Source: an uncultured beta proteobacterium
GTDB lineage: Bacteria > Pseudomonadota > Gammaproteobacteria > Burkholderiales > Burkholderiaceae_C
Direction: 5' to 3'
Assembly (NCBI GenBank): GCA_903951445.1
Contig: CAJBBZ010000010.1
Coordinates: 1 to 60,448 of the forward strand
Length of the DNA stretch: 60,448 bases
A program made the translations under genes and the position numbers. A model generated the notes under the pieces. The model saw only the letters and a list, made by a program, of their open reading frames with translations, did not search any database and had not been told where the DNA came from. This document shows positions 1 to 60,448 of this stretch, piece by piece (position 1 is the stretch's first letter; each line of letters begins with the position of its first letter).

Positions 1-1263
1 ACCGGTTTGTGGACGGCGTATTACCTCAAGCGCGCGCAGCCGGATTTGCGCGTCACCATCTTGGAAAAAGAGTTTTGCGGCTTTGGTGCTTCGGGGCGTA
101 ATGGGGGCTGGCTAAGCGGCGGTTTTGGTTGGTCGCGTGAGAAATACCTGGCCAACTCCAGCCGCGCTTCGGTCATCGCTATGGAAAGCGCGATGCACGG
201 CACGGTGGACGAGGTGCTGGACGTGGCAGAGCGCGAAAACATAGACGCCGACATCGTGCGCGCAGACACGCTGCGGGTGGCTACCAATGCTGCGCAATGG
301 GAACGCGTACAAGCCAGCTACCGCGAGGCCCGCGCGTGGGAGGTGCCGCAAGACCGCGTGAGCCTGATTGACGGGACCGAAGCCCGTGCGCGGATCCGTG
401 TGGACCAAGTAATTGGCGGTCTGGTGCACCACGGCACGGCGCGTGTGCAACCGGCCAAGCTGGTGCGCGGGCTGGCCGATGTGGTGGAGCGCATGGGCGT
501 GTCGATTTACGAGCAAAGCGCGGTGATAGGTTTGGAAAAAGGCCGGGTGCAAACCGCGCAGGGCGTGGTGCGTGCGCCCTTGATCGTGCGCGCCACCGAA
601 GGCTTTACCGCTGGGCTGCCGGGCCTTCAACGCCAATGGATACCGATGAACAGCGCGCTGGTGATGACCGAGCCGCTGCCCGCTGAGCTGTGGGACGAGA
701 TAGGCTGGAGCGGGCACGAGCTGTTGGGTGACGCTGCGCACACCTATGGCTATGCGCAGCGCACGCGCGAGGGCCGCATTGCCATGGGCGGGCGCGGGGT
801 GCCTTACCGCTTTGGATCGGCCACAGATGTGAACGGCATCACGCAGCAGGCCAGCATCGAAGGTTTGCAAGCCATGTTGCTGCGCTGGTTTCCGCAAACG
901 CGCGGTGTAAAGCTGGAGCATGCATGGTGCGGTGTGCTGGGCGTGCCGCGCGACTGGTGCACCACCGTGGGCCTGGACCGCGCCAGCGGCATGGCCTGGG
1001 CTGGCGGCTATGTTGGCCTAGGCGTGTCCAGCTCCAACTTGGCGGGGCGCACGCTGGCTGATTTACTGCTGCAAAAAGACACGGATTTAACCCGCCTGCC
1101 CTGGGTCAACCGAAGCGTGCGGCCCTGGGAGCCCGAGCCTTTGCGCTGGCTGGGCATACACACCATGTACCAGCTTTACCATTGGGCCGACAAGCGCGAG
1201 TTTGGTGGCCTGGCCCGCACCTCGCGCATAGCGACAATGGCCAACAAAATCACGGGTCGCTAA
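1..1263 (+). CDS. FAD-dependent oxidoreductase (DAO family), 5' truncated by window edge
   Basis: The reading frame is open from base 1, so the true start lies upstream. The visible protein begins inside the FAD-binding Rossmann fold (TGLWTAYYL, then an acidic ILEKE strand end), followed by the GASGRNGGW segment typical of DAO-family flavoenzymes such as gamma-glutamylputrescine oxidase (PuuB-like) and other amine oxidases. The C-terminal part (WAGGYVGLGVSSSNLAGR) is the usual closing FAD contact. These enzymes oxidise a secondary or primary amine using covalent or tight FAD and release H2O2. The substrate cannot be told from sequence. A DUF861 cupin follows 41 bases downstream and an MFS carrier overlaps that cupin, so this is probably the first visible gene of an amine-catabolism operon. 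Confidence 0.85.
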   Translation, partial: TGLWTAYYLKRAQPDLRVTILEKEFCGFGASGRNGGWLSGGFGWSREKYLANSSRASVIAMESAMHGTVDEVLDVAERENIDADIVRADTLRVATNAAQWERVQASYREARAWEVPQDRVSLIDGTEARARIRVDQVIGGLVHHGTARVQPAKLVRGLADVVERMGVSIYEQSAVIGLEKGRVQTAQGVVRAPLIVRATEGFTAGLPGLQRQWIPMNSALVMTEPLPAELWDEIGWSGHELLGDAAHTYGYAQRTREGRIAMGGRGVPYRFGSATDVNGITQQASIEGLQAMLLRWFPQTRGVKLEHAWCGVLGVPRDWCTTVGLDRASGMAWAGGYVGLGVSSSNLAGRTLADLLLQKDTDLTRLPWVNRSVRPWEPEPLRWLGIHTMYQLYHWADKREFGGLARTSRIATMANKITGR

Positions 1264-1304
1264 GCACCCACGACGCGGCAAGCTTTTTCCCTCGGAGACA
1301 ATGC

Positions 1305-1664
1305 ATGACCCATTTCCAAACTTTTGCACACCTGTCCACCATAGACCTGGGCGCACCTCGTCCCAAGCCCACTACGCTGACGGGCAATCAGTTTGAAGCC
1401 TCGGTCGCGCTCTTCAAATCGAATGACGGGTTGATGGAAATTGGCGTGTGGGAATGCACGCCCGGTCGCTTTACGGCGGTGCGCGACACCATGTCCGAGA
1501 CCTGCCATATTGTTTCGGGCCACGTCACGCTGCACGGCCCCGAAGGCCGCGCGCAAGAGGTGCGAGCCGGTGAAGTGTTGGTGCTGCCCAAGGGTTGGCG
1601 CGGCGAGTGGGAACTGCACGCCACCACACGCAAGCTCTATGTGATGCACCACGATGCCGCCTGA
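1305..1664 (+). CDS. Cupin domain protein (DUF861/EutQ-like)
   Basis: This is a 119-residue single-domain protein. I chose the ATG at 1305 because CTCGGAGACA just upstream supplies a ribosome-binding site; an ATG at 1301 is out of frame. The fold signature is the DUF861 cupin: a WECTPGRF strand, ETCHIVSGHVTL and EVLVLPKGWRGEWE. Small DUF861 cupins often sit beside DAO-type amine oxidases. Whether they bind metal or act catalytically there is not settled; only a few possible metal ligands (His/Glu in the ETCH region) are visible. Its stop overlaps the start of the MFS gene by 11 bases, which implies translational coupling. Confidence 0.8.
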   Translation: MTHFQTFAHLSTIDLGAPRPKPTTLTGNQFEASVALFKSNDGLMEIGVWECTPGRFTAVRDTMSETCHIVSGHVTLHGPEGRAQEVRAGEVLVLPKGWRGEWELHATTRKLYVMHHDAA

Positions 1665-2931
1665 GCACACTGCGGACGCGCCGCTGCAAGCTGAGCCTAG
1701 CGTAGGCGTACCCGTGCCGCCCGAAGCAAGCGCGAGCACTTCCCCGATGTCTGAGCTAAGCGCCAGCGCGCCGCTGCCGCGTGTCCTGTGGCCGCTGCTG
1801 TTCGGCAATTTTGTGATCGGTACCGGCGTCATGGTGGTGCCAGGCACGCTCAATGACATCAGCAGCAATTTGCAGGTCTCGGTGCCGGTGGCCGGGCAGT
1901 TGATTACCGCTGCGGCGGTGGTGATGTGCATAGGCGCACCCCTTTGCGCCACGCTGGTGGCTGGTTGGGATAGGCATCGCCTGCTGGCCTTGGCTTTGCT
2001 GTGGTACGGCGTGTTTTTGCTGGCCAGCGCCTGTATGCCGGACTTTGGCTCGCTGATGGCCGTGCGCGTGCTGGCCGCGATTGCACCGGCCATCTTCACG
2101 CCCCAGGCGGCCTCGTGCATCAACTTGCTTGTCACACCTGCGCAGCGCGGACGCGCCATTACTTTTGTGTTTATGGGCTGGTCGGTGGCATCGGTGGTGG
2201 GCACGCCCTTGGGGGCTTGGATAGGCGGCACGCTGGGCTGGCGCGTGGCTTTCGGGTCGATAGCCTTGCTCAGCGTCATCAGCGCCGCCTGGGTGTGGCG
2301 CAGCATGCCCGATGGGGTGCGCCCGCCCGCGCTGTCGCGCGCGGCTTGGGGCCAAACCCTGCGCTCGCCAGCGCTGATGTTGTGCGTGGCCGTCACCGTT
2401 TTGTTTGCCGCCGGGCAGTTTGTGTTGTTCTCCTATTTCGCGCCCTACTTTAAGCAGCAACTGCAATTTAGCGCCACCGAACTGAGCCTCTTGTTTGCCT
2501 GGTTTGGTGCCTTTGGTTTTGTCGGCAATATGCTGATGTCGCGCAATATCGACCGCACCGGCGCGCCGCGTGCCGTGATGTGGAGCGTTGGCGCTATGGC
2601 GCTGAGCCTGCTGCTTTGGCCGCTGGCGACCAACGTGCTACTGGCCGCTCTTATCGTCCTGCCCTGGGGCCTGGGCTGCTTTGCCTCTAACTCGGCGCAG
2701 CAGGCACGCTTGGCGGGCATCGCGCCTGCGCTGGCCTCGGCCTCGATAGCGCTCAATAGCTCGGCCATGTACGCAGGTCAGGCCATGGGCGCTGCCAGCG
2801 GCGGCTGGCTGATTGCCCAAGGCCGCATGCTAGACCTGCACTGGTTTGGCCTGGCCGCCCTGCTGGCTGCCATGTTGGTGAGCTGGTGGGCCAGTCGGCA
2901 GGCGGTGGATGTGGCGCTGGCGCGGGCTTAG
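1654..2931 (+). CDS. MFS transporter (AraJ/drug-efflux-like)
   Basis: A 425-residue, 12-helix major facilitator protein. About 45 low-complexity Pro/Ala/Ser residues precede the first helix (LLFGNFVIGTGVMVVPGTL), so an in-frame ATG at 1747 is an alternative start. The ATG at 1654 overlaps the cupin stop. The loop after helix 2 (GWDRHRLLALALL) corresponds to motif A, and the fold resembles the AraJ/CmlA arabinose or drug efflux subfamily. It presumably moves the substrate or product of the neighbouring flavoenzyme, but direction and substrate are unknown. Its stop overlaps the stop of the convergent DedA gene by three bases. Confidence 0.85.
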   Translation: MPPEHTADAPLQAEPSVGVPVPPEASASTSPMSELSASAPLPRVLWPLLFGNFVIGTGVMVVPGTLNDISSNLQVSVPVAGQLITAAAVVMCIGAPLCATLVAGWDRHRLLALALLWYGVFLLASACMPDFGSLMAVRVLAAIAPAIFTPQAASCINLLVTPAQRGRAITFVFMGWSVASVVGTPLGAWIGGTLGWRVAFGSIALLSVISAAWVWRSMPDGVRPPALSRAAWGQTLRSPALMLCVAVTVLFAAGQFVLFSYFAPYFKQQLQFSATELSLLFAWFGAFGFVGNMLMSRNIDRTGAPRAVMWSVGAMALSLLLWPLATNVLLAALIVLPWGLGCFASNSAQQARLAGIAPALASASIALNSSAMYAGQAMGAASGGWLIAQGRMLDLHWFGLAALLAAMLVSWWASRQAVDVALARA

Positions 2932-3596
2932 GAATTAACTTGCTGCGCGTTCGGCACCACCGCATTACGCCGCGCCCGCCAACTCCCCACCAACACCAAC
3001 AAGCCTGGCACAAAAATCAGCGCCCAAATGATTTTGTCTAAATGCTGCTTGACCCAGGGAAGGTTGCCAAAGAAATAGCCCACGGTCACGATGCCGACAA
3101 CCCAGAGCGTGCCGCCCAGCACGTCATAGAAGGTGAACTTAGCGCGCGTCATGTGTGCAACGCCACCCACAAAAGGCGCGAAGGTGCGCGCAAAAGGCAT
3201 GAAGCGCGCAGCCACCAAGGTGATGCCGCCGTAGCGTTCGTAAAAAGCATGCGCTTGTTCGAAGGCGGCTTTGTTAAAGAAGCGCGAGTTCTCCCACTGA
3301 AACACCCGCGCGCCAAAGTAGCGTCCTATCGTGTAATTGGTCTGGTTGCCCAGTACCGCCGCCGCCAGCAGCAAGGGCACGACGATGTGGTAATCCATCA
3401 AGCCCACGCCGCACATCGCGCCCACCACAAACAGCAGCGAATCGCCGGGCAAAAAAGGCATGATGACCAGGCCAGTTTCGACAAAGATGATCAGAAACAG
3501 CAGCGCATACACCCACAGGCCGTAGTTGCTGACAAACATTTCCAAGTAACGGTCAACGTGTAAGACAAAGTCGAGCAAGGTAGCGGCAAGTTCCAT
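2928..3596 (-). CDS. DedA family inner-membrane protein
   Basis: A 222-residue polytopic membrane protein of the DedA/VTT family. Family marks include FVETGLVIMPFLPGDSLLF near the N terminus and the region RFMPFARTFAPFVGGVAHM, which contains the conserved arginines needed for DedA function. DedA proteins support membrane homeostasis and probably lipid (undecaprenyl-phosphate or phospholipid) flipping, depending on proton motive force. I chose the start MELAATLLDF (ATG at 3596) over a longer frame because the upstream residues (GGGGDN) are not family-like. The start is back-to-back with mutL. Confidence 0.88.
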   Translation of the reverse strand: MELAATLLDFVLHVDRYLEMFVSNYGLWVYALLFLIIFVETGLVIMPFLPGDSLLFVVGAMCGVGLMDYHIVVPLLLAAAVLGNQTNYTIGRYFGARVFQWENSRFFNKAAFEQAHAFYERYGGITLVAARFMPFARTFAPFVGGVAHMTRAKFTFYDVLGGTLWVVGIVTVGYFFGNLPWVKQHLDKIIWALIFVPGLLVLVGSWRARRNAVVPNAQQVNS

Positions 3597-3624
3597 GCGG
3601 GCATTATCGCCGCCACCCCCCACC

Positions 3625-3630
3625 TACAAT
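3625..3630 (+). promoter_or_regulatory. Candidate -10 box of mutL
   Basis: TACAAT lies six bases before the GTG I assign as the mutL start, so transcription would begin at or next to the initiation codon. No Shine-Dalgarno sequence lies between them. There is no convincing -35 match. The site also lies within the 5' region of the divergent DedA gene. Confidence 0.35.
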
Positions 3631-3636
3631 CTCCGC

Positions 3637-5856
3637 GTGAACGCCCCCAACCCCAGCCCCCGCAAGCCCATCCGGCCCCTGCCTGATACCTTGATCAGCC
3701 AGATCGCGGCCGGCGAAGTGGTAGAGCGCCCGGCCTCGGTAGTGCGTGAACTGGTGGACAACGCGCTAGACGCAGGCGCACGCCAGGTGACGGTGCGCTT
3801 GCTAGCCGGCGGGGTGCGCCTGATTGCCGTGGAAGACGATGGCATGGGCATAGAGCGGGCCGAATTGCCGCTGGCTTTTGAGCGCCACGCCACCAGCAAG
3901 ATCGGCAATTTGCAAGACCTGGAATCGGTGGCGACCATGGGCTTTCGGGGCGAGGCGCTAGCCGCTATTAACGCGATTGCGGACTGCGCCATCTTGTCGC
4001 GCGCGATGGGCCAATCGCAAGCCTTTTTGCTGGATGGGCGCAGCGGCGAATTGCGCCCCGTGGCCCGCGAAACCGGCACCACGGTAGAAGTGAAAGAATT
4101 GTTTTACAGCACCCCGGCGCGGCGCAAGTTTCTCAAAACCGATGCCACCGAATTAGCCCATTGCATCGAAGCCGTGCGCCGCCATGCGCTGGCGCGGCCC
4201 GATGTGGGTTTTGCGATTTGGCACGAAGGCAAGCTGGTGGAGCAATGGCGTGCGCATGGCGAGAGCGCGCTGAGCTTGCGCGCATCGGATGACGCAGCGG
4301 GCGAAGCGGATGCAGCGGATGCGCTTCGGGCCATCCAACGCGCCGCGCTGGATAGGCGCTTGGCCGATGTATTGGGCAGCGATTTTTTAGCGCAATCGAT
4401 TGCCGTCGATTGGCGCAGCGCCCCCGGCCCGCAAGACCCTAGCGGCTTGGGCGCGCGCAGCATGCGGGTGTGGGGACGCGTCGGCATTCCGGATGCCGCC
4501 CGCGCCCGTGCCGACCAGCAGTTTTGTTATGTGAATGGCCGCTTTGTGCGCGACAAAGTGCTCACCCACGCCGCACGCAGCGCCTACGAAGACGTGCTGC
4601 ACGGCCAACGCCAACCGGTGTATGCGCTCTACCTGGACATGGACCCGACGCGCGTGGATGTGAACGTACACCCCACCAAAATCGAAGTGCGCTTTCGGGA
4701 CAGCCGCGAAGTGCATCAAGCCGTGCGCCACGCCGCCGAAGAAGCGCTGGCGCTGCCGCGCGCTGGCCGCGCTGCCGGGGAGGTCGCGCAAGCAGCAGGC
4801 GATAGTGCTTGGGGCAGTTTGCTCAAGCCCGATCCGGGCTTTGCGGGTAGCAGCCCAAACAGCTACGGTTCGGCAAGTAGTTACAGCGCGCCAGGGGCAG
4901 CGGTACCACCGAATTCACCCTTGTTTATGCGCCAACAAGGCATGTCGTTTGCGTCGCAAGAAAGCGTGGGGCATCGGGTGAGTGATGTGGGCGCTTTGTG
5001 GCTGAGCACACCGAGTACTTCGAGCAATACCAGCGCCTTTGAAACGCAGGGCGTAGACGCGCACGCATGGCCAACGCAAAGCGCAGCGCATGCGCCGCAT
5101 TCGGACTCGGCCTACCAGGCGCGGGAAACAACGCATGCCGACGCCCAAGACTGGCCGCTGGGCCGCGCGCTGGCGCAATTGCAAGGCATTTATATCCTGG
5201 CCGAAAACGCGCAAGGCCTGATCGTGGTCGACATGCACGCCGCGCACGAGCGCATCGTGTATGAAGGTCTCAAAACCCAATGGCAAGCGCGCTACGCCAC
5301 GCAAAACCCTAGCGCAGTGCCAAACGACCCAGGCAGAAGCACTGCCAACGCGGCGCACCCACAACGCGAGGGGAGCGAACTGCCTGACGCGCAAGCTGCC
5401 GCCTGGTCTGGCCCACGTATGGCCAGCCAACCCCTGCTGATCCCCGCCACCTTTGCCGCCACCGCCGAAGAAAGTGCCACCGCCGAAGCACATGCCGACA
5501 CCTTGCATGCGCTGGGCCTGGAAGTCAGCGCTTTCTCGCCCACCACGCTGGCGGTGCGCGCCGTGCCCACCACGCTGGCCCAGGGCGATGCGGTGGCCTT
5601 GGCGCGCAGCGTATTGGCCGAACTGGCGCAGCACGACGCCAGCACGGTGCTGGCGCGCGCCGAAGATGAAATTTTGTCCACCATGGCCTGCCACGGCGCC
5701 GTGCGCGCCAACCGGCGCCTGACCATCGACGAGATGAACGCCTTGTTGCGCCAAATGGAACACACCGAGCGCAGCGACCAATGCAACCACGGCCGCCCCA
5801 CCTGGCGGCAGATCAGCGTGGCGGAGCTGGACAAGTGGTTTATGCGCGGACGCTAA
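3637..5856 (+). CDS. mutL: DNA mismatch repair protein MutL
   Basis: A 739-residue GHKL ATPase that links MutS mismatch recognition to strand incision. The N-terminal ATPase has ERPASVVRELVDNALDAG (Glu38 and Asn42 correspond to the catalytic Glu and Mg-binding Asn), DDGMGI, HATSKI and GFRGEAL. A Ser/Ala/Gly/Gln-rich linker (about residues 385-510) precedes a C-terminal domain with DMHAAHERIVYE (residues 532-543), which fits the endonuclease motif D(Q/M)HAxxExxxxE. CHGAVRAN and QCNHGRPTW near the end are the other endonuclease motifs. This is therefore the nicking type, unlike E. coli MutL. I assign GTG at 3637 rather than ATG at 3595, because the extra 14 residues are not family-like and would overlap the DedA start. 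Confidence 0.97.
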   Translation: MNAPNPSPRKPIRPLPDTLISQIAAGEVVERPASVVRELVDNALDAGARQVTVRLLAGGVRLIAVEDDGMGIERAELPLAFERHATSKIGNLQDLESVATMGFRGEALAAINAIADCAILSRAMGQSQAFLLDGRSGELRPVARETGTTVEVKELFYSTPARRKFLKTDATELAHCIEAVRRHALARPDVGFAIWHEGKLVEQWRAHGESALSLRASDDAAGEADAADALRAIQRAALDRRLADVLGSDFLAQSIAVDWRSAPGPQDPSGLGARSMRVWGRVGIPDAARARADQQFCYVNGRFVRDKVLTHAARSAYEDVLHGQRQPVYALYLDMDPTRVDVNVHPTKIEVRFRDSREVHQAVRHAAEEALALPRAGRAAGEVAQAAGDSAWGSLLKPDPGFAGSSPNSYGSASSYSAPGAAVPPNSPLFMRQQGMSFASQESVGHRVSDVGALWLSTPSTSSNTSAFETQGVDAHAWPTQSAAHAPHSDSAYQARETTHADAQDWPLGRALAQLQGIYILAENAQGLIVVDMHAAHERIVYEGLKTQWQARYATQNPSAVPNDPGRSTANAAHPQREGSELPDAQAAAWSGPRMASQPLLIPATFAATAEESATAEAHADTLHALGLEVSAFSPTTLAVRAVPTTLAQGDAVALARSVLAELAQHDASTVLARAEDEILSTMACHGAVRANRRLTIDEMNALLRQMEHTERSDQCNHGRPTWRQISVAELDKWFMRGR

Positions 5857-5872
5857 GGCGCATCCCCCGAGC

Positions 5873-7348
5873 ATGCATCCACCATTGGCCACGCCGGCCC
5901 TCCCGCCCTCCCAACCTGTTTTGCGCGACGAAGTGCGTGCGCTGTGGGCTTTGGCCTGGCCGATTTTGGTGGGGCAATTGGCCAATATCGGCATGTCGGT
6001 GGCGGCAGTGGCCATGTCCGGCCATGTATCGGCACAAGACCTGGCCGGTGTGTCGCTAGGCGTATCGCTATGGAATATCGTCATCATCACCTTGATCGGC
6101 CTTTTGATGTCGGTCAACCCCACCGTAGCCCACCATGTGGGCGCGCAGCAGTTGGACCAAGTGCCGCATGTGGTGCGCCAAGCCTTGTGGAAAAGTTTGC
6201 TGCTGGGACTTTTGGCCACCGCGGTATTGCAGTCCACGCAGCTCATTTTTGCGTGGATGACACTCGAAGCGCACACCCGCTTCGTCGCGCAAGATTTTGT
6301 TTTGATTACCAGTTTTGGCCTGCCTGCTTTTGCCGCCTACCGCGTGCTGTATGGCTACAGCGCCAGCATCAACCAGACCAAGCCCATGATGGTGGTGGCG
6401 CTGCTGGCGCTGGCGCTCAATGTGCTGCTCAGTTGGGTGTTGGTATTTGGGCATTGGGGGTTTGCACCCATGGGTGGTTTGGGTTGCGCCTGGGCTACGC
6501 TGGCGTCGGTGTGGTTCAACCTGCTGGGCATGTTGCTATGGGTGAGCCGCAGCGCGGCGCACCGAGCCACCTACCCGTTTACGCATTTCGAATGGCCGCA
6601 GCGGCCTATGCAAGTGGCGCTGTTTCGATTGGGCTTGCCAATAGGGCTGACGTTTTTTGCAGAAACCAGCGCCTTTGCATTGATCGCCCTGCTGGTGGCG
6701 CGCTTTGGTAGCGCGCAAGTGGCGGCGCACCAGATCGCGCTGAATTTTGCGTCGCTGCTGTTTATGGTGCCCATGAGCTTGAGCGTGGCGGTGCTGACCC
6801 GCGTGGGCCAGTCGCTGGGCGCGGGCGATGCCCAAGGCGCGCGCTACCGCGCTTGGGTAGGCTTGGGCACGGCCATGGTGTTTGCCACGGCTTCGGCTTT
6901 GTTCACAGGAATTTTTGGCGCAGAGATCGCGCAGTTTTATACCGAAGACGCGGCGGTGCTGGCAGTGGCCATTCCGCTTTTGTTTTTCGCGGCGGTGTTT
7001 CAGTTTTCAGATTCGGCGCAAGTGGTGCTGAGCGGCGCGATACGCGGCTACAAGGTCACCCGCGCGCCCATGCTGCTGCACCTGACGGCGTTTTGGTTGT
7101 TGTCCCTGCCTTTGGGCTATGTGCTGGGTGTTGCGCCCGATTGGGCACCTTGGCGCCCGGCCGTGGCTATGCAGGCCACCGGTTTTTGGATTGCACTGGT
7201 CGTAGCCCTGATGGTGGCCGCGCTGGGCTTGCTGGTCATGCTCAAGGTGATTGCCGATCAGCGTTGTGCCGATGCTGCGAGCGGCGTAGACGGTGTTTTG
7301 GCAGCGGACGCGTCCGGGTCGGCATCGAGCCCTCCACAAGTACATTGA
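5873..7348 (+). CDS. MATE family efflux transporter (NorM-like)
   Basis: A 491-residue multidrug and toxic compound extrusion protein with about 12 membrane helices, arranged as two homologous halves. Helix 1 reads [24 protein letters not shown], and the second half opens with [21 protein letters not shown], the usual pseudo-repeat. These carriers export cationic or amphipathic compounds by Na+ or H+ antiport. The C-terminal 35 residues after the last helix are low-complexity (Ala/Ser/Asp). The gene begins 16 bases after mutL and ends 14 bases before miaA, so mutL, this gene and miaA may share a transcript. The substrate is unknown. Confidence 0.9.
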
Positions 7349-7362
7349 CCAACACCTCGCCC

Positions 7363-8340
7363 ATGCAAGACCCGCTGCCTTTTTACCTCTCCATTGCCGG
7401 CCCGACCGCTGCGGGCAAGACAGCGGCGGCCTTGGCGATTGCTCGCGAATTCGATTGTGAAATCATCAGCGTCGATTCGGCCCTGGTCTATCAAGGCATG
7501 GATATTGGCACGGCCAAACCAACGGCACATGAACTGGCGGCAGTGCCGCACCACCTGATCGACATCCGCGACCCGCTGCACGCCTACAACGCTGCCGAGT
7601 TTGCGCGCGATGCCGCCGCCCTGATCCGCGCGATCAGCGCGCGCGGTAAATTGCCTTTGTTGGTGGGTGGAACCATGTTGTATTTCAAGGCCTTGTTCGA
7701 GCCGCTGGACGCCATGCCCGCAGCCGACCCAGCCATCCGCGCCGCCATTGAGCAAGAGGCCCAGGCCCTGGGCTGGCCCGCCATGCATGCCCAACTGGCG
7801 CAAGTGGACCCGACCACGGCGGCGCGCCTGGCCCCGGCAGACAGCCAACGCATTGGCCGCGCCCTGGAGGTGTGGCGCAGCGCGGGCGTGCCGCTTTCGC
7901 AACTGCAATTGCGCAGCCAAACCTCTGAACCGGAAGGCGCATCGACGAAAGGCCAAGCCAATACCCACGCACCGCTAATTTCGCTAGAGCCGCAAGACCG
8001 CGCCTGGCTGCACGCGCGCATTGCAGAACGCTTTGACGCCATGCTGGCGCAAGGCCTGGTGCAAGAAGTGCAAGGCCTGCGCGCACGCGGCGATTTGAAT
8101 GCCGCACTGCCCGCCATGCGCTGCGTGGGCTACCGCCAGGTGTGGGAGGTGCTGGACGGCCTATCGCCCGCCGCCCAACTGCGCGATAAAGGCATTTTTG
8201 CCACGCGCCAACTGGCTAAGCGCCAGATTACCTGGCTGCGCGCCATGCCGAAGCGCCATGTGGTTGCGTGCGACCATGCCGATGCGCTGACCACCACCCT
8301 GCGCACGGCCCGGCGCTTGGTGCAAGCGGCTACGGTATGA
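7363..8340 (+). CDS. miaA: tRNA dimethylallyltransferase MiaA
   Basis: A 325-residue enzyme that transfers the dimethylallyl group of DMAPP to N6 of A37 in tRNAs reading UNN codons. The P-loop [12 protein letters not shown] is at residues 12-23, followed by [25 protein letters not shown] and [10 protein letters not shown], all family hallmarks. Near the C terminus [14 protein letters not shown] and [15 protein letters not shown] are typical tRNA-binding and catalytic stretches. I chose ATG at 7363 because it sits just before the first family residues. Its neighbourhood with mutL is common in proteobacteria (mutL-miaA in E. coli). Confidence 0.97.
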
Positions 8341-8515
8341 GCCACCAGCGCGCAGCCATTTGGCCGGGCCTGCTGCAAGGCCTGCGCTCTGCGGATGTGC
8401 GTGCGCGCTTGCGGTGTCTTTCGCGGCTTTGGCATTTACCTGCTCCCGCAGGTGTATGGGCTGCTGATGTGCGCGCTGCACCCCTAGCTACATTGTCTTT
8501 ACAACGAACTGCTTT
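8341..8515 (+). other. Gap between miaA and the ABC ATPase, no convincing gene
   Basis: A 60-codon frame (8337-8519) bridges the two genes with ATGA-type overlaps at both ends. Its Arg/Ala/Trp-rich translation shows no family resemblance. It could be decayed coding sequence. The segment shortly before 8516 (ACATTGTCTTTACAAC) is AT-richer and may hold the promoter of the ABC gene. Confidence 0.3.
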
Positions 8516-9193
8516 ATGACCCTGCACATTGAATCGCTCTGCAAAAGCTACAGCGACAAACCGGTGTTTCGTGATGTGTCGCTTAGCGTAGGCGCGGGCG
8601 AGTTTGTCGCCATCATGGGCGACTCGGGCGTGGGCAAATCCACCTTGCTCAATTGCATGGCCGGTCTGGACACCTGGGATAGTGGCCGCGTGTTGCTACA
8701 AGGGCAAGACCTGGGCCAGCTCAGCGATACCGCGCTGGCGGCCGTGCGGCGCCAGCACATTGGCTTTGTATTCCAGGCCTTTCATGTGCTGCCACACTTG
8801 GACGTGGCGCAAAACGTAGGCCTACCCTTGCTGCTGCTAGGCACGCCCGACCCACAGCGCGTACAAGCCATGTTGGATGCCGTGGGCCTGGGCGACATGG
8901 GTGCGCGTCTGCCGCAAACCCTGAGCGGCGGGCAACTGCAACGCGTCGCGATTGCCCGCGCCCTGGTACACCGCCCTGCCTTGCTATTGGCCGATGAGCC
9001 TACCGGCAACCTGGACCCGGACACCGCCAACTTGGTCATGGACGCCCTGGTGGCGCAAACCCGGCAGCACGGTGCTGCGCTGGTGCTGGTGACCCATTCG
9101 CAGGCTGCGACAGCGGGGGCAGACAGGGTGGTGCGGCTGAACGGACATGGCACGCAAACTGTCCACCAAGCACACGAAGGAAGGTCGACATAA
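8516..9193 (+). CDS. ABC transporter ATP-binding protein (LolD/MacB-type)
   Basis: A 225-residue ATPase of the LolD/FtsE/MacB class. Walker A is GDSGVGKSTLLN (about residue 37), the signature is LSGGQLQRVAIARAL and Walker B is LLLADEPTGNLD. The dipeptide pattern TGNLD and the sequence VFQAFHVLPHLDVAQNV are typical of ATPases that drive mechanotransmission-type FtsX-fold permeases. Such ATPases are nearly always encoded next to their permease. None follows here: 24 bases after the stop an intergenic palindromic repeat begins, and then comes the end of an unrelated minus-strand protease. It may work with a permease elsewhere or be left over after a rearrangement. Confidence 0.9.
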   Translation: MTLHIESLCKSYSDKPVFRDVSLSVGAGEFVAIMGDSGVGKSTLLNCMAGLDTWDSGRVLLQGQDLGQLSDTALAAVRRQHIGFVFQAFHVLPHLDVAQNVGLPLLLLGTPDPQRVQAMLDAVGLGDMGARLPQTLSGGQLQRVAIARALVHRPALLLADEPTGNLDPDTANLVMDALVAQTRQHGAALVLVTHSQAATAGADRVVRLNGHGTQTVHQAHEGRST

Positions 9194-9216
9194 GCCCGTA
9201 CAAGGCCTGCAAAAGG

Positions 9217-9305
9217 CCGTCATCGCGAGGAGCGCAGCGACGCGGCGATCCATAAATGCTTGATAGGCCCGAAAAAATGGATTGCTTCGCTGCGCTCAAT
9301 GACGG
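9217..9305. repeat. Intergenic palindromic repeat (copy A)
   Basis: An imperfect inverted repeat of about 89 bp. The left arm, starting CCGTCAT at 9217 and ending ATCCAT at 9253, pairs with a right arm starting ATGGATTGCTTCGCTGCGCT at 9277 and ending CAATGACGG at 9305. Shared cores include AGCGCAGCGA and its complement. The RNA would form a long hairpin. The same GCGAGGAGC-type core recurs in the gaps at 21.8 kb and 29.8 kb. Confidence 0.75.
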
Positions 9306-9405
9306 GATTGGACTGACACAAATGCGCGCTAAGGCACAAGCTCACCAGGTGTGCCAAGCAAGCTTGCCCTCGCCAAGCGGAGAGGAGTTTTCAGACCAGC
9401 AACTG

Positions 9406-9420
9406 AGTGACTCAGTCACT
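9406..9420. repeat. Perfect 15-bp palindrome over the protease stop codon
   Basis: AGTGACTCAGTCACT is an exact odd-length palindrome. It contains the stop codon of the minus-strand protease gene (9416-9418). It may be chance, or part of a 3'-end processing or termination structure. No U-tract follows on the minus strand. Confidence 0.4.
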
Positions 9421-12400
9421 GCTTCAAATCGAGGCAATATTTGTTATGTTTCGCTTTCTTAGTGCTCGCCTGCGCGTCATCGTTTGAAAGCTTGAACTCA
9501 TCTTGCCACGGAAACGCGTCAGTGAGGTTTACCGAGGCATAGTCTCTGAAATCATCCGAACAACGGGTCGCGTAAAACTTCACCGCTTGCTTTGGTAATG
9601 CGTTCCCATCAGCACCCCTGAACGCAGCAACTTGGTCTTTTCCAGCTTGCGTGGTTTGAATGCCCCATAAATCAAAAATCGGTGTTTGGTCTTTGCCCGT
9701 GATCTTGCTCAGCATCACCAATAAATAATCGTGGTGGGGAAAGGCACCGTCTACCTCAGCGGGGGTTGTGGCGGGTTTGGCGCTGTATTTGCTAAAGCCA
9801 AGCGCCGTTTTGCGTGTATCCCAATTAGTGGCCGCTGTCGCCTCAATTTCCCGCAAATTGAGATAAAGCAATGTGAAGATATCCCAACCTGCTTCAATCG
9901 CATCTGCTGCAGCCATTTGAGAGTTTTGGGCTTTGATGATGTCCGCATAGATCAGCGGCCACTGCAAGTAAAAGTACAACCGCAATCGGTTTTGCGCTGC
10001 ATAGGAGCCGTCCGACCACAAATCAGTACGTACTTTTGCAATTTTGTCTGTATTGCTTTTATTTGATAGGTATGTAGATTTCAGCATATTGAATACCACC
10101 TGGGTATCCTCCAACTCATTGCCATAACCTATAGCATCTCGACCCAAATCAATTCGCATGCGCCATTTTTTATGTAGAGGGAAAATATTGTTTGACACCT
10201 CGCCGCTGATGCCGCTATAAATTTTAAACTCTTGCAAGTTATGACCGAGTTCGTGGCTTTCACCCCAGTGGCGCGGCTCAAACGCGCTACTGGCCGTAAT
10301 AGGGTTACCAGAACACATGGAGCCGCAGTTAGCCTGTTCATCGGCATGGTAGTGTTGAACATCGCGAGCTTTATGGAAATCCCGGCTATCGCACTGCCAA
10401 TCATTGGTGGTGCAATAGTTGCGTACACGCTGATTAATTGTCAAGCCGCCAAGTTGAAGGCCTGCGAGTTGAAATGCGTCGTCCATTACATATTTCTTTG
10501 CCTCCGCGAGGTATTTCGCCATGTCAATGGTGTTACTTGTGGAGTCGTAATAAGGCTTAGAAACAAGGGTGGGTGTTTGACCTGTGGCGGGCAACAAAAA
10601 TTCTTTGGTCTTTTTAATCAAGGAATGTATTTCTACGCCCGCAGTCTTAATTTCCAACCAATCAAGTTTGCTATTTAAAACATCCGTTAAAAAAGCGGCT
10701 GCATTAGGCGTGCCCTGGGTGGTGTCATAAAAAGGCTGTTTTGCTACGCCTTGGATTTGCAGCTCAAGCGAAGTGTCGGTTGAATCTTTGAAGCGCAACT
10801 CTAATACCCCGCCATAGGGAGAAACAATGGTGATGGGCTGGGTTGAAAGAGGAAAGTCGGGACTGCGGGGTAACCTGGGTCTGCGGTAACCGGTATCCAA
10901 AATCGGATTGTTGTTGTCATCTACTGGCGCCGTGAATAATTTGGTGTTTCCTTCGCCCGCGGTATTCACGAAAAATGTGAATGTACCTGTAGCAGGCTTA
11001 TTTCGCAGTTGTAGGGTGAAGGCCTGTCCAGGCAGTGCAAACCGGCCAATGGCAGTGAATCCATTGCTGCCCGGCAAGGTGACGTTCACAGTTTCTGTGG
11101 CTGTGCTGCCCTTGACTTGGCTGATATTGGAATTCAAAAAATTGCCTAAATCAGTTTGCGCCGAGCCGGCTGGACGGACATAGGCCACCAGTGCATCAAC
11201 AATATAGGCTTTTTGAAATTTCTCCGGATAGTTGAGCTTATTGATTGGATAGACAATATTTTTTCGGTAGGCATCGGCCCACAAGACCAATTGCTGAAGG
11301 GTTTTATTTCCCACTTGCGGGTCAAACAGGTTTTGTCCCTTGGAATTGATGGCATCCAAAAGTTTTTTGATTTTGTCCAATGGATTCTTGATGTCATCAA
11401 TAAACCCTTGCGGTAAAACACAGTCTTTATCGACAGGGCAATTGCTCCAGTCGTATGCGCTTGCATCTTTAAAAGGGCCGTTGTTGATTCGCGCCAACAA
11501 CCCCCCACTTAACGGGTCATTGCGCGCCTTGAGTTGTGCAACCGTTAATTCGCTGCCGACGGAATCCTGAACATACAAATTTCTTCTGTCAGGCGTATCG
11601 CCATTTGCGAAGCCCATCGCGTCTAATCGGGGGAAGTCTTCTGGCCAAGTCGCACGTGCGTAGTCGTTAGGAGCACCGCCATCTGGATGGCTGTTTAAAT
11701 ACAAAATTGGAATTCTGGCTTCGACGATCGCTTTGATTCTGTCAAGCTGGGTTTGTGTCTTGGTTGTATCTTTATCCGTTCGCAGCCTACGATCATAGGC
11801 GCCAATGACCACGATCTGCGCCTTGGCGGCACAGTCTGCCACCGGGGCCGAGAGAGGATCACATTGCAAATTAGTGAAGGGAATATTTAGCGCTGCGAGC
11901 CCGTCGGCGGCGTAGGGTTTGTACACTTTTTGCCCGCCGCTGGTGGTGTACATCGGCGTACCGCTAGTCGGAGACGGCAAACTCGACCAAGCAATGTTTA
12001 GATTTACAGCAGTTTGGCCAGCTAAATTTTTCGTAGGGTCACCGCTTGCCAGCCAAGCGAGCACTCGCTTAAAAACGGGTTGGTGGTCTGTTTGTTTTGC
12101 CGGTGATTCATCGGTGCCGTTCCAACCGAATATTCGATTTTGATTGGGGACAAACCCGGCCAAAATATCGTAGCCATAGCCAGCGATTCGGCCGCCGCCT
12201 AATCTGCTAATAGACGCCAATGTATTGCCTTTATCACCCATTACTAATGGAAATAGATTTTCCATATTCGGTAAGCTGGACTGAACCATGTAGCTGTCTC
12301 GGATGAGATCAAACTTAGTACTTAACCCCTTATAAAAAGCCTCTATGAGTTCATTCTGCTCAGTGATCGTCGACTGGTAATTGTCGGCAGCCAGACTGAT

Positions 12401-12952
12401 GATCGTACTGTGATCATCGGCGTTCAACACCGAGGTATCACCCTTCTTTAATGCAAGCTTGATGCGGTTAGCCGACGTATTGGCTAAACAGGCGCTGGTG
12501 TCATCTACGATGATTTTTCCGTTGTTGGCGCTGCAACTGGCTGTTTCGGTTTGAAAAGTGTGTGTTCCTAGTTGTCCGCCTGTACAAGCCGCTGTTACAG
12601 GATCAGATAAGACGGATTTGCAAACGGCTGGGGGTAGACCGGAGTTGTTGCCATTGGCAACTAGTGGTGTGCAGCCTCCTTTGTCGATAAATATGACCTG
12701 CCCTGATTTCTCGCTGCAGCTAGCGGTTTCGGTTTTGAAGGTGTAAGTGCCCGTTCCGTCAGTCCCCGAGCAACTTCTCGTTTGAAGCGCTGAAGGTACG
12801 GAGTCACAAGGCTCAATCCCAACCTTCAAGTTAAAAAGTGCATCACCAGCGCCCCCACCACCACAGGCCAGCAGCAGCCCTAGCAACGCCGCAGCTAGTA
12901 GCCATCTCCCAGCGCGAAACGTCAAAATTGGTGATTTATTGGATTTCGGCAT
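9416..12952 (-). CDS. ImpA/M60-like metalloprotease, secreted lipoprotein
   Basis: A 1178-residue predicted lipoprotein. The N terminus has a charged start, a hydrophobic stretch (WLLAAALLGLLLAC) and a lipobox with Cys30 followed by a glycine run. Residues 49-155 hold two repeats with four cysteines each. The catalytic region shows HELGH (His900, Glu901, His904) with Glu918 downstream, fitting HExxHx(8-28)E of the M60-like/ImpA (mucin-type glycoprotein) peptidases. The long middle part resembles Pseudomonas ImpA-type proteins. It probably cleaves surface or mucin-like glycoproteins at the cell surface. A strong AGGAGGT site lies at 12956-12962. Base composition is visibly AT-richer than the flanking genes, suggesting horizontal acquisition. 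There is no obvious partner gene. Confidence 0.85.
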   Translation of the reverse strand: MPKSNKSPILTFRAGRWLLAAALLGLLLACGGGGAGDALFNLKVGIEPCDSVPSALQTRSCSGTDGTGTYTFKTETASCSEKSGQVIFIDKGGCTPLVANGNNSGLPPAVCKSVLSDPVTAACTGGQLGTHTFQTETASCSANNGKIIVDDTSACLANTSANRIKLALKKGDTSVLNADDHSTIISLAADNYQSTITEQNELIEAFYKGLSTKFDLIRDSYMVQSSLPNMENLFPLVMGDKGNTLASISRLGGGRIAGYGYDILAGFVPNQNRIFGWNGTDESPAKQTDHQPVFKRVLAWLASGDPTKNLAGQTAVNLNIAWSSLPSPTSGTPMYTTSGGQKVYKPYAADGLAALNIPFTNLQCDPLSAPVADCAAKAQIVVIGAYDRRLRTDKDTTKTQTQLDRIKAIVEARIPILYLNSHPDGGAPNDYARATWPEDFPRLDAMGFANGDTPDRRNLYVQDSVGSELTVAQLKARNDPLSGGLLARINNGPFKDASAYDWSNCPVDKDCVLPQGFIDDIKNPLDKIKKLLDAINSKGQNLFDPQVGNKTLQQLVLWADAYRKNIVYPINKLNYPEKFQKAYIVDALVAYVRPAGSAQTDLGNFLNSNISQVKGSTATETVNVTLPGSNGFTAIGRFALPGQAFTLQLRNKPATGTFTFFVNTAGEGNTKLFTAPVDDNNNPILDTGYRRPRLPRSPDFPLSTQPITIVSPYGGVLELRFKDSTDTSLELQIQGVAKQPFYDTTQGTPNAAAFLTDVLNSKLDWLEIKTAGVEIHSLIKKTKEFLLPATGQTPTLVSKPYYDSTSNTIDMAKYLAEAKKYVMDDAFQLAGLQLGGLTINQRVRNYCTTNDWQCDSRDFHKARDVQHYHADEQANCGSMCSGNPITASSAFEPRHWGESHELGHNLQEFKIYSGISGEVSNNIFPLHKKWRMRIDLGRDAIGYGNELEDTQVVFNMLKSTYLSNKSNTDKIAKVRTDLWSDGSYAAQNRLRLYFYLQWPLIYADIIKAQNSQMAAADAIEAGWDIFTLLYLNLREIEATAATNWDTRKTALGFSKYSAKPATTPAEVDGAFPHHDYLLVMLSKITGKDQTPIFDLWGIQTTQAGKDQVAAFRGADGNALPKQAVKFYATRCSDDFRDYASVNLTDAFPWQDEFKLSNDDAQASTKKAKHNKYCLDLKQ

Positions 12953-13197
12953 ACGACCTCCTGAAGATAAAGCTTTAAGAAATTATTTCATATTTGATAA
13001 TTTATAACACGTAAAAATTTCCAAATCGTTAGCTTTTCAACTCTAAATTTGTTTATTTCATGGAAATCGATATCAGGACTTTCCCTAGGGTCCGGATATG
13101 CAGAGGATGCGCAGTCAGCGCTTGCGCAAATTGCTGGCGCAAGGCTTCAGCGTTCAGCCCTGGCGACAAGGCTGATTCACCCCAAGAAAGGTGGCTG
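12953..13197. other. AT-rich upstream region of the protease gene
   Basis: About 245 bases without a gene. Bases 12963-13060 are strongly AT-rich (for example TTTGATAATTTATAAC) and are the likely promoter zone of the minus-strand protease, with its Shine-Dalgarno sequence at 12956-12962. Composition changes sharply to GC-rich near 13080. Bases 13080-13197 show only a 25-codon frame of no recognisable family. Confidence 0.5.
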
Positions 13198-13505
13198 TTA
13201 AACCGCCCCGAGGTGCGGCACCAGCCCCGCCGTAGGCTGCCCGTTTTTCAGGGCCGCAGTAAAGGCCAGCATGCGGTCTATGGGCAAGCAGGCGCGCTGG
13301 CCTAGCGCCTTGTCCACCTGCACTTCGCCCACCCCACTCTCCAAAAAGCGGGCCACGTCGGCCAGGCCGTTCATCGCCATCCAGGGGCATTGCGCGCAAC
13401 TTTTGCAGGTGGCGCTGTTACCGGCGGTGGGGGCTTCAATAAAGGTCTTGCCGGGGTTGAGTGTGCGCAGTTTGTGCAGCATGCCTTTGTCCGTAGCCAC
13501 GATAA
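13198..13505 (-). pseudogene. nadA: nadA 3'-end duplicate (truncated)
   Basis: This 308-bp segment aligns without gaps to 14413-14720, the last 308 bp of the intact nadA gene, including the same stop codon. I count about 30 mismatches, so roughly 90% identity. It encodes the C-terminal about 100 residues, still containing the iron-sulfur ligand stretch [10 protein letters not shown]. The 5' two-thirds of the gene is missing: at 13505/13506 the match ends abruptly and an antitoxin remnant on the other strand begins. It cannot make an active enzyme. The divergence argues for an old duplication or for two different nadA alleles brought together by recombination. Confidence 0.9.
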
Positions 13506-13703
13506 GCCAGTGCCCAAGCGGGGCCGCAGGCCACACCCACGAAGGTTCTCACTTCTGTCCGTTTGGATACGGACATTTTGGAGTTCTTTAAATCGACAGG
13601 GGCTGGCTATCAGTCGCGGATCAATGCAGCGCTTCGCATGGAAGTGGAGAGAAATTTAACCGGTCGTCCAAGAGCGACAAAGCGCAAGCGCATGGCGGCT
13701 TGA
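13506..13703 (+). pseudogene. BrnA-like antitoxin C-terminal remnant
   Basis: A plus-strand frame is open from 13506 to the TGA at 13701-13703. Its translation contains SVRLDTDILEFFKSTGAGYQ and SRINAALRMEVE, the C-terminal DNA-binding/ribbon-helix-helix pattern of BrnA-type antitoxins. It parallels the intact brnA nearby (SVRYSVEVVEYFRSTGEGWQ). No start codon or N-terminal half is present; the frame begins exactly where the nadA duplicate ends. It reads as a truncated older antitoxin whose 5' part was deleted together with the 5' part of the nadA copy. Confidence 0.7.
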
Positions 13704-13738
13704 TTTCGACGCTATGTTCTATCAACCCAAGGCTGTTC

Positions 13739-13766
13739 TTGACGTCTGAATATTGGTAGCTACAAT
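13739..13766 (+). promoter_or_regulatory. Candidate promoter/operator of brnTA
   Basis: TTGACG (13739-13744) and TACAAT (13761-13766) are separated by 16 bp. The palindrome GTAGCTAC (13756-13763) overlaps the -10 box and is a plausible site for BrnA autorepression. The GTG start of brnT begins five bases after the -10 box. Confidence 0.5.
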
Positions 13767-13771
13767 AAACT

Positions 13772-14044
13772 GTGCGCTTTCTATTTGACCCTGACAAGGA
13801 CAGGCTGAACTTGGTCAATCACGACCTACGGCTTTCCTTTGCTGAAAAGCTGATCTGGGATGAAGCGTACGTTTGGGTTGATCCACGTTATTCATACGAC
13901 GAGTTGCGAATGATTGGGCTGGTTCCCGAGGGCAACACGCTGTATTACGTGGCGTTTGTAGATCGTGGTGATGTGCGCAGAATCATCAGTCTGTGTCTTG
14001 CCGAGCGACGAGAGGTGAAAAAATATGTCGAACACATCCAGTAA
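13772..14044 (+). CDS. brnT: BrnT family type II toxin
   Basis: A 90-residue protein of the BrnT family, RelE-like ribonucleases that inhibit translation until neutralised by BrnA. Family marks are the FDPDK opening, the region SFAEKLIWDEAYVWVDPRY, and the closing RRIISLCLAERREVKKY, which resembles the usual R(I)ISaRkAsrrE core, here with the alanine/arginine part altered to LCLAERRE. GTG at 13772 is the first start in frame. It overlaps brnA by 20 bases, the normal toxin-first order of this module. It sits between the truncated and the complete nadA copies. Confidence 0.82.
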   Translation: MRFLFDPDKDRLNLVNHDLRLSFAEKLIWDEAYVWVDPRYSYDELRMIGLVPEGNTLYYVAFVDRGDVRRIISLCLAERREVKKYVEHIQ

Positions 14045-14333
14045 GCGCGTCATTTTGATGCCATCGGTCAAGGACAACGCGAGAGTTGTTGCCGCGGCCA
14101 AGGCCGATCCAGACGCCAAACCTATGACGAACGCGCAGCTAGATGCACTTGTGCCGCTTAGCGTTGCGCGAGGCAGGCCAAAGTCCAAGAATAAAAAACT
14201 ACTGCTGTCTGTGCGCTATAGCGTAGAGGTCGTTGAGTATTTTCGCTCAACGGGTGAGGGCTGGCAGGCGCGCATGGACAGTGTGTTACGTCAATATGTG
14301 AGCGAGCGTGTACCCCACAGCAATGCGAAATAA
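14025..14333 (+). CDS. brnA: BrnA family antitoxin
   Basis: A 102-residue antitoxin that should bind BrnT through its N-terminal half and DNA through its C-terminal ribbon-helix-helix region. GRPKSKNKKLLLSVRYSVEV followed by VEYFRSTGEGWQARMDSVLRQ is the BrnA DNA-binding signature. The gene overlaps brnT and ends 79 bases before the stop of the convergent intact nadA. It likely represses the promoter at 13739-13766. A truncated relative lies at 13506-13703. Confidence 0.8.
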   Translation: MSNTSSKRVILMPSVKDNARVVAAAKADPDAKPMTNAQLDALVPLSVARGRPKSKNKKLLLSVRYSVEVVEYFRSTGEGWQARMDSVLRQYVSERVPHSNAK

Positions 14334-14412
14334 CCGGTTGGCGTCGCCCGAGATTTCCACCAATACCGCCCACCCCCGTTTGACGGCGCAGCACAAAAAG
14401 GAAAAGATCGAC

Positions 14413-15528
14413 TTAAACCGCCCCGAGGTGCGGCACCAGCCCTGCCGTAGGCTGGCCCTTTTTCAATGCAGCCGTAAACGCCAGCATGCGGTCTATGGGC
14501 AGGCGGGCGCGCAGGCCTAGCGCGCTGTCCACATGCACTTCGCCCCCACCGGTTTCCAGCGCGCGGGCCACGTCGGCCAGGCCGTTCATCGCCATCCAGG
14601 GGCAATGTGCGCAGCTTTTGCAGGTGGCGCTGTTACCGGCGGTGGGGGCTTCAATAAAGGTCTTGCCGGGGTTGAGGGTGCGCAATTTGTGCAGCATGCC
14701 TTTGTCGGTAGCGACGATAAATGTGTCGGTATCCATGGTCTGCGCGGCCTTCAAGATGGCCGAGGTGGAGCCCACGGCATGCGCCAGCGCCACTACGTCG
14801 GCGGGCGACTCGGGGTGGACCAGCACACCGGCCTTTGGGTACTCGGCCATGAGAGCCTGCAATTCAAAGGCTTTGAACTCGTCATGCACGATGCACGCGC
14901 CCTGCCAGAACACCATGTCGGCGCCAGTTTCGCGCTGGATATAGCCACCCAAATGTTTGTCGGGCGCCCACAAGATTTTTTGCCCGGCGTCTTTCAGGGC
15001 GCGCACGATGTCTAGTGCGCAACTAGAAGTCACCACCCAGTCGGCCCGCGCTTTGACTGCGGCGCTGGTATTGGCGTAGACCACCACCGTGCGGTCCGGG
15101 TGGGCGTCGCAAAAGGCGCTAAATTCTTCGATGGGGCAGCCCAGGTCTAAAGAGCAAGTCGCGTCCAGGTCCGGCATGAGCACGCGCTTGTGGGGGCTCA
15201 GGATTTTGGAGGTTTCGCCCATAAAGCGCACGCCAGACACGATCAGGGTTTGGGCGCGGTGGTCGCGGCCAAAGCGCGCCATTTCCAGCGAATCGCTGAC
15301 CAGCCCGCCTGTGGCTTCGGCCAGGTCTTGCAAGTCCGGGTGTACGTAATAGTGCGACACCATGACCGCGTTTTTTTCCCGCAGCAAGCGGGTGATTTTT
15401 TCTTTGAGTGCTACGCGTTCATCCGGCGCGGGCTCCACCGGCACACGCGCCCAGGCGTGGCGGGTGCTGCACGCGGGCTGCTCATACTCCACGTCGATGC
15501 GTTGCAAGGGCGATTCAAGGGTTTGCAT
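14413..15528 (-). CDS. nadA: Quinolinate synthase NadA
   Basis: A 371-residue [4Fe-4S] enzyme that condenses iminoaspartate with dihydroxyacetone phosphate to quinolinate in de novo NAD synthesis. [28 protein letters not shown] and [13 protein letters not shown] are family motifs. Iron ligands are available in [18 protein letters not shown] and [10 protein letters not shown]. The start codon overlaps the nadC stop by one base (TAATG), so the pair is translationally coupled. No nadB is present in the window. The last 308 bp are duplicated at 13198-13505. Confidence 0.97.
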
Positions 15529-16397
15529 TACACATCCTCCATCCGCATAGAAAAATCGATGGCACGCACGTCTTTGGTTAGCGCGCCTATGGAAATGCGG
15601 TCCACGCCGGTGGCGGCAATCGCCTGCACCGTGTCCATGTTCACGCCGCCAGACACTTCCAAAATCGCGCGCCCGGCGTTGATCGCCACCGCTTCGCGCA
15701 ATTGCGCATGCGTCATATTGTCAAGCAGCACCATGCGCGCGCCGGCTTGTAAGGCTTCGTGCAATTGCTGCAAAGTCTCAACCTCAATTTCAATGAACGC
15801 CGCTTGCGCCGCTGCAGCCTGGGCGCGCTGCAAAGCGGCGGATACGCCACCGGCAGCGGCGATATGGTTTTCTTTAATCAGTACCGCGTCGTACAGGCCG
15901 ATGCGGTGGTTGGTGCCACCGCCGCAGCGCACCGCATATTTTTGCGCCAAGCGCAGGCCGGGCAAGGTTTTGCGCGTGTCCACAATCTTCGCCCGGTTGC
16001 CCGGCACGGCCTGCACTGCGGCCACAAACTGCGCGGTGCGCGTGGCCACGCCGCTGAGCAATTGCAAAAAATTAAGCATGGTGCGCTCGGCAGTTAGCAA
16101 GGCTTGGGCCGGGCCTTCCAGCGTCAGCACCACTTCGTTGGCCTCGCCGCGTACGCCCTCGGCCACCAGCCAGTGCATCTGCGCCTGTGGCGCCAGGGCA
16201 TACAACGCAGCCGCTGCCCAGGGCTGGCCGCATAGCACGGCGCTTTCGCGCAAGAGCACACGGGCGCGGGCACGGCGCGCGGGGTCTACCAAGGCGGCAG
16301 TCAAATCGCCGCTGCCCACGTCTTCGGCCAAGGCGCGGGCGGCATCTTGCTGCGCCAGGCGGGCAATGGCGTCGCTGGAGAAGTCAAACTGCGTCAT
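15528..16397 (-). CDS. nadC: Nicotinate-nucleotide pyrophosphorylase NadC
   Basis: A 289-residue quinolinate phosphoribosyltransferase converting quinolinate and PRPP to nicotinate mononucleotide, CO2 and PPi. The region [20 protein letters not shown] with [16 protein letters not shown] is the family core, carrying Arg, Lys and His substrate contacts. [20 protein letters not shown] is the C-terminal phosphate-binding part of the barrel. It lies directly upstream of nadA in the same direction. The divergent DUF3460 gene starts 96 bases away, leaving a small shared promoter region (16398-16492). Confidence 0.97.
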
Positions 16398-16492
16398 AGG
16401 GCGCGTAGCATAGCGGCATTACCGCAAGCGCCGGGGGCCTTTGGGCCTACACTGCGCCCTGCCCCTAGAATCGGTCGCCTCAAGGATTTGCC

Positions 16493-16702
16493 ATGTCTCT
16501 ATTTCGCCGCCCCGATTACCACTCTGAAGCCAGCTTGTTCATAGACCAGCTCAAAGCCTCCCGCCCCCAGCTGGAAGCGCAGCAAAGAGCCGGTCGTGCC
16601 CTGCTATGGGACTTGAGCCTGGACCGCAGCGCGCAAGCGGGCTACCGCGAGGCCAAAGTGGCGCAAAAGCCCTACGTCTACCAGACCCAATCGGACCAAT
16701 AA
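16493..16702 (+). CDS. DUF3460 family small protein
   Basis: A 69-residue protein with the betaproteobacterial DUF3460 pattern: a short N terminus, then FIDQLKASRPQLEAQQRAGR and ALLWD. It is charged, has no membrane segment or signal peptide, and has no known function. A TAGAAT box at 16466-16471 and AAGGAT before the ATG give a normal promoter and ribosome site. It precedes scpA by 55 bases and this order recurs in Burkholderiales, so it is a real gene. Confidence 0.8.
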   Translation: MSLFRRPDYHSEASLFIDQLKASRPQLEAQQRAGRALLWDLSLDRSAQAGYREAKVAQKPYVYQTQSDQ

Positions 16703-16757
16703 GCCCGTTAACACCCCGTCTGACCCAGCCAGCACCAAATCGGGTGGACACCCCGCG

Positions 16758-17609
16758 ATGAACAGCAGCGCTATTTCCCAGCCCATGGAAGCCGCCGTCT
16801 TGGTGGACGGCTCTCCCGAAGTGGTGGACCATGTAGCCGTGGCCCGCCTGTACGGCGAACCGCTGTTTGCCATGCCGCTGGATTTGTACATCCCGCCCGA
16901 CGCGCTGGAAGTGTTCCTAGAAGCCTTCGAAGGCCCGCTGGACTTTTTGCTCTACCTGATCCGCAAACAGAATTTCAACATTCTGGACATCCCCATGCTC
17001 AGCGTGACCAAGCAGTACCTGGTCTATGTGGACCAGATCCGCAAGCGCAACCTGGAGCTGGCTGCCGAATACCTGCTGATGGCGGCGATGCTGATCGAGA
17101 TCAAGTCGCGCATGCTCTTGCCGCCCAAGAAAAGCGCCGAGGGCGAAGAACCCGAAGACCCGCGCGCCGAGCTGGTACGCCGCCTGCTGGAATACGAGCA
17201 AATCAAACGCGCCGCAGCCAATCTCAATACCGTGCCCCAGTTTGGCCGCGATTTCCTCAAAGCAGCGGTCTATGTGGACCAAAGCATTGCGGTGCGCTTT
17301 CCGGATGTGGACGTGGTGGATTTGCAAGACGCCTGGCGCTCTATGGTGCAGCGGGCCAAGCTGGTGCAGCACCACAAAATCAGCCGCGCTGAACTATCCG
17401 TGCGCGAGCACATGAGCATGGTGCTGAAAAAACTGCAAGGTAAGCGCTTTGTCGGCTTTGAAGATTTGTTCGATCCGCAGTTGGGCCTGCCAACCCTGGT
17501 GGTCACCTTTATCGCCATGCTGGAGCTGGCCAAAGAAACGCTGATTGAAATCACCCAGGCCGAGGCCTACGCACCGATTTACGTGCGCCTGGCCTACACC
17601 CAAAGCTAA
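16758..17609 (+). CDS. scpA: Segregation and condensation protein ScpA
   Basis: A 283-residue kleisin that bridges Smc and ScpB in the bacterial condensin complex. FEGPLDFLLYLIRKQNFNIL after an N-terminal extension of about 55 residues is the ScpA signature, followed by AAEYLLMAAMLIEIKSRMLL. The C-terminal winged-helix part ends with VTFIAMLELAKETLIEITQA, which contacts the Smc ATPase cap. No scpB is adjacent; it is expected elsewhere. panB follows 39 bases later. Confidence 0.95.
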   Translation: MNSSAISQPMEAAVLVDGSPEVVDHVAVARLYGEPLFAMPLDLYIPPDALEVFLEAFEGPLDFLLYLIRKQNFNILDIPMLSVTKQYLVYVDQIRKRNLELAAEYLLMAAMLIEIKSRMLLPPKKSAEGEEPEDPRAELVRRLLEYEQIKRAAANLNTVPQFGRDFLKAAVYVDQSIAVRFPDVDVVDLQDAWRSMVQRAKLVQHHKISRAELSVREHMSMVLKKLQGKRFVGFEDLFDPQLGLPTLVVTFIAMLELAKETLIEITQAEAYAPIYVRLAYTQS

Positions 17610-17648
17610 ACCCGGCCCCACCCGCCTCTGCCTCACCGGAGATACCGC

Positions 17649-18551
17649 ATGGTCACTACCAGTCCTGCCGACACCGCCGCCAACCAACTGGGCGGCACGC
17701 CTTATGGCACGCTGCCACCGGCATCGCCCATGGCCAGCCGCAAACCCATCAGCCTGCCGCGCATTTTGGAAATGCGCAGCCGGGGCGAAAAAATTACCAT
17801 GCTCACCGCCTACGACGCTACCTTCGCTGCTGTAGCCGATGCCGCTGGGGTGGAATGCATTTTGATAGGCGACTCGCTGGGCATGGTCTGCCAGGGTTTG
17901 CACAGCACCGTGGGCGTGAGCCTGGAAGACATGCGCTACCACACGGCTAGCGTGTCGCGCGGCCTGCGGCGCGCGCAGGGCACGGCCTGGCTGATCGCCG
18001 ACTTGCCTTTTGGTTCTTACCAAGAGTCCAAAGAGCAGGCTTTTCGCAGTGCCTCGGTGCTGATGCAGGCAGGCGCCCACATGATCAAGCTAGAAGGCGG
18101 CGGTTGGACCACCGAGGTGGTGCACTTTTTGGTGGAGCGCGGTATTCCGGTCTGCGCCCACCTGGGCTTGACGCCGCAAACCGTGCACGCCCTGGGCGGC
18201 TACCGGGTGCAGGGCCGTACCGGCGCCGCAGCCGACGTGCTCAAACAACAAGCCCATGCGCTAGAAGACGCAGGCGCGTCCATGTTGGTGCTGGAAATGG
18301 TGCCCGCCGATGTGTCTGCCGACCTCACGCAAGCGCTGCAACACTGCGCCACCATCGGCATAGGCGCGGGCAAAGACACCGCCGGCCAGGTGTTGGTGCT
18401 GCACGATATGCTGGGCGTGAACCTGGGCAAGATGCCTAAGTTTGTGCGCAATTTCATGGCCGATGGCGGCTCCATCCGCGGTGCGATGGAGGCCTATGTG
18501 GCGGCGGTGAAAGACGGCAGCTTCCCGGTCAACGCGCTGCACGCCTGGTAA
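17649..18551 (+). CDS. panB: 3-methyl-2-oxobutanoate hydroxymethyltransferase PanB
   Basis: A 300-residue enzyme making ketopantoate from alpha-ketoisovalerate and methylene-tetrahydrofolate, the first step of pantothenate synthesis. Motifs: [39 protein letters not shown] and [12 protein letters not shown]-like [13 protein letters not shown]. The C-terminal [17 protein letters not shown] is typical. The first 25 residues are a variable extension, so a start further in is possible, but GGAG at 17639 supports ATG 17649. It forms an operon with panC. Confidence 0.96.
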
Positions 18552-18564
18552 GACAAGGGAATTG

Positions 18565-19389
18565 ATGCGTATCGTCAACAGCCTGCCCGCGCTGGCAGAG
18601 GCCCTACAGGCCTACCGGCACCCCTCGGTAGTGCCCACCATGGGCAATTTGCATGAAGGGCACCTGGACCTGGTGCGCAAAGCCAAGCCATTGGGCGACG
18701 TGCAACTGACCACGATTTTTGTCAACCGTTTGCAGTTCGGCCCCAACGAGGATTTCGATACCTACCCGCGTACGTTTGAGGCGGATTGCGCGCAACTTGA
18801 AGCCGCTGGATGCGACCTCTTGTTCGCCCCCACCGAGGCTACGCTCTACCCCGAGCCCCAGGGCTTTAAGGTGACACCGCCTGCCGAGTTAGCCGACGTT
18901 CTTGAAGGCGAGTTTCGCCCCCGTTTTTTTGCCGGGGTCTGCACCGTGGTGCTCAAGCTATTGGCCTGCACGCAGGCGCGCACCGCCGTGTTTGGCAAAA
19001 AAGACTACCAGCAACTGATGGTGATACGTCATATGGTGCGCCAGTTCAATTTGCCGGTGGACATTGTGGGCGTGGACACCCGCCGCGCGCCAGATGGACT
19101 GGCCATGTCCTCGCGCAATGGCTATTTATCAGAGGCCGAGCGGGCCCAAGCGCCGCAATTGCATGCGGCTTTGCAAACGCTGGCCCAGGCGGTGCGTGCG
19201 GGTGGCACCGACTTTGAGGCTATGCAAGCGCAGGCTTTGCATACGCTGGCCGCACAAGGCTGGCAGGCCGACTATGTGGCGCTGCGCCGCCAGGCCGATT
19301 TAGGCGCACCGCAAGCAGGCCAGCCCTTGGTGGTGCTGGCAGCAGCGCGCCTGGGCCGCACACGGCTGATTGACAACCTCGAAATTTAA
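18565..19389 (+). CDS. panC: Pantothenate synthetase PanC
   Basis: A 274-residue ligase joining pantoate and beta-alanine with [20 protein letters not shown] carries the HxGH nucleotide-binding motif. Family positions [19 protein letters not shown] (usually FVNP; here FVNR), [19 protein letters not shown] and MSSRNGYLS follow. ATG at 18565 is preferred over TTG at 18562. It lies 13 bases after panB. There is no panD in the window. Confidence 0.95.
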
Positions 19390-19409
19390 GCCCAATTCGC
19401 AGCAGCCAC

Positions 19410-20837
19410 TTAGCTGCCGTAGCCGATCATGGCCTTGACTTCCAGGAAGTCGTGAATGCCCCAGTCAGCGTATTCGCGTCCGTTACCGGACTGTTTGTAG
19501 CCGCCAAAGGGCGCGTATATATCCCAGTCCGGGTAGTTGATATTGACCTGGCCGGCGCGTAACTGGCGCGCCACGCGGCGCGCGTGCTCCAGGTTTTCGG
19601 ACTGGACAAAAGCGGCCAGACCAAATTCGCTGTCGTTAGCAATCTCAATCGCCTCGGCTTCGCTGTCGTAGGGCATGATGGCCAGCACCGGCCCGAAAAT
19701 TTCTTCGCGTGCAATCGTCATGTTGCGGCTCACATTGCCAAACACCGTAGGGCGCGCGTAGTAGCCGCGTGTCAGCCCTACGGGCTTGCCGGTGCCACCC
19801 GCTACCAGCGTTGCGCCTTCGGCAATGCCGATCTCGATGAGGCGCTGCACTTTGGTGTATTGCATTTCGCTGACCAAGGGGCCCATGGTCGTGCCTTCGG
19901 CGCGCGGGTCGCCCACTACTTGTTCGGCAGCCACCGCAGCAGCCACTTCCAGCGCCTTGGCATGCAGGGCGCGCGGCACCAGCATGCGCGTGGGCGCGTC
20001 GCAGGACTGGCCGGTATTGCTCATGCAGCTTTCCACGCCTTTGCGCACGGCGGTTTCCAGATCGGCGTCTTCCAAAAGAATATTGGGCGACTTGCCGCCC
20101 AGTTCTTGCGCCACGCGCTTGACCGTGTCGGCTGCGGTTTTGGCGACGATGACGCCGGCGCGGGTGGAGCCGGTAAAGGACACCATGTCCACGTCTTTGT
20201 GCGCTGCCATCACCTGGCCGACCGAGGGGCCGTCGCCATTGATCATGTTGTACACCCCGGCGGGCACGCCGGCATCGTGCATGATTTCAGAAAACACAAT
20301 GCCGCTGATGGGCGCGATCTCGCTGGGTTTGAGCACCATGGTGCAGCCCGCCGCCAGCGCTGGCGCTACCTTGCACACAATTTGGTTGAGCGGCCAGTTC
20401 CAGGGTGTGATCAGCGCGACTACGCCAATGCCCTCTTTCATGATGCGGGTGCCGCCACGCTGGTGTTCAAACTCGTAGCTTTCCAAGGACGCAATCGTGG
20501 CCTCTAGATGCACGCGGCCAGCCCAGGTCTGGGCATCGCGCGCCCAGGCCAGCGGGGCACCCATTTCTTCGGACACGGCCTGCGCAATTTCTTCTGCGCG
20601 TTCGTTGTACAGGGCAAGGATGCGGCGGAGCAAGGCAAGGCGCGTGGCTTTGTCGGTTTGCGTGTAAGAGGGGAAGGCGGCGCGGGCAGCGGCCACGGCT
20701 TTGTCGACATCAGCGGCACTGCCCATGGAAATCTGGGTGTAGGCCTGCTCGGTGGCGGGGTTGATGACGTCCAGGCTGCGCGCCACTGTCGGGTGGACCC
20801 AGGCGCCGTTGATATAAAACTGGTGGTGGTGGGACAT
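19410..20837 (-). CDS. Aldehyde dehydrogenase family protein
   Basis: A 475-residue NAD(P)-dependent aldehyde dehydrogenase. Catalytic Cys279 (NTGQSCDAPTR) and Glu245 (QELGGKSPNI) are present, as is the cofactor loop FTGSTRAGV and TPWNWPLNQ. ATG at 20837 begins MSHHHQFYINGAW, the usual family opening, so a longer frame was not used. Closest in style are broad-specificity dehydrogenases with the GKSPNIL motif. The real substrate is not readable. The gene is divergent from a class II aldolase, with a shared 192-base control region, suggesting a joint catabolic role. Confidence 0.92.
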   Translation of the reverse strand: MSHHHQFYINGAWVHPTVARSLDVINPATEQAYTQISMGSAADVDKAVAAARAAFPSYTQTDKATRLALLRRILALYNERAEEIAQAVSEEMGAPLAWARDAQTWAGRVHLEATIASLESYEFEHQRGGTRIMKEGIGVVALITPWNWPLNQIVCKVAPALAAGCTMVLKPSEIAPISGIVFSEIMHDAGVPAGVYNMINGDGPSVGQVMAAHKDVDMVSFTGSTRAGVIVAKTAADTVKRVAQELGGKSPNILLEDADLETAVRKGVESCMSNTGQSCDAPTRMLVPRALHAKALEVAAAVAAEQVVGDPRAEGTTMGPLVSEMQYTKVQRLIEIGIAEGATLVAGGTGKPVGLTRGYYARPTVFGNVSRNMTIAREEIFGPVLAIMPYDSEAEAIEIANDSEFGLAAFVQSENLEHARRVARQLRAGQVNINYPDWDIYAPFGGYKQSGNGREYADWGIHDFLEVKAMIGYGS

Positions 20838-21029
20838 AGTGTGCGGGCGCGCAATGCGGGTATGTTGGTAGAAAGGATTGGGGACGGATAAGGTTAGCAG
20901 AGATTGCACGGCGCAGGCGATAGGCAAAGCGCCACCGATTGCCCTGCTGGCGACGCCTTGTGTCTAGGCTACCGCTGCCGGCGCGCAGGCGCTAGGATGC
21001 AGGCTCAGCCCCACCAGGAGACACGCCGC
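20838..21029. other. Divergent control region, aldehyde dehydrogenase/aldolase
   Basis: This region separates the aldehyde dehydrogenase and aldolase starts. It holds a ribosome site for the aldolase (CCAGGAGACAC, about 21014-21024). I see no clear operator repeat, riboswitch or gene. Confidence 0.4.
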
Positions 21030-21749
21030 ATGCATGCCCAAGACTTTGCCTCACCCACCGTGAGCGCCTTGCGCACCGACTTGGCGCTAGCGTTGCGCGC
21101 TGCCGCCCACCACGGCTTGGCCGAAGGCGTGTGCAACCACTTCAGCATCGAGCTGCCCGACGGCAGTGGCCGCTTTCTGCTCAACCCGCGCGGCTTGATG
21201 TGGAGCGAGGTGCAGGCCGATGACATTGTGATGATTGATGTCCAGGGCCAGGTGTTGGCCGGACGCCATGCCGTCGAGCCCACGGCCATGTTTATCCACG
21301 CGGCGATTCACCGTATCGCCGCTAAAGCCTGCGTGCTGCACACGCATATGCCCTATGCGACGGCGCTCACGCTGACCCGCGCACGCGCACTGGACACGCG
21401 CCTTTCGCAAAACGCCATGCGCTTTCATGGCCGGGTGGCCGCAGACGCGCATTACAACGGCTTGGCGCTGGACATTGGCGAAGGCGAGCGTATTGCGAAC
21501 GCCATGCAAGGCGCGGACATTGTGTTTTTGGGCAACCACGGCGTGGTGGTCTGTGCCGAGCGCATGGACTACGCCTACGATGATTTGTATTACTTGGAAC
21601 GCGCTTGTATGGTGGAGGTGCTGGCCCGCCAAAGTGGCCTGCCGCTGGAACCGGTGGACGAAGCCCTGGCCGCCAATGTAGCCGCGCAAACGCGGGGCGA
21701 GCAATTGCAAGCCGAACTATTTTTTAAGGCCTTGGGGCGCAAGCTTTAA
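21030..21749 (+). CDS. Class II aldolase/adducin family protein
   Basis: A 239-residue zinc-dependent aldolase-fold protein. EGVCNHFSIEL, FLLNPRGLMWSEV and HTHMPYATAL (zinc-binding His pair) are family motifs; GNHGVVVCAERMDYAYDDLYYLERAC contributes a further histidine. Relatives act on fuculose, ribulose or similar phosphates, or decarboxylate related substrates. This branch, without a sugar-phosphate context, is of unknown substrate. ATG at 21030 follows a good Shine-Dalgarno site and removes a 42-residue non-homologous extension. Confidence 0.88.
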   Translation: MHAQDFASPTVSALRTDLALALRAAAHHGLAEGVCNHFSIELPDGSGRFLLNPRGLMWSEVQADDIVMIDVQGQVLAGRHAVEPTAMFIHAAIHRIAAKACVLHTHMPYATALTLTRARALDTRLSQNAMRFHGRVAADAHYNGLALDIGEGERIANAMQGADIVFLGNHGVVVCAERMDYAYDDLYYLERACMVEVLARQSGLPLEPVDEALAANVAAQTRGEQLQAELFFKALGRKL

Positions 21750-21790
21750 CTTTCTGTTCAGGGCAATATGCAAGCGCAAATGGAAGGCCC

Positions 21791-21993
21791 TAGATTGCCA
21801 CGGCTTACGACCTCGCTACGGTACTTTGCCACGGCCTGCGACCTCGCAACATCCTTCACTGCGAGGAGCCCTAGCGACGCGGCAGTCCATGCTGGAATGA
21901 GGTCACTTCCGCCAAAGCAAAAGCCATGCATTGCCACGGCCTACAGCTTTGCAATTACGGCATTTCGCCACGGCCTACGGCCTGGCAGTGACG
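21791..21993. repeat. Degenerate intergenic repeat cluster (copy B)
   Basis: About 200 bp of imperfect repeats. The unit TTGCCACGGCCTACGRCCT (R = A or G), in variant forms, occurs at about 21796, 21826, 21931 and 21965. A GCGAGGAGCCCTAGCGACGC core lies at 21861-21880, ending in GCAGTCCAT. It resembles copy A (9217-9305) and copy C (29803-29922). It fills the gap between the aldolase and the convergent DUF1854 gene. Confidence 0.65.
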
Positions 21994-22041
21994 ACACTTT
22001 GCCGCACCAAGCGGCAGTTGCCTTGCGCACGCAGTAGCCGC

Positions 22042-22527
22042 TTACAAAAACCGATCCAATATACGCCTGCTGTGCGCATCCAGCGCTTTCTGGTCGGGCA
22101 CCAGGTAGTGAATTCCATGGGCGTCGGCCACCAAAAGGCTGCGGCCGGTGCCGATGCGGCGTATGTCCTCGTCACCACGCAAGACAAACGCGGTGCGGCC
22201 CCGGTCGGTGTCCACCGTCCATGTGCAAGGCGTGGAAAAGCTGCTGACATCCACAATGCGGGCCAGCACCGGCATGAATTCCCGGTGCGCCAATTCGTCC
22301 TCAAGCAGGCTTTGGTAGCTGGCTGGCAAGTCGCTTAAGCGTTCCACCCAAGCCACTTCGTGGCCTTCGGTGCTGATCAAAGAAATGCCCTCTTCGGGTG
22401 CCAGGATGGGAAAGGCGCGCACCGGCACGACGCCGGTAAAGCGCTCACCCTGCGCATTGGTCAGGATCAATTTGCCAAAGGGAGTGCGCTCCAGCACAAA
22501 CGCGTTTTGCTGCCCTGCGTCGCTCAT
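22042..22527 (-). CDS. DUF1854 protein, cyanophycin-locus associated
   Basis: A 161-residue soluble protein of the DUF1854 family. Visible features are an N-terminal FVLERTPFGKLILTNAQGE beta segment, FPILAPEEGISLIS, and YQSLLEDELAHREFMPVLAR. A C-terminal module follows (TPCTWTVDTDRGRTAFVLRG ending with YLVPDQKALDAHSRRILDRF). Similar proteins accompany cyanophycin synthetase genes and an ABC exporter in Burkholderiales. No catalytic motif is evident. Its start overlaps the stop of the ABC gene by four bases (ATGA), so the two are translationally coupled. Confidence 0.82.
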   Translation of the reverse strand: MSDAGQQNAFVLERTPFGKLILTNAQGERFTGVVPVRAFPILAPEEGISLISTEGHEVAWVERLSDLPASYQSLLEDELAHREFMPVLARIVDVSSFSTPCTWTVDTDRGRTAFVLRGDEDIRRIGTGRSLLVADAHGIHYLVPDQKALDAHSRRILDRFL

Positions 22528-24791
22528 ACCGCACCCCCGCTAAGCGCTAATTGCGCATCGGCATTGCGCGCCTGCGCCTGGTACAAATTGAAATACGCGC
22601 CCTCTTGCTGCATCAGCGCGTCATGCGTGCCTTCTTCCACCACGCGGCCCCGGTCCAGCACCACCAATCGGTCGGCGCGGTGCAGCGTGGACAGACGGTG
22701 TGCAATAGCAATCGTGGTGCGGCCTTGCACCAAATTTTCCAGCGCTTTTTGAATCTCTTTTTCGGTTTCCGAATCGACGGAGGAAGTAGCTTCATCCAGA
22801 ATCAAGATGCGCGGATCAATCAGCAAAGCGCGCGCAATCGAGATGCGCTGGCGCTCACCGCCCGAGAGGCCTTGGCCGCGTTCGCCCACCATGGAGTCAT
22901 AGCCATGGGGCAGGCGCAAAATAAATTCGTGCGCATGGGCGGCTCGCGCTGCCGCCATGATGTCGGCGCGGCTGGCATTTGGCTTGCCATAAGCGATGTT
23001 GTCGGCAATCGTGCCGAAGAACAAAAACGGCTCTTGCAATACCAGGCCGATATTGCGACGGAAGTCGCTGATGGCATACGAACGTATGTCCACACCATCG
23101 ACCAAAATTGCGCCCTCGGAGACATCGTAAAAACGGCAAATCAAATTTACCAAAGTGCTTTTTCCCGAACCGCTGTGCCCCACCAAGCCAATCATCTCGC
23201 CCGGCGCGATAGACAAATTGATACCCCGGTTCACCGCCCGGTTGCCATAGCGGAAACCTACTTCGCGCAATTCGATGCGCCCCTGCACCCGGTCCACGCG
23301 CACCGGGTTTTGCGGCTCGGGCACGCTGGAAACATGGTCCAAAATATCAAAAATACGTTTGGCCGCAGAAGCCGATTTTTGCGTCACCGACACAATGCGG
23401 CTCATCGAATCTAAGCGCCCGTAAAAGCGACCAATATAGGCAATGGCCGCCAGCAACATCCCCACCGTGATTTGCCCATGCATTACCTGGTAGATGCCAA
23501 AACCCCAAACCACCAACAAGCCCAGTTCGGTCAGCAAAGACACCGAGGGCGAGAACAGCGACCAAATTTTGTTGATGCGGTCATTGACTTGCAAGTTGTA
23601 GCGGTTGGCATCCCGAAAACGTGCAGCCTCGCGCTGCTCTTGGGCAAAGGCTTTGACCACGCGGATGCCCGGTATGGTGTCAGCCAGCACATTAGTCACC
23701 TCGCCCCAGACCCGGTCAATTTTTTCAAAACCGGTGCGCAGGCGATAGCGCACATAGTGAATCATCCAGCCGATAAAAGGCAGGGGCACCAAGGTAATGA
23801 GCGCCAACCAGGGGTTCATGGAAAACAAGATCACTGCCGTCATGGTGATCATCACCACATCGCTGGCAAAGTCGGTGAGGTGCAGCGACAAATACACCGC
23901 AATCCGGTCGCTCTCGCTGCCCACCCGTGAGAGCAAATCGCCGGTGCGCTTGCCGCCGAAATACTCGAGCGAGAGTTGCAGCAAATGGTCGTAGGTAGTA
24001 GTGCGCAAATCGGCTGCAATGCGCTCAGAAGCCAGCGCCAAAATATAGGTCTTGGCCCAGCTCAGCACCCAGGCCACCAAGCCCGAGGCCAGCAGACCGG
24101 CTAAGTACCAGGCAATTTTGGAGCGCTCGATGTGCTGTCCGTTTTGCAGCGGGATAAGCACCTCATCGACCAGCGGAATCGTCAGGTAGGGCGGCACCTG
24201 GCTGGCTGCGGTGCCCAGCAGCATCAAAACAAAGCCCCAGGCCAATTGCCCGCGATAAGGTCGGGCAAAGCGCCATAAGCGCAGCAGCGTCCAGGTCGAA
24301 GGCGGGGTATGCACCACCTTGGTACAGACCGGACATTCTTCGGCGTCCGGGTCCAGCGGCGCTTTACAGCTTGGGCACAAGGCCTGCGCGGGTACCGGCA
24401 CTGGCACGCCGCTTAATGCGCTGTTATGGTGGGCATTAAATTGGTCCACCAAACGCAAAGCGTATAAATTCTGGCCCAAAGTAAAGCGCCAATGCGCCAG
24501 TTGCCCCTGTTCGTCCTGCAATTGCAGATGGCCCACGCCGGCATGGTCATGGTGCTCCAGGCGCAGGCCGGGGCGGTAATCCCAGCTTTGGGCGCCTGTG
24601 GTTTGCTGGCTGAGCAAGCGCTTGTCTGTGGCCACCAGCACACTGGGCACAAAGCGCATCTGGGCGTCCAGGTCAACCTCCAGCAGCGCACAAACGTTTT
24701 CATGGCTAGCGACTTGCGCTGCCAGTGCATCGCGCCAGGCGGGGGGGATATCCACTGCGCCTAAGGGGCCGGGCGCTTGCTTGTGATTCAT
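22524..24791 (-). CDS. ABC exporter (fused permease-ATPase), cyanophycin-locus associated
   Basis: A 755-residue half-transporter. Residues 1-125 form a soluble N-terminal region with a strand pattern (VLVATDKRLL..., LEHHDHAGVGHLQLQ...) that recalls bacterial PH-like domains. Residues 139-156 are a zinc ribbon, CPSC-x10-CPVC. A six-helix type-1 exporter domain follows (about 170-480), then an ATPase with Walker A GHSGSGKSTLVN, signature LSGGERQRISIARAL and Walker B ILILDEATSSVDSE. The start MNHKQ (24791) is chosen because the upstream residues are not family-like. It is divergent from the cyanophycin synthetases. The substrate is unknown; a role in cyanophycin metabolism is inferred from context only. 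Confidence 0.88.
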   Translation of the reverse strand: MNHKQAPGPLGAVDIPPAWRDALAAQVASHENVCALLEVDLDAQMRFVPSVLVATDKRLLSQQTTGAQSWDYRPGLRLEHHDHAGVGHLQLQDEQGQLAHWRFTLGQNLYALRLVDQFNAHHNSALSGVPVPVPAQALCPSCKAPLDPDAEECPVCTKVVHTPPSTWTLLRLWRFARPYRGQLAWGFVLMLLGTAASQVPPYLTIPLVDEVLIPLQNGQHIERSKIAWYLAGLLASGLVAWVLSWAKTYILALASERIAADLRTTTYDHLLQLSLEYFGGKRTGDLLSRVGSESDRIAVYLSLHLTDFASDVVMITMTAVILFSMNPWLALITLVPLPFIGWMIHYVRYRLRTGFEKIDRVWGEVTNVLADTIPGIRVVKAFAQEQREAARFRDANRYNLQVNDRINKIWSLFSPSVSLLTELGLLVVWGFGIYQVMHGQITVGMLLAAIAYIGRFYGRLDSMSRIVSVTQKSASAAKRIFDILDHVSSVPEPQNPVRVDRVQGRIELREVGFRYGNRAVNRGINLSIAPGEMIGLVGHSGSGKSTLVNLICRFYDVSEGAILVDGVDIRSYAISDFRRNIGLVLQEPFLFFGTIADNIAYGKPNASRADIMAAARAAHAHEFILRLPHGYDSMVGERGQGLSGGERQRISIARALLIDPRILILDEATSSVDSETEKEIQKALENLVQGRTTIAIAHRLSTLHRADRLVVLDRGRVVEEGTHDALMQQEGAYFNLYQAQARNADAQLALSGGAV

Positions 24792-24976
24792 GGAAATGCC
24801 AAATTGAAATATATAAAACTGCCGGTTTCGCGGCCCCCAGGCGGGGCGCACGCCGCGTCCAAACCCCCTACTATGCCTGAGCCTTGGCTAGCACCCCAAG
24901 GGAGCGCAGCGCTATCGGCGAGAATACACAACGCACGACGAACCACCCCGGTGGACTTGAACTTCCGCCCCCACGC
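24792..24976. promoter_or_regulatory. Divergent control region of the cyanophycin locus
   Basis: These 185 bases separate the ABC exporter (minus) and the first cyanophycin synthetase (plus). An AT block (AAATATATAAAA, 24807-24818) is a likely -10 area for the exporter. On the plus side GAGAATACAC (about 24919-24928) is a weaker candidate. I found no clear arginine-repressor (ArgR) box. Confidence 0.4.
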
Positions 24977-27151
24977 ATGACGCGCCAGAAAAAAATCAAT
25001 ATTTTGCGGGTGAACCACCTGCGCGGACCCAATATTTGGACCTACCGGGCAGTGATCGAGGCGTGGGTGGACATTGGGGACTTAGAAGATTTCCCGTCCA
25101 ACACCCTGCCCGGCTTTTACGAACGCCTGACCGGCTACCTGCCCAGCCTGATTGAGCATGAGTGCAGCCCCGGCGTGCGCGGCGGCTTTTTGCAGCGCCT
25201 GCAAGAAGGCACTTGGGCCGCCCATATTCTGGAACACGTTTGCTTGGAACTGCAAAATATGGCCGGTATGCGCACCGGTTTTGGCAAAGCGCGCCAAACC
25301 TCCCAAACCGGTATTTACAAAGTAGCTTTTCGCACCCGGCAAGAGGATGTGGGCCGCCGCGCCCTGCATCTGGGGCGCGATTTGGTAGAGGCCGCCATCC
25401 ACGACACACCTTTTGACGTGGCCAAGGCGGTCGAAGAATTGCACGATATGGTGGACTCGCTCTGCCTGGGTCCGAGCACGGCACATATTGTCGATGCCGC
25501 GACGGCGCGCGGCATACCGCACACGCGCCTGACCGATGGCAACTTGGTGCAACTGGGCTACGGCATTGCACAGCGGCGTATCTGGACTGCCGAGACCGAC
25601 CAGACCAGCGCGATTGCCGAAGAAATTGCCAGCGACAAAGACATGACCAAGCGCATGCTAGAAGCCTGCGGCGTACCGGTGCCCCATGGCCAGGTGGTGC
25701 AAAGCGCCGCGCAGGCCTGGGAAGCGGCGCAGTCCATCGGATTGCCCGTAGCCATCAAACCTTACGACGGCAACCACGGACGCGGCGTGGCCCTGGACCT
25801 GGAAAACCAGGCCGATATCGAAGCGGCCTTTGCCTTAGCGCACCAAGAGGGCGACGGCCAAGTGATAGTGGAAGAATTTATCCGGGGCAATGAACACCGC
25901 CTGCTGGTGGTAGGCCGCCAGGTGGTGGCCGCAGCGCGCGGCACCACGCTGTATGTGCAAGGCGACGGTATCTCCACCATGAACCAGTTGGTGGACCAGC
26001 AAATCAATAGCGACCCACGCCGTGGGCGCGCCGAGTCCTTCCCCTTGAACGTGGTTGATTTGTCGGAAAGCCCGGAAGTCTTGCTCGAACTCGAGCGCAT
26101 TGGCCTGGCGCCGCAGTCGGTGCCCGCCGCCGGACAAAAAGTGCTGATCCAGCGCAATGGAAATGTGGCGTTTGATGTCACCAGCGAGCTGCACCCCAGC
26201 GTAGCGCGGGCCGCCGCACTGGCCGCGCGCGTGGTGGGCTTGGATATTGCCGGTGTGGACATGGTGCTCGAAAACTGTGCCCTGCCGCTAGAGGGGCAGC
26301 GCGGCGCGGTCATTGAGGTCAACGCCAGCCCCGGCCTCTTGGCCCATATCAAACCGGCTAACGGCACCGGCCAGCCGGTGGGCACGGCCATCATCAGCCA
26401 TTTGTTTGACAGCAAGCAAGACGGCCGCATTCCCATCGTGGGCATCACCGGCACGCACAACACCGGCCGCATGGCGCGCTTAGTAGCTTGGTTGGTGCAT
26501 ATCAGCGGCAAACATGTAGGCCTGGCCTGTAGCGAAGGTTTGTACCTGGACAGCCGCCGGGTGGACGCCGCCGACAGCAGCACCTGGGATGCAGGACAGC
26601 GTATTTTGATGAACCGTTCGGTGCAGGCCGCGGTATTTGAAAACCCCTGCACCACGATTTTGGGCCAAGGCCTGGCGTACGATAAATGCCAGGTCGGTGT
26701 CGTCACCGATGTCACCTGGCACGAAGGCCTGCGCGACTTCGACATCCTGGACGCAGAGCAAAACTTCAAGGTCGCGCGCACCCAGGTCGATGTGGTGCTG
26801 CCCAGCGGCACGGCGGTGATCAACGCCATGGACACGCAGGCGGTGGAGCTGGCCGAACTTTGTGATGGCCGCGTTATCTTCTACGCGCTGTCGCCCGAAC
26901 ACCCCACGCTGCTGGCGCACCGCGCGCAAGGCCATCAAGTGGTTTGCGTGCGCGAGGGCCATATGGTGCTGGCCCACGGCGCGCAGGAAAGGCCTTTGCT
27001 GCGGCTCGATAGCTTAAAGCCCGCCAAGGCGGGGCAACCCGAGATGGTCATGGCCGCAGTGGCCGCCGCCTGGGCCCTGGACATCACACCGGAATTGATT
27101 GCTGCGGGTTTGCGCACCTTCGAGTCCAACCCGCAAAAAACGCCTTACTAG
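24977..27151 (+). CDS. Cyanophycin synthetase paralogue (CphA'/CphA2-like), degenerate Mur domain
   Basis: A 724-residue relative of CphA, which builds the Asp-Arg polymer cyanophycin. The N domain contains EGTWAAHILEH, an HxxEH motif (His83, Glu86, His87). The central ATP-grasp domain looks intact (AIKPYDGNHGRGVALDLEN, VIEEF-like VIVEEFIRGNEHRLL, VIEVNASPGLLAH). The Mur-ligase-like domain is degenerate: the P-loop reads GTHNTGRMA (residues 492-500) instead of GTNGKTT, ETARGG is ENPCTT, and the C-terminal lobe is missing (the protein ends at ESNPQKTPY). It should still ligate one amino acid or a dipeptide through ATP-grasp but not the second. ATG at 24977 is chosen by homology. cphA follows 47 bases later. 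Confidence 0.9.
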   Translation: MTRQKKINILRVNHLRGPNIWTYRAVIEAWVDIGDLEDFPSNTLPGFYERLTGYLPSLIEHECSPGVRGGFLQRLQEGTWAAHILEHVCLELQNMAGMRTGFGKARQTSQTGIYKVAFRTRQEDVGRRALHLGRDLVEAAIHDTPFDVAKAVEELHDMVDSLCLGPSTAHIVDAATARGIPHTRLTDGNLVQLGYGIAQRRIWTAETDQTSAIAEEIASDKDMTKRMLEACGVPVPHGQVVQSAAQAWEAAQSIGLPVAIKPYDGNHGRGVALDLENQADIEAAFALAHQEGDGQVIVEEFIRGNEHRLLVVGRQVVAAARGTTLYVQGDGISTMNQLVDQQINSDPRRGRAESFPLNVVDLSESPEVLLELERIGLAPQSVPAAGQKVLIQRNGNVAFDVTSELHPSVARAAALAARVVGLDIAGVDMVLENCALPLEGQRGAVIEVNASPGLLAHIKPANGTGQPVGTAIISHLFDSKQDGRIPIVGITGTHNTGRMARLVAWLVHISGKHVGLACSEGLYLDSRRVDAADSSTWDAGQRILMNRSVQAAVFENPCTTILGQGLAYDKCQVGVVTDVTWHEGLRDFDILDAEQNFKVARTQVDVVLPSGTAVINAMDTQAVELAELCDGRVIFYALSPEHPTLLAHRAQGHQVVCVREGHMVLAHGAQERPLLRLDSLKPAKAGQPEMVMAAVAAAWALDITPELIAAGLRTFESNPQKTPY

Positions 27152-27198
27152 CGCCCTCCACTTAACGCACACGCCGAGCTGCCTCACGGACCACACCC

Positions 27199-29769
27199 AT
27201 GGAAGTCACCCGCATTCGCGCCTTGCGCGGCCCCAATCTCTGGAGCCACCACACCGCTATCCAAGCGGTTGTTATCTGCACGCCCAAGGAGTGGGCTATA
27301 GCAGACCTGCATGGCTTTGAAACCCGGCTGCGTGCGCGCTTTCCTGAAATCAGTTCCTTTCAGCCCACCGGCCACGAAGACACCGTGCCGCTGGCGCGCG
27401 TGCTGGAATTGGCCACACTGGGCTTGCAAGCGCAAGCCGGTTGCCCGGTCACGTTTAGCTGCACCAAACCGACCCTGGAGGCCGGTGTGTTTCAGGTGGT
27501 GGTGGAGTACAGCGAAGAAGCCGTAGGGCGTCTGGCGTTGGAGCTGGCACAAAGTCTGTGCCAATCAGCCCTGGACGACACCCTATTTGACCTAGCCAGC
27601 GTGCTGCACCAATTACGCGAACTCGACGAAGACGTGCGCCTGGGGCCCAGCACCGGCTCGGTCGTGAACGCTGCACTGGCGCGCAATATCCCCTACAGCC
27701 GCATGACGGATGGCAGCATGGTGCGCTTTGGCTGGGGCAGCAAGCAAAGACGCATTCAAGCGGCAGAAATCGACGCCACCAGCGCGATTGCCGAAGCCAT
27801 CGCCCAAGACAAAGAACTGAGCAAGCGCTTGCTGCATGCCGCAGGCGTACCAGTGCCGCGCGGCCGCGCGGTGCGCGATGCGGATGACGCCTGGGCAGCG
27901 GCGCAAGACATTGGCCTGCCGGTGGTAGTCAAGCCCCTGGATGGCAACCAGGGCAAGGGCGTGACAGTCAACATCCTGAATGAAGCCCAATTGCGCGCCG
28001 CCTATGCGGTAGCCATCGAATTTCGCGACACGGTGTTGGTGGAACGCTATATGCCGGGCAACGACTTTCGCCTGCTGGTGGTAGGCGACAAACTGGTGGC
28101 CGCTGCGCGGCGCGATCCGCCCAAAGTGGTGGGTGACGGCGTGCATACCGTGGCGCAGTTGGTGGACATGGTCAATGCCGATCCGCGCCGGGGCGATGGA
28201 CATGCCACCTCGCTCACCAAAATCCGCTTTGACGATATTGCCCGCAGTTGCTTGCGCAGCCAGGGTTTTGAGGCAGACTCGATTCCGGACAAAGGCCAAC
28301 GCGTGAATTTGCGTAACAACGCCAATTTGTCCACCGGCGGCTCTGCCACCGACGTGACCGATGACGTACACCCGGACGTGGCAGCAAGGGCGGTTACAGC
28401 GGCGCACATGGTGGGCTTGCATATTTGCGGCGTAGACCTGGTGTGCGACAGCATATTGCGGCCGATTGAAGAACAAGGCGGGGGCGTGGTGGAAGTCAAT
28501 GCCGCGCCGGGCTTGCGCATGCACCTCAGCCCCTCTTTTGGCAAGGGCCGGCCGGTGGGCGAAGCCATCATGTCCAGCCTGTTTAAAAACGGGCAAGATG
28601 GCCGCATCCCCATCGTCGCTGTCACCGGCACCAATGGCAAAACCACGACCGTGCGCCTGATTTCGCACCTGCTGGCCCAGCAAGGCTGGTGCGTGGGCAT
28701 GACCAATACCGATGGTGTGTATGTGGATGGCCACTGCATTGATACCGGCGACTGCAGCGGCCCCAAGAGTGCGAAAAACGTCTTGCACCATCCTGATGTG
28801 GATGCGGCAGTGCTGGAGACAGCGCGCGGCGGTATCTTGCGCGAGGGCCTGGCCTTTGACAAATGCGATGTGGCCGTGGTGACCAATGTGGGCAGCGGCG
28901 ACCATCTGGGCTTGAACTACATCACCACCGTCGATGAACTGGCGGTGCTCAAACGCGTGATTGTGCAAAACGTAGCGCCCAAGGGCACAGCGGTGCTCAA
29001 TGCCGCCGATCCGGTGGTAGCCACTATGGCTGCCAAAACCAAAGGCGCGGTCACCTTTTTTGCACTGGACCAGTTCCACCCGGTGATGGCCACACACCGC
29101 GCGCAAGGCCATGCGGTGGTGTATGTGGACCAAGGCCAAATGGTGGCAGCCAAGGGCGCGGAAAAACATTACCTGAACCTGAGCGACATTCCGGTCACGC
29201 TGGGTGGCGCGATTGGCTTTCAAGTAGAAAACGTCATGGCCAGCGTCGCAGCTGTGTGGGCCTTGGGTCTGGACTGGGACACCCTGCGTGCGGGCCTGGC
29301 CAGTTTTTCCAGCGAAAACGACAATGCGCAGGGCCGCTTCAATGTTTTCAACTACAAGGGCGCCACCGTCATTGCCGACTACGGCCACAACCCGGACGCC
29401 ATGGCCGCACTGGTGCAAGCGGTGCAAGCCATGCCGGCGAGCCGACGCTCGGTGGTGATCAGCGGGCCGGGAGACCGGCGCGACGAGGACATCCGCCAAA
29501 TCACCCAGATTTTGGGCGATGCGTTTGAAGAAGTGGTGATGTACGAAGACCAGTGCCAGCGCGGCCGCTCCGATGGCGAGGTCATGGCTTTGCTGCGCGA
29601 GGGCTTGGTCGGCGCGAAAAAGGCGACGCAACGCAGCGAAATCTATGGCGAATTTTTAGCCATTGACACGGCGCTGTCGCACTTGCAAGCCGGCGAATTG
29701 TGCTTAGTGCTGGTGGACCAGGTGCCCGAGGCCATGGCGCATATAGAAGCGCGCATTAAGACTTTGTAG
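27199..29769 (+). CDS. cphA: Cyanophycin synthetase CphA
   Basis: An 856-residue synthetase that extends the poly-aspartate backbone and attaches arginine side chains, using one ATP per bond. The ATP-grasp part (VVKPLDGNQGKGVTVN, VVEVNAAPGLRMH) and the Mur-ligase part (P-loop GTNGKTTTVRL with Lys481, ETARGGILREGLAFDKCD, NVGSGDHLGL, and the lobe with IADYGHNPDAMAAL and SGPGDRRDEDI) are complete. The N domain lacks the HxxEH motif: the aligned segment reads ARVLEL, with Arg67 and Leu71 in place of the two histidines. It is cotranscribed with the upstream paralogue. No cyanophycinase gene was found in the window. Confidence 0.96.
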   Translation: MEVTRIRALRGPNLWSHHTAIQAVVICTPKEWAIADLHGFETRLRARFPEISSFQPTGHEDTVPLARVLELATLGLQAQAGCPVTFSCTKPTLEAGVFQVVVEYSEEAVGRLALELAQSLCQSALDDTLFDLASVLHQLRELDEDVRLGPSTGSVVNAALARNIPYSRMTDGSMVRFGWGSKQRRIQAAEIDATSAIAEAIAQDKELSKRLLHAAGVPVPRGRAVRDADDAWAAAQDIGLPVVVKPLDGNQGKGVTVNILNEAQLRAAYAVAIEFRDTVLVERYMPGNDFRLLVVGDKLVAAARRDPPKVVGDGVHTVAQLVDMVNADPRRGDGHATSLTKIRFDDIARSCLRSQGFEADSIPDKGQRVNLRNNANLSTGGSATDVTDDVHPDVAARAVTAAHMVGLHICGVDLVCDSILRPIEEQGGGVVEVNAAPGLRMHLSPSFGKGRPVGEAIMSSLFKNGQDGRIPIVAVTGTNGKTTTVRLISHLLAQQGWCVGMTNTDGVYVDGHCIDTGDCSGPKSAKNVLHHPDVDAAVLETARGGILREGLAFDKCDVAVVTNVGSGDHLGLNYITTVDELAVLKRVIVQNVAPKGTAVLNAADPVVATMAAKTKGAVTFFALDQFHPVMATHRAQGHAVVYVDQGQMVAAKGAEKHYLNLSDIPVTLGGAIGFQVENVMASVAAVWALGLDWDTLRAGLASFSSENDNAQGRFNVFNYKGATVIADYGHNPDAMAALVQAVQAMPASRRSVVISGPGDRRDEDIRQITQILGDAFEEVVMYEDQCQRGRSDGEVMALLREGLVGAKKATQRSEIYGEFLAIDTALSHLQAGELCLVLVDQVPEAMAHIEARIKTL

Positions 29770-29802
29770 ACCTGGCTGAATGCCATTGAACCAGCGGCGC
29801 GC

Positions 29803-29922
29803 ATGCTGTCGCTGCGAGGAGCGCAGTGACGTGACAGCCGAGGCGGTCGTTAAGCCACAGATTGCCAAGGCCTGCGACATTGCAATGACGGCCCAATCGC
29901 CTACGGCCTCGCTATCACGCAC
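29803..29922. repeat. Degenerate intergenic repeat (copy C)
   Basis: It holds GCTGCGAGGAGCGCAGTGACG (29811-29831), ATTGCCAAGGCCTGCGACAT with TTGCAATGACGG (29861-29891), and AATCGCCTACGGCCTCGCTA. These match the cores of copies A and B. It lies between cphA and the convergent gpsA, where it could form hairpins at both transcript ends. Confidence 0.65.
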
Positions 29923-29975
29923 TATGGCGGGCCTTGCCATGTGTGATTTACGCTGATCTTGCCGGAGCGTGGGCC

Positions 29976-30986
29976 TCACATTTCAGCGGCAGGCTCACGG
30001 CCCATCAAGGCGGCTACCGCCTCGGTCGCTTGCAACTGACCTTCCAGCAAGGCCACCACGCAGCGGGTGATCGGCATTTGCAGGCCCGCTGCGTCTGCCC
30101 GTTGCAAGACGGTGCGCGCGCTGTACACGCCCTCGGCCACATGACCTAGCGACTGCACGGCTTGTTCCAGCGAATGGCCTTGCGCCAAGGCCAAGCCGAT
30201 CCGCCGGTTGCGCGACAAATCGCCCGTCGCCGTCAAGACCAAGTCGCCCAAGCCACTAAGCCCCATAAAGGTTTCTGCTTTGGCACCCAGCGCCAAGCCC
30301 AGCCGCGTCATTTCGGCCAGCCCGCGAGTAATGAGGGCGGCGCGCGCATTGAGGCCGAGTTGCAAGCCATCGCACAAACCGGTGGCAATGGCCATGACGT
30401 TTTTGACCGCACCGCCGACTTCCACACCGGCCACATCCTCACTCGCATAGACCCGCAAATGCGGGCTATGAAAAGCATCGACCAAGGCCGTGCGCACGCT
30501 GGCATGCGCGCTGGCAGCCACCAGCGCAGTGGGCTGGCCCAAGGCCACTTCCATGGCAAAACTGGGGCCGCTGAGCACACCGGCTGCAATACCTGGCGCG
30601 CATTGGGCCTGTATTTCATGGCCTAGCAAGCCTTGGCCGCCCTGGGCATTGCTGGCTTCAAAGCCTTTGCACAACCAGGCCACCGGCACGCTTGACTCAG
30701 CAAGCAGGACCAACATATCGCGCAAGCCGGCCATGGGCGTGGCGATCACCACCAAGTCCTGGCTGGCCAGGTGGGCACGCAGGTAATTGCCTTGAAGTTG
30801 GCTAATGCGCAAGCCTTCGGGGAAGGCCAGACCGGGCAGGTAGCGCGGATTGTTCCGTTCGCCTTGCATGGCGCGCTGCTGGCGCGCATCACGCGCCCAC
30901 AAAGTGAGGGTGTGCTGCGGCATGCGCGCCGCCGCGACGGCCAGCGCCGTGCCCCAAGCGCCCGCACCCAATACGCTGATTTTCAT
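29976..30986 (-). CDS. gpsA: Glycerol-3-phosphate dehydrogenase [NAD(P)+] GpsA
   Basis: A 336-residue enzyme reducing dihydroxyacetone phosphate to sn-glycerol-3-phosphate for phospholipid synthesis. It has the N-terminal nucleotide loop [28 protein letters not shown], and the catalytic lysine region [18 protein letters not shown], with [20 protein letters not shown] in the C-terminal domain. It is the last gene of the rhodanese-grxC-secB-gpsA series, the same order as in E. coli. Confidence 0.97.
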
Positions 30987-31043
30987 GCGATCGACGTCAT
31001 GCGCGATGCGCTGCTTGCGTTCACCGGCAAGCGGACCACAAGA

Positions 31044-31502
31044 TTATTGGGGCAAAGTGCCCGCTGCGCTGGTTTGCGCCGCCTGGCTTTGCTGTTGCTC
31101 GTACATGGCCTGGAAGTTGATTTCCGACAAATGCACGGGCGGAAAGCCACCGCGCTGAATCATGTCGGCCACATTGCCACGCAGATAAGGATAGACGATT
31201 TGCGGGCAGGCAATACCCATAATCGGCCCCATTTGATCTTCGGGCAGGTTACGTACTTCAAAAATGCCAGCTTGTTTGACTTCCACCAGAAACACGGTTT
31301 TGTCTTTGATTTTGGTATGCACGGTGGCCGTGACACTGACTTCAAACACACCTTCTGCCACCGGGTTGGCTTCGATACCCAATTGGATATCCACCGAGGG
31401 TTGCTCTTGCTCGAGCAGGATCGCCGGTGAATTGGGCTGCTCCATCGACGCCTCTTTCAGGTAAACGCGTTGGATTTGGAAAACCGGGGCTTGTTCTGAC
31501 AT
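31044..31502 (-). CDS. secB: Protein-export chaperone SecB
   Basis: A 152-residue cytosolic chaperone that binds unfolded preproteins and hands them to Sec[17 protein letters not shown] is the diagnostic N-terminal strand. [20 protein letters not shown] and [20 protein letters not shown] are conserved, including the SecA-contacting acidic/aromatic region. It is 57 bases upstream of gpsA in the same direction. A strong hairpin separates it from grxC. Confidence 0.97.
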
Positions 31503-31520
31503 AGCGTGTATCTTTCAAAT

Positions 31521-31601
31521 GAAAACAAAGCCCACCTTGTACATAGGTGGGCTTGTGGGATAAGGCGCTAAGGCTTTAAAGCCTCTGGCGCCCTGAATTA
31601 T
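31521..31601 (-). terminator. Double hairpin between grxC and secB
   Basis: AAGCCCACCT (31528-31537) pairs perfectly with AGGTGGGCTT (31545-31554) across a 7-base loop; read on the minus strand it is followed by TTTGTTTTC, a standard rho-independent shape. A second hairpin lies just upstream in the transcript: GGCGC and AGGCTTT pair with AAAGCCT and GCGCC (about 31564-31592). It probably attenuates rhodanese-grxC transcription into secB-gpsA. Confidence 0.7.
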
Positions 31602-31628
31602 CGCAGCAGGCCTGGGCTGGCTGCAAGC

Positions 31629-31889
31629 TCAGGACCCTAGTAACAAGGGCATGAGTCCGCCCCGGCTGTCTAAGTCCATCAAGTCATCGCAACCGCCCAC
31701 ATGGGTATCGCCGATAAAAATTTGCGGCACGGTGCGCCGTCCCGTGCGTTCCATCATGGAACTGCGCTCCGCCGGGTTGGTATCGATACGGATTTCTTCG
31801 ATCGCCTCCACCCCTTTAGATTTGAGAATACGCTTGGCCTGCACGCAATAAGGGCAGACAGCGGTGGTGTACATCTTGACGTTTTGCAT
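31629..31889 (-). CDS. grxC: Glutaredoxin 3 GrxC
   Basis: An 86-residue dithiol glutaredoxin. The redox motif CPYC is at residues 13-16 in VCPYCVQAKRIL, with TVPQIF (cis-proline) and GGCDDLMDL for glutathione binding. It reduces disulfides and glutathione mixed disulfides. Two consecutive ATG codons (31892 and 31889) make the start uncertain by one residue. It lies between a rhodanese and secB, the standard order. Confidence 0.95.
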   Translation of the reverse strand: MQNVKMYTTAVCPYCVQAKRILKSKGVEAIEEIRIDTNPAERSSMMERTGRRTVPQIFIGDTHVGGCDDLMDLDSRGGLMPLLLGS

Positions 31890-31928
31890 CATTCACTCAA
31901 TGGGACAACTAGATTTTTGGAAAGCGGT

Positions 31929-32336
31929 TCAGACTTTTTCCAGCGGAAGCCCGGCGCTTTTCCAAGCTGCCAGGCCGCCACCGAGCGAATGGACTTGGTC
32001 ATAGCCCAGGGTTTTGGCCGCAGCCACCGCACGGCCGGAGCGCACGCCGGACTGGCACACCAAAATCAAAGGCAAGCCTTTGTTTTTTACCGCTGCGGCC
32101 AACTTAGAAGGCAAGTCTGCCAGCGGAATGTTTTTAGAGCCCACGATGTGCCCGGCGGCAAACTCTGTGGGTTCACACACATCCACCACCACCGCTTTTT
32201 CCCGGTTGATCAACAACACCGCGTCGTTGGCGCTGAGGCCTGCGCTGACTGCGCCTTGCATCACCGGTGCCAGCAAAAGGGCACCAGAAATCAGGGCCAG
32301 GGTGATCAACATCCAGTTATCGAGAAGAAATTTCAC
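31929..32336 (-). CDS. Membrane-anchored rhodanese-like protein (YibN-type)
   Basis: A 135-residue protein with an N-terminal membrane helix ([19 protein letters not shown]) and one rhodanese domain. The active-site loop is [12 protein letters not shown], so the catalytic cysteine is present. Preceding motifs are [23 protein letters not shown] at 32336 is preferred because AAGGAA lies five to ten bases upstream. A longer ATG start at 32369 would add an unlikely 11-residue prefix. This corresponds to yibN upstream of grxC-secB in E. coli. Its role in sulfur transfer or membrane biology is not established. Confidence 0.88.
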
Positions 32337-32375
32337 TAGGGTTCCTTGAGGGTGCGAGAGGGAGAACAATCGGGC

Positions 32376-32381
32376 ATTTTA
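32376..32381 (+). promoter_or_regulatory. Candidate -10 box of gpmA
   Basis: The AT-rich run CATTTTAGAATGCC contains the TAGAAT-like hexamer, about 65 bases before the gpmA start in the gap to the divergent rhodanese gene. No -35 element is evident. Coordinates are approximate by a few bases. Confidence 0.3.
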
Positions 32382-32446
32382 GAATGCCCCCTGATCCCGC
32401 ACAGCCCGCGCGGCTGCATTCCCCTTCAATTCCCCCATTTCCTGCC

Positions 32447-33193
32447 ATGCACCGACTTGTATTGATACGCCACGGCGAATCCACCTGGAATCTTGAAAAC
32501 CGCTTTACCGGCTGGACCGATGTGGACCTCACCCCCACCGGTATCGAACAGGCGCAAAACGCCGGACGTCTGCTCAAAGCCGAAGGCTATGCTTTTGATC
32601 TGGCCTACACCAGCATGCTCAAGCGGGCCACGCGCACCCTGTGGCATTGCCTGGACCACATGGACTGCACCTGGCTGCCAGTGGTGCACAGCTGGCGGCT
32701 CAATGAGCGCCATTACGGCGCATTGCAAGGCCTGAACAAAGCCGATACGGCGCGCCAGTACGGCGAGCAGCAGGTGCTGCTGTGGCGCCGTAGCTTTGAC
32801 GTGCCGCCGCCAGCGCTGGAGCCCACCGACCCGCGCTGGGAAGGCACCGACCCGCGCTACGCCAAGCTGGCGCCTGGCCAGGTGCCGCTGACCGAATGCC
32901 TGAAAGACACAGTGGCGCGCGTCATGCCCTTTTGGCAGGAATCCATCGCCCCGGCTTTGCGCGCTGGCAAGCGCCCGGTCATCGCGGCGCATGGCAACTC
33001 GATACGCGCGCTGATGAAATACCTGGACCACATCGGGGACGATGACATCGTAGGCGTCAATATCCCTAATGGGATACCGCTGGTTTACGAACTGGACGCA
33101 AACCTGAAACCGATCCGCCATTACTATTTGGGCGACGCCCAAGCCTTCGCGCAAGCGGCACAGGCGGTCGCAAAGCAGGGCAAAGCGTCTTGA
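32447..33193 (+). CDS. gpmA: 2,3-bisphosphoglycerate-dependent phosphoglycerate mutase GpmA
   Basis: A 248-residue glycolytic mutase interconverting 3- and 2-phosphoglycerate. [20 protein letters not shown] contains the phosphorylated histidine of the RHGE motif. [16 protein letters not shown] and the second histidine in [14 protein letters not shown] complete the site. ATG at 32447 ([10 protein letters not shown]) is the family start. Confidence 0.97.
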
Positions 33194-33312
33194 CGGTGCT
33201 TCGGAGGATGCCCCTGCCCCAGCGCAAGGTGCTGCTTTCAGAGGCACAATAGCCGCCTACCGCTGGCATTGTGGCCATCAGGTACACAGGGATTTAGGAA
33301 ACGGGAACGACT

Positions 33313-34749
33313 ATGGGTCAAAAATTAAAGATTGCAGGTTGGGTCATGCTAGGCGCATTGGCCGGCTCGCTGACGACGGTTTCTGTGCAAACCGTGGCCC
33401 GCAATACCCTGGCGCCCATGCCTTTGGAAGAGTTGCAGCAGCTCTCCACCGTCTTTGGCCTGATCAAAAGCGATTACGTGGAACCGGTGGACGAGAAAAA
33501 GCTGATCACCGACGCGATTACGGGCATGGTGTCCAGCCTGGATCCGCATTCCACTTATTTCGATAAGAAATCCTTCAAAGAGTTTCGTGAAGGTACGAGC
33601 GGCAAATTTGTCGGCGTGGGTATTGAAATCACGCAAGAAGATGGCTTCGTCAAAGTCGTCTCCCCGATCGAAGGCTCCCCGGCGGACCGCGCCGGCCTCA
33701 AGCCCAATGACCTGATTACCAAAGTAGATGACACCGCTGTCAAAGGCCTGAGCCTCAACGAAGCAGTCAAGCGCATGCGCGGCGAACCGGCCACCAAAGT
33801 GATATTGACCGTTTTTCGTAAAGACGAGAACCGCACTTTCCCCGTCACCATCATCCGTGAAGAGATCAAACAACAGTCAGTGCGCGGCAAGCTGATTGAG
33901 CCTGGCTACGCCTGGATTCGCGTGAGCCAGTTCCAAGAACGCACCGTCGATGACTTTGTGAAAAAGGTCAACGACTTGTACGAGCAAGACCCCAAGATCA
34001 AAGGCATGATTCTGGATTTGCGCAATGACCCAGGCGGCCTGCTCAACGCGGCCGTGGCCATTTCAGCCGCCTTCCTGCCAGATAACGTGACCGTGGTCAG
34101 CACCAACGGGCAAACCGAAGAAAGTAAGCAAACCCTGCGCGCCAATGCGCGCGATTACATGGGCCGCATGGGCGCGGACCCGATCAAAAAACTACCGGCG
34201 CAGCTGAAGAATATTCCGCTGATTGTGCTGGTCAATGAAGGCTCGGCCTCGGCCAGCGAGATTGTGGCCGGTGCCCTGCAAGACCATAAACGCGCCACCA
34301 TCATGGGTGGACAAACCTTTGGCAAAGGTTCGGTGCAAACCTTCCGTCCTTTGAGCGGTGATACTGGCCTGAAAATCACCACCTCGCGCTACTACACGCC
34401 CAGTGGCCGCTCCATCCAAGCCAAAGGCATCGTGCCGGACTTGATGGTCGATGACACCGAAGAAGGCAGCCCGTTTGCAGCGCTGCGCACGCGGGAAGCC
34501 GATTTGGAAAAACACCTGGCCAGTGGCCAGGGCGAAGAAGTAAAAGACCCGGCCCGCGAAAAAGCACGTGAAGAGGCCATGAAGCGCCTGGAAGAGGAAT
34601 CGCGCAAGCCGGTGGCCGAACGCCGCGCTCCAGAGTTTGGCTCAGACAAAGACTTCCAACTTGGCCAGGCGCTTAAAAAGCTCAAAGGCCAGCCGGTGCT
34701 GGTCAGCAAAACGCAAGTCGAGCGCAGCACCGAGAAAAAAGAGGAATGA
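33313..34749 (+). CDS. ctpA: C-terminal processing peptidase CtpA/Prc (S41)
   Basis: A 478-residue periplasmic serine protease. A signal-type N terminus (IAGWVMLGALAGSLTTVSV) precedes a cap region, a PDZ domain (VVSPIEGSPADRAGLKPNDL) and the S41 core. The Ser-Lys dyad is Ser313 in GSASASEIV and Lys338 in GGQTFGKGSVQ. A charged C-terminal tail rich in Glu, Lys and Arg follows. It trims proteins at their C termini in the periplasm, often cell-wall hydrolases. It sits between gpmA and moeB, a common Burkholderiales order. Confidence 0.95.
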   Translation: MGQKLKIAGWVMLGALAGSLTTVSVQTVARNTLAPMPLEELQQLSTVFGLIKSDYVEPVDEKKLITDAITGMVSSLDPHSTYFDKKSFKEFREGTSGKFVGVGIEITQEDGFVKVVSPIEGSPADRAGLKPNDLITKVDDTAVKGLSLNEAVKRMRGEPATKVILTVFRKDENRTFPVTIIREEIKQQSVRGKLIEPGYAWIRVSQFQERTVDDFVKKVNDLYEQDPKIKGMILDLRNDPGGLLNAAVAISAAFLPDNVTVVSTNGQTEESKQTLRANARDYMGRMGADPIKKLPAQLKNIPLIVLVNEGSASASEIVAGALQDHKRATIMGGQTFGKGSVQTFRPLSGDTGLKITTSRYYTPSGRSIQAKGIVPDLMVDDTEEGSPFAALRTREADLEKHLASGQGEEVKDPAREKAREEAMKRLEEESRKPVAERRAPEFGSDKDFQLGQALKKLKGQPVLVSKTQVERSTEKKEE

Positions 34750-34758
34750 GGCAGCCCG

Positions 34759-35529
34759 GTGTCTGAACCGGAAGAACTGCCCGACGCAGATTTGCTGCGC
34801 TATTCGCGGCACCTGCTGCTCGATGACATTGGGATAGAGGGCCAGCGCCGCATCCTGCAATCGCGCGTACTCATTATTGGAGCCGGAGGCCTGGGCTCTC
34901 CGGCGGCCATGTACCTGGCCTGCTCTGGGGTAGGCAGCATCACCCTAGTCGATGACGACTCCGTCGATCTGACCAATATGCAGCGCCAAATCATGCACAG
35001 CACTAAAAGCATTGGCCAAGCCAAAGTGCTATCGGCCCAAAACACACTAGCCCAGCTCAACCCGGCGGTGCAGGTCCAGTCTTTGCAAACACGCGCTGAT
35101 GCGCAACTGCTGCGGACTTTGGTGGCAGAGGCCGATGTGGTGCTCGATTGCTGCGATAACTTTCAGACTCGCCAGGCCATCAACGCCGCGTGTGTGCAGC
35201 AGCTGGTACCGCTGGTCAGCGGCGCGGCTATCGGCATGGATGGGCAAATTGCGGTGTATGACCCGCGCGATGCCAACGCACCCTGCTACGCCTGCGTGTT
35301 TGCGCCCGATTCCCCGCCCGAAGAAGCGCGCTGTGCCACCATGGGCGTGTTAGCACCTTTGGTCGGCGTGATTGGCGCAATGCAAGCGCTGGAGGCGCTC
35401 AAACTGCTGGCGCGCACTGGCACTTCACTAAGTGGCTATTTGCTGATGCTCGATGCGCGCAGCATGGAGTGGACGCGGCTGCGGGTGCAAAAAAACTCGG
35501 CTTGTTCGGTCTGCGGCACAAAGCACTAA
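34759..35529 (+). CDS. moeB: Adenylyltransferase of the MoeB/ThiF/HesA family
   Basis: A 256-residue E1-like enzyme. It adenylates the C-terminal glycine of a ubiquitin-fold sulfur carrier (MoaD or ThiS). LLRYSRHLLLDDIGIEGQ is the family opening, IIGAGGLGSPAAMYLACSG the nucleotide loop, and DDDSVDLTNMQRQ the Arg-finger region. Zinc ligands are CYAC and CSVCG. A catalytic cysteine lies in RCATMGVLAP. No rhodanese domain is fused. The start is GTG at 34759, nine bases after ctpA. MoeB and ThiF roles cannot be separated by sequence alone here. Confidence 0.88.
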   Translation: MSEPEELPDADLLRYSRHLLLDDIGIEGQRRILQSRVLIIGAGGLGSPAAMYLACSGVGSITLVDDDSVDLTNMQRQIMHSTKSIGQAKVLSAQNTLAQLNPAVQVQSLQTRADAQLLRTLVAEADVVLDCCDNFQTRQAINAACVQQLVPLVSGAAIGMDGQIAVYDPRDANAPCYACVFAPDSPPEEARCATMGVLAPLVGVIGAMQALEALKLLARTGTSLSGYLLMLDARSMEWTRLRVQKNSACSVCGTKH

Positions 35530-35560
35530 AGCTTGCGCCCAAGCTGGGCGGCGCACCCGC

Positions 35561-36388
35561 CTAAGCGCCCAGTATCCAGCCTTCCAGCGCATCCATCTCT
35601 GCGGGCAAGCCGTAAAGTGAATCTCCTTGCGCATGGGCCGCTTGCGCCCAGGCCGCTTGCACCAGGCACAGCACTGCGTCCAGGGCATCGCCGCTGGCGT
35701 CCTGGGCCAGTGCATCGCGCTGCGCGTGGCTGAGCTTGAGGCGCACCCCCCAGCGCGTCTGCCCCAATTCCAGGGCGTTGATCAGGTCTTTGCGGGCAAT
35801 CAAACGCTCTGGCGTCTGCTTGGCCTTGTCGTCACTTTTATAGCTTTGCGCACCCAACACTTCGCGCGCCAACATGCCTGGATAAGCCTCCAGGGCAATG
35901 CGTGCGGCCTGCTTATCTGGCGTTTGCAGACCGGGGAAATACGCGCCCGCTGCCAAGATGGCGGGCACGCCCGCGTGCAACATATAGGCCACTGGTGGAT
36001 TCACCCATTTCATGGAAGGGCTGGAGCCTGCGGGGCCATCGGTGGCCCGATGTGCAAACTTGCCGCCTACAGGGCGGCTGTCGCAAAAGGCCGCGAACAG
36101 ATCGCGAATCTGGGGTCGGGGCAAAGCCGCGTAATGCGTAATGCAATCTTCCCAGCGCGTGGGCCAGCCCAAGTGCACAATGAGTTCACGCGGCAGGCCA
36201 AAGGGCAAATCAAAGCCGCCCACCCAGGCAGGGTGCGCCCACAAAGCCGCAGTAAATGCGTCCAGACTTTGCAAGCGCTCCAGATTGTCTAGAACCAACC
36301 GTGCGCCGTCGCTATGCCCCCAGGCCAGGACGATGTGCTTGCGCGGCCCGGGGCTGCTAGAAAAATCGCAACCCAGCAACAAGGCCAT
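35561..36388 (-). CDS. DUF429 domain protein
   Basis: A 275-residue protein. The opening LLLGCDFSSSPGPRKHIVLA is typical of DUF429, thought to have an RNase H-like (nuclease-type) fold with an early Asp (CDFSSSP). DLPFGLPRELI contributes a second Asp, and FRRCGD-type motifs are replaced by DSRPVGGKFAHRATD. The closing ASGDALDAVLCLVQAAWA supplies another conserved acidic pair (DALDA). No experimentally defined function is known to me. ATG at 36388 is preferred over TTG at 36394. It is convergent with moeB, 31 bases apart. Confidence 0.75.
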   Translation of the reverse strand: MALLLGCDFSSSPGPRKHIVLAWGHSDGARLVLDNLERLQSLDAFTAALWAHPAWVGGFDLPFGLPRELIVHLGWPTRWEDCITHYAALPRPQIRDLFAAFCDSRPVGGKFAHRATDGPAGSSPSMKWVNPPVAYMLHAGVPAILAAGAYFPGLQTPDKQAARIALEAYPGMLAREVLGAQSYKSDDKAKQTPERLIARKDLINALELGQTRWGVRLKLSHAQRDALAQDASGDALDAVLCLVQAAWAQAAHAQGDSLYGLPAEMDALEGWILGA

Positions 36389-36406
36389 GGGCAAACGCTA
36401 TGCCGC

Positions 36407-36829
36407 TTAGGCCCGGCCCATGATGGACGCAGTGGCCATCAGTTCTTCCAACAAGGCCAGAGACACTTTGCCGGATACGTTGTAAGGGTCTAGCTCGGGC
36501 TTTTCGGCGTACTTGAGCAAGATGCTGGCATTGATTTTGGACATATTGACCTGGCCCATGGTCCAGCCGCTAAAGCGCCGTTCGCTGATTTCTTCGTAGT
36601 GCAGCAATATCACGTCTTTGTGGCGCGGGTCACGCTGGATGTGGCCGTACAACTCACTGACCGCATTGCGCCCGCCCTCAATGGCTTGCAGAAATATACC
36701 GCCGCCATAGCAAAGAATACCGGTAATCCCCAGCCCCGGATTGCCCTGGCGGGACTGCGCCAGGATTTGTTCAATCTCTGCGCTGGCCGGGTCAATAGCG
36801 CGACTGGCATAAAGCAAACGGACCAACAT
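36407..36829 (-). CDS. BLUF-domain blue-light photoreceptor
   Basis: A 140-residue stand-alone BLUF protein that binds FAD and responds to blue light by rearranging hydrogen bonds. The key residues are present at family spacing: Tyr7 (RLLYAS), Asn30, Gln48 (FLQAIEG), Trp89 and Met91 (FSGWTMG). These correspond to Tyr21, Asn45, Gln63, Trp104 and Met106 of AppA. About 45 C-terminal residues form a short helical cap, with no fused effector domain, so it must signal through a partner. Its start lies three bases from the folE stop, so the two are one operon. Confidence 0.92.
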   Translation of the reverse strand: MLVRLLYASRAIDPASAEIEQILAQSRQGNPGLGITGILCYGGGIFLQAIEGGRNAVSELYGHIQRDPRHKDVILLHYEEISERRFSGWTMGQVNMSKINASILLKYAEKPELDPYNVSGKVSLALLEELMATASIMGRA

Positions 36830-36832
36830 GGT

Positions 36833-37534
36833 TCAGCCTTTCTTGGGAATGAGAGACAAAAACTCGCGGCGCAAATTCGGGTCTTTCAAAAACACGCCAC
36901 GCATGACGGAATTAATCATCTTGCTGTCCATATCTTTCACACCACGCCAAGACATGCAAAAGTGGCTGGCCTCCATCACGATAGCCAGCCCATCAGGTTG
37001 GGTTTTTTCCTGGATCAGGTCCGCCAGTTGCACCACGGCTTCTTCCTGAATTTGGGGCCGCCCCATGACCCACTCGGCCAGGCGCGCGTATTTACTCAGG
37101 CCAATGACATTGGTGTGCTCGTTGGGCAACACGCCGATCCAAATACTGCCAATCACCGGACAGAAATGGTGGCTGCAGGCGCTGCGCACGGTAATCGGGC
37201 CAACGATCATCAGTTCATTGAGATGTTCGGCATTGGGAAATTCGGTAATCGCAGGTGCTGGTACATAGCGACCCCGGAACACTTCATTGAGGTACATCTT
37301 GGCCACCCGGCGCGCGGTGTTGGCGGTGTTGTGGTCGTTCTCGGTATCGATCACCAGAGAACCCAGCACGCCGCGCATTTTTTCCTCCACCTCGTCGAGT
37401 AAGGCTTCGAGTTCGCCGGGTTGAACGAATTCGGCGATATTGTCGTTCGCGTTAAAACGCTTGCGGGCGGCCTGTATGCGCTCGCGGATTTTGACGGAAA
37501 CCGGGGTTCCAACGTCCTCGTCAGATGGATTCAT
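36833..37534 (-). CDS. folE: GTP cyclohydrolase I FolE
   Basis: A 233-residue enzyme converting GTP to dihydroneopterin triphosphate, first step of folate and other pterins. The zinc and active-site motifs are SACSHHFCPVIGSIWIG and ASHFCMSWRGV, with GLSKYARLAEWVMGRPQIQE between. The N-terminal 45 residues are variable. It is followed directly by the BLUF gene. NudB, the next enzyme in folate synthesis, is encoded about 2 kb away on the same strand. Confidence 0.96.
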   Translation of the reverse strand: MNPSDEDVGTPVSVKIRERIQAARKRFNANDNIAEFVQPGELEALLDEVEEKMRGVLGSLVIDTENDHNTANTARRVAKMYLNEVFRGRYVPAPAITEFPNAEHLNELMIVGPITVRSACSHHFCPVIGSIWIGVLPNEHTNVIGLSKYARLAEWVMGRPQIQEEAVVQLADLIQEKTQPDGLAIVMEASHFCMSWRGVKDMDSKMINSVMRGVFLKDPNLRREFLSLIPKKG

Positions 37535-37649
37535 GGCGCTCTAATGATGATGGCTAGCAAACCATATTACCAGCGTTTGCTTATCGCACCGAGGGCGCGC
37601 ACGCAATGCACGCGGGGCCTGCGCGGGATTGGCCGCGCGCTTGCGCGGC

Positions 37650-38864
37650 TCAGTAGCGCCGCCCCACCACAAACAAGCCGATGCGCATGATGGCCAGCGC
37701 CAGCCGGTCCAGCGCGCGCTGCCAGTGGCCGCGCTGCAGGTAGCGCAAGGGGTCCATTTGCACCGATTGCTGCGCGATCGCTGCAAGCAAGCGCTGGCGC
37801 AGCGCCTGGGCGAAATGTGCATCGCGCAGCACCACATTGGCTTCGCGCGCAAGCAAAAGGCTCAAGGGCTCCAAGTTGGACGAGCCCACGGTAGCCCAGA
37901 CGCTATCGACCACCGCCACTTTGGCGTGCAACAAACCGCCCTGGTACTCATGAATCTCTACCCCCGCTGCCAGCAAGCTGCCATAGACCGCGCGCGCGCC
38001 GTGGAATTGCATGAAATACTCATAGCGCCCTTGCAATAACAAAACCACACGTACGCCGCGTTGTGCCGCATGTTCCAAGGCATGGCGCAATTTACGCCCC
38101 GGCATGAAGTAGGCGTTGGCGATCAAGACTTCATGGTGCGCCTGGCCTATGGCCTGGCGGTAGGTTTGCTCGATCCGGCTGCGGTTGCGCAGGTTGTCGC
38201 GCAGCACCAACGCGGCGGGTATCTGTCCCTGCACATCGTCGGGTGCCGGGGCTTGCATGGGGGCAGGCTGTGGCCGCAAGGCGGTTTGCAGTTGGCTACG
38301 CGCCTTGGCCCACTGGCGCGATTCCAAACCGCGCGCAAAATCAAGCCGGGACCAAAAGCGCCGCATCAGCGCTTGTGCGTCCATTACCAAGGGGCCTTGT
38401 ACCTGCACTGCAAAATCCAGGCGCGCAGAATCCAAAGTGCCCAGGCGCAAATCATGGAAATCATCCATGACATTGATGCCGCCACAAAAGGCCACGCGCC
38501 CGTCAACCACGCAGAGCTTGCGATGCAAACGGCGCCAACGCACCGGAAAAAAAACACCTAGCCAACCTAGCGGCGAAAAACGGTGCCAGCGTACACCGGC
38601 AGCGTCAAAGCGCGCCGTCCATGGCAGCGGCAGCGGCGCAGTGCCAATGCCATCGACCACCAGATAGACCTGCACGCCGCGCAGCGCCGCGCGCTCTAAC
38701 GCAGCAGCTACCGCCTGGCCCTGTTCGTCAAAGGCAAAAATATAGGTTTCCAGGCGTACCTCGTGCTTGCTGTGCTCGATGGCATGCACCATGGCCTGGA
38801 ACAACTCCTTGGCACCTTGCAGCAAATGCAGGTGGTGGCGCGCCCGCAAATGCACCGCGTTCAT
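37650..38864 (-). CDS. clsB: Cardiolipin synthase B
   Basis: A 404-residue phospholipase D-family enzyme with two HKD motifs, LHRKLCVVDGRVAFCGG and LLHAKVAVVDSVWATVGSSN. It has no N-terminal membrane helices, which points to the ClsB type rather than ClsA. These enzymes form cardiolipin by transphosphatidylation from phosphatidylglycerol, with or without phosphatidylethanolamine. GNN-type glycine near the first motif is intact (GGINVMDDF). The start overlaps the stop of the upstream EEP gene by four bases. Confidence 0.93.
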   Translation of the reverse strand: MNAVHLRARHHLHLLQGAKELFQAMVHAIEHSKHEVRLETYIFAFDEQGQAVAAALERAALRGVQVYLVVDGIGTAPLPLPWTARFDAAGVRWHRFSPLGWLGVFFPVRWRRLHRKLCVVDGRVAFCGGINVMDDFHDLRLGTLDSARLDFAVQVQGPLVMDAQALMRRFWSRLDFARGLESRQWAKARSQLQTALRPQPAPMQAPAPDDVQGQIPAALVLRDNLRNRSRIEQTYRQAIGQAHHEVLIANAYFMPGRKLRHALEHAAQRGVRVVLLLQGRYEYFMQFHGARAVYGSLLAAGVEIHEYQGGLLHAKVAVVDSVWATVGSSNLEPLSLLLAREANVVLRDAHFAQALRQRLLAAIAQQSVQMDPLRYLQRGHWQRALDRLALAIMRIGLFVVGRRY

Positions 38865-39610
38865 CGCGTCGGCCCACCCGGCAACACAAACTCAGCCACG
38901 ATGGGCAAATGGTCTGACATACGCGCCCACTGCGGCCCGTGCGGCACATGCTGGCGCAAGGGCAGCAGGCCACGGGTGTAAATATGGTCCAGGGCCAGCA
39001 AAGGTAAGGCCGAAGGAAAGGTGGGCAGATGCTGTTGCGTCGGCGCCTCCAGGCCCACATCGCCCAGCACTTTACGCACGCTGGCGTTCCACTCATTGAA
39101 GTCCCCGGCCACAATGACCGGCGCATCAGGTGCGATATCGCGGCGCACGTAATCGCAGACCTGCTGCAACTGGCGCATACGCCCGCCGCGCGTTAAACCC
39201 AGATGCAGCACCAGCACATGGATTCGCTGCCCGCGCACCTCCACTTCGCTATGCAGTAGTCCGCGCTGCTCAAAACGGTGGTCCGACATATCGGCGTGCT
39301 GGTGTGCCAGCACCGGCCAGCGCGAGAGCAAAGCGTTGCCATGCTCGCCGTGCCGGGTAATCGCATTGCTGCGGTACACGGCAGTGTGGCCTTGCGGCGC
39401 CAAAAAATCAGCCTGGCCCTGGCTGGGCCAGTGGGCGAAAAACTGCGCCTCGCGCCGATTGAGCTTGCGCACTTCCTGCAAGCACACCAGGTCCGCGTCC
39501 AGGCGCGCTATGGCTTGGCGGAGGTTGTGTATTTCCAAACGGCGCGCTGGGCCTAAGCCGCGCACGCCTTTGTGGATGTTGTAGCTGACCACGCGTAAAA
39601 CGGATGGCAT
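38861..39610 (-). CDS. Endonuclease/exonuclease/phosphatase family protein
   Basis: A 249-residue DNase I-like fold protein. VVSYNIHKGVRG begins the fold (Asn), CLQEVRK gives the metal-binding Glu, HLGLTRGGRMRQL the His, VIVAGDFNEW the Asp/Asn pair, and ARMSDHLPIVAE the catalytic His. It has no signal peptide. ATG at 39610 (MPSVLRVVSYN) is the natural start. In Burkholderiales this gene regularly precedes clsB, so a role in phospholipid or membrane metabolism is possible. Substrate unknown. Confidence 0.88.
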   Translation of the reverse strand: MPSVLRVVSYNIHKGVRGLGPARRLEIHNLRQAIARLDADLVCLQEVRKLNRREAQFFAHWPSQGQADFLAPQGHTAVYRSNAITRHGEHGNALLSRWPVLAHQHADMSDHRFEQRGLLHSEVEVRGQRIHVLVLHLGLTRGGRMRQLQQVCDYVRRDIAPDAPVIVAGDFNEWNASVRKVLGDVGLEAPTQQHLPTFPSALPLLALDHIYTRGLLPLRQHVPHGPQWARMSDHLPIVAEFVLPGGPTR

Positions 39611-39620
39611 AGCGGCGCTG

Positions 39621-40097
39621 TCAGCTTGCAAACCGGGGAAGCAGCAAGCAGGCCTCGGCATTAGACGGCGAAAAACACAGCGCCGCCGCCTCTGCATAGG
39701 GCAGCCACTGCAAGGCGGTGTGTTCACGCGGCTCGAGTTGCACCGCCGTACCCTCGGGCACTCGTAAACCAAACACACGCTCGGTGTTAAACACCACGCC
39801 CGGCGCGTAGCGGTGCAGCCAGCGCGGGTAAATCGGGTACACGTTTTCCAACGCCCAATCACGCAGATGGGCATTCAAGGGCGAAGCAGGAGAACAGTCA
39901 ATGCCAGTTTCTTCGCGCACTTCGCGCATAGCAGTTTCTTCAAAGGATTCGTCCGCATGGTCTTTGCTGCCAGTCACCGATTGCCAAAAAGCCGGGGCCG
40001 CCGGATCGGGCTCGGCACGGCGAATCAGCAGCACCTGCAAGGACGGCGTATAGATCACCACCAACACAGATTGGGGAATTTTTAAGTCGGGGCGCAT
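39621..40097 (-). CDS. nudB: Dihydroneopterin triphosphate diphosphatase NudB
   Basis: A 158-residue Nudix hydrolase. The Nudix box is represented by GSKDHADESFEETAMREVRE plus ETGI (G-x5-E-x7-REVxEE-x-G fits, with REVREETG). The opening KIPQSVLVVIYTPSLQVLLI and FWQSVTGS are typical of NudB, which removes pyrophosphate from dihydroneopterin triphosphate in folate synthesis. ATG at 40097 is chosen because the family starts with KIP. It is 10 bases upstream of the EEP gene, and it shares the aspS neighbourhood as in other proteobacteria. Confidence 0.92.
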   Translation of the reverse strand: MRPDLKIPQSVLVVIYTPSLQVLLIRRAEPDPAAPAFWQSVTGSKDHADESFEETAMREVREETGIDCSPASPLNAHLRDWALENVYPIYPRWLHRYAPGVVFNTERVFGLRVPEGTAVQLEPREHTALQWLPYAEAAALCFSPSNAEACLLLPRFAS

Positions 40098-40222
40098 AAG
40101 CGGAGGCAGGGCATGGCCGCATTGTGCCTGCCGCCTTTGCAGAAGGCCGGTGCGGGCTGGTGCAGTCGCTACACTTGCCCGGCATCCCCAAGCACGTGTG
40201 CCGCGCAAGGCACTACACCACC

Positions 40223-40831
40223 ATGAACGTTTTGGTCTTTTTCGCGATACTCGCCTTCAGCCTGCAAATGCGCAATTCGCTGGAGCAGCGTCGCCGTGTG
40301 CTGATTTTGGGCCGGTTTCTGCGGCGCTACCAAATTGAGAGCCTGATGCAAACCCTGGTGGACGGCTATTTACGCGCTATGGGCGAGCAAGAAGCCGAGC
40401 GACGTCAAAGCATTTGGTCCATGCTGACCCAAACCGAAAATCAGTTGGAAGGCCAATTTCAAAGCCTGCTGACCGATTTGGCCGCCGAAGCCGACCCGCG
40501 CCGTTTGCGCGCCAGTACCCTGCCCTTGAGTTTGCCGCTGGCCACGCGCTGGCTGCCCACCTCCACCTTCAGCCTGCACGACATTTTGTTAGTGCATGGC
40601 GAGGGTATCAGCCGCGTGATGGCTAACGCGGCCGGCCTGTCCGAGCGCGACCGGGCGTTTTGCTTGACTGCCGAGTTGCTGTTGATGCAGCACAGCTGCC
40701 ACTGGTTTTGCAAATCGCGCTGGGTGGCTTCTGCGCGCATGCTGGCACGCCACCAAACCAGCCATGTCCAATTGCTCGATGCGGTGTCCGAGCCCACGCG
40801 CCGGGCTTACCAGCGCATCATGGGCGTCTAA
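40223..40831 (+). CDS. Hypothetical protein, N-terminally anchored helical
   Basis: A 202-residue protein I do not recognise. It begins with a short hydrophobic stretch (MNVLVFFAILAFSLQM), then basic, coiled-coil-like sequence (LEQRRRVLILGRFLRRYQIE, TENQLEGQFQSLLTDLAAEA). The C-terminal half is helical with two Cys and several His/Trp (SCHWFCKSRWVASARMLARH). It is the only plus-strand gene between nudB and aspS, which are both on the minus strand. Codon use matches the neighbours, so it is probably real and vertically inherited. Confidence 0.7.
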   Translation: MNVLVFFAILAFSLQMRNSLEQRRRVLILGRFLRRYQIESLMQTLVDGYLRAMGEQEAERRQSIWSMLTQTENQLEGQFQSLLTDLAAEADPRRLRASTLPLSLPLATRWLPTSTFSLHDILLVHGEGISRVMANAAGLSERDRAFCLTAELLLMQHSCHWFCKSRWVASARMLARHQTSHVQLLDAVSEPTRRAYQRIMGV

Positions 40832-40855
40832 AACCTAGCACTGGGCGCAGGCCTT

Positions 40856-42691
40856 TCAGGCCTTGACTGCGTCCAGGTTGCGCAAGCGGATATGTAACTC
40901 GCGTAACTGCTTTTCATCCACCGGGCTGGGCGCTTGCGTGAGTAAACACTGGGCGCGCTGGGTTTTGGGGAAAGCAATCACGTCGCGGATCGATTCCGCA
41001 CCGGTCATCAAGGTGATGATGCGGTCCAGACCGAAGGCCAAGCCACCGTGCGGGGGCGCGCCGTATTGCAAGGCATCCAGTAGGAAGCCGAACTTGAGTT
41101 GCGCTTCTTCGGGCGTGATCTTGAGCGCATCAAACACTTTTTGCTGCACATCGGCGCGGTGGATACGCACCGATCCGCCACCCATTTCCCAGCCGTTCAA
41201 GACCATGTCATAGCCTTTGGAAATGCATTTTTCGGGGGCGGTGACCATCCAATCCTCGTGGCCGTCTTTGGGCGCGGTAAAGGGGTGGTGGGTCGCGGTG
41301 TAGCGCTGGGCTTCCTCGTCGAACTCGAACATGGGGAAGTCCACCACCCACAGGGGTGCCCAGCCTTTTTCGAACAAGCCCTGCTTTTTGCCGAAATCGC
41401 TGTGGCCGATTTTCAAGCGCAATGCGCCAATGGCATCGTTGACGATCTTGGCTTTGTCGGCGCCAAAGAAAATCAAATCACCGTCCTGTGCGCCAGTGCG
41501 TTTGAGTAACTCTGCCAGTGCTGCGTCGTGGATGTTTTTGACGATGGGGCTTTGCAGGCCCGGCCATCGCGCGGTGGCCTCCTGGCCTGGCCCTTTGGAC
41601 GCATCGTTGACCCGGATGTAGGCCAGGCCTTTGGCGCCGTAAATTTTGACGAACTCGGTATAGGCATCAATCTCGCCACGGCTGATGCCGCCGCCCTCGA
41701 CCGAGCCACCCGGCACCCGCAGTGCCACCACGCGACCGCCCTTCATGGTCGCAGCGCCTGAAAACACCTTGAAGTCCACGTCTTTCATGACGTCGGTCAT
41801 TTCGGTAAATTGCAGTTTCACGCGCAGGTCTGGCTTGTCCGAACCATAGATGTACATCGCATCGGCGTAGGTCATCACCGGGAAGTTGCCCAGGTCCACA
41901 CCAATGGTGTTTTGAAACACCGTGGCAATCATGCCTTGGAACATATCGCGGATTTCTTCCTCGCCCAAGAACGAGGTTTCGATATCGATCTGCGTGAACT
42001 CGGGCTGGCGGTCGGCGCGCAGATCTTCGTCGCGAAAGCATTTGGTGATCTGGTAGTAGCGGTCAAAACCAGCCACCATCAGCAATTGCTTGAACAACTG
42101 GGGCGATTGTGGCAAGGCAAAAAACTGACCATCATGAACACGGCTGGGCACCAAGTAGTCGCGCGCGCCTTCCGGGGTGCTCTTGGTGAGCATGGGGGTT
42201 TCGATGTCTACAAAGCCATTGGCGTCTAGAAATTTACGCACTTCCATCGACACGCGGTAACGCAGCATCAAATTGTTTTGCATATAGGGGCGGCGCAGGT
42301 CCAGCACGCGGTGCGTAAGGCGCGTGGTCTCGGACAAATTTTCTTCGTCGATCTGAAATGGCGGCGTTACCGACGGATTGAGGACGATCAATTCCTGGCA
42401 CAGGACTTCGATTTTTCCGCTTTTGAGGTTGTCATTGACCGTGCCCTCGGGGCGCGCACGCACTAAACCTTTAACTTGCACGCAAAACTCATTGCGCAGG
42501 CCTTCGGCAGTCTTAAACATCTCGGCGCGGTCCGGATCGCAAACCACCTGCACATAGCCTTCGCGGTCCCGCAGATCGACAAAAATCACGCCACCATGGT
42601 CGCGGCGGCGGTTGACCCAGCCGCACAAGGAAACGGTTTGGCCCATGAGGGCATCGGTCACAAGACCGCAATAGTGGGAGCGCATTGCCAT
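40856..42691 (-). CDS. aspS: Aspartyl-tRNA synthetase AspS
   Basis: A 611-residue bacterial-type class IIb synthetase. An OB-fold anticodon domain ([20 protein letters not shown]) precedes motif 2 ([18 protein letters not shown]) and motif 3 ([15 protein letters not shown]). A GAD insertion sits between them. Many betaproteobacterial AspRS are non-discriminating, also charging tRNA-Asn, but this cannot be decided here. It is followed 40 bases upstream by DUF502 in the same direction. Confidence 0.97.
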
Positions 42692-42731
42692 GGTGTGTTG
42701 TCCAACCCTTAAAGGGGCAGTGAAGTGGGGT

Positions 42732-43385
42732 TTAAGTTGCGGGGCCGTGGTCCGAGGGTACAGGGCGTACCGTCGGCGACACCGCGCCCATCGAAATAAC
42801 GTAGGTCAGCGCTTCGTCCACGCTCATGTCCAGTTCAATCACTTCCGCGCGGGGCAGCAAAAGAAAATAACCGCCCGTGGGGTTGGGGGTGGTAGGCACA
42901 TAGACGCTAATCAAATCGCCAGGCAAGTGGCGGGCCACTTCGCCGTCAGGCACGCCGGTTTGGAAGGCAATCGTCCAGGTGCCCTGGCGCGGAAACTGCA
43001 CCAGCAAAGCGGTGCGAAAGGCGTTGCCATTACTGGAAAACAGCGTATCCGACACTTTTTTGACGCTGTTGTAAATCGACTTGACCACCGGTATATGAGT
43101 AAACATCCGGTTCCACTGCTTGAGCCACCAGCGGCCGGCCACATTGGAAACCAAGGCACCGGTGAGCAACATAAAACCCAGCACCAGCACCACACCCAGA
43201 CCGGGAATATGGCGCAGCTTTTCCAGCGAAGCAGCGGACTGGTCCGAACTGACCGCCGACAGCGCGGTGAGCATTTGGCCGAACAATCCGTCCAGCACAT
43301 TCATCATCCAAAGCAGCACCCACATGGTGATGGCCAGAGGCAGCCACACCATCAATCCGGTAAGTAGGTATTTTTTAAATGGCAC
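42732..43385 (-). CDS. DUF502 family membrane protein
   Basis: A 217-residue protein with two N-terminal membrane helices ([20 protein letters not shown] and [20 protein letters not shown]). A soluble part follows with [27 protein letters not shown] and [18 protein letters not shown], the DUF502 signature. Its function is unknown, although this block is common upstream of aspS in Burkholderiales. It is 38 bases downstream of the FmdB gene. Confidence 0.88.
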
Positions 43386-43423
43386 GGAATAAGCTTTCGG
43401 GCTAGTGGAGTGGGGCCTTGCGC

Positions 43424-43792
43424 TCAGGCGCCAGCCGCTGGTGCTGCGCTAGGGGCGGGGGCCGGTGAAGCGGCCGGGGCCGGAGTTGCGGCGGCAGTCG
43501 CGGTCGATGAAATATCAGAACCTGAGGAGCCGGAAGCCGTGGCGGCGTCAGCGCCCTTCTCGGTTTTAGGGGTAACAGCGCCATCCGCACCAGCGGGAGC
43601 TTCCGTCTTGCCGCCCCGAAAATCGGTGACGTACCAACCGGAGCCCTTGAGTTGAAAGCCAGCAGCAGTGACTTGTTTTTCAAACGCGGGTTGGCCGCAG
43701 CTAAGGCAATCGCTCAAAGGCGCATCGGAGATTTTTTGCAAAACGTCCTTGGCAAATCCGCAGGCGCTGCACTTGTAGGCGTAAATAGGCAT
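43424..43792 (-). CDS. FmdB family zinc ribbon protein
   Basis: A 122-residue protein. MPIYAYKCSACGF with DCLSCGQPAFEKQVTAAGFQ forms the CxxC...CxxC zinc ribbon of the FmdB regulatory family. GSGWYVTDFRGG is the usual motif after it. The last 45 residues are a low-complexity Ala/Pro/Thr tail, likely disordered. The function is unknown; it often precedes DUF502 and aspS. Confidence 0.9.
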   Translation of the reverse strand: MPIYAYKCSACGFAKDVLQKISDAPLSDCLSCGQPAFEKQVTAAGFQLKGSGWYVTDFRGGKTEAPAGADGAVTPKTEKGADAATASGSSGSDISSTATAAATPAPAASPAPAPSAAPAAGA

Positions 43793-43844
43793 AGCAAAAA
43801 GGCCTTTGGCGGGCGGGTGGGCAAAGCCTATGATTATAGTTTGC

Positions 43845-45422
43845 CTAGTGCCAGAAAAGCCCTTTCGCCAGAGCCAGCGTCAAGAGGACACCCAGGATAA
43901 AACCACCCAAGCCAAAGACCACGGCCTGCAAAAAGCCGTGCGTGCGCTGCTGCTGCGCCAGCAAACGGGCCAATAAATCGCGCTGGACCGCGTCTTGCGG
44001 GCTGCGTTGCAAGTATTGGTGCAAGAGCACCGGCAACTGGGGCAGCACCTTGGCGTACAGCGGCGCCTGCTTTTTGACCTCGGCCCACAGCTTTTGCGGC
44101 CCGACCTGGTCGCCCATCCACTTTTCCAAAAACGGCTTGGCTGTAGCCCATAGGTCCAGATCAGGGTCGAGCTGGCGGCCCAGGCCTTCGATGTTGAGCA
44201 AGGTCTTTTGCAGCAAAACCAGTTGCGGCTGAATTTCCACATGGAAGCGGCGTGAAGTCTGAAACAAGCGCAACAAGACCATGCCCAGGGAAATTTCTTT
44301 CAAGGGCCGATCAAAGTAGGGTTCGCAGACCGCGCGGATGGCCGCTTCCAGCTCGTCGACACGGGTAGCTGCAGGCACCCAACCCGATTCGATATGCAGT
44401 TGCGCGACGCGCTTGTAATCGCGCCGGAAAAAAGCCGCGAAATTCTGCGCCAGGTATTCCTTGTCCACCTCGGTCAGCGAGCCGACAATGCCAAAGTCCA
44501 GCGAAATATAGCGGCCCAGCGTGGCCGGTTCCACACTAACCTGGATATTGCCCGGGTGCATATCGGCGTGGAAAAAACCATCGCGAAACACCTGGGTAAA
44601 AAACAGCGTCACGCCATCTCGCGCCAGCTTGGGGATGTCCACGCCCGCGGCGCGCAAGGCGTCCACTTGGCTGATGGGCAGGCCGTGCATGCGCTCCATC
44701 ACCAGCACATCGGTAGTGCACAAATCCCAGTACATCTCGGGAATCAAGACCAGCCCCAGGCCTTGCATATTGCGGCGCAACTGCGCGGCGCTGGAGGCCT
44801 CGCGAATCAGGTCCAATTCGTCGTGCAGGTATTTGTCAAACTCGGCCACCACTTCGCGCGGCTTGAGGCGTCGCCCGTCTTCGGACCAACGCTCAATAAA
44901 GTTGGCCATCCAGCGCATGAGCGCGATGTCCTGGTCCATCGCGGCCAACATGCCCGGCCGCAGCACCTTGATCGCCACCTCGCGTTCGCCACCCTCGCGC
45001 GTACGCATGACCCCAAAGTGCACTTGTGCAATCGAGGCACTGGCCACCGGTTTGCGCTCGAAGGACACAAAGAGTTCGGCAATCGGCTTACCCAGCGATT
45101 TTTCAATCGCGGCGACCGCGATATCGGAATCAAAAGGCGGCACCCGGTCTTGCAGCTTGGCCAGTTCGTCGGCAATGTCCAGCGGCAAGAGGTCGCGCCG
45201 GGTGGAAATGACCTGGCCGAGCTTGACGAATATCGGCCCCAGATGCTCGAGGGCCATGCGCAAGCGCGCGCCACGCGGGGCTTCCAAGCGGCGCCCAAGG
45301 CGCAAAGCGCTTGACAGCCACCGCGCCCAACGCTGGGCGCCCAGGCTCTCCAAGAAAATCGCGTCCAGCCCGAAGCGAAACACCACATAGGCGATAAACA
45401 AGCCCCGGGAGATGCGCTTCAT
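43845..45422 (-). CDS. ubiB: Ubiquinone biosynthesis regulatory kinase-like UbiB
   Basis: A 525-residue atypical protein-kinase-like ATPase of the UbiB/COQ8 family that supports the ubiquinone biosynthesis complex at the membrane. The family KxGQ motif is [16 protein letters not shown]. The alanine-rich nucleotide loop is [14 protein letters not shown], followed by [11 protein letters not shown] and the DFG-like SLDFGIVGS. Two C-terminal membrane segments end the protein ([20 protein letters not shown]). It overlaps ubiJ by four bases. Confidence 0.96.
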
Positions 45423-46000
45423 GCGGCGCTTTCGGTGCCGGTGCCACTGGCCTTGCCAGCGCTGCCCGGACGGCGCACGCTGCCTGCAAACTGGCGCAAG
45501 GCGCGCACCATACCCTGCACGCCATCGACCAGCATATGCGCCGGCACATCACCCAGGATGCGTGCCAGATCGGCCTCTATGTCCCAGCGAACATGGTCGA
45601 TCAGCCAATTAATGTCTGCGGCCAGTTGCACATCGCCTTGCACCTGAACATCGGGCTTGCCGCCATCGAGCAAAGGCTGCAACACCTGCCAGGGATTGGT
45701 GGCTGTCAAGGTCAGCTGCAAATCCACCGCGCCGCCGTCCGCGCCCAGCGGCACATGCTCGAACAGGCCTGCCGGGCTGATACGCAGCTGCAAATGCCAT
45801 TGCAGCCATTGCACCTTGAGAACCCGCCCCTTTTGCTGCACCAGGCGCGCCATGGCCTGGGGTTCTTGCATCAGCACATGGTTGAGCAGCAAGACCACGC
45901 GCCTTTGTAATTCGTCAATCGCCCAGTCGGGCGGGGTCAAAGCGGTGGGGCCATTGGCAAAAACGTTTTGCGCAAAAGAAAAAGGGGACTGTGTTGCCAT
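45419..46000 (-). CDS. ubiJ: Ubiquinone biosynthesis accessory factor UbiJ
   Basis: A 193-residue SCP2-type lipid-binding protein. Its N-terminal half carries [20 protein letters not shown] and [20 protein letters not shown], and the C-terminal half has [20 protein letters not shown] followed by LGDVPAH. UbiJ binds ubiquinone intermediates and helps assemble the aerobic Ubi metabolon. Its position between a Tim44-like protein and ubiB supports this. The C-terminal 25 residues are low complexity. Confidence 0.88.
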
Positions 46001-46062
46001 AGTCCCCGATTATTCCCGATGTAACGCTAGCGACGCCCTTTGCGGGCTATCGCTGGGCTTGC

Positions 46063-46998
46063 CTATTGCAAAGCCTGCACCCCGGCCACCAGCCAGCCAC
46101 CGCCGGATTTGGGTTTGGTCATGTTCCAGACCTCGCGGAAGGGGCTGGGGCTGGCGCTCGACTCTTCGCGGATCATGCCGGTGAACTCCACGCTGGCCAT
46201 GTATTCATCGGCCAATTCTTCGATACCCAGCAAATGCGCGTCAATGGATAGCACTTCGGTTTGGTTGGGCTTGGCGCCGGTATGGGCCTCGCGCTCGGAG
46301 AGCTGGGTACGGATTTCGGTCAACATGCCATCGGTCATCATGGCGCGCAGGCTGCTGATATCGGCCTTATCCCAGGCCGCTTGCAGGGTAATGAAATTAG
46401 CTTTGGCGGCGCGTAAAAAGCCTTCGGTGTCAAAGCCTGTGGGCACGCCCCAAGCCTGCGAGCCTGCGAGCGCCGAGCCGATCATCGAGCCACCCGCAGG
46501 TGCGCTTGCTTGGAATTGCGTGCCTTGGGGCTCGCGCTCCCAGGGACGGGCCGAGGCGTCATTGCCTACGTTCTCGGGCCGGTAAGCCGTGCGCTGCTGG
46601 GTGTTCATCGAGTCACCAGCATAGGCAAGTCCATCGCCCTGCGGGCGGCGGTTCCGCATCAAAAACCGAAATACCATGAAGGCCAACATCAGTGCTCCGA
46701 CGATGAGCAATATCTGGCCCATGCCTTCGCCCAGGCCCATGGAATGCGCCAACCAAGCCAAGCCCAGTCCAGCGGCCAGTCCACCGAGCATCGCACCCCA
46801 AGGGCGGCTCGGTGCGGCAGCGCCCGGTTTGGCAGCGGCGTTGCCCACACCCTGCGCTGGTGCGTTGGGGGCACTGTCGCGCTGGGTCACGTTACTTGAT
46901 TGGCGCCCCATCGATTTGCCGCCGGCCAGGCGCCCGGCCTCGGCCTGCAAGCTGAACAATAAAACAAAAGCCGCTATCAAAGCAGTCAACCATTTCAT
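46063..46998 (-). CDS. Tim44-like domain protein
   Basis: A 311-residue protein with an N-terminal signal or anchor (WLTALIAAFVLLFSLQAEAG), a Gly/Ala-rich linker and one or two hydrophobic helices (about 80-115: LGGLAAGLGLAWLAHSMGLG, ILLIVGALMLAFMVFRFLM). A C-terminal Tim44 domain follows (FLRAAKANFITLQAAWDKAD, EELADEYMASVEFTGMIREE). In mitochondria Tim44 ties Hsp70 to the import channel; bacterial relatives are membrane-associated with poorly defined function. It sits inside the ubiquinone block between ubiE and ubiJ. Confidence 0.87.
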   Translation of the reverse strand: MKWLTALIAAFVLLFSLQAEAGRLAGGKSMGRQSSNVTQRDSAPNAPAQGVGNAAAKPGAAAPSRPWGAMLGGLAAGLGLAWLAHSMGLGEGMGQILLIVGALMLAFMVFRFLMRNRRPQGDGLAYAGDSMNTQQRTAYRPENVGNDASARPWEREPQGTQFQASAPAGGSMIGSALAGSQAWGVPTGFDTEGFLRAAKANFITLQAAWDKADISSLRAMMTDGMLTEIRTQLSEREAHTGAKPNQTEVLSIDAHLLGIEELADEYMASVEFTGMIREESSASPSPFREVWNMTKPKSGGGWLVAGVQALQ

Positions 46999-47094
46999 AT
47001 CGAATCCTTCAAAACAACAAAATACCGCACATCAAGGCTGTTAAGTGCGGCCTGCAACGCGCTTTGCAAGCACAGCAGGCGAATTAGCACTTCG

Positions 47095-47826
47095 TCAGCA
47101 CTTGATACCCACATGCAACGCCGCTATGCCACCAGTCAGGTTGTGGTAGTCCACATGGCCGAAACCACCGGTGTGCATCATGGCCTTGAGTTCGTCCTGG
47201 CCCGGATGCATGCGGATGGACTCGGCTAGGTAGCGGTAGCTAGCGTCATCACCAGCCACGAGCTTACCTAAGACGGGTAAAACCTTAAACGAATACCAGT
47301 CATAGGCCTTTTCTAAGGGGGGGGCTATCTTGGAGAACTCCAGCACCAGCAGCTTGCCACCGGGGCGCAACACGCGGCACATCTCGGCCAGCGCCAGGTC
47401 TTTGTGCGTCATATTGCGCAGGCCAAAGGCCACGCTGACCAGGTCGAAATAGCCATCGGCAAAGGGCAGGCGCTCGGCATCGCAAACCACGGTAGGCAGC
47501 AGTACACCGGCGTCGAGCAGGCGGTTGCGCCCGGTGCTGAGCATGGCGTGGTTGATGTCGGTATGCACCACCTGGCCGCGCTTGCCCACTTTGCCGGCAA
47601 AAGCCAGCGCCAGGTCGCCGGTGCCACCCGCGATGTCCAGGGCTTTGTCGCTTTCCTGCAAGTTGGCCACCAGCACGGTGTACGCCTTCCAGGCACGGTG
47701 CAGGCCGCCGGACATTAAGTCGTTCATGACGTCGTATTTGGAAGCCACCGAATCAAAAACGCCGCGCACCCGACGCGCTTTTTCCGCCTCATCCACCGAC
47801 TGAAATCCAAAATGCGTGGTGCTCAT
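47095..47826 (-). CDS. ubiE: Ubiquinone/menaquinone methyltransferase UbiE
   Basis: A 243-residue SAM-dependent C-methyltransferase acting on 2-octaprenyl-6-methoxy-benzoquinol (and demethylmenaquinone). Family motifs are [36 protein letters not shown] and DINHAML for SAM, plus [20 protein letters not shown] and [22 protein letters not shown] at the C terminus is diagnostic. It lies 15 bases downstream of the DUF971 gene. Confidence 0.96.
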
Positions 47827-47841
47827 GGTGCTCTGCCCTGT

Positions 47842-48255
47842 TCAATGGCTGGCGCAGCCCTGGCCAGCAGCCACCGGCATCGGCGCATCGCGTTCGCGCC
47901 CAGCCTCTTGCAAACGCTTTTCATAATCGCGCCACAAGCGATCCTGCTCAGCGCCCAGAAAATACAAATAGTCCCAGGAAAAAATACCGGTGTCATGCCC
48001 GTCTGAAAAACGTGGTTGCACCGCGTAGTTGCCCACCGGGTCCAGCGCCTCGAGGCCCACCAAACGCTTGCCGGTTTGCAGCACTTCCTGCCCCGGACCG
48101 TGGCCTTGCACTTCGGCGGAAGGGGAATAAATCCGCATCAATTCAAACGGGATACGAAAGTCGGCACCATCTGAAAAACTGACTTGCAATACGCGCGATT
48201 GGCTGTGCACCGTCAGGTCTTGCGGGGTGGGGGAATGTTTGCTCAGGCCGGCCAT
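47842..48255 (-). CDS. DUF971 (GBBH-like N-terminal domain) protein
   Basis: A 137-residue protein with the DUF971 pattern: LQVSFSDGADFRIPFELMRI early, then GNYAVQPRFSDGHDTGIFSW and DYLYFLG. The fold is that of the N-terminal zinc-binding domain of gamma-butyrobetaine hydroxylase, but it stands alone. Related single-domain proteins have been connected with iron-sulfur cluster metabolism, which I cannot test here. It is the first gene of the ubiE block. Confidence 0.85.
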   Translation of the reverse strand: MAGLSKHSPTPQDLTVHSQSRVLQVSFSDGADFRIPFELMRIYSPSAEVQGHGPGQEVLQTGKRLVGLEALDPVGNYAVQPRFSDGHDTGIFSWDYLYFLGAEQDRLWRDYEKRLQEAGRERDAPMPVAAGQGCASH

Positions 48256-48323
48256 AGCTAATTCAATCGGGTAATAAGTACGCAGATGCAGGGTGGACCC
48301 CAGGAGTCTGCGACTGTAACCGC

Positions 48324-51300
48324 CTATACCAGCACCCGCTCAATGCCCCCAGCATTGGCCTTTTGCACAAAGGCGGGCAACCATTGCTCACCCAGAATCA
48401 GGCGCGCCATTTCGACCACGATGTAGTCCGCCTCCAAGAGGCCGTTATTCAGGTCATTGCCGTAGCGGCTCAGGCCTTGCAGGCAACTGGGGCAACTGGT
48501 CAGGATTTTTATGGGGCCGCCTGCGGCCAGGCCTTGCTCGGCTTTAAGCGCTGCCAGATCGTCCGCGCCCTGGCGTAATTGCTCTTCTTTGCGAAATCGG
48601 ATTTGCGTGGAAATGTCGGGCCGGGTCACGCCCAGGGTGCCGGACTCGCCGCAGCAGCGTTCGCTTTTGAGCACGGTATCGCCCACCAAGGCCTTGACGG
48701 TTTTCATTGGGTCCTGGAGCTTCATGGGGCTGTGGCAAGGGTCGTGGTAAAGATAGCCGGACGCAGCGGGGGCCGAGCCATCGGCTACTAGCGCAGAGCC
48801 TAAGGTAATGCCTTTTTCAAGCAAATATTCGTGGATGTCGATGATGCGGCAGCCGGGGAATATTTTGTCGAACTCATAGCCTTGCAGTTGGTCGTAACAG
48901 GTACCGCAACTGACCACCACGGTTTTGATGTCCAGGTAGTTCAGGGTATTGGCGACGCGGTGAAACAGCACGCGGTTGTCGGTGATGATTTTTTCCGCCT
49001 TATCCGCCTGCCCGCTGCCGCGCTGCGGATAGCCGCAGCACAAATAGCCCGGCGGCAAGACGGTTTGAACGCCCGCATGCCAGAGCATGGCCTGGGTTGC
49101 CAAACCCACCTGGCTAAACAAGCGCTCGGAGCCGCAACCGGGGAAGTAAAACACCGCTTCAGTTTCAGCGGTAGTGGCCTGCGGGTCGCGGATGATGGGC
49201 ACGTAGTCGGCGTCTTCAATATCCAGCAAAGCGCGCGCGGTGCGCTTTGGCAAGCCGCCGGGCATTTTTTTATTGATGAAGTGAATTACTTGCTCTTTGA
49301 TGGGCGCGACGCCCACGGTGGAAGGCGGCTTGGCGGTCTGGCGGTTTGCCAGCACGCGGAGCACATCATTGGCCAGACGCTGCGCTTTAAAGCCCACGCC
49401 CACCATCATGCTGCGCATTAACTTGATGGTTTGCGGGTTGGTGGCGTTCAGAAACAGCATGGCCAGTGCATTGCCCGGCCTGAAACTTTTTTTCCCCATC
49501 TTGCGCAAAAGATTGCGCATATGCATGGTGACGTCGCCAAAATCGATTTTGACGGGGCAAGGGCTTTCGCACTGGTGGCATACGGTGCAGTGGTCGGCCA
49601 CGTCTTCAAATTCTTGCCAGTGTTTGATGGACACGCCACGGCGCGTTTGCTCTTCGTACAAAAACGCCTCGACCAACAGCGAGGTGGCCAAAATTTTGTT
49701 GCGCGGGCTGTAGAGTAAGTTGGCGCGCGGCACATGGGTGGCGCACACCGGTTTGCATTTGCCGCAGCGTAAACAGTCTTTGATCGAATCGGCAATCGCG
49801 CCGATATCGCTTTGCTGCATGATGAGCGATTCATGGCCCATCAATCCAAACGAGGGCGTGTAGGCATGGCGCAGGTCAGCGCCGTGGTTCGCAACACCGT
49901 TCAAACCCTGGCGCAGCAGCTTGCCTTTGTTGAAGTGCCCTTGCGGGTCTATGCGCGCTTTGTAGTCTGCAAAGGGCTGCAATTCGGCGTCGGTCAAAAA
50001 CTCGAGTTTGGTAATGCCGATGCCGTGCTCGCCCGAAATCACGCCGTCCAAAGAACGCGCCAGCGCCATGATGCGCTTGACCGCCTGGTGCGCCGCTTGC
50101 AGCATGGCGTAGTCGTCGCTGTTGACCGGGATATTGGTGTGCACATTGCCATCGCCCGCATGCATATGCAGCGCCACCCAGACGCGGCCCTTTAGCACGC
50201 GCTTGTGTATTGCTACACATTCCTTAAGGATGGCTGCAAAAGCCGAGCCGGTAAATATGCTGTGCAGCGGCGCCTGTAGTTGCGTTTTCCAACTGGCACG
50301 CAATCGGTGGTCTTGCAATTGCGGAAACAGCGCATCTACATCATCCAGCCAACCCTGCCACTGCGCGCGCACGCTGGCAATCAAGTCCTGCGCTTGCGCG
50401 ACCCGGTCTTCCAGTAGTTCGGCAGACGAGATGCCGTTGGCGTCGTCGCTCTTACCCAAAGGCAAATCGCTGCGTGCAAAAAATTCGGACAGCGCGTCGC
50501 ACAAGGCGAGCTTGTTCCGCAAAGACAGTTCGATGTTGATGCGCTCGATGCCGTCGGTGTACTCGCCCATGCGCTCTAGCGGAATCACCACGTCTTCGTT
50601 GATTTTGAAGGCATTGGTGTGGCGGCTGATAGCGGCAGTGCGTTTGCGGTCTAGCCAAAATTTGCGCCGCGCTTCAGGGCTGATCGCGACAAAGCCTTCG
50701 CCGCTGCGCGCATTGGCCAGGCGCACTACTTCCGAAGTGGCGCGCGCCACCGCATCGGGGTCGTCGCCGGCAATATCGCCCACCAGTACCATCTTGGGCA
50801 GGCCAGAGCCGCCGCCTAACTCGGCCGCGCGCTTGCTTTTGGTGGCATAGCCCACGGCCTTGAGGTAGCGGTCGTCCATATGCTCCAGCCCGGCCAGCAG
50901 CACGCCGCTGCGCTTTTGCTCGGCGAACATAAAGTCTTTGATGTCCACGATGCTGGGCACCGCGTCCCGCGCTTTGCCGAAAAACTCCAGGCACACGGTG
51001 CGCGTATGCGCCGGCATGCGGTGTAGCACCCAAGAGGCGCTGGTAATCAGGCCGTCGCAGCCCTCTTTTTGGATGCCGGGCAGGCCGCTTAAAAATTTAT
51101 CGGTGACGTCCTTGCCTAGACCAGCTTTGCGAAACGCCGGGCCGGGAATCGTCAGGGTTTCGTTGCGTAACCGAGTTTTGCCATCGGCCTTGAAATACTG
51201 CAGTTCAAACACCGCCTGCGCTGCGTCATGGATCTTGCCCATGTTGTGATGGAGGCGCGTCACCTCCAGCCATTGCGCATCCGGCGTCACCATGCGCCAA

Positions 51301-52259
51301 CTGGCCAGGTTGTCCAAGGCAGTGCCCCAGAGCACGGCTTTTTTGCCCCCCGCATTCATGGCGATATTGCCGCCTATGCACGAAGCCTCGGCCGACGTTG
51401 GGTCCACGGCAAACACAAAGCCGGCGCGTTCAGCGGCATCGGCTACGCGCTGCGTGACCACACCGGCCTCGGTCCAGATGGTGGCCACTTCGTGGTCCAT
51501 GCCGGGCAAAGTACGCATTTGCACCGGGCCCAGGGTTTCGAGCTTTTCGGTGTTGATGACCACGCTCTTCCAGGTCAGCGGCACCGCGCCGCCGGTGTAG
51601 CCGGTGCCGCCGCCGCGCGGAATGATGGTCAGTTCTAGTTCGATACAGCCTTTGACCAAGCGCGCCATTTCCTCTTCACTGTCGGGTGTGAGCACCACAA
51701 AGGGGTATTCCACCCGCCAGTCGGTGGCATCCGTCACATGCGACACCCGGCTCAGGCCGTCGAACTTGATATTGTCCCGCGCCGTTAGTCGCCCCAGCAC
51801 CCGCTGCGTCTTGCGGCGCAATGTGCCCACTTCGACAAAGGCAGCATCAAAAGCATCGACCGCCGCCTGCGCCGCGTCCAGCAAGGTGCCGACCAAAGCA
51901 TCGTGCCCGCCGGCGCCTTGCGGCGTGCGACGCTTGTGAACTTCGCCCAAGCGGTGGCGCAGCGCATCGACCAACATGCGGCGGCGCTTGGGGTTGTCCA
52001 GCAAATCGTCTTGCAAATAGGGGTTGCGCTGTACTACCCAAATATCGCCGAGCACCTCGTACAACATGCGCGCCGAGCGCCCGGTGTTGCGCTCCTCACG
52101 CAGCAGCAGCAAAGTGTCCCAGGCCGCAGGCCCGAGCAGGCGGATGACAATTTCGCGATCAGAAAACGAGGTGTAGTTATACGGAATTTCGCGGATGCGC
52201 TCGGCGTGGGGCGGGGCCGCTGCGGGCAGCAGATGCAATAAAGAGGTGGGGGCGTTCAT
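48324..52259 (-). CDS. FAD-linked oxidase/Fe-S dehydrogenase fusion (DUF3683, D-2-hydroxyacid type)
   Basis: A 1311-residue fused dehydrogenase. Order: an N-terminal DUF3683 domain (about 1-170; [19 protein letters not shown]), an FAD-binding type 4 domain ([20 protein letters not shown]), a C-terminal FAD-oxidase domain ([31 protein letters not shown]), two [4Fe-4S] motifs ([16 protein letters not shown] and [15 protein letters not shown]), then two CCG domains ([32 protein letters not shown]). It resembles D-lactate or D-2-hydroxyglutarate dehydrogenases that feed electrons to quinone. ATG at 52259 (MNAPTSLLH) is chosen. No glycolate or lactate cluster surrounds it. Confidence 0.9.
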
Positions 52260-52384
52260 CAGGAATGGGGAATGGCTTGGCCTACGCCTTGATAAGGGTA
52301 CGGGCCGAAAGTGATTTTCGATATTACCGCAGTGCAGCATAGATGCTGCTGCCCGCACGCAATCGCCCTGCACTGTGCGCCAGT

Positions 52385-52390
52385 TACAGT
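52385..52390 (+). promoter_or_regulatory. Candidate -10 box of ugpQ
   Basis: TACAGT lies seven bases before the ATG of ugpQ in the 138-base gap to the divergent dehydrogenase. If used, the transcript would begin at the start codon. There is no Shine-Dalgarno match in between. Confidence 0.3.
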
Positions 52391-52397
52391 GCCGCTT

Positions 52398-53198
52398 ATG
52401 ACAATTCAAAGTGCATTAGCCGATTGGCCCTACCCGCGCTGGATTGCGCACCGGGGTGCGGGCACGCTGGCGCCGGAAAACACCCTGGCCGCCTTTCGAT
52501 TAGGCGCTAGTTATGGTTACCGCATGTTTGAATGCGACGTCAAACTCAGCCGCGATGGCGTGCCTTTTTTGCTACACGACGATACGCTGACCCGCACCGC
52601 GCACGCTTTGCATCCTCACCACGCACCGGACCCGCAAGCCAGCGCAGTGGCCGGCGACTACCCCTGGCACACCTTGGCGCAATACGACGCAGGCGGCTGG
52701 CATAGCAGCACCTACGCCGGCGAGCCGCTGCCCACGCTGGCGCAAATCGCCCGCTTTTGCATCAGTAATAGCTGCTTTCTCAATATCGAGATCAAACCGA
52801 CAACAGGCACCGAACGCAATACGGGTGAGGTGGTGGCGCATCATGCAGCGCGGCTGTGGCAAGGTGTGGCGGTGCCGCCCCTGCTGACATCGTTTGATAT
52901 CGCCGCGCTGGAGGGCGCCATGGCGACCCAGCCGGAGCTGCCGCGCGGCCTGCTTATCCATGCGCTGGAAGACCAAAGCTGGGCGCAGTGGCTGGGTCAT
53001 GCCACTCGGCTCCAATGCCAAGCCATCGTCTGCAACCATGCACTTTGGAATACAGAGTCGGTCGCTCTGGCCAAAGCGGCAGGCTTTCGCTTACTGAGCT
53101 ATACCGTCAATGACGATGCTGTCGCAGCCCAATTACAAGGTTGGGGCACCGACGGCATCATCACCGACCGGGTGGATCACTTTGCACCATCGGCCTAG
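52398..53198 (+). CDS. ugpQ: Glycerophosphodiester phosphodiesterase UgpQ
   Basis: A 266-residue cytosolic GDPD enzyme that hydrolyses glycerophosphodiesters to glycerol-3-phosphate. [19 protein letters not shown] carries the catalytic His and metal Glu; [21 protein letters not shown] the second metal ligands and His. FLNIEIKP and [10 protein letters not shown] complete the barrel. No signal peptide is present. ATG at 52398 is preferred over a longer frame. It lies alone on the plus strand, convergent with a GNAT gene. Confidence 0.94.
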
Positions 53199-53228
53199 CA
53201 ACACTAATAGTTAAGGCTCCCCATCGCC

Positions 53229-53780
53229 CTAGGCGCTGGGCGCTGGCAAAGCGGCGGGCTTGAGCACTTTCCAACAAACGGTCGTCCGCCCCGAGCCGTG
53301 CGGGCGGCGCCGGGGGTCGGGGTAAGTTTCAATTTCCACAAACCCCGCAGCGCGCATCATGCCCGCCGAGGCCAGGTTTTCCTCGTGGCGGTCGATAAAC
53401 ACCACATCCGCGCCGAGTTTGCCTAGTTCGGCTAAGGCGGCTCGCAGCAGCTGCGTGCCCAAGCCCCGGCCAACCCGGTCGCGTCGCACTACGGCTTCGC
53501 TGACATAGCCCTGGGGCGTACCACGTGCTTGCGGGGGCAGGTAGTCATCAAAGTCGGTGCTAAGACCAAAAGTCACCGCGCCTATCAATTGCCCCTGTTC
53601 CAGCGCCAGCACGCCAAAGGCGCGGCTCTGGGCAATGTCTTCTAAATGCTCGCCAATGCCGTCTTCGGGCAGGTAGTTCCAAATATTGGCGCCGTCGTCA
53701 AAAATAAGTGTGCGCAGCGCGGGCAGGTCTTGCGGCCCAGCGGCGGCCAAACGAACGTCGTGGTGGGGTGCCGCGCTCAT
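53229..53780 (-). CDS. GNAT family N-acetyltransferase
   Basis: A 183-residue acetyltransferase. The acetyl-CoA loop is seen as VVRRDRVGRGLGTQLLRAAL (R/Q-x-x-G-x-G/A). The preceding strand GQLIGAVTFGLSTD and the C-terminal strand AGFVEIETYP match the fold. It is similar to GNAT proteins that protect against toxic metabolites or modify amines, but no substrate can be named. It overlaps the small upstream membrane protein gene by four bases. Confidence 0.85.
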   Translation of the reverse strand: MSAAPHHDVRLAAAGPQDLPALRTLIFDDGANIWNYLPEDGIGEHLEDIAQSRAFGVLALEQGQLIGAVTFGLSTDFDDYLPPQARGTPQGYVSEAVVRRDRVGRGLGTQLLRAALAELGKLGADVVFIDRHEENLASAGMMRAAGFVEIETYPDPRRRPHGSGRTTVCWKVLKPAALPAPSA

Positions 53781-54055
53781 TTGCCCGCAGGTCGCAAAAA
53801 CGCGAGTTGGCTGAGCGAGCAGGCCAGCAGCAGACCGGCGTACGTGGCCATCTTGCCGTCATTGCCAAAAAACCAGAGCCCGCCAGACAAGGCGCAGCAA
53901 CCCACCAGGGAATTGAGCATGCCCAGCCCCAGCCAGCTGCCCGGCTTGGCGCGTATGCCCAGCACCACCGGGGCTGTCAAAGCCAGAAAAAACCCGACAA
54001 AAAGCGCTGGTGCCACAAAATTGAGCAAGTGGTTGACAAAGTCGAGCGGGCCCAT
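53777..54055 (-). CDS. Small membrane protein, three helices
   Basis: A 92-residue hydrophobic protein I cannot assign to a family. Predicted helices are at about residues 8-32 (LLNFVAPALFVGFFLALTAP), 40-62 (LGLGMLNSLVGCCALSGGLW) and 70-86 (ATYAGLLLACSLSQLAF). It is coupled (ATGA overlap) to the downstream GNAT gene and divergent from hemA, 44 bases away. Codon use is normal, so it is probably genuine. Confidence 0.75.
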   Translation of the reverse strand: MGPLDFVNHLLNFVAPALFVGFFLALTAPVVLGIRAKPGSWLGLGMLNSLVGCCALSGGLWFFGNDGKMATYAGLLLACSLSQLAFLRPAGK

Positions 54056-54082
54056 GAAATCTTTCGTAGTAGCATCAAATTT

Positions 54083-54088
54083 TATAAT
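54083..54088 (+). promoter_or_regulatory. Candidate -10 box of hemA
   Basis: A perfect TATAAT lies 11 bases before the hemA ATG at 54100, in the 44-base divergent gap. The upstream TTTCGTAG is a poor -35 match. The transcript would have a leader of only about five bases with no ribosome site. Confidence 0.45.
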
Positions 54089-54099
54089 CCCGCTTAACT

Positions 54100-55359
54100 A
54101 TGGCAGTCTGGGCACTCGGCATTAACCACAACACCGCTCCGCTGGACCTGCGCGGAAGGTTTGCCTTTGCCATCGACAAGATCGAGCCGCACCTCTTAGG
54201 CCTGCGCCAATCCATGCCCAGCGCCCCCGAAGCGGCCATTGTCTCCACCTGCAACCGCACCGAAATTTATTGCGCTGGGGACCAGACGCAAATGGAGCAC
54301 ACCCTGGACTGGCTGGCCCAATCGGGCGGCGTTTCTACCCACACCCTGCGCTCGCACACCTACAGCCTGAACGACGACGAGGCCGCCCGCCACGCGTTTC
54401 GGGTAGCCAGCGGGCTGGACTCCATGGTGCTTGGCGAGCCGCAAATCCTGGGACAACTCAAGGACGCGGTGCGCGCCGCCGAGTCCGCCGGGGCTCTGGG
54501 TAGCACTTTGTCGCAAATGTTTCAGCGCTCGTTTGCGGTGGCCAAAGAAGTGCGCAGCTCCACCGAAATCGGCGCCCACTCCATCAGCATGGCTGCCGCA
54601 GCGGTACGCTTGGCAGGGCAATTGTTTGAGGACATGGGCCAGGTCAAGGTTTTGTTTGTCGGTGCGGGCGAGATGATTGAGCTATGCAGCACCCACTTTG
54701 CCGCCAAAAACCCCAAGTCCATCACCATCGCCAACCGTACCCTAGAGCGCGGCGAGCAATTGGCCGGGCGCTTTGGCGCCGAAGTGATGCGCTTGTCAGA
54801 CCTGCCGGACCGGCTGGCCGAGTTTGATGCGGTGATCAGCTGCACCGCCAGCACCCTGCCCATCATCGGCCTGGGTGCGGTGGAGCGGGCCCTGAAAAAA
54901 CGCAAACGCCGCCCCATGTTCATGGTGGACCTGGCGGTGCCGCGCGACATCGAGCCCGAGGTGAAAAAACTGGGCGACGTGTATCTCTACACCGTGGACG
55001 ACTTGGCCGGCGTGGTGCAAACCGGCCAGGCTAACCGCCAGGCGGCCGTGGCCCAGGCCGAAGCGATTGTGGACGCAGGGGTACAAAGCTTTATGCACTG
55101 GCTGGACCAGCGCCACACCGTGCCCCTTATCCAGCAACTCAATGCCCAGGCCGACGCCTGGCGCGCACACGAACTGGCGCGCGCACGCAAGGCGCTGGCC
55201 AAAGGCGAGGATGTAGAGGCGGTGCTCGAAGCCTTGTCCAAAGGCTTGACGCAAAAAATGCTGCACGGCGCTTTTGCCGAATTGCACGGGGCCGACAACG
55301 TGGCCCGCGAGCGCGCCAGCCACGCCATCGAACACTTCTTTTTGCGCAAAGAGCGTTAG
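54100..55359 (+). CDS. hemA: Glutamyl-tRNA reductase HemA
   Basis: A 419-residue enzyme that reduces glutamyl-tRNA(Glu) to glutamate-1-semialdehyde, first step of C5 tetrapyrrole synthesis. The catalytic cysteine is Cys51 in [30 protein letters not shown] and [11 protein letters not shown] are family motifs. [15 protein letters not shown] is the NADPH site. The C-terminal dimerisation helix is present. It is followed by prfA and prmC, the classic hemA-prfA-prmC order. Confidence 0.97.
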
Positions 55360-55473
55360 CGGCGCTACACGCTGACGCAGCGCCAGCCGCAGCGCTGCAT
55401 GCCGCCCACCGGCTGGCACACCGGCCTTTCCCCACCACACCGGGCCTCTTTGAGTCTCTTTTTGTATTTCGCC

Positions 55474-56571
55474 ATGAAACCGTTTTTACGCCAACAACTT
55501 GCTCGCTACACCGACCGCCTGGGCGAGTTGGAATTTTTGCTTTCGCGCGAAGACATCATGAAAGACATGACGCAGTTTTTGGCGCTCTCGCGTGAGCACA
55601 CCGAGGTAGGCGCAGTGGCCAGCCGCTGGGCGCGTTACCAGGAGCGCGAGGCCGATTTCACTACCGCCACCGAGATGCTAGCCAGCGCAGGCAACGATGC
55701 CGACATGACAGCCATGGCGCAGGAGGAAATGGACAGCGCGAGTGCCGAATTGACGCAACTCGAAGCGGAACTCACGCGCATGTTGCTGCCCAAAGACCCG
55801 GACGATGCGCGCAACGCCTTCGTGGAAATCCGCGCCGGCACCGGTGGCGATGAGTCCACGTTATTTGCCGGTGACTTGGCGCGCATGTACACCCGCTACT
55901 GCGACAGCCTGGGCTGGAAGACCGAGATCATGAGCGAATCAGCCAGCGAGCTGGGCGGCTACAAAGAGGTGGTGCTGCGCGTGGAAGGCCATAACGTGTA
56001 CGGCGCGCTAAAGTTTGAATCCGGCGGCCACCGCGTGCAACGCGTGCCGGTCACCGAAACCCAGGGCCGTATCCATACCAGCGCCTGCACCGTGGCGGTG
56101 CTGGCCGAGCCTGACGAAGCCGAAGCCATCAAGATCAACCCGGCAGACTTGCGCATTGACACCTACCGGGCCAGCGGCGCCGGTGGTCAGCACATCAACA
56201 AAACCGATTCGGCGGTGCGCATTACCCACTTGCCAACTGGCATAGTCGCCGAATGCCAGGATGGCCGCAGCCAGCACAGCAACAAAGCGCAAGCACTGCG
56301 CGTGCTGACCGCGCGCATTCAAGAAAAAGACCGCTCCGAGCGCGCCGCCAAAGACGCCGCCGAGCGCAAAAGCCTGGTCGGCACGGGCGACCGTAGCGAC
56401 CGCATCCGCACCTACAACTTCCCCCAAGGCCGCCTGACCGACCACCGCATCAACCTGACGCTGTACAAGCTGCTCACCATCATGGAAGGGGACTTGGGCG
56501 ATGTAGTGGAGGCGCTGCAAGCTTTTGAGGCCGCGCAGCAAATGGCGGATTTGGAGTTAGGTAAGGTTTAA
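55474..56571 (+). CDS. prfA: Peptide chain release factor 1
   Basis: A 365-residue class I release factor for UAA and UAG stops. The peptidyl-hydrolysis motif is [16 protein letters not shown] (GGQ, methylated on Gln by PrmC). Conserved features include [19 protein letters not shown] and [20 protein letters not shown]. The segment [10 protein letters not shown] and [14 protein letters not shown] close the domain. ATG at 55474 (MKPFLRQQL) is the family start. prmC follows 10 bases later. Confidence 0.97.
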
Positions 56572-56581
56572 GGTAAAACCC

Positions 56582-57418
56582 ATGGACGGAGCGCTAACCA
56601 TCGGTCAAGCCTTGCACAGCGCAATTGCGCAAGGTGTCGCGCGTTTGGAGGCGCAGCTTTTATTGCTGCACGCGCTGGGGCGCACGGCACAGGAACGCGC
56701 CTGGCTTTTGGCACACGATGACGAGGCTCTTTCTATTACCGTGCAACAACGCTGGCAGGAGGCGCTGGCGCGCCGCGTGGGTGGCGAGCCCCTGCCCTAC
56801 ATCACCGGCTGGACATCGTTTTACGGCTTGGACTTACAAGTCGATGCCCGGGTACTGTGCCCACGCGCAGATACCGAAACCCTGGTGGATTGGGCCCTAG
56901 AGCTTTTGCCAGTCGCCGCCCGCGCTATCGACCTGGGCACCGGCAGCGGCGCTATCGCCTTGGCCTTGAAACAGCATCGTCCCGATGTGCAAATGCACGC
57001 GCGCGATCTCAGCGCCGATGCCTTGGCCGTGGCGCAGGCCAATGCGCAGCGTATAGGTTTGGATCTAGCGTTTTCGCAAGGGGCTTGGCTTGAGGGCTTA
57101 ACCGAAACTTTCGACGCCATCATTTCCAACCCGCCCTACATCGCCGACGCCGACCCGCACCTTGCGGCATTGCGTCACGAACCAGTGCAAGCCCTGACCA
57201 GCGGTGCCGAAGGCATGAACGATTTACGCGCCATCGTTGCGCAAGCACCCGTCTGCCTCAAGCCCGGCGGCTGGCTGCTGCTCGAACACGGTTACGACCA
57301 GGCGTTTGCTGTGCGCCAGTTATTGCAGGAAAACGGTTTTATCGATGTGCAGTCGCGCCAGGATTTGGCGGGGATTGAACGTTGCAGCGGCGGGCGGTGG
57401 CCAACTTCGAGAGCCTAA
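56582..57418 (+). CDS. prmC: Release factor glutamine methyltransferase PrmC
   Basis: A 278-residue SAM methyltransferase that modifies the GGQ glutamine of release factors 1 and 2. The NPPY signature is in FDAIISNPPYIADADPHL; the SAM loop is DLGTGSGAIALALKQ. RVLCPRADTETLVDWAL precedes it. It is cotranscribed with prfA. The C terminus ends in GIERCSGGRWPTSRA and is followed by a convergent toxin-antitoxin pair. Confidence 0.96.
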   Translation: MDGALTIGQALHSAIAQGVARLEAQLLLLHALGRTAQERAWLLAHDDEALSITVQQRWQEALARRVGGEPLPYITGWTSFYGLDLQVDARVLCPRADTETLVDWALELLPVAARAIDLGTGSGAIALALKQHRPDVQMHARDLSADALAVAQANAQRIGLDLAFSQGAWLEGLTETFDAIISNPPYIADADPHLAALRHEPVQALTSGAEGMNDLRAIVAQAPVCLKPGGWLLLEHGYDQAFAVRQLLQENGFIDVQSRQDLAGIERCSGGRWPTSRA

Positions 57419-57439
57419 TCCAGCAAGGACGGCTCAAGC

Positions 57440-57487
57440 GCGCTTAATGCACTCCAGGTTCGGAAACATCAGATAGCAATTAAGCGC
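57440..57487. repeat. 9-bp inverted repeat between prmC and the toxin gene
   Basis: GCGCTTAAT (57440-57448) and ATTAAGCGC (57479-57487) are exact complements separated by 30 bases. The right arm overlaps the toxin stop codon (57480-57482). It may form a shared 3' hairpin between the convergent genes, or may be a trace of insertion. Confidence 0.35.
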
Positions 57488-57800
57488 AGACGACTACGTA
57501 AGTACCCGGCGTGTGCGCTAACAAGGCGCGCTCCAAGGCAGGCACCAGCGGCAGGAGATAGGACAATTCATTGGATTGCGCATCCAGCACGAATACGGCA
57601 AGCGCTAGCTTAGATGTGTTCTGTTGATAGGGAAGATTTTTGTCCACCGTGATAAAGGGGTCAAATTTCGTCGCGGCCAGCGCCAGCAAGGTTCCGTTCG
57701 TATTGCCCGACCAGCCTTCCTGCGGCACCGTGGACACCACGTGCGAAGGCAATGCCTTTTTCAAACGGGCCGGAACACACTCATCAACCAGCAGGCGCAT
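57480..57800 (-). CDS. DUF5615 PIN-like putative toxin
   Basis: A 106-residue protein with a PIN-like (DUF5615) pattern: MRLLVDECVPARLKKAL at the N terminus gives the first acidic pair (Asp6, Glu7). PFITVDKNLPYQQN carries another acidic residue and the Lys/Asn of the group. PIN-like proteins of this class are presumed ribonucleases. It is coupled to the DUF433 gene, whose end it overlaps by 17 bases, so it is likely the toxin of a type II pair. Confidence 0.78.
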   Translation of the reverse strand: MRLLVDECVPARLKKALPSHVVSTVPQEGWSGNTNGTLLALAATKFDPFITVDKNLPYQQNTSKLALAVFVLDAQSNELSYLLPLVPALERALLAHTPGTYVVVCA

Positions 57801-58002
57801 CGGCAGCTAGGCCTTTGCGGGCCGCTTCTAGAACGGCTATTGCGTGCGAACGCGCAACACTGGGAAAGTCCAGAAGGAAGTCTTCAAGCAAAGACGATCC
57901 CTCAAGATAGTCGAATAAATTTTTGACGGGTACTCGGGTTCCCGTAAAGCACAGTGCACCACTCATAACGTCCGGGTCTTGGCTAACCAATGCAGAGTCC
58001 AT
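57784..58002 (-). CDS. DUF433 putative antitoxin
   Basis: A 72-residue protein of the DUF433 (VapB-like, winged-helix) group. DPDVMSGALCFTGTRVPVKN, LFDYLEGSSLLEDFLLDFPS and the closing helix AHAIAVLEAARK-like HAIAVLEAARKG are typical. ATG at 58002 is fixed by AGGAGGT at 58007-58013. It precedes and overlaps the PIN-like gene and should repress the pair. The module sits between prmC and leuA, which are otherwise ordinary housekeeping genes. Confidence 0.78.
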   Translation of the reverse strand: MDSALVSQDPDVMSGALCFTGTRVPVKNLFDYLEGSSLLEDFLLDFPSVARSHAIAVLEAARKGLAADAPAG

Positions 58003-58073
58003 ACGCACCTCCTAGGCTTTAAGTTTAGCGCGCCAACAAGCCCATGCCCGTCCTTGGCGGCAAATACGCCCTA

Positions 58074-59795
58074 TCAAACCAAAGCCGCATCCTTCGCCGC
58101 TTTTGCCACCACCTTGGGCACCAGCCCCAAGCGATTGACACCACTGACCAGCGCCTTAATGGAAGCGGTCAGTATGTTGTGGTCCAACCCCACACCAAAG
58201 CGGTCCGGCGCATCCGTGGCATCCGAGCTGAGCTCCATAAAAGCGCAGGCCTGGGCGTCGCCGCCGTGGGCACTGCTCTTGGTGGAGCGCTCTTCAAAAC
58301 TGCGTACCTGCACATCGACACCAATGCTTTGCAATGCCTGCACGGCCGCGTCTATGGGGCCGTTTCCATAGCCTTGCAGCATGTGGCGTGCGCCTGCCAC
58401 TTCCACCGTCAGGCGTATGCCCTGGCCGCTGGCGTCATGCGGGTGATCGGTCAATTGGTAGCCCACATAGCCCACTGGCTCAGTAGGCGCGACATAGGTT
58501 TCGGCAAACAAGTCCCAAATGTCTTGCGCACTCATCTCGCCACCGTGGGTGTCGGTGTAAGCCTGCACCTCGCCCGAAAACTCCACTTGCAAGCGGCGCG
58601 GCATGACGATGCCGTATTCAGCCTCCATCAAATAGGCCACGCCACCCTTGCCCGACTGGCTGTTGACGCGGATGATGGAGTCGTAGGTGCGGCCTACATC
58701 GGCCGGATCGATGGGCAAATAAGGCACGCTCCACAGGCCGTTTTTGTCCAACGCGGAGAAGCCTTTTTTAATCGCGTCCTGGTGTGAGCCGCTAAAGGCG
58801 GTGAACACCAAATCGCCCACATAGGGATGGCGTGGGTGAATGGGCAATTGGTTGCAATGCTCCACGGTGCGGGCCACGGCGTTGATGTCCGAGAAGTCCA
58901 AGCCCGGATTAACGCCCTGGGTGTAGAGGTTGAGCGCCAGCGTGACGATGTCCACATTGCCGGTGCGCTCGCCGTTGCCGAACAAGCAGCCTTCCACGCG
59001 ATCCGCTCCGGCCATCAGGCCCAGCTCGGCGGCGGCGACGGCTGTGCCACGGTCGTTGTGCGGATGCAGGCTGATGATGACGCTATCGCGCCGGGCCACG
59101 TTGCGGTGCATCCACTCGATCTGGTCGGCGTAAATATTGGGCGTGGAAACTTCTACCGTCGCAGGTAAATTGAGGATAACTTTGTTGTTTGGCGTAGCGC
59201 CCCAGACTTCGGTCACCGCATCGCACACTTCTTTGGCGAACTCTAGCTCGGTAGAGGTGAACAACTCCGGGCTGTATTGCAGCACCCACTCAGTTTGCGG
59301 ATGCGCTTGGGCCAGCTCTTTGATGAGCCTCACCGACTCCACAGCCAGTTGCACCACCTCGGCCTTGCTCATATTGAAGACCACATCGCGAAACAGCGGC
59401 GCAGTCGCGTTATAGACATGCATGATGACACGGCGCGCGCCCACCACCGACTCGAAAGTGCGGCGGATCAGGTGCTCGCGCGCCTGGGTCAGCACCTCGA
59501 TGGTCACGTCTTCGGGCACCAATTGGTCGTCAACCAGTTTGCGCACAAAGTCAAAGTCAGTCTGCGAGGCGCTGGGAAAGCCGACCTCGATTTCCTTGAA
59601 GCCCACATCGCACACCGTGCGGAACATACGCAGCTTGCGCTCCAGGTTCATGGGCTCGAATAGCGACTGGTTGCCGTCGCGCAAGTCGGTGCTCATCCAG
59701 ACCGGCGGCTGGGTAATGGTGCGGCCCGGCCATTTGCGGTCGGGCAGGTCAATGGCGGGAAAAGCGCGGTACTTGGTAGCGGGTTGCGAGAGCAT
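58074..59795 (-). CDS. leuA: 2-isopropylmalate synthase LeuA (long type)
   Basis: A 573-residue acyltransferase condensing acetyl-CoA with 2-oxoisovalerate, first committed step of leucine synthesis. [17 protein letters not shown] and [18 protein letters not shown] are the barrel start of the longer LeuA type 2. [26 protein letters not shown] carries the metal-binding His pair and FGNGERTGN the active-site loop. The C-terminal LeuA dimer domain ([13 protein letters not shown] onward), which senses leucine, is present. ATG at 59795 follows AAGGAAA. No leucine-rich leader peptide was seen upstream. Confidence 0.95.
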
Positions 59796-59967
59796 GGTTT
59801 CCTTGGGATACAAAAAGCCGTGTTACAGCGAAATCGAGGCTCTATGGTATCCCGAGCGGGCGCGCAGGAGATTGCGAATTTGCCTCGGAATTTATATTTA
59901 TTAGGCTTATATGCCTGTAAATTAACTTTTTTAACCATTAAATGCTAAAAATTAGGAAATCACACAA
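59796..59967 (-). promoter_or_regulatory. AT-rich leuA upstream region
   Basis: These 172 bases separate the FKBP gene end from leuA. Bases 59880-59945 are unusually AT-rich and include an AGGC/GCCT mini-hairpin around GCTTATATGCC (59902-59916). They are the likely leuA promoter zone. I see no attenuator with leucine codons and no riboswitch. Confidence 0.35.
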
Positions 59968-60444
59968 TCAATGGTGATGCCCATGCGCCCCGTGCACATG
60001 GCGGTGGGCGATTTCCTCTTCCGAGGCCGCGCGCACCTCCAACACGTGCGCGCTAAAGCGCAGAGCCTGGCCGGCCAGAGGGTGGTTGGCGTCGAGGATA
60101 ACTTTGTCGCCCTTGATTTTGACGACAGTAAAAGCGCGCGCCTGGCCATTGGCATCGCGGCCTTCCAGCTGGCCGCCGACTTTGACGCCGGGCGGAAACT
60201 GGGTTTTGGGGATGGTTTGCAACAGCGATTCGTCGCGCTCGCCAAAGGCGTCCGCCACCGCCAAGTCCAGGGTGACGCGGTAACCCGCCTCTTGGCCCAG
60301 CAGCGCTTCTTCCACTTTGGGGAAGATATTGCCGTAGCCGCCGTGCAGGTAAGCGATAGGCTCTTTGCTTTGCTCAAGGACTTTGCCTTGCGGGGTGGCG
60401 ACTTGGTAATGCAGGGTGACGGCGCAGTCTTGGCTGATTTTCAT
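59968..60444 (-). CDS. FKBP-type peptidyl-prolyl isomerase, SlyD-like
   Basis: A 158-residue isomerase/chaperone. The FKBP core opens with KISQDCAVTLHYQVATPQGK and has PIAYLHGGYGNIFPKVEEAL, the flap-domain insert (RVTLDLAVADAFGERDE, LLQTIPKTQFP) and VILDANHPLAGQALRF, all SlyD-type. The C-terminal tail is His-rich (HRHVHGAHGHHH) and could bind nickel or other divalent metal. It has no signal peptide, so it is cytosolic. Its start lies four bases from the window edge and appears complete. Confidence 0.93.
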   Translation of the reverse strand: MKISQDCAVTLHYQVATPQGKVLEQSKEPIAYLHGGYGNIFPKVEEALLGQEAGYRVTLDLAVADAFGERDESLLQTIPKTQFPPGVKVGGQLEGRDANGQARAFTVVKIKGDKVILDANHPLAGQALRFSAHVLEVRAASEEEIAHRHVHGAHGHHH

Positions 60445-60448
60445 GGGG

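Follow-up and report, generated by a model that had tools for sequence, protein, structure and literature searches.

Why two proteins of the cyanophycin synthetase family should be encoded side by side, and what each would contribute to making the polymer, is the question raised by the window analysed here, a stretch of 60,448 nucleotides from an uncultured beta proteobacterium (contig CAJBBZ010000010.1, assembly GCA_903951445.1). The current three-site model, with an N-domain metallopeptidase site, an aspartate-adding ATP-grasp G domain, and an arginine-adding Mur-like M domain, derives from single-gene enzymes such as SuCphA1 and TeCphA1. The roles of the N-site residues were taken from the available text of PMC9262961, according to which this site is endo-acting and several-fold slower than polymerisation; its motif, Cx19HxxEH, occurs in 83% of nr70 CphA1 and is therefore not strictly defining. 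For the G domain, the accessible part of PMC9427784 assigns aspartate binding to R323, N394, S396, and R458, with further roles for H267 and R309; TeCphA1 was impaired by alanine at either R323 or R458, and the S396W change left SuCphA1 inactive. The pair in the window resembles these enzymes in domain order, in fold, and in possessing all three sites when both genes are summed. The sites of CphA1, however, lie in one chain, whereas those of the pair are divided between two, as judged by their residues. The features of the locus are collected in Table 1, and residues are given below in TeCphA1 numbering unless a protein is named.

Table 1. Features of the cyanophycin synthetase locus, in window positions.
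Feature	Position	Strand	Remarks
DUF1854 protein, cyanophycin metabolism-associated (NF052234, PF08909)	22042..22527	-	profile matches
ABC exporter, cyanophycin metabolism-associated (NF052233), divergent	22524..24791	-	1365 bits, cut-off 880
Intergenic stretch, divergent ABC gene / cphA'	24792..24976	.	
CphA' gene (P0001, 724 aa)	24977..27151	+	N+ G- M- member of cyanophycin synthetase family
N-domain metallopeptidase site of CphA' (predicted): H61, C63, R74, H83, E86, H87	25157..25237 (HILEH 25223-25237)	+	six residues kept in 136/136 CphA'
Lost G-domain aspartate pocket of CphA'	25940..26341	+	G322 for R323, S396 loop deleted after V397, L455 for R458
Degenerate Mur-type P-loop GTHNTGRMA of CphA'	26450..26476	+	
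CphA gene (P0002, 856 aa)	27199..29769	+	N- G+ M+ cyanophycin synthetase
Lost N-site helix motif RVLEL of CphA	27397..27411	+	TeCphA1 loop 65-74 deleted just ahead
Kept G-domain aspartate loop NLSTGG (N376, S378) and R440 (= R458) of CphA	28324..28518	+	
Kept M-domain site of CphA, P-loop GTNGKTT (28627-28647) to D568/H569	28627..28905	+	

The first protein, P0001 (CphA'), carries the HxxEH motif that the initial annotation had read in it (HILEH; His83, Glu86, and His87 in the translation), and all six N-site residues of TeCphA1 (H57, C59, R70, H79, E82, and H83) are present, so that P0001 is predicted to cleave cyanophycin into primers. The Pfam N domain was detected in both proteins, at 130.7 bits in P0001 and 36.6 bits in P0002. 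The degenerate Mur motifs described earlier were also found in the translation, with GTHNTGRMA for GTNGKTT and ENPCTT for ETARGG; the M site reads H N T G where N G K T is expected, and E G in place of D H. The C-terminal lobe is missing as described, the match to TeCphA1 stopping at TeCphA1 residue 729, and the Mur lid is therefore absent. A further loss, which the initial annotation did not contain, affects the aspartate pocket (R323G, S396 deleted, R458L), while P0001 retains the residues for ATP, Mg, and acyl-phosphate in the same domain (K221, K261, H267, R308, D428, and E447). On its residues, P0001 thus lacks both the aspartate-adding G site and the arginine-adding M site that characterise CphA1; its score against the equivalog TIGR02068 is below the cut-off (698.7 against 850 bits), and it passes the subfamily model NF010623 (998.9 against 877 bits). 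W203 and T204 of P0001 (25583-25588), equivalent to W202 and T203, are invariant in the 136 CphA' of the survey described below and are Q/A in most other CphAs.

The second protein, P0002 (CphA), begins 47 bases downstream and shows the opposite pattern. GTNGKTT, ETARGG, and a complete C-terminal lobe were confirmed (Pfam Mur_ligase_M and Mur_ligase_C), as was RVLEL at the HxxEH position. The six N-site positions read F54, P56, no equivalent of R70, R67, E70, and L71, without the Cx19HxxEH motif; the loss of H57, C59, R70, and the 65-74 loop had been overlooked, and it is more constant among partner proteins than the loss of HxxEH. In the ATP-grasp G domain, the aspartate-binding N394, S396, R323, and R458 are present together with R309, and the M domain has its P-loop, DH, and the lid residues R731 and H748. 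Both NF010623 and the equivalog TIGR02068 are passed. All G and M residues checked are kept except for Q251 in place of H267 and K253 in place of R269. These two substitutions were considered as a second loss and rejected, Q267 occurring in 7 of 48 three-site CphAs. The AlphaFold2 model of P0002 has a mean pLDDT of 85.1, with residues 56-60 under 50.

The generality of this pattern was assessed in a survey of related loci. Within the window's genus, the N-domain family was found in 60 of 61 genomes, and 56 of these 60 had a strong and a weak copy; the four one-copy genomes are draft assemblies in 360 to 980 contigs. In a sample of the order, 93 of 250 genomes matched the N-domain family, 86 with at least two matches and seven with one. 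The window and 91 of the 92 other genomes were taken in, the one left out being G232, whose two matches lie on different contigs, and named relatives, loci of other proteobacteria, and loci of the phylum of L114 were added. The alignment comprised 338 CphA sequences including TeCphA1, of which 319 with at least 280 G-domain columns were scored; the 19 that were dropped include CphA' from L090 and from L219, as well as the incomplete partner in L203, with its Cys at position 59. As the N, G, and M classes are defined by the residues themselves, the non-circular results are the combinations that occur, the gene order, and the clades.

Only three combinations were obtained: 136 proteins were N+ G-, 135 were N- G+ (126 of them M+ and nine scored M- that are cut or broken, seven by reaching a contig end and two, L104 and L162, with broken frames), and 48 were N+ G+ M+. 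Each of the 136 G- proteins is N+, and every scored G+ neighbour of these is N-; no N- G- protein was seen among the 319 scored, and no N+ G+ protein inside a pair locus. The two genes lie on the same strand with CphA' first in 129/129 loci where both are present (the frame of the L106 partner is open upstream), while six N+ G- loci without a scored partner (L062, L197, L176, L101, L191, and L203) are short stretches or contig ends or, in L203, hold the incomplete partner mentioned above. The partner class was taken as 132 N- G+ proteins, with the two proteins of L211 and that of L114, all N- G+ M+, excluded. The six N-site residues are kept in 136/136 CphA', and H57, C59, and R70 are each kept in 0/132 partners, of which three (L167, L169, and L190) still have HxxEH. 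Conversely, R323, S396, and R458 are kept in 132/132 partners, in 48/48 three-site CphAs, and in 0/136 CphA'; N394 is likewise kept in 132/132 partners. Because the same split recurs in the orthologous pairs scored, the division of the predicted active sites between the two proteins is not a matter of chance.

The initial annotation had raised the question whether the losses of HxxEH and of the P-loop always go together as a pair. They do not: the N-site loss of the partner tracks the loss of the G-domain aspartate site; the M site is intact in 10/136 CphA' under a looser rule (8/136 under a stricter one), and GK[TS] is retained in 30/136. At the level of residues, the invariant split is that between the N site and the G-domain aspartate site, and the loss of the P-loop is secondary. 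The N site is also lost outside such pairs, in L114, in both genes of L211, and in TmCphA1 (available text of PMC9262961), the last possibly a case of the same kind; N-site loss is therefore not diagnostic on its own.

A loss of aspartate binding need not mean that the G domain of CphA' is idle. It could instead be an active ligase of changed substrate, joining the ATP-activated C-terminus of cyanophycin to a substrate that is not aspartate. Nearly all CphA' retain the residues for ATP, Mg, and acyl-phosphate (K220, K261, R309, and D431 in 136/136, H267 in 133, and E450 in 135), the aspartate pocket has been replaced by a consistent new set of residues (G323 in 134, the loop deletion in 136, L458 in 132, W202 and T203 in 136 each, E307 in 133, and E353 in 126), and the dN/dS of the G domain is almost as low as that of the N domain. 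Two CphA' from outside the order, however, have altered ATP-site residues while keeping the N site and the gene pair, namely L217 (H267L and E450A) and L219 (K220R, H267A, and D431A; a short protein with an uncertain alignment there), which counts for a protein whose task is cutting. The signature of CphA2, the cyanobacterial beta-Asp-Arg polymerase to which the initial annotation had likened the first protein, is also absent from CphA'. The two do share a shortened M domain without an ATP site, but the two CphA2 proteins read (L277 and L280, from the 2/9 CphA2 loci that were usable) keep R323, N394, and S396, with F at R458, and the accessible part of PMC9262961 describes CphA2 as lacking the N motif; CphA' is the reverse, and the assignment of CphA' as a CphA2 was rejected. 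On balance, a changed ligase seems unlikely, although the kept ATP residues and the invariant W202 and T203 are more than a pure cutter needs and count against a purely proteolytic role.

With its G and M sites degenerate, CphA' might alternatively be a pseudoenzyme that regulates or scaffolds CphA, its N site being a structural zinc site. The predicted structure of P0001, in which a high-confidence fold persists through the dead M core, would suit such a role. The six N-site residues, however, include E82 in 136/136 CphA', as in three-site CphAs, and a purely structural zinc site is disfavoured because E82 would not be needed there. This reading appears very unlikely. The dN/dS values were calculated by the Nei-Gojobori method at high dS with gapped columns ignored, so that only their ranking was used. 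Across 3,733 comparisons, the M core of CphA' ranked at about twice its own N and G domains and the M core of the partner. The N domains differed little, at 0.258 for the partner and 0.244 for CphA', the latter being lower in 2,109 of the 3,733, and the partner's N domain is thus not more relaxed than that of CphA', which counts against the explanation preferred below. Within the window's genus (eight comparisons), the values for CphA' were 0.083 for the M core, 0.071 for the N domain, and 0.056 for the G domain.

The genes around the pair and the complement of degradative enzymes were also compared. The divergent ABC exporter and DUF1854 genes, which the initial annotation did not mention, are part of the locus. 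Their label "cyanophycin metabolism-associated" is NCBIfam naming, and the longest open reading frame of the ABC gene extends to 24851. Its product has an N-terminal extension ahead of the exporter domains, with no Pfam match and a CxxC-CxxC zinc-ribbon-like stretch. Genomes with single-gene CphA1 that were tested carry cyanophycinase, whereas the pair mostly has the ABC and DUF1854 genes instead. Among loci whose upstream flank measured 2.4 kb or more (125 pair loci and 17 single loci, 30 of 47 single loci being too short), an ABC homologue (N-terminal part) was found in 117/125 pair loci and DUF1854 in 116/125, against 1/17 single loci for each, both being L242. A strong cyanophycinase match (TIGR02069, at least 200 bits) was present in one of the 88 pair genomes (86 from the order sample and two from outside it, the latter 0/2) and in 30 of 31 single-CphA genomes tested; the exception, G116, has its match beside a second, different, and unusual cphA locus. 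Within the order, the same threshold gave 7/7 single-CphA against 1/86 pair genomes, and the curated cut-off gave 7/7 single-CphA genomes, 5/86 pair genomes, and 5/157 genomes without a CphA match. Outside the order, cyanophycinase was found in 12/13 single-CphA proteobacteria, the miss being the genome of L242, and in 11/11 genomes chosen from 63 matching in the phylum of L114. All of these contrasts represent few independent events, as the pairs descend from one lineage. In the window's own genome (99.3% complete), no match over the cut-off was found for cyanophycinase (best 25.7 bits) or TIGR01975 (best 23.7 bits), and none for PF01112.

These results could indicate that CphA' is mainly the missing depolymerase, an endo-cyanophycinase mobilising the polymer without CphB, with primers as a by-product. 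Besides the 1/88 against 30/31 contrast and the searches of the window's genome, the available text of PMC10206079 reports cyanophycinase in 2.8% of 903 beta-proteobacterial CphA1 genomes, in keeping with such a role. Set against it are the slow, endo-acting character of the N site noted above, the further enzymes that dipeptide release would need and that were not found in the genome searches, the 5/86 pair genomes matching cyanophycinase at the curated cut-off, the descent of the pairs from one lineage, and Tetrasphaera, in which two cphA copies occur together with cphB (accessible part of PMC10687191). We regard a mainly depolymerising CphA' as possible, if somewhat improbable. In another arrangement nothing would be stored: CphA would build an Asp-Arg chain, CphA' would cut it into oligomers, and the ABC exporter with DUF1854 would export these. 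The absence of cyanophycinase and dipeptidases would thereby be accounted for and, if this is true, the product of the Burkholderiales locus would be an exported isopeptide of a new class. Cyanophycin has been found in Bordetella species, according to the part of review PMC8560796 available, which counts against this arrangement. Export is considered decidedly doubtful.

The preferred explanation is that the first protein is probably an endo-cyanophycinase dedicated to primer making or trimming, which serves the second protein, a primer-dependent synthetase, possibly within a mixed oligomer. An ancestral three-site cyanophycin synthetase would have been duplicated and its sites divided between the copies. 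CphA' would have retained the zinc-endopeptidase site, by which cyanophycin is cut into primers, but not aspartate addition (nor, in P0001, arginine addition), while CphA would have given up the cutting site and retained the two ligase sites. Alone, CphA should then be primer-dependent, as is TmCphA1, which, like P0002, is without the N-site residues in the available text of PMC9262961. CphA' would likely supply primers in trans, and perhaps all endo-cleavage of the polymer. The initial proposal that primer formation and full synthesis are divided between the two proteins thus fits the pairs examined, with the division drawn between the N and G sites rather than at the P-loop and the CphA2 analogy abandoned. 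Counted against it, together with the points above, are the 3/132 partners with HxxEH, the small M-core excess within the genus, and a Nat Commun result (accessible part of PMC9262961) that, when no primer was supplied, dimers whose N site lay in the opposite protomer were somewhat less active than those with all sites in one.

A mixed CphA'/CphA oligomer is plausible, in which CphA' would probably be held by way of the G domain, which is conserved, and the M core, which is still folded. The tandem order and the even expression of both cphA copies in Accumulibacter (accessible part of PMC10687191) are compatible with such a heteromer. E215, which each TeCphA1 protomer contributes in trans to its neighbour, is kept in P0001 and replaced by Ala in P0002; as evidence for a heteromer it was rejected, the position being variable (E in 20/136 CphA' and different in 13/48 three-site CphAs). 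The W672 contact, mutation of which makes SuCphA1 dimeric, was equally uninformative, as the position is conserved in neither paralogue and is W in 18/48 three-site CphAs.

Common descent of the pairs was examined in trees. In the G-domain tree, CphA' forms one clade of 136 tips (support 1.0), and a 50-taxon tree of the G domain groups CphA', CphA, and L242 with UFBoot 100, beside single CphAs that share Q267/K269. Support for the partner clade varied, from 0.10 without L242 in the 319-tip tree (0.56 for CphA', partner, and L242 together) to 0.93 in the 50-taxon FastTree; the IQ-TREE UFBoot values were 100 for partners, 82 for partners with L242, and 61 for CphA', although these labels may have moved on re-rooting. 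Dollo parsimony gave 16 losses of M on the G tree, a count that was not used, as Fitch parsimony places M- at the root of CphA', and gene conversion restoring M in M+ CphA' was unsupported, their M identity to their own partner being 0.40-0.49. L242, an N+ G+ M+ CphA at the CphA' position beside ABC and DUF1854 genes, looks like a candidate for the unsplit state. Its placement conflicts, the G domain grouping with CphA and the M-domain tree placing it beside CphA' (0.86). It is a candidate rather than proof because it is the one N-domain match in a genome listed at 93% completeness and 8% contamination, on a contig that ends inside the gene.

The tandem arrangement, the neighbouring ABC gene, and the absence of cphB have been published before. 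The accessible parts of these reports describe tandem cphA genes ('CphA1/CphA2') without cyanophycinase in Sideroxydans (PMC5178258) and a 'Group 1' in which cphA is present twice together with an ABC transporter and flanking insertion sequences, while cphB is missing (PMC10687191), the latter leaving open what replaces cphB; cyanophycin genes in Achromobacter are reported without cphA details (PMC12509546). The beta-proteobacterial tandems are the same locus type as here, with no division of active sites mentioned in the text available, and no mention of a division of N site and ligase sites between two proteins was found in the openly licensed PubMed Central papers searched. The present analysis defines this division and counts it across pairs. 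As 903 of 1,614 genomes with CphA1 are beta-proteobacterial (available text of PMC10206079) and 86 of 93 order matches have at least two copies, cyanophycin synthetase may occur most often in this two-gene form among the genomes sequenced.

If the primer-making reading is right, some seemingly primer-dependent enzymes would be primed in trans by a neighbour, the lack of cyanophycinase in these bacteria, so far unexplained, would have a candidate explanation, and one gene expressed alone would be expected to yield little polymer. Against this reading stands a 2013 study of the R. eutropha H16 cphA pair, which we take to be the same locus type, in which neither gene reportedly gave isolable cyanophycin. 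The N/G/M split is also a clean natural case of one enzyme's sites divided between duplicates, with L242 as a possible unsplit relative.

Several further arrangements were noted in the survey. In L211 (10 kb, genome G116), a second CphA pair lies head-to-head, both members without the N motif and with G and M intact, adjoining the strong cyanophycinase match. The CphA of L114, from a cyanobacterial MAG with one N-domain match, reads NLSDQY at the six N positions; its G and M sites are intact. A Mur-ligase-like open reading frame of about 560-620 aa with a P-loop and DH, without N or G domain, immediately follows the three-site CphA genes in L166, L174, L175, L201, L215, L216, L218, and L243-L246. 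Elsewhere in the window, panB and panC (ketopantoate hydroxymethyltransferase and pantoate-beta-alanine ligase) lie adjacent at 17649-19389, an ordinary arrangement.
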